Part shown: one piece after another, positions 1 through 25,904 of the stretch
How the letters are laid out: each line of letters begins with the position of its first letter
Position numbering within the stretch: the stretch's first letter is position 1
IMG/VR virus record: IMGVR_UViG_3300026518_000054
Span: 1 to 25,904 of that record
Direction: 5' to 3' (one strand)
Length of the DNA stretch: 25,904 nt
From: a virus
Notes under the pieces: model-generated
Seen by the model: only the letters and a program-made list of their open reading frames with translations
Told to the model about the DNA's origin: nothing
Databases searched by the model: none
Program-made: the position numbers and the translations under genes

Positions 1-306
1 TTTTGTCGTTTGTTTTCTACTACCACTAAACCATTCATAAACAACTCTAATAATTTCAGTATCTTTTTCAAGTGCGTCAATATTCGTTTGTTTCAGTTCG
101 TTTTCCGCCCAGTTTTTCATAAGTTCAACAAGCTTTTTAACATCCTCGCTATTTTCCACAATCTGCCCGTCTTTAAATTCAATTTTGACGGGTGTGACGC
201 TCCATTTTTTAGTTTTATTTTGTGCCTTTATATCTTCCCAAAACTTTTCAGGGTCGCTATAATTTGCAAGCGTTCCTATTTTTGCTATAATTTCTCTTGT
301 ATTCAT
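1..306 (-). CDS. Unknown protein, cut by the left window edge
   Basis: An ATG at 306 opens a frame of 102 codons with no stop before the window edge, so the C-terminus is missing. The start is preceded by AAAAGGAGAAAAAAGA, a good ribosome binding site. The visible part is charged and soluble (begins MNTREIIAKIGTL, then a stretch rich in Lys, Glu and Trp ending near WFSGSRKQTTK) and has no signal peptide or membrane segment. I recognise no family. It lies downstream of the hairpin at 341-374, so it is probably outside the transcription unit of the small gene at 391-624, unless termination is leaky. It could be phage or flanking host DNA. Confidence 0.7.
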   Translation of the reverse strand, partial: MNTREIIAKIGTLANYSDPEKFWEDIKAQNKTKKWSVTPVKIEFKDGQIVENSEDVKKLVELMKNWAENELKQTNIDALEKDTEIIRVVYEWFSGSRKQTTK

Positions 307-340
307 TCTTTTTTCTCCTTTTATTTTTTTTAGGCATAGC

Positions 341-374
341 CTTATTAAAAAGCCCCGCAAGGCTCTTTAATAAG
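341..374 (-). terminator. Hairpin terminator, possibly bidirectional
   Basis: Arms 341-354 and 361-374 pair over 14 positions with one mismatch around the loop CCGCAA. Read on the minus strand the core is AAAGAGCC, loop, GGGCTTTTT, so the 3' arm supplies the U run. It lies 17 bases past the stop of the 77-residue gene and before the partial gene at the left edge. The same structure also gives a terminator-like arm on the plus strand. Confidence 0.75.
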
Positions 375-390
375 ACCCTCTTAGAAGGGA

Positions 391-624
391 TTACAATTTT
401 ACAGCTTTGCAGTTATTAACTTCTATGATTTTCCACCCTTTTTCATTTGCAATTTTAAGAGCTTTTTCTTCATACTCAACTGCAAAATTATCTACATCTG
501 CTACTCCACAACTTTCTATCATTTCTAATACCTCTCCACAACCACTATCAATAATTACAACTTCTTCATCTTCAACAGCCTCAATTAAGCTGTTAATTAA
601 ATCTTTTAAAAGTGTTGTTTTCAT
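391..624 (-). CDS. Small acidic protein of unknown function (moron-like)
   Basis: A 77-residue soluble protein with an acidic N-terminal half (run EAVEDEEVVIIDSG near residues 16-28) and two nearby cysteines in the first half (C29 and C39). I recognise no family. It is preceded by AAAAGGAAATGG as ribosome binding site. Its own consensus promoter lies 30-58 bases upstream and a hairpin terminator follows the stop, so it can be expressed apart from the late operon. That layout at the end of a structural module is typical of phage morons (lysogenic conversion, superinfection exclusion or anti-defence genes), but the function here cannot be read from sequence. Confidence 0.75.
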   Translation of the reverse strand: MKTTLLKDLINSLIEAVEDEEVVIIDSGCGEVLEMIESCGVADVDNFAVEYEEKALKIANEKGWKIIEVNNCKAVKL

Positions 625-653
625 TCCATTTCCTTTTGTTTTTGTTATGTAAA

Positions 654-682
654 ATTATAATATATTTTTGTTATAAAGTCAA
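654..682 (-). promoter_or_regulatory. Consensus sigma-70 promoter for the 77-residue gene
   Basis: On the minus strand a -35 box TTGACT (677-682) and a -10 box TATAAT (654-659) are separated by exactly 17 bases. This is the best -35/-10 pair in the window; the other promoters I see have only a -10. It reads into the gene at 391-624. Confidence 0.8.
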
Positions 683-684
683 GG

Positions 685-700
685 AAATTTTATAAAATTT
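685..700. promoter_or_regulatory. Perfect 16-bp AT palindrome next to the -35 box
   Basis: AAATTTTATAAAATTT is a perfect palindrome two bases upstream of the -35 box of the promoter at 654-682. It could be an operator or an UP-like element. In DNA this AT-rich it may also be chance. Confidence 0.3.
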
Positions 701-739
701 ATAAAAAAATAGGAAAAAAGATAAATTTTGAAGTATTTA

Positions 740-1030
740 TTATTTAATGATTAAGATTTTTTCTTTTTGATTTACTTTTAATAAATTATTTTTTTGTAGT
801 TCTTTTATGCTTTTAACTAAAATCGTAACGCTACATCCTAATTTTTCGGTAAGCTGCAAATATGTTTGATATTTATATGCTCCGCCCTTTATAAAAATAA
901 AGCTATATAACGCTTTTGAATATCCAGTAAGATATTTGCTACTAAAAACTTTTAAAATGCTTTCCGGGTTTTCTATTGCCGTAATATTAAGTAGAATTTG
1001 ATAATTAACTTCCAACTCTTTTTTATCCAT
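740..1030 (-). CDS. Small winged-helix (HTH) protein
   Basis: A 96-residue protein when started at ATG 1030 (MDKKELEVNY). The C-terminal half has the pattern of a winged helix: a helix YKYQTYLQLTEKLG, turn and recognition helix CSVTILVKSIKEL, then a short wing QKNNLLKVNQKEKILIIK. It is probably a DNA-binding regulator, with the target unknown. An in-frame upstream ATG at 1063 would add 11 residues encoded by A9G9 (MIYKKKGGGIT) and would overlap the preceding gene by 11 bases. I prefer 1030 because the G-rich tract ends six bases before it and can serve as Shine-Dalgarno sequence. A DNA-binding protein at the end of a tail operon is out of place functionally. Confidence 0.65.
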   Translation of the reverse strand: MDKKELEVNYQILLNITAIENPESILKVFSSKYLTGYSKALYSFIFIKGGAYKYQTYLQLTEKLGCSVTILVKSIKELQKNNLLKVNQKEKILIIK

Positions 1031-1036
1031 TGTTAT

Positions 1037-1054
1037 CCCCCCCCCTTTTTTTTT
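1037..1054 (-). repeat. A9G9 homopolymer tract (possible contingency locus)
   Basis: The minus strand reads nine A followed by nine G, directly after the stop of the 119-residue gene and before ATG 1030 of the winged-helix gene. With the present length the upstream ATG 1063 is in frame with the gene. Gain or loss of one G would break that frame but leave the inner start. Such G runs are well known phase-variation sites in Campylobacterota. Confidence 0.85.
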
Positions 1055-1412
1055 ATAAATCATATCTAACCGCTTTTATTCTGCTTTTAATAAACCCGTC
1101 TTGGAATATGTGTTCTATTTTTTTAACAATAAATCTATCTTTATTAAGTTCTCTCGGTATCCTGTGTGTAGGTGCATATATAGAAATAATATCGTTAATT
1201 TTTAAATCTGTAAAATCTGTCGTAAATTCTACAACCTGATTAATATACCCGTTTTCTAAAAATTCCGCTCTTGCTATTTTATCCGCTATTGTTTCATTTG
1301 TTATTTTTTCATTATTTATTATTTCTTCTCTTCCGTTTTCAATCCCGTCTAATACAAAAATACCGCTAAATTTAGGCTGTGCGTTTTGTGTTTGTGTGCT
1401 GTCTATAAACAT
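1053..1412 (-). CDS. Tail-tip associated protein, unknown
   Basis: A 119-residue protein. The second half (FTDLKINDIISIYAPTHRIP then RFIVKKIEHIF and SRIKAVRYD) reads as beta strands with the look of the closing domain of tail hub or baseplate proteins, where a coordinate-like value is described and then transformed. This is a weak structural impression. It follows the 243-residue gene by 11 bases and is the last of the tail genes, so a distal tail role is inferred from position. Its stop TAA runs straight into the A9G9 tract. Confidence 0.6.
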   Translation of the reverse strand: MFIDSTQTQNAQPKFSGIFVLDGIENGREEIINNEKITNETIADKIARAEFLENGYINQVVEFTTDFTDLKINDIISIYAPTHRIPRELNKDRFIVKKIEHIFQDGFIKSRIKAVRYDL

Positions 1413-1423
1413 TTTTTACCTTT

Positions 1424-2155
1424 TTAAATAAAAATAAAATCAATATCTGGATAATCATTTTTTAATTCTGCTTGTTTTGCGGTAGATAAATTTTTTATTT
1501 TAAAAGTTTGTATGGTGCTGTCTATTATACTTAAATTAAATTTGCTATCTACAACAGTATCAAATTCAATATAAATATTATCTATTTTTGCACTATAAAA
1601 AGTAAAATTATAATTATGTATATTTTCAATGTTTTTAAAAGCGTAATATACACTTTTAACACTATTACAATAATCAACTTCTATTTCTATATCATTATTT
1701 TTTAAATCAACCGTATCAAAAAAAGCATATATTTCACTAAGTGCGGAAATTGTGTCAAATTCTATATTTATCATTGAATTACTAACAATATTATTAAAAT
1801 TCAAAATTGCTTTTTGAAGAGAATTATCATCCTGTATATCAATATTCCAATAATCAACCGTTAAATTATTAAAACAAAAATCATTTTCCGCATAACTTGC
1901 ATTATAATTATTTATTCTTATATCGCTATATGTTCCACCTATCATTTTTATACATTGTATATTGTCAAATCTTTTATCACCGCTTCCGTTTTCAATCACA
2001 TTGTCGCACACACATTCCACCTGTATCCCTTGTTTTTCATTAATCATATAATCACCTCCAATTATTTTTTTACATTCATTGTATCCATTTATAAAATAAG
2101 CCCCGTCAATTACATTAAAATCAAGGCAACCTATTTTATAATTTAATGTTCCCAA
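1424..2155 (-). CDS. Beta-rich distal tail or receptor-binding candidate
   Basis: A 243-residue protein made almost wholly of short alternating beta strands with Asn- and Asp-rich turns and no long helix (for example IDNIYIEFDTVVDSKFNLSI). The repeated pattern of about 20-25 residues per rung, with phrases such as IEFDT occurring twice, resembles a solenoid or beta-helix, a fold common in phage tail spikes. No enzymatic motif is visible. It lies 9 bases after the 478-residue hub candidate, in the tail-tip block. The family is not recognised; the function is inferred from fold impression and position. Confidence 0.6.
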   Translation of the reverse strand: MGTLNYKIGCLDFNVIDGAYFINGYNECKKIIGGDYMINEKQGIQVECVCDNVIENGSGDKRFDNIQCIKMIGGTYSDIRINNYNASYAENDFCFNNLTVDYWNIDIQDDNSLQKAILNFNNIVSNSMINIEFDTISALSEIYAFFDTVDLKNNDIEIEVDYCNSVKSVYYAFKNIENIHNYNFTFYSAKIDNIYIEFDTVVDSKFNLSIIDSTIQTFKIKNLSTAKQAELKNDYPDIDFIFI

Positions 2156-2164
2156 TTTTAATCC

Positions 2165-3601
2165 TTAACAATTTAATTCATTCATATAAATGTTTTTTTT
2201 ATTTACAAAATAATCTAAAAATAACGGCTCTTGTGTTCCTAAATCAAACCTATAAGTGCCGTATTCTGTTAAATTAATTACAAAATCTCCAAACTCATCG
2301 CTTGTCGTGCTTCCTTGTGCTACAAATGCTGAGCTTGCCGTATCATATTTAGAAATATTTATCGTTTTATTAATGCTTGCATCCACGCTTAATCCCCAAT
2401 CGCTTATAGTGTTAAGTGTTAAGTTATAAGGCAAAGGGTAATAATAATTAAGCTGTATTTTGTGCGTATAATTTATAATTCTATCTAAATATTTAATATT
2501 AAAATTTATATTTTTTGGATACTTGCTATTTTCAATAATTCCCGCTAAAACATCGCTTTTATAGCTAACTTTAACTTCTCCCGTATATTCTTTATCAAAA
2601 ATAAGCAAATTATCGCCTATATCATAAGTATAACTATCAACGCCCTCAACCCCTAAAAGCTCCTTAATATGTGCCGTAACTTTTAAATATCTTTCATTGT
2701 TAAGCTCATATTTTTCAACTATTGTTTTTTCTTTTATCTCATAAGACAAATTAATTTCAGGTATTATGTCGGCTTTTGGAGAATAATATACATAAAATTG
2801 TGCTTTTTGCGGTGCAAGTTTATATTTGTTTCCCTTGTCATCTGTATAAATTAATATTTCATCCGGACTTGTATTTTGCGGATTCGGCTTAATTTCTAAT
2901 TTTAAAGCACTTTCAAATTTATTAACAAATTTATCATCTTTGTTTATTACTATTTTATTTACTCTTTTTTTAAATAAATCCGTGCTTGTGTTAAAGCTCT
3001 CTATATCTTTAATTCCGCTAAATTTAGTAACCGCTACATCATTTTTATTTATATTTTTTTTATCGCAAAAATAAATCGTTCCTTGTCTATAAAAAAATTC
3101 AAATCTGTATATTTGCATTAATTCATTAAGCAAATCAAAACCGCTTTTATTTTCTCCGTGTAAAGTTCCAATCAAATCAAAATTTGTTAAATTCGTAAAA
3201 TCTAAATTAATATCATCGTTAAAAATATTGCTTATTAATTCAACTAAATTTTTCCCTGTAACTTCTTTATTGATGTAGTATTTTTCATATTTAAAACTTT
3301 TACTTTTACAATACACTTTAATATTATTGTCTTTCAAATAATCAATAGCTTCTATACAAAATAATTCTTCTTGTATTACATTATCATTAATTTGCCATTT
3401 AACTTTTATTCTCTCAATATTATCACTTACAATAGACGGGTCATAATAAACTTTATTTGTTACAAAATCTAAATTGATATAACCTTTGTTTATTTCATAT
3501 AAAAAACTCCCCGCTTCTACATTTATAAGAAAATCATTAAGATTAATATTTTCATCCAAATGATTTATAAAAGAAATATTAAATTTTATATTTTTACTCA
3601 T
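2165..3601 (-). CDS. Tail hub / baseplate-like protein
   Basis: A 478-residue protein. The first 200 residues look like a tail hub (gp27/gpD/Tal type): beta strands with IKVKWQINDNVIQEELFCIEA, then a helix GKNLVELISNIF, and SGFDLLNELMQIYRFEFFYR followed by a strand GTIYFCDKK. A domain of that kind loads a small local geometry and is common to hub proteins of many long-tailed phages. The C-terminal half is beta-rich and probably carries accessory sandwich domains (for example DIGDNLLIFDKEYTGEVKVSYK). It overlaps the preceding gene by 8 bases. I assign a central tail-tip role with moderate confidence. Confidence 0.6.
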   Translation of the reverse strand: MSKNIKFNISFINHLDENINLNDFLINVEAGSFLYEINKGYINLDFVTNKVYYDPSIVSDNIERIKVKWQINDNVIQEELFCIEAIDYLKDNNIKVYCKSKSFKYEKYYINKEVTGKNLVELISNIFNDDINLDFTNLTNFDLIGTLHGENKSGFDLLNELMQIYRFEFFYRQGTIYFCDKKNINKNDVAVTKFSGIKDIESFNTSTDLFKKRVNKIVINKDDKFVNKFESALKLEIKPNPQNTSPDEILIYTDDKGNKYKLAPQKAQFYVYYSPKADIIPEINLSYEIKEKTIVEKYELNNERYLKVTAHIKELLGVEGVDSYTYDIGDNLLIFDKEYTGEVKVSYKSDVLAGIIENSKYPKNINFNIKYLDRIINYTHKIQLNYYYPLPYNLTLNTISDWGLSVDASINKTINISKYDTASSAFVAQGSTTSDEFGDFVINLTEYGTYRFDLGTQEPLFLDYFVNKKNIYMNELNC

Positions 3602-4310
3602 TAAAATCCCTTATTATTACTCGTTTAGGTGATATTTGCTTAAATGATATTCTTTCAAAAACAAAATTTTGTTTATTCACATATTTTTTTATTTTAAAAG
3701 GATTAATGATATCCTTATTGTTAAAATTCCTGTTAATTTTTTCTTTTAAGATGTTATTCTTATTATTAAAAATTCTTTTAATACTATAATAATAATTTGG
3801 GTCGTGTCCTGTGCTCATTTCCATTTTCACGCCTTTATATAATCCTAATAATAAAGTATCTCCTTTTAAAGTATAAATATAAAATTCTTTGCTTGTAAAA
3901 TCAATAATTGTATTTGGCTGATAATTGTTTGTGCTTCCATTTTTATTATAAAAATATTTGTTTGTTTGATTGAAATATATATAAACATAAAAAGCGCCGC
4001 CTCTTTTAACCACAGCATAAAATAAAGGAGTGCTTGTTTGTAGTGTTAAAGTTATTTTAAAATTTGTATCTTCATTTACTTTATATTGCATTTCATTCCC
4101 GCTACTTGTGTAAAATACATAATTACTACATTCTATATTCTGTATGCTATCGGGTTTCATATCTTCTAAACAATACCTTTTTAAAAAATAAGGTTTATGA
4201 GAATTTTTAAAAATTCTCCTATCTTTTTCAAAATAAAAATCAATTCCGTTATCACCAAACATTTTAATCGGCTCATCAAAAAAATCAAAGCGGTCGTTTA
4301 TATTAAACAT
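3594..4310 (-). CDS. Tail-tip protein, unknown
   Basis: A 238-residue protein, rich in aromatic residues, Asn and Lys. The middle part alternates hydrophobic and polar residues (FKITLTLQTSTPLFYAVVKR, AFYVYIYFNQTNK), as in a beta sandwich that could bind carbohydrate or pack against a tail. The C-terminal 60 residues are basic. No known family or catalytic motif is recognised. It lies between the 173-residue protein and the hub candidate and overlaps the latter by 8 bases, which suggests co-translation and a shared tail-tip structure. Confidence 0.6.
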   Translation of the reverse strand: MFNINDRFDFFDEPIKMFGDNGIDFYFEKDRRIFKNSHKPYFLKRYCLEDMKPDSIQNIECSNYVFYTSSGNEMQYKVNEDTNFKITLTLQTSTPLFYAVVKRGGAFYVYIYFNQTNKYFYNKNGSTNNYQPNTIIDFTSKEFYIYTLKGDTLLLGLYKGVKMEMSTGHDPNYYYSIKRIFNNKNNILKEKINRNFNNKDIINPFKIKKYVNKQNFVFERISFKQISPKRVIIRDFNE

Positions 4311-4318
4311 TTAAAACC

Positions 4319-4840
4319 TTAAAATTTGTTTACTTTAATATCTAAAAATACACTCCATTTGATATTTGTGCTTGCTTTTCCTGTAACTTTCAAATCAATG
4401 CTTGCTCCGCCTGTGCTGTCTCCGTTATTTCCAGCCGTTGCAAACGCCCAATTTGTATCATCTTTTACAATATCAGTTAAACTATTTGTTACGCTTATTG
4501 TTCCGCTTGCGTTTATTGTTGCATAAATACTACCTTCAAAAATCCACTTAGTGCTGTAATCATCCTGCAAGTTTTGTGAATATATATCAATATTTACTAT
4601 TGCTTTTATAGGTAAATTTGCAACGCTTGTAATTATTGTTTGTGTAGCGTCTGTCGTGCTTATTGTCGCACTTTGCAAATATCTTTCAAAGCTCCCATCA
4701 CTTGTTTTTATATTTGCGTCTAATTTTGTATCTATTGCATTTGCTAATGTATCTATATTGCTATCAAAATCCGCTTTTGTTAAGACTGTAGCATATCCGT
4801 CCATATTTGCAAAATGTTTTAGTGTGTCTTTTAATGCCAT
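4319..4840 (-). CDS. Beta-sandwich tail or fibre protein
   Basis: A 173-residue protein. A short N-terminal helical part (to about residue 45) is followed by a Thr/Ser/Asn-rich beta domain (SATISTTDATQTIITSV, IYATINASGTISVTN, then a Gly-rich loop near AGNNGDSTGGAS and final strands). This composition is typical of tail fibre or tail-surface beta sandwiches. No enzyme motif is visible. It starts after AAAAGGAGAAAAA, a strong ribosome binding site, 11 bases past the stop of the 45-residue gene. Function is inferred from composition and position. Confidence 0.6.
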   Translation of the reverse strand: MALKDTLKHFANMDGYATVLTKADFDSNIDTLANAIDTKLDANIKTSDGSFERYLQSATISTTDATQTIITSVANLPIKAIVNIDIYSQNLQDDYSTKWIFEGSIYATINASGTISVTNSLTDIVKDDTNWAFATAGNNGDSTGGASIDLKVTGKASTNIKWSVFLDIKVNKF

Positions 4841-4851
4841 TTTTTCTCCTT

Positions 4852-4989
4852 TTAATTACTTAAATTTTTTAATGTTTTAATCGGTAAAGGTTTGTCAACT
4901 AATTTCACTTTTACAAAAGGTTTATAACTTTTTGTATTTTGTTTTATTTGCTTGTTTGATATATCTTTCAAAACTTTCAAAATATCCAT
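4852..4989 (-). CDS. Very small basic protein (45 residues)
   Basis: The frame ATG 4989 to TAA 4852 encodes 45 residues with many Lys and no membrane segment (starts MDILKVLKDISNKQIKQ, ends TLKNLSN). It exactly fills the gap between two tail genes, starting 8 bases after one stop and ending 11 bases before the next start, as a real gene in a packed operon would. The ribosome binding site AAGGC is weak. No family is recognised. Confidence 0.55.
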   Translation of the reverse strand: MDILKVLKDISNKQIKQNTKSYKPFVKVKLVDKPLPIKTLKNLSN

Positions 4990-4997
4990 TTTAAGCC

Positions 4998-5669
4998 TTA
5001 TTTTTCATCATACCATACATTGCATACAAAACTGTTAAGCGGGTCTTCCATTGCTTCCGTATAAGTTGCTATATTTTCTTTCATCCAAATCCCCACATAA
5101 TCATTTGCATTAAGCGTTGTTAAATATATGCTGCTGCTCCCTGTCATTGTGTTATCAATAGTTTTATCCGTCCACAATTTAAAGGTTATTGTTTTTCCGT
5201 CATCACTTACACTATCAACATACATTCCCGTTATTCTGTTTTGTGAGCTGTCATAAATCGTTACCCAGTCATCAGTTTTTACAAAATCATTGACATTCCT
5301 ATCAACTGTGATTTGCTTATTTGTAGCGGCTACACTCACAACGCTAAACCCGCCGTAAACTCTAAAATTACTTTTATCTAAATCACTCTCAACATCACTG
5401 TGGTCGGCTTTTGTTTCAAGCCCGAAATAAATCTCTTCTGTCGGACTATCGGTATATTTTGCAACATCAATTCCAATCGTTAAAATATCAATATCGGTTT
5501 TAACAAAAAATTTGAACCAACGCTCCGCCCCAACTTCTGCTTCTCTTGGTCTAACAGGTAAAATCATAGAATTTGCGACACCGCTTTCAATCTGTGTGCT
5601 TGTAATATCCCCGCCGTTTTTTGTAGCGTCAAACTCGTCATAATTGCTACGCCAAAAAGTTATCGCCAT
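4998..5669 (-). CDS. Tail structural protein, unknown family
   Basis: A 223-residue beta-rich acidic protein. It begins MAITFWRSNYDEFDATKNGG and ends with Trp/Tyr-rich strands (YVGIWMKENIATYTEAMEDP, FVCNVWYDEK). The middle (ITVDRNVNDFVKTDDWVTIYD, ITGMYVDSVSDDGKTITFKLW) reads like a sandwich domain. No signal peptide or enzyme motif is visible. It has its own promoter-like cassette upstream (5675-5692), so it may be needed in higher amounts than its neighbours, as a surface or decoration protein would be. Family not recognised. Confidence 0.6.
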   Translation of the reverse strand: MAITFWRSNYDEFDATKNGGDITSTQIESGVANSMILPVRPREAEVGAERWFKFFVKTDIDILTIGIDVAKYTDSPTEEIYFGLETKADHSDVESDLDKSNFRVYGGFSVVSVAATNKQITVDRNVNDFVKTDDWVTIYDSSQNRITGMYVDSVSDDGKTITFKLWTDKTIDNTMTGSSSIYLTTLNANDYVGIWMKENIATYTEAMEDPLNSFVCNVWYDEK

Positions 5670-5674
5670 TAAAA

Positions 5675-5692
5675 CTCCTTTTTTGAATTATA
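5675..5692 (-). promoter_or_regulatory. -10 box and RBS cassette before the 223-residue gene
   Basis: The minus strand reads TGATATAATTCAAAAAAGGAG: a TATAAT (5687-5692) with an AAGGAG immediately downstream and no recognisable -35. It shares the string ATAATTCAAAAAA with the cassette at 15055-15074. Confidence 0.5.
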
Positions 5693-5699
5693 TCATTTT

Positions 5700-6077
5700 T
5701 TAAACTCTGCATAAATTTATTGTTACACTATACCAGCCGCTATTTTCATTTATTAAATTTTCAGCTATTACAACATTCCCTTTTTCAAGTGCGGGTCTAA
5801 CTTTTACACTACTATTATCTTCAAATGTCAAATCAACCACAACATCCAAATCATCTAAAAGCGTAACTATTTTATTCAGCGTTATTTCATTTATCCAGCC
5901 GCTCATTTTGCTTTCAAGCGTCACATAATTCGCGTTATTCCTTTTAGGTGTTTCATATACAATAATTCCTCCGTTAAGTGTATTAAACGCTTTACCTTTA
6001 ACATCTTTTAAGTTAAATTCTTCTTTAATAAAAAGCGGGTTATCAAAAGTTACCCCGCCTAAACTTACAGCTCTCAT
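5700..6077 (-). CDS. Small tail protein after the tape measure
   Basis: A 125-residue beta-rich protein (starts MRAVSLGGVTFDNPLFIKEEF, ends YSVTINLCRV). The layout of strands followed by a helix NEITLNKIVTLLDDLD resembles small tail-tip or tail-completion proteins encoded right after the tape measure gene in siphoviruses, such as distal tail-like proteins. The resemblance is of general shape only. It starts 9 bases after the stop of the tape measure gene (ribosome binding site AAAGGATAAAA). Confidence 0.55.
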   Translation of the reverse strand: MRAVSLGGVTFDNPLFIKEEFNLKDVKGKAFNTLNGGIIVYETPKRNNANYVTLESKMSGWINEITLNKIVTLLDDLDVVVDLTFEDNSSVKVRPALEKGNVVIAENLINENSGWYSVTINLCRV

Positions 6078-6086
6078 TTTTATCCT

Positions 6087-9000
6087 TTACATTAATTTTT
6101 TAAGTTCTCTAACTAATTCTTCCGCAACATTTTTATTTGTGCTCATTTTATAGCTTTTTTTTCCTAAATTCAAATTCACATCAACGCTATCTCTTGCAAT
6201 ATTTCCGCTATTACCTAAATTTCCTATATAACCGCCTGTTTGAAATTTTGGAAGTTTTAGTCCGTTAAGTTTAGAAAATAAATCAGCCCCAAAATGATTA
6301 ACTGCTTCTTTCCTTATAACAAATTCCCCGTCTTCAAGTAAAGCTAGATTTCTATCACCGCCTCCGTATCCTGGGAGTTTTCCGCCTGTTTGTAATTGTA
6401 ATAAACCTCCTGTCTGGAATTTTGGTAAATGTTCTTTTAAATATTCACTTGAAATATCTTTCACGACATTATCTGGTAATTTATAATTACCACCAAAAGT
6501 TCTATAACTAAAATTTGTAGGAATTTCTTTTGCTAATTTATTATTTCTAATTCCAAAAGCATTCTCTAAAAAAGCATACCCGTTCGGGTTCATATTCTCC
6601 ATAAAAATACCAGTCGCTCTCCCGCTAAATATGCTGCCTTGCCCGTAATAAAATTCTTGTTCTCTTTTAATTATCCTTTGTATATATTTATTAAATTTTG
6701 CTTGTATTTCATTATTGTTTATTGTTTTTAGATTATTCAAACTAGTATAAAATTTATTCAATTTATCTAAATTAATGCTTTCTTCCAATCCATTAAAATC
6801 ATCGGCATTTAATCCAAAATCACTTAATTTATTACTAATTTTATTTTTAATATTTTCTACTTCTTGCAAATAATCGTTAAAATATTTAATTTTATTGCTA
6901 ACATTTTCAAGTATTTTTTGTTTTTCTTTATTTAATAAATTAAGTTTATTATTATCAGTAACAACATTATTTTTTTTAGCTTCCAAGTTTAGTTCAAATT
7001 GTTTCTCTTGTTCTTGCGTTAAAACTTTACCTTTTACGCTGTTTTTAAATTCACTATATTGTTTTTCATCTCCAGTTACTTTTTCCGCTTGTTTAGTTAT
7101 TTTTTCTTTTTCTATTTTTAAGCTGCTTATTAAATTAAAAACCTCATTGCTTTTATCAAACACGCCGCCTTTTTTAAATGTTTCGGCTAACTGCTTTAAA
7201 CTTTCTATCAAATCATCAATTTTAGATAAATCAATATCAGCCCCATTATTTTGATTTTCCATATCATTTAAAGTGTTTTTTAAATCTTTAGTTATTTTTT
7301 GAGGGTTCCCTGCTTGGACTATTCCGCCCGTTGCAAATTTTGGAAGTAACTTGTTATTTAAAGCATATAAAAAACTATCTCCGTAATGAGTCACGGCATC
7401 CCTTTTAATTACAAATTCTCCCCTTGTTAAAAGTGCCGGGACATCATCGCTATCGTGCGGGTCATATCCTGCTATCCTGCCGTTTTGTCTTTTAAATTCA
7501 ACATCTCCGCCCGTTGCTCTTTTTAAAGGCATAATACCGCCCGTTGCTTTTGTGTGCACTTCACGGATATAAATAGTGTGTGTGCTACTTGTATTCATTC
7601 CATTAAGGCTTTCTATTTTGTTTTCAACCTGCCCTATATTTGGAAGTTTTACGCTGTGTCTGCTTTGTGTAGGCTTTTTAAGTTTATTTATTTCACTTTC
7701 TGCTTGTGCTCCATTTGCTCTAATTTTAAAAACTTTTGTTTTTCCTGTGAGTTTATCTGTTATTTCTAAAATACCAGCAATTTTATTTTTAGCTTCACTT
7801 GTGTCCGCTTCAACTTTTGCCGTTATTTTTTTACTTTCAAATTGTTTTGTCTCATTATTTACTTTTTGTTTTGCTTCACTTGTGTCTGCTGTTACTTTAA
7901 TTTTTTTTGGGCTTTTAATTTGATTGTCTAAATTTTTAATCTCCTTATCAAGATTTTTAATTTCAGTTAAAGCCCCGCTTGTATCGATAGTTACTTTTTT
8001 ACCTGTCATAATTTGTATCATCTGTTTTTCTAAATTCAAGCGTTGCACTTCTAATTTTAATTGCTCTTTTGTGGCTTCTAACTGTGCCTTTATAAGTCTT
8101 ATTTTATTATTATAGGCATTAATTGCATTTTGTTTTTCTTTTGCATAATAAGTATTTGTTAAACTCTCCAATTTTTTTAGATTTGCTATCGCAACATTAT
8201 TTGCCTGTTCTTTTGTAACAACCACCCGCCCGTTTTCTTTTATTTCTTTATTACTTATTCGTGAAATAAGGCTTGAATATTGAGACATATAGCTTTTAGC
8301 TAATTGAAAATTACCTGCTTCAAGTGCTTCTTTTGCAAGTGCATATTTTTTATCCGCTCTTTCTTTTATCATCACATATTTTTGATATTCACTCGCTCCG
8401 CTCATTTGAAGATTTTTAATTCTATCTTCTATGTTTCCTATTGCTAAAATACGCTCATTCTCTAAATTTTTAAGGCGTGCATTTAATTGTTTTTGTAGTT
8501 GCACTATTCTATCCGTAAGGCTTTTTTCCTTTGCTTCAAGTTTATTTATTGTGTTTGTGTGCTCTCTTATTCTTGTTTGGTATTCTTTCCTAAATGTAGC
8601 TATTTCCTTTAAAGCATATATCTTTTTGATTTTTGCTTTTGCTTCTTCAAATTGTGTTGTAAGTCCTAAAATTCTCCTTGCACGATTAATTTCATCTTGC
8701 ATTCCTTGTTTTTGTGTGCTGTTAACTTGTTCTAACTTTAATAATTTTTTGTTAAGTTCTTTCAAATAATTTTGTTGTGCCTGTGTTAAAACATAAAGCG
8801 TTTTCGTATATTTTTTAGCGTTTAGATTTTTAGCTTCAAAAGGCTTTGTTTCTTCTACTTTTTTAAGTTCTTTTTCAAGTATTTCGTGTCTTTCAGTTAA
8901 GATATCTAATTGTCTCTTATAATTTTTTATCCTATCAATACCGAAAATTTTGTCTTGTAATTTGTTATACCAACTATAATCATTTATTTTATTTTTAAAT

Positions 9001-10637
9001 TCTTTAATTAAATTTTCAGTATTTTTTAAATTGTCTTTAATCTTTTTTGTCATTTCTTTTATTTCATTTGCTGTCGCTGTTAAAACACCCCTTTTTGCCA
9101 TATGTGAGTATAAGTCGTTAAAAGTATTTTTAAAATTATTGTTATTTGTTATAGCTTTTTCGGTTGTTTCGTTAAATTTATCTAATTCACTTTGAAACTC
9201 ATTAAGTGCATATATAACACCCATTAATGCGGCAAGTATACTCCCAAGAACCATTGTCGTGACGCTCAATCCCATAATAGCCGTTTTTAATGCAATAAAT
9301 GCCTCTTTTAATTTTTTAACACCTTTTATCATACTTTTCATTTTAAATACTGCTTTTGTTCCAAACACACCTTCTAAAATTGCTTTTAATTTCACAAATC
9401 CATAAATTGTTATTGCAAGTTCTCCTAATGTTTGTATAAGTGCTTTATTATTTTTGTAAAATTCCGTCCCCGCATTAACCGCCTTTGTTAAATCTTTTAT
9501 CATTGCTGTTAAAACGGGTAACAAATCGTGCCCGATTGTTTGTTGCAATTTATCCAGACTTGACATTAAACTTCTCCAAGCTCCTAAAAGGTTATCTTGC
9601 ATTTCCTGTGCTATTCTTTTACTTAATCCGGCTGAGTTATCTATATGATTTAATAAATTTTGGTAAGCCCCGCTCATTGAATTTATTAACACGATAGCGT
9701 CTTTTAAATGTTCTTGACCGAAAATAGTAGCTAAAACTCTTAATCTTTGTTGATTTGTTAAACCTTTTAATTTATTTTTAAAAAGCATTAACACATTTCC
9801 AAGTCCTTTAAAATTCCCTTTGGCGTCATATGCACTAATGCCCAACTCGTTCAAAACTTTTTGTGCCTGTGCTGTCGGCTTTGCTAATCTTGTAAGCATA
9901 CCCGCTAAACCAGTCCCAGCCATTGTGCCCTGAATACCTGCATTTCCTAAAATACCTATTGCGGCGGATGTTTCTTGTATGTTTATTTTCATAGCCCTTG
10001 CCTGCGGTGCTACATATTTCATCGCTTCGCCCATTTGCGAAATGTTTGTGTTTGAGTTTGTAATTGTAGCCGTCATAACATCAACCACCTGTTTTGTATC
10101 TTGTGCTTTTAATCCAAAACCAGTTAAAATATTACTTGCAATATCACTTGCTCTTGCCAAATCCATTTGACCTATTGTTGCAAGGTTTAAAACATCTCCT
10201 GTTGCTTTTAAAATTTGATTTGTTTTAAATCCAGCCATAGCCAAATAATTCATTGCTTCCGCTACTTGTCCGCTTGAATAAATAGACGACCCACCTAAGT
10301 CAATAGCTTTTTGCCTTAACTCTTCCATTTGTGCTTTTGTAGCCCCGCTAATAGCCCCTAATTTACTTATACTTGCTTGAAATTCCGCCATATTTCTAAT
10401 AACTTCGCCAGCTCCAAATGCTAAACCTATTTTTAAAGCAAGCCCGGATAATGTTTTTGTTAAATCCTGACTTTTTTTATTTACATCTTGCAAATTTTTT
10501 TCAAATTGTTTTGTTTCTTTGTTTGTTTTATTTTCTTTATTTCCTAATTCTTTTATCTCTTTTTCAAGTGCTTCAATTTTTGCTTTTGCGTCTTTTACTT
10601 CTAATTCTAATTTAACATTTATATTATTTTGTGCCAT
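6087..10637 (-). CDS. Tail tape measure protein (TP901-like)
   Basis: A 1516-residue protein, by far the longest gene, placed right after the tail assembly chaperone pair, as is usual for tape measure proteins. It sets tail length and is thought to leave with the DNA into the cell. Residues 1-65 are coiled coil; about 80-360 match the TP901 core (MAEFQASISKLGAISGATK, then QVAEAMNYLAMAGF and AGIQGTMAGTGLAGMLTRLA). A hydrophobic segment lies near 445-480 (VTTMVLGSILAALMGVIYAL). A long coiled-coil region follows, with a repeated ADTSEAK motif near 940-980. The C-terminal third holds two copies of a Gly-Gly/GEFVI module. It starts 5 bases after the end of the T frame. Confidence 0.95.
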   Translation of the reverse strand: MAQNNINVKLELEVKDAKAKIEALEKEIKELGNKENKTNKETKQFEKNLQDVNKKSQDLTKTLSGLALKIGLAFGAGEVIRNMAEFQASISKLGAISGATKAQMEELRQKAIDLGGSSIYSSGQVAEAMNYLAMAGFKTNQILKATGDVLNLATIGQMDLARASDIASNILTGFGLKAQDTKQVVDVMTATITNSNTNISQMGEAMKYVAPQARAMKINIQETSAAIGILGNAGIQGTMAGTGLAGMLTRLAKPTAQAQKVLNELGISAYDAKGNFKGLGNVLMLFKNKLKGLTNQQRLRVLATIFGQEHLKDAIVLINSMSGAYQNLLNHIDNSAGLSKRIAQEMQDNLLGAWRSLMSSLDKLQQTIGHDLLPVLTAMIKDLTKAVNAGTEFYKNNKALIQTLGELAITIYGFVKLKAILEGVFGTKAVFKMKSMIKGVKKLKEAFIALKTAIMGLSVTTMVLGSILAALMGVIYALNEFQSELDKFNETTEKAITNNNNFKNTFNDLYSHMAKRGVLTATANEIKEMTKKIKDNLKNTENLIKEFKNKINDYSWYNKLQDKIFGIDRIKNYKRQLDILTERHEILEKELKKVEETKPFEAKNLNAKKYTKTLYVLTQAQQNYLKELNKKLLKLEQVNSTQKQGMQDEINRARRILGLTTQFEEAKAKIKKIYALKEIATFRKEYQTRIREHTNTINKLEAKEKSLTDRIVQLQKQLNARLKNLENERILAIGNIEDRIKNLQMSGASEYQKYVMIKERADKKYALAKEALEAGNFQLAKSYMSQYSSLISRISNKEIKENGRVVVTKEQANNVAIANLKKLESLTNTYYAKEKQNAINAYNNKIRLIKAQLEATKEQLKLEVQRLNLEKQMIQIMTGKKVTIDTSGALTEIKNLDKEIKNLDNQIKSPKKIKVTADTSEAKQKVNNETKQFESKKITAKVEADTSEAKNKIAGILEITDKLTGKTKVFKIRANGAQAESEINKLKKPTQSRHSVKLPNIGQVENKIESLNGMNTSSTHTIYIREVHTKATGGIMPLKRATGGDVEFKRQNGRIAGYDPHDSDDVPALLTRGEFVIKRDAVTHYGDSFLYALNNKLLPKFATGGIVQAGNPQKITKDLKNTLNDMENQNNGADIDLSKIDDLIESLKQLAETFKKGGVFDKSNEVFNLISSLKIEKEKITKQAEKVTGDEKQYSEFKNSVKGKVLTQEQEKQFELNLEAKKNNVVTDNNKLNLLNKEKQKILENVSNKIKYFNDYLQEVENIKNKISNKLSDFGLNADDFNGLEESINLDKLNKFYTSLNNLKTINNNEIQAKFNKYIQRIIKREQEFYYGQGSIFSGRATGIFMENMNPNGYAFLENAFGIRNNKLAKEIPTNFSYRTFGGNYKLPDNVVKDISSEYLKEHLPKFQTGGLLQLQTGGKLPGYGGGDRNLALLEDGEFVIRKEAVNHFGADLFSKLNGLKLPKFQTGGYIGNLGNSGNIARDSVDVNLNLGKKSYKMSTNKNVAEELVRELKKLM
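6222..6410 (-). repeat. GEFVI module, copy 2, in the tape measure protein
   Basis: This stretch encodes a Gly-Gly-rich entry (QTGGKLPGYGGGDRN), ALLEDGEFVIRKEAVNHFG, then LNGLKLPKFQTGG. It matches copy 1 at 7325-7540 in order and spacing (Asp, ALL, GEFVI, R, AV, H, G, LN, LPKF, TGG). Confidence 0.75.
7325..7540 (-). repeat. GEFVI module, copy 1, in the tape measure protein
   Basis: This stretch encodes ATGGDVEFKRQNGRIAGYDP, then DDVPALLTRGEFVIKRDAVTHYG and LNNKLLPKFATGG. Such modules are common near the C-terminus of tape measure proteins; here two copies are separated by about 300 residues of mostly helical sequence. Confidence 0.75.
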
Positions 10638-10641
10638 TTTT

Positions 10642-11264
10642 TTAACCTTTATTAAATAGTTTCTTTTGTAATTGCATTAATTCATCTGCTTTTGCTACCT
10701 TAATTTTATCATTTTTAACTGTCTTTTTTTCTTTTATTGTTTTTTCTAAATCATTGAAATATTTTTGAAAATCTTTTATATCTGTTTTAGATACACGGGT
10801 TGCTATTGCTATATTTTTAATAAAATTAATTTCATCTTTTTGGAGTTCTTTTAATGTAAGGATAAAAAAACTAAAAGGATAAAAAAGGTTATTTTTGTGA
10901 TTTTTTGTTATAAGGTAGGATATAGATTTTTTTAATTTTTTTTTACTTCTTTCTGTTCTTCTTCCGTCTTGTTTTCTTTTTCTTCTTCTTCGTCTGTAAT
11001 AAATTTAAAAAGTGTTTTAATAGATTTTTTATAAATACTTAAAGGCAACATTGCAATTTCAATATCTGCTACATTAATACATCTGCTTAAGAACTCCATT
11101 TCAGTCAAAATTCCATTTTGCCAATCTAAGATATCTTTCATTAAAGGTTCTAAAATTATAATATCTTTTTCAATTTCTTCCCGTTCTCTTAAAGACATAT
11201 ATTTTTTAATATATTTAACATCTTCTTTATCAAATTTTTTATAAAAATCATTTAATTGTTTCAT
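10642..11264 (-). CDS. Tail assembly chaperone G-T fusion by -1 frameshift
   Basis: A second frame, -1 relative to the G frame, is open from the A9 run (10936-10944) to a TAA at 10644-10642, just before the tape measure start. It has no ATG near its beginning, so it is best read as the T part reached by slippage. Slipping on A AAA AAA (codons AAA AAA before the G stop AAT TAA) gives about 109 residues of G plus 98 residues of T (207 in all). T begins KLKKSISYLITKNHKNNL and ends QLQKKLFNKG. Programmed -1 frameshifting in this exact position is established for lambda G/GT and many siphoviruses. The coordinates span the joined product; the shift itself lies near 10938. Confidence 0.8.
10932..11264 (-). 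CDS. Tail assembly chaperone, G-like (unshifted product)
   Basis: A 110-residue helical protein with an acidic C-terminus (EEEEKENKTEEEQKE) ending in Lys-Lys-Asn at the slippery A9. It lies between the tail tube gene and the tape measure gene, the place of lambda gpG. Such chaperones hold the tape measure protein and bring tube subunits to it. The sequence is too divergent for a family call by eye; position, size and the frameshift signal carry the assignment. It has a TACAAT -10 box upstream at 11284-11289. Confidence 0.8.
   Translation of the reverse strand: MKQLNDFYKKFDKEDVKYIKKYMSLREREEIEKDIIILEPLMKDILDWQNGILTEMEFLSRCINVADIEIAMLPLSIYKKSIKTLFKFITDEEEEKENKTEEEQKEVKKN
10936..10944 (-). promoter_or_regulatory. 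Slippery A9 of the programmed -1 frameshift
   Basis: The minus strand reads GTAAAAAAAAATTAA: zero frame GTA AAA AAA AAT TAA. A -1 slip at A AAA AAA enters a frame open for a further 98 codons. A purine-rich stretch (AAGAACAGAAAGAAG) just upstream could act as a Shine-Dalgarno-like stimulator. Confidence 0.8.
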
Positions 11265-11270
11265 TTAAAG

Positions 11271-11289
11271 CCTTTTTAATGTAATTGTA
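11271..11289 (-). promoter_or_regulatory. -10 box and RBS before the chaperone gene
   Basis: The minus strand reads GCTACAATTACATTAAAAAGG, then ATG at 11264. The -10 (TACAAT, 11284-11289) lacks a clear -35. Confidence 0.4.
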
Positions 11290-11330
11290 GCAAATTGAAT
11301 ATAAAATAAGGAGAAAAAGAAGAAATAATA

Positions 11331-12089
11331 TTAAGATAACATCTCAATATTATAGTAAGGCTTATCAAGGTCACCTGTGAATAAACATTCTCCATTAAAA
11401 CCAATTTCCATAAATTTATCGGTAGATTTAAGCGTAATATCCCCGTCGCTTTGTAATTGCACTTTGTAAAAAGTGTATTTTGCTTTTGCTCCGTTTTGCG
11501 GGTCGTTTATGAAAATAAGTTGTGCCAATACTTTCGCTTTTTTAACTGCTTCTATTAAATTAATTGTAGCGTCAGCCCAGCTATAAGTTACTTTTAAAGT
11601 AGTATTACTTGCTACCGCTGTAAGCGTTTGTATCATCCCTTCTTCCGGCACTACGATATAATCTGTTCCTTCAACCAATGCAACATCATTTTTTCCGTCA
11701 TTATAAGTCACTTTTGTAACATCGACTTTAACTTTCCCTAATGCAAAATAACTATTTATAGCCCCACTTGTATGCTCTTCATCCGTCACGCTGTTCGCTG
11801 CTTGTGAATTTGTGTTTTGCTCTCCTAACAATGCTAACGTCATCATTTCCGGTGTGATTTCACTCGTATTGAATTTAAGTGTAACTTGTCTATCTTTAAC
11901 CAATTTAAAGTCTGTTCTTTCTTCTTTGCTTTCTGTGTTTTTATGTTCTACATAATCAACTTTTGTATTCATTATAACATTATCAGTTACACCAAAATCA
12001 AACATATCGCCTAATGTAACTCCATCGTCAGCATATCTTTTGATATATAATTTTCCACCACCTAATGTATAACTTTGTTCGTTTGCCAT
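11331..12089 (-). CDS. Major tail tube protein
   Basis: A 252-residue beta-rich protein encoded just before the tail assembly chaperones, the standard place of the major tail protein. It begins MANEQSYTLGGGKLYIKRY and has a tube-like run VDYVEHKNTESKEERTDF, followed by VTLKFNTSEITPEMMTLALLG. These features are common in siphovirus tail tube subunits, which stack in hexameric rings. An inserted domain near 115-175 (VTKVTYNDGKNDVALVEGTD to TLKVTYSW) resembles a small surface sandwich. No sheath gene is present, which agrees with a non-contractile tail. It has its own -10/RBS cassette. Confidence 0.85.
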   Translation of the reverse strand: MANEQSYTLGGGKLYIKRYADDGVTLGDMFDFGVTDNVIMNTKVDYVEHKNTESKEERTDFKLVKDRQVTLKFNTSEITPEMMTLALLGEQNTNSQAANSVTDEEHTSGAINSYFALGKVKVDVTKVTYNDGKNDVALVEGTDYIVVPEEGMIQTLTAVASNTTLKVTYSWADATINLIEAVKKAKVLAQLIFINDPQNGAKAKYTFYKVQLQSDGDITLKSTDKFMEIGFNGECLFTGDLDKPYYNIEMLS

Positions 12090-12094
12090 TTAAA

Positions 12095-12118
12095 CTCCTT
12101 TATTTTTTTATTATTGTA
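12095..12118 (-). promoter_or_regulatory. -10 box and RBS before the tail tube gene
   Basis: The minus strand reads GCTACAATAATAAAAAAATAAAGGAG ahead of ATG 12089; -10 TACAAT at 12113-12118. High expression would fit a major structural protein. Confidence 0.45.
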
Positions 12119-12124
12119 GCATTT

Positions 12125-12298
12125 TTATTTATTATTTTCATTTGTAAAGTTTTTATTGTATTTTTTTATTTCTTCATTCAAATATTTATTTGCTTGCTTT
12201 AATTTTTCTTTATCTTTTTCACATTGCTTCAATTCATTAACCATTTTTTCAAAATCAGCTTTTTCAAGCTCAATTATAATAGCTTTATTTTGTTTCAT
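12125..12298 (-). CDS. Small coiled-coil protein after the spanins
   Basis: A 57-residue protein from ATG 12298 to TAA 12125. It is almost wholly helical and charged, with leucine spacing of a coiled coil (LEKADFEKMVNELKQCEKDK, EKLKQANKYLNEEIKKY) and no membrane segment. It overlaps the end of the o-spanin gene by 14 bases and ends 7 bases before the promoter of the tail tube gene, so it closes the lysis cassette. Its role is unknown. Confidence 0.6.
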   Translation of the reverse strand: MKQNKAIIIELEKADFEKMVNELKQCEKDKEKLKQANKYLNEEIKKYNKNFTNENNK

Positions 12299-12479
12299 TT
12301 ATCTTCTTTACTCTGTATTTAATTGTAAAATGTTTAGTTTTGCTTGTGTTAACTTCAAAAGTCTGTAATTTCGGACACTCTGTTTTCACATAAACATACT
12401 TAACTTTTTCCCCACACCCGCTAAAAACTAATAGTGTGAGTGCCGGCACTAAGATTAATTTTATTGCTTTTAGTCTCAT
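12285..12479 (-). CDS. o-spanin, Rz1-like lipoprotein
   Basis: A 64-residue protein with a basic start, a hydrophobic stretch (LILVPALTLLVFS) and a lipobox-like SGC with the cysteine at residue 22, so it would be lipidated and placed in the outer membrane. The rest is short and basic with FEVNTSKTKHFTIKY strands. Its start is nested in the i-spanin gene (59 bases of overlap in another frame), the classic Rz/Rz1 arrangement. Together with the i-spanin it would fuse inner and outer membranes at the last step of lysis. The residue before SG is Phe rather than the usual Leu, a small departure from the lipobox consensus. Confidence 0.8.
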   Translation of the reverse strand: MRLKAIKLILVPALTLLVFSGCGEKVKYVYVKTECPKLQTFEVNTSKTKHFTIKYRVKKINETK

Positions 12480-12693
12480 TTGTTTCCTTTTTCATTTCCT
12501 TTTTAATCGTTTCCTTTTTAGCTTTTTGATATGCTTGAAATTCTTTAATATTACTCTTAGTTTTTTCCTGAACGATTTTTGTTTGTAAATTTTGCTTTTG
12601 TCTTTTTAAATCTTTATTTGTAGTGTTAATGCTTTGTATATACATTAAGCCTATTAAAAAAATAGCAAATATAGTTAAAAGTAAATAGGTCAT
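12421..12693 (-). CDS. i-spanin, Rz-like
   Basis: A 90-residue protein with an N-terminal membrane segment (about residues 3-20, YLLLTIFAIFLIGLMYI), followed by a long charged coiled coil (TTNKDLKRQKQNLQTKIVQE to KKEMKKETNETKSN), the usual form of the inner membrane spanin with its periplasmic rod. It overlaps the holin gene by 4 bases and the o-spanin gene by 59. Spanins imply a host with two membranes. Confidence 0.8.
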   Translation of the reverse strand: MTYLLLTIFAIFLIGLMYIQSINTTNKDLKRQKQNLQTKIVQEKTKSNIKEFQAYQKAKKETIKKEMKKETNETKSNKINLSAGTHTISF

Positions 12694-13070
12694 TTTGCCT
12701 CCTTTTCTTTTTTTAACTCGTTTAAAAGTTCATCTGAGCCAAACTTATCCGCAACAAAAATTTTAAACTGATATAAAGCCACATTTCCCTCTTTTGCTAA
12801 AAATCCGGATATTGCAACCGCTAATAATTCATTAAGTCCGTATCCTACCAGTCCTATATAAACAATTAAACTAATACTTCCTACGCTTATGGCGTCAAAA
12901 ACGATATGTGAAACAATAACAAAAAATAACTTTTTTTTACTATGTTTTCCACATTTATCCTTATTCATTACACAATATTTCTTCGTATTAAAAATAGCAC
13001 CTATAAACGATAAAACGGCTACCAATATAACACTAAAATGATTAATGTTGTTCCAATCTTTATTAATCAT
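12690..13070 (-). CDS. Holin candidate (three membrane segments)
   Basis: A 126-residue protein from ATG 13070. Membrane segments lie near 12-27 (FSVILVAVLSFIGAIF), 48-72 and 78-93 (LNELLAVAISGFLA), and the tail is charged (KKEKEAK). Size, topology and a place just before the spanins fit a class I-type holin; the third segment and the following KEGNVALYQ resemble LydA-like phage holins. I chose 13070 rather than the upstream ATG 13124 because AAAGG lies seven bases before it, whereas the longer start would overlap the preceding gene by over 50 bases. The holin times lysis by opening the inner membrane. Confidence 0.7.
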   Translation of the reverse strand: MINKDWNNINHFSVILVAVLSFIGAIFNTKKYCVMNKDKCGKHSKKKLFFVIVSHIVFDAISVGSISLIVYIGLVGYGLNELLAVAISGFLAKEGNVALYQFKIFVADKFGSDELLNELKKEKEAK

Positions 13071-13072
13071 CT

Positions 13073-13444
13073 CTAAACCTTTATACTTTTTGGAATTGTC
13101 CCGCTTATTGCTTTGTTTTTCCAAAAATAATAATCTCCAAAATTAACAACCGCTTTATGAAAAACTTTTGCTAATTGTTTATAATAAAATCTTTTAAAAC
13201 CTTTCAACTGGTCGCACACTAAATTCATATTATAAGCAAGTAACCTGTCCGCTATCCTTTTATCGTTCTCATTCTGTCCCTTATTGTATAAATAATCGTG
13301 TATATTGCAACATTCTTTAAAATATTTTTGAGGAATTAAAAAGTTAAATTTTCCGCCCCTACCCCCGCAACCGTTGCAAATTTTATCTTTTTCTTCCTGT
13401 GTAAGTTTCCAATATTCTACGGGGGCATACACTCTAACATTCAT
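13073..13444 (-). CDS. Phospholipase A2-like protein in the lysis cassette
   Basis: A 123-residue protein with the hallmarks of a secreted-type phospholipase A2 core: a glycine loop NGCGG (24-28) like the calcium loop, then CCNIHDYLY (45-53), which holds the catalytic His-Asp pair (H49, D50), and AD (65-66) with a second helix (IADRLLAYNMNLVC). This matches the family motif CCxxHDxxY closely. No signal peptide is visible, so it would reach membranes through the holin or from the cytoplasm. It overlaps the upstream gene by 4 bases and starts the holin-spanin block, so it may help to break the membranes, or be carried in the virion. Activity is inferred from motifs only. Confidence 0.6.
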   Translation of the reverse strand: MNVRVYAPVEYWKLTQEEKDKICNGCGGRGGKFNFLIPQKYFKECCNIHDYLYNKGQNENDKRIADRLLAYNMNLVCDQLKGFKRFYYKQLAKVFHKAVVNFGDYYFWKNKAISGTIPKSIKV

Positions 13445-14022
13445 AAATAAAACCTTGGATAATTTGGCTCTCTTTTTTCATTTATAGCCTGTTTTAATTC
13501 CTTTTTACAATTAATTACCCAAGTAACCCTAATTCCTAATTTTAATAATTGCAAAATAGGCTCTTTGTCTTCATCTGTAATTTTATTTTCTGTAAGTATC
13601 TCTTCAAAAGTTTTGCCTTGCAAAAACTCAGTAACGGCATTTACTAATTGCAATTCAATATTTTTGTAATTTTTAGCTTTTAATAAAGTTTCAAAATAAA
13701 CCTTGTCGGATACATCGCTTTGCTGTTTTACAGGCGGATAAAAAGTATAAATATAATTTTCAAGCTCCTTGTATTTATCCTCTATCCATTTTTGCTCTGT
13801 TCTTATTTTATCAATAATTAAATTGCCTTTTGTATTATATTTGTAAAACACTTCACTAAAACTTCTTTTTTCAGTTTTAGGAATTTTTGGCAAATCCCAA
13901 ATACTTAATTTAATAAATTTAATTTTACCGCCTTCTTGTGCTTTTAAGAACTTATCTTCATTTCTTTTGATTAAATTAATCTTATATAAAAGATTGTTTT
14001 TTATTCTAAATATCATTTTCAC
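13441..14022 (-). CDS. Unknown protein, possible fibre chaperone
   Basis: A 193-residue soluble, basic protein. The middle is helical and charged (IIDKIRTEQKWIEDKYKELE, IELQLVNAVTEFLQGKTF); the ends contain beta-like stretches. I recognise no family. It overlaps both neighbours by 4 bases and directly follows the LamG fibre gene, which is where tail fibre assembly chaperones often lie; that is the only support for such a role. Confidence 0.55.
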   Translation of the reverse strand: MKMIFRIKNNLLYKINLIKRNEDKFLKAQEGGKIKFIKLSIWDLPKIPKTEKRSFSEVFYKYNTKGNLIIDKIRTEQKWIEDKYKELENYIYTFYPPVKQQSDVSDKVYFETLLKAKNYKNIELQLVNAVTEFLQGKTFEEILTENKITDEDKEPILQLLKLGIRVTWVINCKKELKQAINEKREPNYPRFYL

Positions 14023-14780
14023 CTTCCTAAAAATTTAGTTTTTTCAGCTTTAAATACATTACTTATATCAGTATCACTCAACGCCCTATTAAACACCCTA
14101 ACTTGGTCTATAATACCGTTCATAGAATAACCGCTTCCGGGGTTTCTTGTGTAATTTCCAAATCCTACCCCGTTACAACTTGCTGTAATTTCAACATAAA
14201 AAAACACCCAAGTATTTATAGGCACATCCGTTTTATTATCATCGTGTAATGTTGTGATTTTGTTAAGACCGCTATTATGTAAAGAAGTAGTATAATATAC
14301 ATAAGAAGTTCCAGCTAATTCATCACTCCTGTTATCTAATAAATATTTATTGTTATTATTTGAGTTATTCAGATAAGCCCAAAAAGTTAAATAAAGCGGG
14401 TCTGATTTTTTAATTTTAACATAAGAATTTGGAGTGTTATTCGGGTCAAATGAGACACCCTTTCCGTTTATTCCTGTTACATAAGCTATACTGCTATTAT
14501 AATTAGCCGTTAAAACTCCACCATCATCATTCAAATTATCTTCAAATTGAAATAAACTATCACAGCTGCCGTCTTCTAAAATATCCAGCGTTACAGGTAA
14601 AGGAGGTATTACTCCATTTTTATACCATTTTTCTTTCTCTGTATCGTAAATATAAAAATTAAAATCCTTTGTATTAAACCAAAATTTGTCTACATCGCTC
14701 GGCGGTGTATCTGATTTGACTATTTCTCCGCCGCTTCCACCAATTCCGCCAAAATTTCCGTAATAAATACCTTTAAGCAT
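14019..14780 (-). CDS. Tail fibre-like protein with a LamG/concanavalin-type domain
   Basis: A 253-residue protein. The N-terminal 20 residues are Gly-rich (GNFGGIGGSGGE), followed by DTPPSDVDKFWFNTKDFNFYIYD, a short element often seen at the start of phage fibre proteins. Residues about 70-250 form a LamG-like jelly roll: SLFQFEDNLNDDGG, GKGVSFDPNN, LTFWAYLN, then TWVFFYVEI and the closing GIIDQVRVFNRALSDTDI, very typical of LamG_3 domains. Such domains bind glycans or proteins, so it could contact the host surface. It is encoded in the lysis block rather than with the tail tip. Confidence 0.75.
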   Translation of the reverse strand: MLKGIYYGNFGGIGGSGGEIVKSDTPPSDVDKFWFNTKDFNFYIYDTEKEKWYKNGVIPPLPVTLDILEDGSCDSLFQFEDNLNDDGGVLTANYNSSIAYVTGINGKGVSFDPNNTPNSYVKIKKSDPLYLTFWAYLNNSNNNNKYLLDNRSDELAGTSYVYYTTSLHNSGLNKITTLHDDNKTDVPINTWVFFYVEITASCNGVGFGNYTRNPGSGYSMNGIIDQVRVFNRALSDTDISNVFKAEKTKFLGR

Positions 14781-14791
14781 TATTTCCCCTT

Positions 14792-15046
14792 TTAAACATT
14801 ATCTACAATAATAACGGCTTTTTTATCTCTCGCCCTAATATAAACATCATCGCTTCCACCGTAATTAATAACATTTTTAACAATAAAACAATTTTCAAAT
14901 TCAGGCGGGTTCGCCGCATCTTTTGCAACTGTTCCAAAAAATATATAATCACTTTTGCAAATAATCATACATCCGCTAGTTTTAATTAAGCCGCCGTTAT
15001 TCACTTTTACAAAATTTCCATCAAGTTCAACTTGCTTTGTAGCCAT
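14792..15046 (-). CDS. Small beta-rich protein, unknown
   Basis: An 84-residue protein without membrane segment or signal (MATKQVELDGNFVKVNNGG, then IICKSDYIFFGTVAKDAANP, ending KKAVIIVDNV). It is made of short strands and could be a small structural protein. It has its own strong promoter-like cassette upstream and lies 11 bases before the fibre gene. Family not recognised. Confidence 0.6.
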   Translation of the reverse strand: MATKQVELDGNFVKVNNGGLIKTSGCMIICKSDYIFFGTVAKDAANPPEFENCFIVKNVINYGGSDDVYIRARDKKAVIIVDNV

Positions 15047-15054
15047 TTTTTAAA

Positions 15055-15074
15055 CTCCTTTTTTTTGAATTATA
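15055..15074 (-). promoter_or_regulatory. -10 box and RBS cassette before the 84-residue gene
   Basis: The minus strand reads AAAGATATAATTCAAAAAAAAGGAG; -10 TATAAT at 15069-15074. The string from GATATAATTCAAAAAA to GGAG is nearly identical to those at 5675-5692 and 18565-18584. Confidence 0.55.
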
Positions 15075-15093
15075 TCTTTTTTTATCTATTTTT

Positions 15094-15552
15094 TTAATTA
15101 TTTACTTGTAAATAATGATAAACGCTTCCAGCTCCTAATACACTATTATAATATTTTTTCCAATACTTAGCCCGGTCTTCTATTGTTTTTGGTATTTCTT
15201 CAGGAATTAATCTATATTTTAACCTACAAAACAAAAAACTTAAAAGCGGGTTATATGCAAGCCATTCATATTCTACTAATTTAATATCAATATTCATCTC
15301 TTTTAAAATTTTGTCTCTATTTTTCATACTTCTTTTTTTAACATCTTCAAACGGCATAGGGTCAAACTGACATAAACCGCAACCCGCTTTCAAAGGCGTG
15401 CTGTCTTTTGCTTTTCCTAAAAGCGTCTCAGCTTTTGCCGTTTCTAATAATAATTTATCTGCGTTTTCGTTCGTTCCATATCCTAAACAATCGCACACCA
15501 CTTTTATACATTTATAAGCGTGTTCTTCATCAATTAATCCATAATAAAGCAT
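15094..15552 (-). CDS. Lysozyme-like endolysin candidate
   Basis: A 152-residue protein with the layout of a small lysozyme or lytic transglycosylase: a helix ending in AETLLG with the candidate catalytic Glu at residue 42, then GCGLCQFD (57-64) as the usual G-x-x-QF element, and a C-terminal helix RAKYWKKYYNSVLGAGS of a kind seen in phage muramidases. It would cut peptidoglycan. No signal peptide is visible, so release would depend on the holin. It opens the lysis and fibre block, 11 bases after the gp37-like gene. A tail-associated hydrolase is the alternative. Confidence 0.7.
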   Translation of the reverse strand: MLYYGLIDEEHAYKCIKVVCDCLGYGTNENADKLLLETAKAETLLGKAKDSTPLKAGCGLCQFDPMPFEDVKKRSMKNRDKILKEMNIDIKLVEYEWLAYNPLLSFLFCRLKYRLIPEEIPKTIEDRAKYWKKYYNSVLGAGSVYHYLQVNN

Positions 15553-15563
15553 TTTTAACTCCT

Positions 15564-15962
15564 TTAAATCATAATATCTACGCCAAGCACTATTGAATAA
15601 ATAAATTCAAGTGTCGGTGTATTATTGTATTTTTCTTCAACTGTTTTTATACTATCCGTTTTATCAACCACACCTTTAACATTTATGTTTCTAAAATTCA
15701 TACCTTTTATAGCGTTTCTTAAATCATCCATTAAAGATATTAATTTTCCGTCTTTATTCTCTAATCTTTTATCAACCAAATAAAAGGTAAAATTTGCCGT
15801 TCCAACCGCTAAACTTTTATAATTTATCCCCGTGTATTGCATAAAAATTTTTGGCTTATTTAAAATTTTTGTTAAATCTTCCTTTTTGTCTAAATAAATA
15901 ACATCTATTCCATTATTTTTCAAATACCCAAGTATTTTATTTTGCAAATCATATATTTCCAT
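15564..15962 (-). CDS. gp37-like protein (tail terminator candidate)
   Basis: A 132-residue mixed alpha/beta protein (MEIYDLQNKILGYLKNNGID, LVDKRLENKDGKLISLMDDL, ending LEFIYSIVLGVDIMI). Length, the opening helix and the closing strands fit the DUF1834/Mu gp37 group, whose members act near the head-tail junction or as tail terminators. It overlaps the G-like gene by one base (TAATG) in the order G-like, gp37-like. Confidence 0.6.
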   Translation of the reverse strand: MEIYDLQNKILGYLKNNGIDVIYLDKKEDLTKILNKPKIFMQYTGINYKSLAVGTANFTFYLVDKRLENKDGKLISLMDDLRNAIKGMNFRNINVKGVVDKTDSIKTVEEKYNNTPTLEFIYSIVLGVDIMI

Positions 15963-16372
15963 TATTCTCCTTTTAAGTAAGATAATACAATATCTTGTAT
16001 TTCTTTTATAGGTAACTCGTCAATTTCTGTCGGTAAAATCTTTCTTTGTGCCATTTTTCTCGTTCCATATTCGTGGTATATTGCATAAGGGACATCATAT
16101 CCAATTACAACACCGCCCGGAAAAGTTTTGTAATTTAAACTATTCAACATTTGTCCCGTATCCCGCAATATTTTGTAAGGAATTTTACCTTGTCTTTGTT
16201 TTTGTTTTATCGTGCTTTGCTTTAAAGGTGCAAACCTTTTGCCTTTTACATCTTTTTCATTTACAAAATTTTCTTTAATATGTGAATATATCGCCATTCC
16301 AATTAAATTATAAACCTGTGAATTAAAATTAAGTTTTAAAGGTAAATCCAAATCAACATCAACTTTAATCAT
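15962..16372 (-). CDS. Mu G-like virion morphogenesis protein
   Basis: A 136-residue protein matching the phage virion morphogenesis family (tail completion protein S/Mu gpG). Visible family features are KGKRFAPLKQSTIKQKQRQG (about 43-62), ILRDTGQMLNSL (68-79), VVIGYDVPYAIYHEYGTRK (88-106) and RKILPTEI (110-117). It joins head to tail or completes the tail end. It overlaps its neighbours by 4 and 1 bases. Confidence 0.85.
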   Translation of the reverse strand: MIKVDVDLDLPLKLNFNSQVYNLIGMAIYSHIKENFVNEKDVKGKRFAPLKQSTIKQKQRQGKIPYKILRDTGQMLNSLNYKTFPGGVVIGYDVPYAIYHEYGTRKMAQRKILPTEIDELPIKEIQDIVLSYLKGE

Positions 16373-16764
16373 ACAATTATATCCTCATATCTATTTATAA
16401 AATTATCCGTTATATGAGTATCTTTTTCAACAATTCCGCCTTTTATTTTGTAGCTTTTTGCTTTTATTTTCTCTTGCATAACTTTGCCTATAAATTGCCT
16501 TATTTCATCCGCTTGTTTATACAATCCGCTAAAAGCCGTATTTTCAACTCCTAATCTATCAAGTAAATTACAGGTGCTTATTGTTTTAGCATACAAATTC
16601 ATAACTTTATCGGATATAAGCCCGTCTAATACACTTAATTCATCATAGGCATTATTAATTGCACTTTGTATTAATTGCCCGTCTATCCCGTCAATATCAT
16701 CTTCCAAAACAACATTAATAAAATCTTGCTTCAAATAATTTTTAATATATTCAGGCGTTATCAT
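16369..16764 (-). CDS. Head-tail connector, Mu gp36-like (DUF1320)
   Basis: A 131-residue helical protein that begins MITPEYIKNYLKQDFINVVL and has LIQSAINNAYDELSVLDGLI (31-50), the usual pattern of gp36-like proteins with two-helix packing around a short loop. These sit at the neck between portal and tail. It follows the capsid gene with its own -10/RBS in the 78-base gap. Confidence 0.75.
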   Translation of the reverse strand: MITPEYIKNYLKQDFINVVLEDDIDGIDGQLIQSAINNAYDELSVLDGLISDKVMNLYAKTISTCNLLDRLGVENTAFSGLYKQADEIRQFIGKVMQEKIKAKSYKIKGGIVEKDTHITDNFINRYEDIIV

Positions 16765-16770
16765 TTTAAG

Positions 16771-16792
16771 CTCCTTTTTTATTTGTATTATA
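16771..16792 (-). promoter_or_regulatory. -10 box and RBS before the gp36-like gene
   Basis: The minus strand reads GTTATAATACAAATAAAAAAGGAG; -10 TATAAT at 16787-16792, with the AAGGAG directly ahead of the ATG at 16764. Confidence 0.5.
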
Positions 16793-16842
16793 ACAACATT
16801 AAAAAAGATTATTTTATAAAAGGTAAAAGAAAAAAAGAGAAA

Positions 16843-17841
16843 TTAAGAAATTGTAGCTGTAACAATTCCGTTTGGAACGGTAACAATAGGTGCCGTTTTA
16901 ACTTGTGTTCTAATTGCTAAGCCGTCAGGGTTATTAATATCATATGTATCAATATACGGAATTTCAGCGTGTGCTCCGTCTTTTGTAAATACATTTCCGT
17001 AAAATTCTCCAAAGGCGTCAATCGGTGCAAGCATAAGTGTATCATCATTAAAAAATTGTTTTTTACCTGTTTTAGAATAAAACCAATCATTTGCAACAAC
17101 ATAAGGCTCATTCCCGAAAAACCAACCTGATACAATTTGCGTCTGGTCGTTTGCTCCTACGCCTGCATAAGACATTGCACTTTTAAAGTCATCATTTTTC
17201 ATAATTTTAAGAAGTGCATTTCTTCCAACAACATAACCAAAACCGCCTCTGTAATTTGTAGCCTCAATAGCTTTATTTTTCATTTCTTGCAATGTAACCG
17301 CTAAGCCGTCCCCGTTTGTGCTTAATGCTTTTGTTCCCAAATTATTTGCGGCTGGAATATCAAAAGTAAATAAAACATTACCGTTTTTATCTGTAATTTT
17401 CCCGCTTAACGCTTGACACGCCATTTTCTCTCTTGTCGCATTAACTTTTTGAATAGTTCTTCCCATAATTCTATTGACGATTTCAACTTTTTTTGCTTGA
17501 TATGCAACGCCCTCTAAGTTCATTAATTGTTTTCTATAATCTTCAATTTCTTGAGCCGTTACAACTTTGACCTCTCCGAATGCTTGTAAAACATAATAAT
17601 TATAATCTTCTCCGCCCCATTCACCTTTTGCAACTGGCACGCTTCCATTCTTATCAATTAACGGAAGAATGTCATCATAGTCTGTTACTTCTTTCGGCAC
17701 TGCTACAACATCGTTCGGCGTATATACCTTTCTTTTAAAAAATGTATTCAATACTGGTGTCGCATATTCCCTACCATTCAATAAACCTTTAACTGATACA
17801 TCTAAATATCCCCCGTCTAAAATCGGTAAATTATAAGCCAT
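16843..17841 (-). CDS. Major capsid protein, lambda gpE-like
   Basis: A 332-residue protein. Signs of the phage capsid E family include VKGLLNGREYATPVLNTFFK at the start, the arm region EIEDYRKQLMNLEGVAYQAK, FGYVVGRNALLKIM in the middle, DDTLMLAPIDAFGEFYGNV and the closing QVKTAPIVTVPNGIVTATIS, which parallels the end of lambda gpE. HK97-fold capsid subunits of this type are accompanied by a D-like decoration protein, encoded 2 bases upstream here. The head proteins before it are Mu-like, so the capsid gene marks a mosaic joint. Confidence 0.9.
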   Translation of the reverse strand: MAYNLPILDGGYLDVSVKGLLNGREYATPVLNTFFKRKVYTPNDVVAVPKEVTDYDDILPLIDKNGSVPVAKGEWGGEDYNYYVLQAFGEVKVVTAQEIEDYRKQLMNLEGVAYQAKKVEIVNRIMGRTIQKVNATREKMACQALSGKITDKNGNVLFTFDIPAANNLGTKALSTNGDGLAVTLQEMKNKAIEATNYRGGFGYVVGRNALLKIMKNDDFKSAMSYAGVGANDQTQIVSGWFFGNEPYVVANDWFYSKTGKKQFFNDDTLMLAPIDAFGEFYGNVFTKDGAHAEIPYIDTYDINNPDGLAIRTQVKTAPIVTVPNGIVTATIS

Positions 17842-17843
17842 TT

Positions 17844-18197
17844 TTAACTCCTTACTTCTACAATAATATTTTTAGCCATTAATTCTTTATTAACCGCTTT
17901 TTTGTCATCTGCACTTAACGCCTGATAATCTGCACTTAAAAGGTTACCATCAACCGCTCCTTCTAAAATAATAGCTATTTTTTCACCGTCTACAACCGTT
18001 GCTCCCTCATAAACTACCGCAAAACTCTCTGTGTGGTCTGTCCCGCTTGCTAAACTTGCTTTACTAAATACCGCCCCGTCATAAGTTAATAAATCGCCTT
18101 GTGCATAAGTTCCAGCCGCTAACGGCTCAGCTCTTAAAATAAAATCTTCGCTTGTCAAAATATCAGTGAGCGGCTTTTTTGTTTGTGTAACTCCCAT
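17844..18197 (-). CDS. Head decoration protein, lambda gpD-like
   Basis: A 117-residue protein with the form of the gpD family: a flexible start, then FILRAEPLAAGTYAQGDLLT and AVFSKASLASGTDHTESFAV, a Gly/Ala-rich beta core with YEGATVVDGEKIAIILEGAV. It would cap the three-fold positions of the shell and steady the packed head. It lies between the scaffold and the major capsid gene, as in lambda (D before E). Confidence 0.85.
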   Translation of the reverse strand: MGVTQTKKPLTDILTSEDFILRAEPLAAGTYAQGDLLTYDGAVFSKASLASGTDHTESFAVVYEGATVVDGEKIAIILEGAVDGNLLSADYQALSADDKKAVNKELMAKNIIVEVRS

Positions 18198-18199
18198 TT

Positions 18200-18559
18200 T
18201 TAAACTCCTTTATTTAATTGTTGGTAAATTTGTAAATCTTTTAATGCTTCATCAACTTTGCTAACCTTTTTATTTTCAGGTTCTTCATCCGGCATATCTG
18301 CATTTTTAAACACGCTCAACTCAGGCATCTTTTTTAAAATCTTTTTAAATGCTTGAATTTGTGTCTCATCTAAACTCATCGCAAATTCCGCTAAGTTTTC
18401 TTTAACCGCCGGTGCTATTTTTTTATTATAACTTTCAACCATTGCCGTGATTTGTGCTTTTTTGTCTTTTTCCGCATATTCTTGTAATTTCTTATCAAGT
18501 TCTGCTTTTTCTTTTTTGAATTTTTCAAGTTCTGCTTGTAACTCTTTTAAATCTTGCAT
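18200..18559 (-). CDS. Scaffold protein from a nested start (Mu Z/lambda Nu3-like)
   Basis: An in-frame ATG at 18559 inside the protease gene (residue 176) has a very strong ribosome binding site, AAAAAAAAGGAGCAAAT, and a TACAAT -10 box further upstream. The resulting 119 residues begin MQDLKELQAELEKFKKEK, a long coiled coil, as expected of a head scaffold. In Mu (I/Z) and lambda (C/Nu3) the scaffold is made in the same nested way. The site shows this directly; the role is by analogy. Confidence 0.8.
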   Translation of the reverse strand: MQDLKELQAELEKFKKEKAELDKKLQEYAEKDKKAQITAMVESYNKKIAPAVKENLAEFAMSLDETQIQAFKKILKKMPELSVFKNADMPDEEPENKKVSKVDEALKDLQIYQQLNKGV

Positions 18560-19084
18560 ATTTGCTCCTTTTTTTTGAATTGTATCATTTTTTTTAAAAT
18601 TAAAAAAAGTTTCGCTTTTATCGTTCAACCCCGTAATAATAAAATTTTCATCTTTGCCGTTTTTGCTAAACTTTACAGGGTCTAAACCCGGCACAGCTGG
18701 CTGACTGCTTCCTAAAAGTGCAATTCCTAAAAGATAAGCCCCCCGTTTGTCGGTTTCTTGGTCGTAACTTCCAATAGCTTTTGTAACTTCTACGCTCACA
18801 TTAATGTATTTATCTTTAATGTTATCTATCTCGTTATCGTTAAATTCCACATTTGCGTAAAGGTTACCTTTTCCGTTTTCATCTTCTTTGTATTCTAAAC
18901 TTTTAACCCATCCTACCGCTGGCTTTTCACTATCAAAAAATCCATCGTGCCCCAACTTCACCATAGCCCTACGATAATTAAAATCATAATTATTTGCTAA
19001 TTGCTTAACTTCTTCGTTATTCCATTTTCTCGCTTCGCTCTCCCCGTAATTCCCAGTTTTAAATATATGTATTTTTTTTAGCAT
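18200..19084 (-). CDS. Head maturation protease with C-terminal scaffold (Mu gpI-like)
   Basis: A 294-residue protein. Residues 1-140 match the Mu I-like capsid protease: the HXD element GHDG (45-48) with H46, PAVGWVKSLEY (55-65), YINVSVEV (93-100) with S97 as candidate nucleophile, and YLLGIALLGSSQPAVPGL (117-134). Residues 176-294 are coiled coil, acting as scaffold. The enzyme would cut scaffold and capsid ends during maturation. It starts from ATG 19084 after AGAAAGGAGACTGACAA and has a -10 box in the 36-base gap upstream. Confidence 0.85.
   Translation of the reverse strand: MLKKIHIFKTGNYGESEARKWNNEEVKQLANNYDFNYRRAMVKLGHDGFFDSEKPAVGWVKSLEYKEDENGKGNLYANVEFNDNEIDNIKDKYINVSVEVTKAIGSYDQETDKRGAYLLGIALLGSSQPAVPGLDPVKFSKNGKDENFIITGLNDKSETFFNFKKNDTIQKKGANMQDLKELQAELEKFKKEKAELDKKLQEYAEKDKKAQITAMVESYNKKIAPAVKENLAEFAMSLDETQIQAFKKILKKMPELSVFKNADMPDEEPENKKVSKVDEALKDLQIYQQLNKGV
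18565..18584 (-). promoter_or_regulatory. Internal -10 box and RBS for the nested scaffold
   Basis: The minus strand reads TGATACAATTCAAAAAAAAGGAG inside the protease frame; -10 TACAAT at 18579-18584. It is one of the repeated cassettes. Confidence 0.6.
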
Positions 19085-19092
19085 TTGTCAGT

Positions 19093-19116
19093 CTCCTTTC
19101 TTAATTGCTAATTATA
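19093..19116 (-). promoter_or_regulatory. -10 box and RBS before the protease gene
   Basis: The minus strand reads TTGATATAATTAGCAATTAAGAAAGGAG; -10 TATAAT at 19111-19116, in the 36-base gap between the portal fusion and the protease. Confidence 0.5.
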
Positions 19117-19120
19117 TCAA

Positions 19121-21640
19121 TTATTCTTCATTTATTTTTGTGTGTAGTAAAACGCCTTTTCTGTAAAGTCCCAACGCATTAACCTTTTTCAAATTCATAA
19201 ATTGATTATATTTATCAGCTTCCAATATGAAATTATTTTCTTTATTGTTACTATCTAAATATTTTTTAATATATCTAATTTTATAAGACGGCTTTTCGTT
19301 TGTGTTTTCCATTTGATAAACCCAAATTTCAGACGGGTTTTGTAAAATATCTACGCTTAAATTACGATTAACTTCCGTGTTATTGTTAAAAAGGATGTTA
19401 TTTCCTAAATAGTCGGCATATTCAATTCTTTTTTTAAATTTATTTTTTTTAGACAAATCAATACCGCTTGGTAATTTACTCGGTTCTATAACATCGCTTA
19501 AATCATAATCTTTATATGTAATATTGTTTTCTCCATCCCCTGCATAAGCTGTGGGAGTATATTCCCTAACACTTTCCGCCGGGTTATAGTTAAATCCGTC
19601 ATCTACTTTAAAATTTTTCCATTCTTTGCTGTTTCCGTCTTCTACTTTTACAGATTTTAATTTCGCCTTACTTACAGGTATCGTGGTGCAACGGCAATTA
19701 TAACCATTTGGCGGATAAATTCTACCCCATATCGGGTCATTAAGCATAAACACTTTACCATTTAATGCCGCGTGTGTCGGTCTTGTTCTTGCGTCCATTA
19801 CCGCCGTATATCTTAAAGCGGGAAATTGTTTTTCAATTTCTTTGTATTTGTTCCATTGTGCCACGCTATATGTTTGAAATATGTTCGTGCGGTAAATTGT
19901 ATCTAAATGATTACCTTTCAAGTCAAATCCGTATTGTTTTAAATAATTTTCCGCTTGCCTTTTCCACTCCCCTTTTTTATTAAAATTATCTTGTAGCATA
20001 TCATAAACGGCACTTGTGATTTTGCGGCTATTGATACCAGCCACCCTAAACGCTGTCGCCTTTGCTTCATTTGTTAAGGATTCAAATTCTTCATCAGTTA
20101 AAACAACCTTATTTTTAAATAATTTTCTCGCTTCTTCAAAAGGTAATAAAGCGCCCGTATAAAGTTTTGCGTCCCCTTTAAATTTATTTAACATTTTTTT
20201 AAACAGTGAATAATTTGTTTTTGTAGCTTCGTATTTTCCTAACAACATCGCATAAAAAAGTGAATAACCTATATTCTCCCCTAATTTTTGCTTAATATCA
20301 AAATAAAAATCATTTAATTGTTTTACCGCAACTTTCGGGTCATCATCTAAATTTTTAAAATTGAAAATAGTTTTAAGTCTTGTTTTATTTGCATTATAAA
20401 CGCTTGTAATTTGTTCCTCTAACGCTTGTGTATGTTCCGGCATATCACTAACATTTGCAAAATCTTCAACATCTTCAAAAGTGCCTTTTGTGTGCTTTTG
20501 ATTTTCTTCCACATTGTTTTGTTTTGTATTGTCATCTTCTTCGGTGTTTTGGTCGTCAATCTTTTGGTCTTCATCGCTGTCGTAAAAACTAAAAATAGGC
20601 ATTTCAACATCCGCCCCGAAATTTAACAATACTAACGGCTTAATTAAATAATTTTGTATAGTGTTTGCATAGCTTTTCAAGTCCGCTTCCACCAATAATT
20701 TTAAAATATCTAAATTAACCTCATTACTTGCCTTACTACCAAATTTTGTATCATCCATTAATTGCGGGTTTCCCAAGTATATTTTTGTTATTTGTTTATC
20801 CGATATTTCAATAAAACTTTTAAAACTGTCTTTGTCAGGCTTTGTTTCAAGTGCTGTTATTTCTTCTTCTTTATCTATCACCGCACTGCTCCCGCTTTGG
20901 ACGGCTTTCAATATGCTTGTTTTATTATTTATTTCATTTTCTACATTCTCATCATCTTCATCCGCTATTGCCTTATATATAAGCGGTGCAAGTCCGTATT
21001 TTTGTAATGCTGTAAGCCAATATGTCCAGCCCTTTTTTTTAAATTGCCAATACCAAAAACAACTTGCATTCAAAGGTCGCCCATATGGGTTGCTATCATC
21101 AAGGTTATTGTAAGAAAATATCATAAATTTATACTCTGGTGCTTCTTGTAACGCTCCAAATTTGTCACGATATAATAAAGCCCCGTTTCCTTTAAATGCA
21201 AATCTCAACGGATTTCTTCTTTTTATTTCACTTATTACTATTTTCCCGTTTTCGTCAAATTCCCAAATAATCTCTAATACCGCATATCCTATTTGCATAC
21301 CCACAAAAAGCCCGTCAATAATTTTTGGAATATCTACATTTTTATTAAAAACATCCGTTACAAAATTAACAACTTCTTCATCATCCCCCGTAACTTTCCA
21401 ATTATAACTCTTTGCAATTTCTTTTCTTTTGTTTGCAACCGCTAAAATTTGCGGGTCATCTAACATATCAATCAACACATCATATTTAACGCCCGCTTCG
21501 TCAAGTATCTTATTTGCATTCGGTAAAATATAAAAATAATTTAATAAAAATTCATTACTTATTTCACTCGTTAAAAGTTCTACATTTTCGTCAATCGGTG
21601 CCGTATTTGTAGCCTTTATTTTTTTATTGTTACTTGCCAT
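19121..21640 (-). CDS. Portal (DUF935) - minor head protein (gp7/F) - PBECR2-like nuclease fusion
   Basis: An 839-residue single frame joining three parts that are usually separate. Residues 20-350 match the Mu gp29-like portal (DUF935): MLDDPQILAVANKRKEIA (59-76), YAVLEIIWEFDENG (119-132) and LGNPQLMDDTKFGSKAS (289-305). An acidic linker lies at 353-380. Residues about 410-660 are the SPP1 gp7/Mu F head morphogenesis domain, ending in MDARTRPTHAALNGK (615-629) and PPNGYNCRC (643-651). Residues 740-832 (YADYLGNNILF, LQNPSEIWVYQ, YKIRYIKKYL, LGLYRKGVLLH) resemble the PBECR2 RNase-like domain that closes many phage head proteins. The portal would be in the ring at one vertex; the tail domain may enter the cell with DNA. 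Confidence 0.85.
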   Translation of the reverse strand: MASNNKKIKATNTAPIDENVELLTSEISNEFLLNYFYILPNANKILDEAGVKYDVLIDMLDDPQILAVANKRKEIAKSYNWKVTGDDEEVVNFVTDVFNKNVDIPKIIDGLFVGMQIGYAVLEIIWEFDENGKIVISEIKRRNPLRFAFKGNGALLYRDKFGALQEAPEYKFMIFSYNNLDDSNPYGRPLNASCFWYWQFKKKGWTYWLTALQKYGLAPLIYKAIADEDDENVENEINNKTSILKAVQSGSSAVIDKEEEITALETKPDKDSFKSFIEISDKQITKIYLGNPQLMDDTKFGSKASNEVNLDILKLLVEADLKSYANTIQNYLIKPLVLLNFGADVEMPIFSFYDSDEDQKIDDQNTEEDDNTKQNNVEENQKHTKGTFEDVEDFANVSDMPEHTQALEEQITSVYNANKTRLKTIFNFKNLDDDPKVAVKQLNDFYFDIKQKLGENIGYSLFYAMLLGKYEATKTNYSLFKKMLNKFKGDAKLYTGALLPFEEARKLFKNKVVLTDEEFESLTNEAKATAFRVAGINSRKITSAVYDMLQDNFNKKGEWKRQAENYLKQYGFDLKGNHLDTIYRTNIFQTYSVAQWNKYKEIEKQFPALRYTAVMDARTRPTHAALNGKVFMLNDPIWGRIYPPNGYNCRCTTIPVSKAKLKSVKVEDGNSKEWKNFKVDDGFNYNPAESVREYTPTAYAGDGENNITYKDYDLSDVIEPSKLPSGIDLSKKNKFKKRIEYADYLGNNILFNNNTEVNRNLSVDILQNPSEIWVYQMENTNEKPSYKIRYIKKYLDSNNKENNFILEADKYNQFMNLKKVNALGLYRKGVLLHTKINEE

Positions 21641-21645
21641 TTAAA

Positions 21646-21666
21646 GCCCCTTTTTTTAGAATTATA
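21646..21666 (-). promoter_or_regulatory. -10 box and RBS before the portal fusion
   Basis: The minus strand reads TTGGTATAATTCTAAAAAAAGGGGC; extended -10 TGGTATAAT with TATAAT at 21661-21666. It overlaps the stop codon of terL. Confidence 0.5.
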
Positions 21667-23014
21667 CCAATACAGGCTTAATTCTTTTCTTTTTCGGTGT
21701 AATTAATTCATCTACTAAATCGGACAATGTATCAACGATATCATCGTGCGTTCCATCCGGGAAATTTTCCAATTCATCTAAAAAAGCCCCTATCCAATCA
21801 GCCCTAATAATTTTAATCCTATTGTTTTCCGCTTCTGCACTTGCGGGTAAAGCCCTTGTTACTTTGTCTTTTGTAGGCTTAACGACTTTAACAGGGTATC
21901 CCCTAATAATATTTTTTAAATCAGATACAACAAATTTTCCGCCCGCTGGGTCTTGCGGTATCCTTTGCGTTACTTCTTTTCCGTCTTGTCTTGTTATATT
22001 TTTAAAGCGTTTTTTTAATTTATTCGGACTTATCCTATCTCTAAACATATCGGTTATATAAATATTCCCGTCTTCCCCTAAAAAGCCTTTCAACCCGACC
22101 GTATAATCAGGGTCATTTTCCCCATTGTCTTCCGTATATGCAAAGTCCCAAGCTCTAACGATTTTTTTATATGCTATCTTTTCAATTTCTTCCGGTTCAA
22201 TTATTTCAAAATATTCCCTTTTAAAATAAAGCCCCGCACTTTCTTTTATATTCCAATTACCGCCCAAAAGTCTCTCCCGTTCAACTTTCGGTAACGCCAT
22301 TAAATTTGCTAAATAAGATGGGTCGGCTTTCATAAGGATTTCATTATCATAAAGCGTTGCACTAATAAATGTTATACTTTTTGGAATGCTGCCTTTATAT
22401 CTATTTTGCAATTTTTCTTTTGTGTCTGCAAATATAAGCTCATTATTTAGATTAATAAAATATCTAATAACGCCGTCCCGTTCTTTTATCGGAAGCCCGT
22501 CTTCTCCAATCCACCAATCAATCAAATCCCTAACCCAGCTATCGGCTTCCGGGTTGGTGGTAGCTCTAATATAAGGCTTAATACCGCTGCAAACGCTCCT
22601 ATTCCTTGATAACATATAAAAAAACTGCTTTTTTGTGAAGTGTGTGAGTTCGTCAAACATAATAAGTGGAATTTGACTACCTTGCCATTTATAAACATCT
22701 TTTACCGCGTCTAAGTGTCCAAATTTTATTTTTGCTCCGTTTGGAAATTCAAAAGAATAATCGGAAGTTTTTGGCTCTGCTTGTAATAAAGGGTATATCT
22801 CGCTTGCCGTATCCCAAAGCCCGCCTGCACTTTTTACTTGATTAAGGTTACGCCTGAATATAACGGCATTAAAACAACTTTTATCAATATGATATAACGG
22901 TTCTAATAGTAAAGCATAAGTTTTTCCGCCCCCTGCACTTCCACCATATATCGCAATATCAGCCGTGCTTTTTAAGAATTTTTCCTGTTTTGGCTGCGGT
23001 TTTAACTCTAATAT
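21662..23014 (-). CDS. terL: Terminase large subunit with a non-standard start
   Basis: The frame is open from 23026 to the stop at 21662. ATG 22660 cannot be the start, because the ATPase motifs lie before it: Walker A GGSAGGGKT (24-32) and Walker B IMFDE (118-122) in a 450-residue product counted from ATA 23014. The frame upstream of Walker A has no ATG, GTG or TTG; ATA 23014 sits six bases after AAAAAGGA and is the best start. The nuclease half has WDFAYTED (about 289-296), a second acidic cluster NDPDYT (300-305) and HDDIVDTLSDL near the end. The protein drives DNA into the head and cuts it. Alternatively the start codon is a mutated ATG and the gene is silent. Confidence 0.9.
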   Translation of the reverse strand: MLELKPQPKQEKFLKSTADIAIYGGSAGGGKTYALLLEPLYHIDKSCFNAVIFRRNLNQVKSAGGLWDTASEIYPLLQAEPKTSDYSFEFPNGAKIKFGHLDAVKDVYKWQGSQIPLIMFDELTHFTKKQFFYMLSRNRSVCSGIKPYIRATTNPEADSWVRDLIDWWIGEDGLPIKERDGVIRYFINLNNELIFADTKEKLQNRYKGSIPKSITFISATLYDNEILMKADPSYLANLMALPKVERERLLGGNWNIKESAGLYFKREYFEIIEPEEIEKIAYKKIVRAWDFAYTEDNGENDPDYTVGLKGFLGEDGNIYITDMFRDRISPNKLKKRFKNITRQDGKEVTQRIPQDPAGGKFVVSDLKNIIRGYPVKVVKPTKDKVTRALPASAEAENNRIKIIRADWIGAFLDELENFPDGTHDDIVDTLSDLVDELITPKKKRIKPVLV

Positions 23015-23052
23015 GCTTAATCCTTTTTATATTGTGTCTATTTTGTCAAAAG

Positions 23053-23418
23053 TCAATCTTCTTTTTTTGGCAAATAAATATTAATAGCCTTTTCACTGCT
23101 AAATTTTTCCACTTCTCTATTTTCAACTTCAAATCTTTCGGAATATCCCCTGCTTTTCCCTTTTGTTTTTAAAAAGAAAATTATACAAGTATTGTCTCCC
23201 TCTTTTATTTTTTTCATTAAGATTGTTTCTGCAAAATCCAAAAGGCTTTCTTGCATTTCTTCAACTTTTGTTTTAAACTTTTTGTCTTTGTTATACCAAT
23301 TATAATAAGTTTGTCTATTTATCCCTATTTTTTTACAAGTTGCACTAACATTTCCTGCACTCGTTTCAAAAGCCTTTAAAAAAGCCTCTTTTAATTTTTT
23401 AGTGTTTGGTCTAGTCAT
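23053..23418 (-). CDS. terS: Terminase small subunit
   Basis: A 121-residue protein with an N-terminal helix-turn-helix (FETSAGNVSATCKKIGINRQTYYNWY, about residues 18-43), like the phBC6A51-type small terminases, then a helical oligomerisation part (EEMQESLLDFAETILMKKIKEG) and FFLKTKGKSRGY, which is common in this group. It would recognise the packaging site and hand the DNA to TerL, encoded 38 bases downstream. It follows the ABC-GNAT gene. Confidence 0.85.
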   Translation of the reverse strand: MTRPNTKKLKEAFLKAFETSAGNVSATCKKIGINRQTYYNWYNKDKKFKTKVEEMQESLLDFAETILMKKIKEGDNTCIIFFLKTKGKSRGYSERFEVENREVEKFSSEKAINIYLPKKED

Positions 23419-23468
23419 TGTTTGCCTTTTTTATAATGTTTATTTTGTGAAATTTTTATATTCATTAT

Positions 23469-24560
23469 TTAATTATTTTTAATATATTCAAAAGTTGCAG
23501 TTAATCTATCAATTGAAAAATTTGTTCCATAAAATATGCTTTTTTTTGACGGTTTTCCCGTAATTCTTGACGGTTTTCTAATCATTTTCCAAAAATTACT
23601 TTTATTTAAACTATATATAAAAACAGGTTGAGAAGTTACAATTCTTATTCTATAATTTTCATCTGCATACATTTTAGCTATTTTATTCAAAAATGATTTT
23701 CCTATTCCTATTCCTTGATAATCAGGCAAAACTACAATTCTATGTATTCTTTTAATATTTTTAACTTTCGGGTGAGGAGAATGTATCACACTACACCAAG
23801 CAACTGGAATATTATTATATTCAGCTATATATTTATTAGCAGAATTATTATGTTTTTTGCTTAAATAATGATAGTCGCTAAACATTTTCCATTCTTCATT
23901 TTTTGCTTTTCTAATACACAATTCAATTTTTGGTCTGCAATAGGGTAAATCCTTTTTTAGTTTAAATTCTTTTTTATCAACAAAATAAATCCAATCAGGT
24001 TCTAACCAATCCAATATATCAAAATGACAACTAACAGCAATAAACTTTTTATTTTCTTTTCTTATATATTTTGCAATTGCATAACTACCAACTTTTGCAA
24101 CTTGTCTATCTACTACACTTGTAAATTCATCATAAATTACAGGTTTATCAATTTCTAAAATCAATCTCGCTAATTCAACTCTCATTTTTTGTCCATTACT
24201 TAAAACATTAAAAGACTTTAACCAATCAGGAGGACTGCTAAAACCAACTTTTGATAAAACTTCAACTATTTTTTTTGGTGAAAATTTTTTATTAAAATTA
24301 TCTAAAATCGTTTTATTATTATCCCATTCAAATCCTTCAAAATAATAAAAATCTTTAAAAACTTCTTTTGGTATCGTTGTTTTACCACTCCCACTAGTTC
24401 CTACAATAACACCTATATTCCAATCAATATTTTCAATAGGAATATTTACATTAAATTCTTTTATTATTTCTTTTTTTTCAATATCAAACATTCCTTTTAC
24501 TTTTTCGTTTCTGAAACTTTGTGGAATTATATTTTTTTTTACAAACTTTGCACTCGGCAT
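23469..24560 (-). CDS. ABC-type ATPase fused to a GNAT domain (DNA-modification candidate)
   Basis: A 363-residue soluble protein. Residues 45-200 hold all motifs of an ABC ATPase in a compact form: Walker A GTSGSGKT (54-61), signature LSNGQ (120-124), Walker B VIYDE (141-145, with E145), D-loop SVVD (148-151) and the switch histidine H179 in VSCHFD. Residues 211-360 form a GNAT domain: WKMFSDYHYLSKKH (224-237), RIVVLPDYQGIGIGKSF (274-290), where QGIGIG is the acetyl-CoA pyrophosphate loop, then VTSQPVFIYSLNKSNFWKM. There is no membrane segment, so it is not a transporter. It overlaps the ParB gene by 22 bases. Phage Mu Mom, which modifies adenine, is also GNAT-like, so a base modification role is possible but unproven. 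Confidence 0.8.
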   Translation of the reverse strand: MPSAKFVKKNIIPQSFRNEKVKGMFDIEKKEIIKEFNVNIPIENIDWNIGVIVGTSGSGKTTIPKEVFKDFYYFEGFEWDNNKTILDNFNKKFSPKKIVEVLSKVGFSSPPDWLKSFNVLSNGQKMRVELARLILEIDKPVIYDEFTSVVDRQVAKVGSYAIAKYIRKENKKFIAVSCHFDILDWLEPDWIYFVDKKEFKLKKDLPYCRPKIELCIRKAKNEEWKMFSDYHYLSKKHNNSANKYIAEYNNIPVAWCSVIHSPHPKVKNIKRIHRIVVLPDYQGIGIGKSFLNKIAKMYADENYRIRIVTSQPVFIYSLNKSNFWKMIRKPSRITGKPSKKSIFYGTNFSIDRLTATFEYIKNN

Positions 24561-25099
24561 TTAAGTCCCCTTTCAATAAATTCATTAAATAATTTTTCTT
24601 GTTCTTCTTCGTTATTACATTCAATTATAATTTCATATTTTTCAATATATTTTTCTTCTTTTATTTCATAATCGTTATCAAAATCAACATTTTTTAAAAT
24701 TTCATCTAATTCATCTCCACTAAAACCTAAAATACCCATATCAAAACCAATATTATCAAGCTCACTTAAATCAATAGCAAGTAATTCATTATCCCAAATA
24801 GCCAACTCTGCAAGTTTATTATCAGCTATCCTATAAGCCTTGACCTGTGCTGTTGTCAAATGTTCGGCTCTAATAATCGGCACTTCATCATATTTTAATC
24901 TTTTAAGTGCTTCATATCTTCCGTGTCCCGCTATTAATACATTGTCTTTATCAACTATAAGCGGATTAATAACTCCAAATTCTTTAATACTACTCATAAT
25001 TTTTTCAACCTGCTCCGTTGGATGTTTCTTTTGATTATTTATATATGGAATAACCTCATCTAATTTAATTTTTTCAAATTTAATATCTTTTTTACTCAT
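24539..25099 (-). CDS. ParB-like protein
   Basis: A 186-residue protein. Residues 7-100 match the ParB N-terminal domain: IKLDEVIPYINNQKKHP, IKEFGVINPLIVD (38-50), and the phosphate motif VLIAGHGRYEALKRL (54-68) with R61. The C-terminal part (YEIIIECNNEEEQEKLFNEF, RGLKCRV) is the short domain that often follows ParB in phage proteins linked with methylases and modification genes. It lacks the centromere-binding HTH of chromosomal ParB, so partition is unlikely. Its end overlaps the ABC-GNAT start by 22 bases, and its start overlaps the VRR-NUC end by 8, so the three are probably made together. Confidence 0.85.
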   Translation of the reverse strand: MSKKDIKFEKIKLDEVIPYINNQKKHPTEQVEKIMSSIKEFGVINPLIVDKDNVLIAGHGRYEALKRLKYDEVPIIRAEHLTTAQVKAYRIADNKLAELAIWDNELLAIDLSELDNIGFDMGILGFSGDELDEILKNVDFDNDYEIKEEKYIEKYEIIIECNNEEEQEKLFNEFIERGLKCRVQSL

Positions 25100-25511
25100 T
25101 TTCTTCCTTTTTTAATATTTTATCTAATTTTTCTTTGAATTCATTAAAGCCATAAGCCACAAAACTATCACAAGCCGCACTCATTTTAATAGTTTCCAAA
25201 AACTTTTTTTGATTTTCGTTTACTTTTATACCTGCATAGCTAATTTTGCCACTTTTTAATTTTTTACCACTTCTTTTAAGTTCGACAAATATAACCTTAT
25301 CTTTTAATATTATAACCAAATCACTAACGCCTGACCGCTTTCCCATTGCTTTTGCTTTATTCTCAATCTTCATAGCTTTTTCTCTATTGCTACCACTCAT
25401 TAAATTTTCGTTCATAGGTGCAAAAAAGGCAATAATTTTTCCTTGTCTTTCTAAAATTTTTAAATAATTAACGGCTTTTTTTTGTTCTAACTCTTCTAAA
25501 TTTCTTTTCAT
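25092..25511 (-). CDS. VRR-NUC domain nuclease
   Basis: A 139-residue protein with a PD-(D/E)xK fold of the VRR-NUC kind: an N-terminal helix EELEQKKAVNYL (6-17), GKRSGVSDLVIIL (57-69) with D64, VIFVELKRSG (73-82) with E77 and K79, and NENQKKFLETI (98-108) with Q101. VRR-NUC proteins are structure-specific DNA nucleases common in phages near replication or packaging genes. It overlaps its neighbours by 8 and 4 bases. Confidence 0.8.
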   Translation of the reverse strand: MKRNLEELEQKKAVNYLKILERQGKIIAFFAPMNENLMSGSNREKAMKIENKAKAMGKRSGVSDLVIILKDKVIFVELKRSGKKLKSGKISYAGIKVNENQKKFLETIKMSAACDSFVAYGFNEFKEKLDKILKKEENE

Positions 25512-25777
25512 TTTTCAAATTTCCAATCATTAAAGATTTCATCATTCATAATTCTTTCTATTTCTTCCACCGCTTTTACATCTCCTAAGAAATTATATTG
25601 AATAACACCGCCTTTATTTTTAAGTTCTATTTTTCCAGTATTTTCAATAACTTCAATTTCACTTTTCCATTCCGGCTCTTTCATACTTCTAAAAATAGTT
25701 AAAAATCTATCTTTTGCATATTCTTTTTCTCTTTCATCATATCCAGTATATATAAAAAACTGCTCGTATAAATTCAT
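25508..25777 (-). CDS. Unknown small protein (89 residues)
   Basis: A soluble acidic protein (MNLYEQFFIYTGYDEREKEY, WKSEIEVIENTGKIELKNKG, VEEIERIMNDEIFNDW), with a helical start and end and a short beta middle. No family is recognised. Its start overlaps the stop of the upstream HTH gene (ATGA), and its end overlaps the VRR-NUC gene by 4 bases, so it belongs to the same operon. The RBS GGAAAGGAGATAAA is strong. Confidence 0.65.
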   Translation of the reverse strand: MNLYEQFFIYTGYDEREKEYAKDRFLTIFRSMKEPEWKSEIEVIENTGKIELKNKGGVIQYNFLGDVKAVEEIERIMNDEIFNDWKFEK

Positions 25778-25904
25778 TTTATCTCCTTTCCTTTTTTATA
25801 TTCTCTCTTTAAATTATAGATATATTTTTTACTACATCCAATCATTTTTGCTATTGTTTCATTTTTACATTTCAAAAAGATTTCGCCCCTTTTTTCAATC
25901 TCTT
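25774..25904 (-). CDS. C-terminus of a small HTH protein, cut by the right window edge
   Basis: The frame is open from the window edge to TGA at 25776-25774 and gives the last 42 residues. They form a helix-turn-helix (FLKCKNETIAKMIGCSKKYI then YNLKREYKKGK), as in phage regulators or small terminase-like proteins. The start and N-terminus are outside the window. Its TGA shares bases with the ATG of the next gene. Confidence 0.7.
   Translation of the reverse strand, partial: EIEKRGEIFLKCKNETIAKMIGCSKKYIYNLKREYKKGKEIK

What the first reader, a model, noticed from the sequence alone, without database searches (positions are those of the whole stretch)
23469..25099. ParB-like protein coupled to a soluble ABC ATPase-GNAT fusion: possible DNA-modification or DNA-guard module
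The 363-residue protein carries every ABC motif (Walker A, LSNGQ, Walker B with Glu, D-loop, H-loop) with no transporter partner, fused to a GNAT domain with an intact acetyl-CoA loop. It overlaps a ParB-like gene by 22 bases. ParB can use CTP to slide on DNA, soluble ABC ATPases such as SMC/MutS/UvrA act on DNA, and Mu Mom is a GNAT-fold enzyme that changes adenine. A plausible reading is an ATP-driven complex that acetylates or otherwise modifies DNA or a DNA-bound protein before packaging, protecting against restriction. The HY pair at 231-232, near the start of the GNAT part, recalls residues I remember as important in Mom; that detail needs checking.
Basis: partly seen in the sequence, partly recalled or inferred. 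Interest (0 to 1): 0.75.

Follow-up and report, generated by a model that had tools for sequence, protein, structure and literature searches.

The report
ParB plus ABC-acetyltransferase DNA-modification operon
This phage carries a widespread but untested two-gene unit, a ParB-like protein followed by an ATPase fused to an acetyltransferase, which most likely attaches a small chemical group to DNA bases so that bacterial defences cannot cut the phage genome.

Summary
In detail: a 363-aa ABC ATPase-GNAT fusion (23469-24560, minus) overlaps a ParB-like gene (24539-25099, minus) by 22 bases. It is not an oddity of this phage. The fusion belongs to phrog_11143. Of 185 sampled loci, 164 have the same ParB type upstream on the same strand, 92 of them with exactly the same 22-base overlap. 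One more locus is a ParB-ABC-GNAT triple fusion. All ABC catalytic residues and the His-Tyr pair are invariant in 68 sequences. The GNAT half has an ordinary GNAT fold and is not a Mom-family member; profile comparison with Mom is not significant. Genome context still points to DNA: this ParB type also sits upstream of true Mom-like enzymes in 78 of 81 loci of one Mom subfamily (0 of 82 Mu-type loci), and is fused to DNA methylases in other phages. That ABC-linked GNATs acylate DNA bases was already published as a prediction (Iyer et al. 2021). Best reading: ParB-assisted, ATP-gated acylation of a DNA base, chemistry unknown (confidence 0.6). SMC/MutS/UvrA and classical CTP-clamp analogies are not supported. 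New member of a known, unproven kind; the link to Mom and methylases through ParB may be new.

The parts
23469..24560 (-). ABC ATPase-GNAT fusion protein, 363 aa (phrog_11143); ABC domain about residues 1-206, GNAT about 210-362
24539..25099 (-). ParB-like protein, 186 aa: ParB_N domain plus a short C-terminal domain ending ...GxxCRxxxL; no recognisable helix-turn-helix
24539..24560 (-). 22-base overlap of the ParB 3' end and the ABC-GNAT 5' end, conserved in 92 of 185 loci
23952..24560 (-). ABC domain: Walker A 53-61, signature LSNGQ 120-124, Walker B/Glu 144-145, D-loop 148-152, H-loop His179
23469..23951 (-). GNAT domain: His231-Tyr232 just after the first helix, CoA loop QGIGIG at 282-287
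23053..23418 (-). Small terminase-like gene directly downstream (packaging genes follow)
21662..23026 (-). Large terminase, open frame of 454 codons; no ATG/GTG/TTG at its 5' end
25092..25511 (-). Upstream gene with weak VRR-NUC nuclease similarity, overlapping ParB by 8 bases

Best explanation
A two-gene phage DNA-modification module. The ParB-like protein is a shared partner of base-modifying enzymes that brings the enzyme to phage DNA or holds it there (inferred). The ABC domain pairs with a second copy when ATP binds and so gates or positions the attached GNAT domains on DNA, with hydrolysis resetting the complex (inferred from intact catalytic motifs). The GNAT domain moves an acyl group from acyl-CoA onto an exocyclic amino group of a DNA base, adenine N6 being the likeliest because the other partners of this ParB type are N6/N4 methylases and Mom (inferred). 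The modified base would shield the genome from restriction, and would be made around the time of packaging since the terminase genes follow (inferred). Shown here: gene structure, motifs, predicted folds, conserved pairing and the shared ParB partner. Not shown: any chemistry, ATPase activity, DNA binding or protection.
For: ParB of one type lies upstream on the same strand in 164 of 185 ABC-GNAT loci; one further locus (L124) is a triple fusion (ParB 54-219, ABC-GNAT 244-593). The exact 22-base overlap occurs in 92 loci from phages and prophages of distant hosts and is spread over the family tree. The same ParB profile finds ParB upstream of Mom-like genes in 78 of 81 Appa-type loci (51 of them with at most 60 bases of overlap or 100 of gap) and in 0 of 82 Mu-type Mom loci. 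This ParB type is fused to N6_N4_Mtase in Streptococcus phage Javan112 and Vibrio phage D93. An ASCH protein (a domain that, from memory of Iyer et al. 2013, is predicted to read modified bases) follows the GNAT gene in MismyG. In Pseudomonas phage Komp_PAO1_1 and Porphyromonas phages the gene follows the tail genes, near the genome end in the latter, which recalls the place of mom in Mu. Enterococcus phages carry either ABC+GNAT (9184) or a Mom-like gene (vB_EfaS_159) just after the DNA polymerase. Iyer et al. made the same prediction for pT24, whose homologue is 37% identical to ours.
Against: The GNAT half keeps a normal acyl-CoA loop and matches protein and small-molecule acetyltransferases best; it is not a Mom homologue by profile. 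Nearly half of the chosen named-phage loci lack ParB nearby (9 of 20), so ParB is not always needed close by. No phage with this gene was found with measured modified bases. Context evidence cannot separate modification of DNA from acylation of a DNA-bound protein.
Confidence: 0.6

Rival explanations
1. Protein acylation: the GNAT acetylates a DNA-bound protein (host nucleoid protein, RNA polymerase, terminase or ParB itself), with ATP-driven ABC action and ParB as adaptor. It would change host takeover or packaging and not the DNA bases.
For: The closest solved structures to the GNAT half are protein acetyltransferases such as RimI and Naa50; the canonical CoA loop is intact; a phage GNAT that acetylates RNA polymerase (Rac) is cited in PMC7824862.
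Against: The same ParB type is shared with Mom-like enzymes and DNA methylases, which act on DNA bases; an ASCH neighbour and a mom-like genome position in some phages.
Confidence: 0.22
2. A restriction or anti-competitor device: the ABC-GNAT with ParB acts on incoming or host DNA (nicking, unwinding or tagging) and not on phage DNA, with the upstream VRR-NUC-like gene as nuclease partner.
For: A VRR-NUC-like gene overlaps ParB by 8 bases in the window; ParB-like domains are often annotated as nucleases.
Against: The VRR-NUC-like gene was not seen as a recurrent neighbour among the clusters examined; the VRR-NUC match is below Pfam's cut-off; the GNAT half has no nuclease domain match.
Confidence: 0.07
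3. The ABC domain is part of a transporter whose membrane partner is encoded elsewhere, as many annotations claim (iron siderophore transporter, hemin importer).
For: The fold is closest to transporter NBDs such as HrtA and MetN, and database annotations say so.
Against: No membrane partner in the window or among the recurrent neighbours examined; fusion to GNAT; conserved pairing with ParB.
Confidence: 0.03

Closest known systems
ABC ATPase-linked GNAT family predicted by Iyer et al. (2013, 2021; Tenacibaculum phage pT24) to acylate a DNA base
   Same: Same ABC plus GNAT architecture; pT24's gene pair is our hit H16 at 37% identity over 92%.
   Different: Fused in the window, split in pT24; the window has ParB directly upstream, while no ParB was found within 4 kb in pT24. 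The passage read does not mention ParB; the 2013 paper was not readable here.
Mom of phage Mu (PF25680), adenine N6 modification
   Same: GNAT-fold enzyme by literature; invariant His-Tyr pair; one Mom subfamily shares the upstream ParB type.
   Different: No significant profile similarity; lacks Mom's EL-R and SxAD motifs; keeps the canonical CoA loop; has an ABC domain.
ParB-N6/N4 DNA methyltransferase fusions of phages (phrog_498)
   Same: Same ParB-type N-terminal domain (3e-48 to phrog_498; PF02195 plus PF01555 in L227 and, PF02195 weakly, in L228).
   Different: The catalytic partner is a methylase, fused to ParB and not in an overlapping gene.
Canonical ParB/Spo0J/Noc CTPase clamps
   Same: ParB_N domain; weak sequence match to solved ParB, Spo0J and Noc.
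   Different: No recognisable helix-turn-helix, GHGRYEA in place of GERRxRA, different C-terminal domain.
Soluble enzyme-remodelling ABC proteins (PhnK of C-P lyase, A2 of methyl-coenzyme M reductase)
   Same: Compact NBD fold without membrane partner.
   Different: Those act on metabolic enzyme complexes; no GNAT or ParB partner.

Membership tests
phrog_11143 (phage ABC-GNAT family) | Full-length profile match | tested here: met
   8.4e-102, residues 9-361 of 363
ABC ATPase superfamily | Walker A, signature, Walker B/Glu, D-loop and H-loop intact | tested here: met
   All invariant in 68 sequences; PF00005 above cut-off; fold Z about 15
ABC transporter | Membrane-domain partner encoded nearby | tested here: not met
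   None in the window or among the recurrent neighbours examined
GNAT superfamily | GNAT fold and acyl-CoA binding loop | tested here: met
   PF00583 above cut-off; model pLDDT 91, best PDB matches are GNATs at Z 13-15; QGIGIG
Mom (PF25680) | Match to the Mom profile | tested here: not met
   No PF25680 match at E up to 1, while all 7 Mom proteins match it; hhalign E 0.071
Mom (PF25680) | Invariant His-Tyr pair near the start of the GNAT fold | tested here: met
   H231-Y232 invariant in 68 sequences; H58-Y59 invariant in 7 Mom proteins; the local profile alignment pairs them
Mom (PF25680) | EL-R and SxAD motifs | tested here: not met
   Invariant in the Mom alignment (E108 L109 R111, S146 A148 D149), absent from the window protein
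Mom (PF25680) | Structural similarity to the Mom crystal structure 8bv8 | tested here: inconclusive
   8bv8 exists but is not among the 50 rows shown for the GNAT model
ParB_N domain family | ParB N-terminal domain | tested here: met
   PF02195 4.4e-8, above cut-off
Canonical ParB CTPase clamp | GERRxRA motif and central helix-turn-helix | tested here: not met
   GHGRYEA in place of the motif; only ParB_N matched in 186 aa
Published ABC-GNAT DNA-acylation prediction | Homology to the pT24 ABC+GNAT proteins | tested here: met
   37% identity over 92%; text in PMC7824862
DNA base-modifying enzyme | Modified nucleoside produced in DNA | not testable with these tools
   Needs mass spectrometry of virion DNA

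The most novel reading that the evidence does not exclude
ParB-like proteins of this type are a general partner that serves three unrelated classes of phage base modifiers (DNA methylases, Mom-like enzymes and ABC-GNATs), and the ABC-GNAT makes a still unknown acylated base in an ATP-dependent way, which to my knowledge no characterised DNA-modification enzyme does.
Probability: 0.4. Interest if true: 0.78.

Novelty: new member of a known kind. Interest (0 to 1): 0.5.

Why it matters
It would add a new DNA base chemistry and give ParB-like proteins a second job, as partners of base-modifying enzymes. The claim is directly testable: named phages with the unit exist, and mass spectrometry of their DNA would settle it.

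Tried and rejected
Mom homology of the GNAT half by profile: not significant. Mom 8bv8 among structural matches: not in the 50 rows shown. SMC/MutS/UvrA kinship of the ABC domain: not among the rows shown; the list is transporter-type NBDs, PhnK and A2. Sequence similarity between the Enterococcus 9184 GNAT and the Mom-like protein at the matching place in vB_EfaS_159: none beyond chance. Papers naming COG2401 or its description: none in the library. Iyer et al. 2013, Iyer et al. 2009, Kaminska and Bujnicki 2008 and a paper on Mom active-site residues are not held, so whether ParB was already noted with ABC-GNAT, and which Mom residues were mutated, could not be checked. The first ABC filter used the wrong threshold and printed nothing; repeated. 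ParB frequency next to ordinary phage GNATs was not measured; Mu-type Mom (0 of 82) is the only negative control.

Full report
WHAT IS THERE. The window is a 25.9 kb virus record from IMG/VR with its genes on the minus strand: VRR-NUC-like, ParB-like, ABC-GNAT, small terminase, large terminase, Mu-type portal fused to an F-like domain, protease, capsid and further late genes. The ABC-GNAT matches phrog_11143 over its full length (8.4e-102), and the ParB matches phrog_620 and the ParB part of phrog_498, a DNA methyltransferase family.

ANATOMY. In a 68-sequence alignment the ABC catalytic residues (K60, S121, G123, D144, E145, D151, H179) are invariant, as are W224, F227, H231, Y232, R274 and W324 of the GNAT half. 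AlphaFold models are confident (full length pLDDT 93.2; GNAT alone 91.4). Residues 1-206 align with transporter-type nucleotide-binding domains, PhnK of C-P lyase and the A2 component of methyl-coenzyme M reductase (Z about 15; the chain with the best sequence score is the A2 one, 8s7v). Residues 210-362 align with ordinary GNATs such as RimI, IAA acetyltransferase and Naa50 (Z 13-15). In Lactococcus, Streptococcus, Oenococcus, Enterococcus and Thomasclavelia phages and in pT24 the two domains are separate neighbouring genes, which marks the natural domain border.

CONSERVED PAIRING. Relatives were collected from named phages (78 records), viral contigs (281 found, 80 kept) and one-per-species genomes (319 found, 80 kept). 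Of 185 loci examined, 164 have the same ParB type upstream on the same strand and one is a ParB-ABC-GNAT triple fusion; 143 of the 164 overlap or lie within 100 bases, and 92 have exactly the 22-base overlap of the window. The overlap is scattered over the family tree, so it is probably ancestral. Nine of 20 chosen named-phage loci have no ParB nearby, pT24, P12024S, PX29, VmeM-32, Porphyromonas and Komp_PAO1_1 among them. The loci are not independent samples: the kept ones are the most similar, and at least one contig appears in two collections (L106 and L128). Many genome loci look like prophages: a large-terminase homologue follows on the same strand in at least 58 of 159 loci with 2 kb of room, and a terminase cluster occurs in 102 loci by looser clustering.

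LINK TO DNA MODIFICATION. Microbacterium phage Appa has ParB overlapping a Mom-like gene. In 80 viral loci of that Mom subfamily plus Appa, ParB found with the same profile lies upstream in 78 of 81, the other three having little upstream sequence; in 82 Mu-type Mom loci it was never found although 81 had room. In that subfamily the ParB examples printed end in a CPxC zinc-ribbon-like tail and not in the GxxCRxxxL end seen next to ABC-GNAT. The ParB type is also fused to N6/N4 DNA methylases. An ASCH gene follows in MismyG, and a formyltransferase gene follows in one clade (Komp_PAO1_1, Porphyromonas, Axumite, L019). Enterococcus phages carry either ABC+GNAT or a Mom-like gene after the DNA polymerase, though the two proteins are not alike in sequence. 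Together this makes DNA the likeliest target, and adenine N6 or cytosine N4 the likeliest site by analogy; this is inference.

THE MOM QUESTION. But the overall profile comparison is not significant (probability 0.8%, E 0.071, 42 columns), the Pfam Mom profile does not match the window protein, and the ABC-GNAT keeps the CoA loop and lacks the EL-R and SxAD motifs of Mom. So it may work like Mom, but it is not a member of the Mom family by the tests made here.

THE PARB. Only ParB_N is recognised, with GHGRYEA where canonical ParB has GERRxRA, no recognisable helix-turn-helix, and a conserved short C-terminal domain (E164, Q167, G178, C181, R182 conserved). CTP-driven sliding is therefore not established.

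PRIOR KNOWLEDGE. Iyer et al. 2021 (PMC7824862) state that they had earlier identified a GNAT coupled with an ABC ATPase, predicted to carry out an uncharacterised acyl modification of a DNA base and present in pT24. The pT24 proteins are homologous to the window's. The core idea is therefore published as a prediction. I found no paper in the open library on the ParB partner, the 22-base overlap or the ParB shared with Mom-like genes, but the 2013 source was not readable.

VERDICT. Observation confirmed; interpretation partly supported. Best explanation: ParB-assisted, ATP-gated acylation of phage DNA bases (0.6); protein acylation is the main rival (0.22). No step of chemistry or protection has been shown.

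Noticed in passing
window 21662-23026 (-): The large terminase frame is 454 codons long but has no ATG, GTG or TTG before the Walker A region; an AAAAAGGA sequence sits just upstream of an ATA codon. Candidate non-standard start codon or a base error in the record.
   Followed up: partly
L124:3269-5104 (Gemmataceae MAG): A single 611-aa ORF joins ParB (54-219) and ABC-GNAT (244-593).
   Followed up: partly
L019, L020, L021, L022: A formyltransferase-like gene (PF00551) follows ABC-GNAT in one clade: Komp_PAO1_1, Porphyromonas phages, Gordonia Axumite (annotated tRNA-methyltransferase there) and L019; a possible second modification step.
   Followed up: partly
L279-L358 and L190: ParB-like gene upstream of Mom-like genes in 78 of 81 loci, with a CPxC zinc-ribbon-like C-terminus in the examples seen; Mu has the small Com gene overlapping mom at this place.
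   Followed up: partly
L029 (Rhizobium phage RHEph10) 1945-6056: ParB-like genes close to two genes annotated as ABC transporter proteins; the first matches the window's ABC domain but has no GNAT. Related ABC-only proteins occur in SSU5-like and Klebsiella phage-plasmids.
   Followed up: no
Aeromonas phage PX29, 36309-36881 and 53140-54318 of the record: The same phage carries both a Mom-like gene and an ABC-GNAT gene.
   Followed up: no
window 19121-21640 (-): Portal (Mu gp29-like) and Mu F-like domains are fused in one 839-aa protein with a weak PBECR2-like tail.
   Followed up: no
L010 4001-5071 and 3468-4022 (Pseudoalteromonas phage SL25): The public record has no gene annotated over its ABC-GNAT and ParB pair, although both frames are open.
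   Followed up: no
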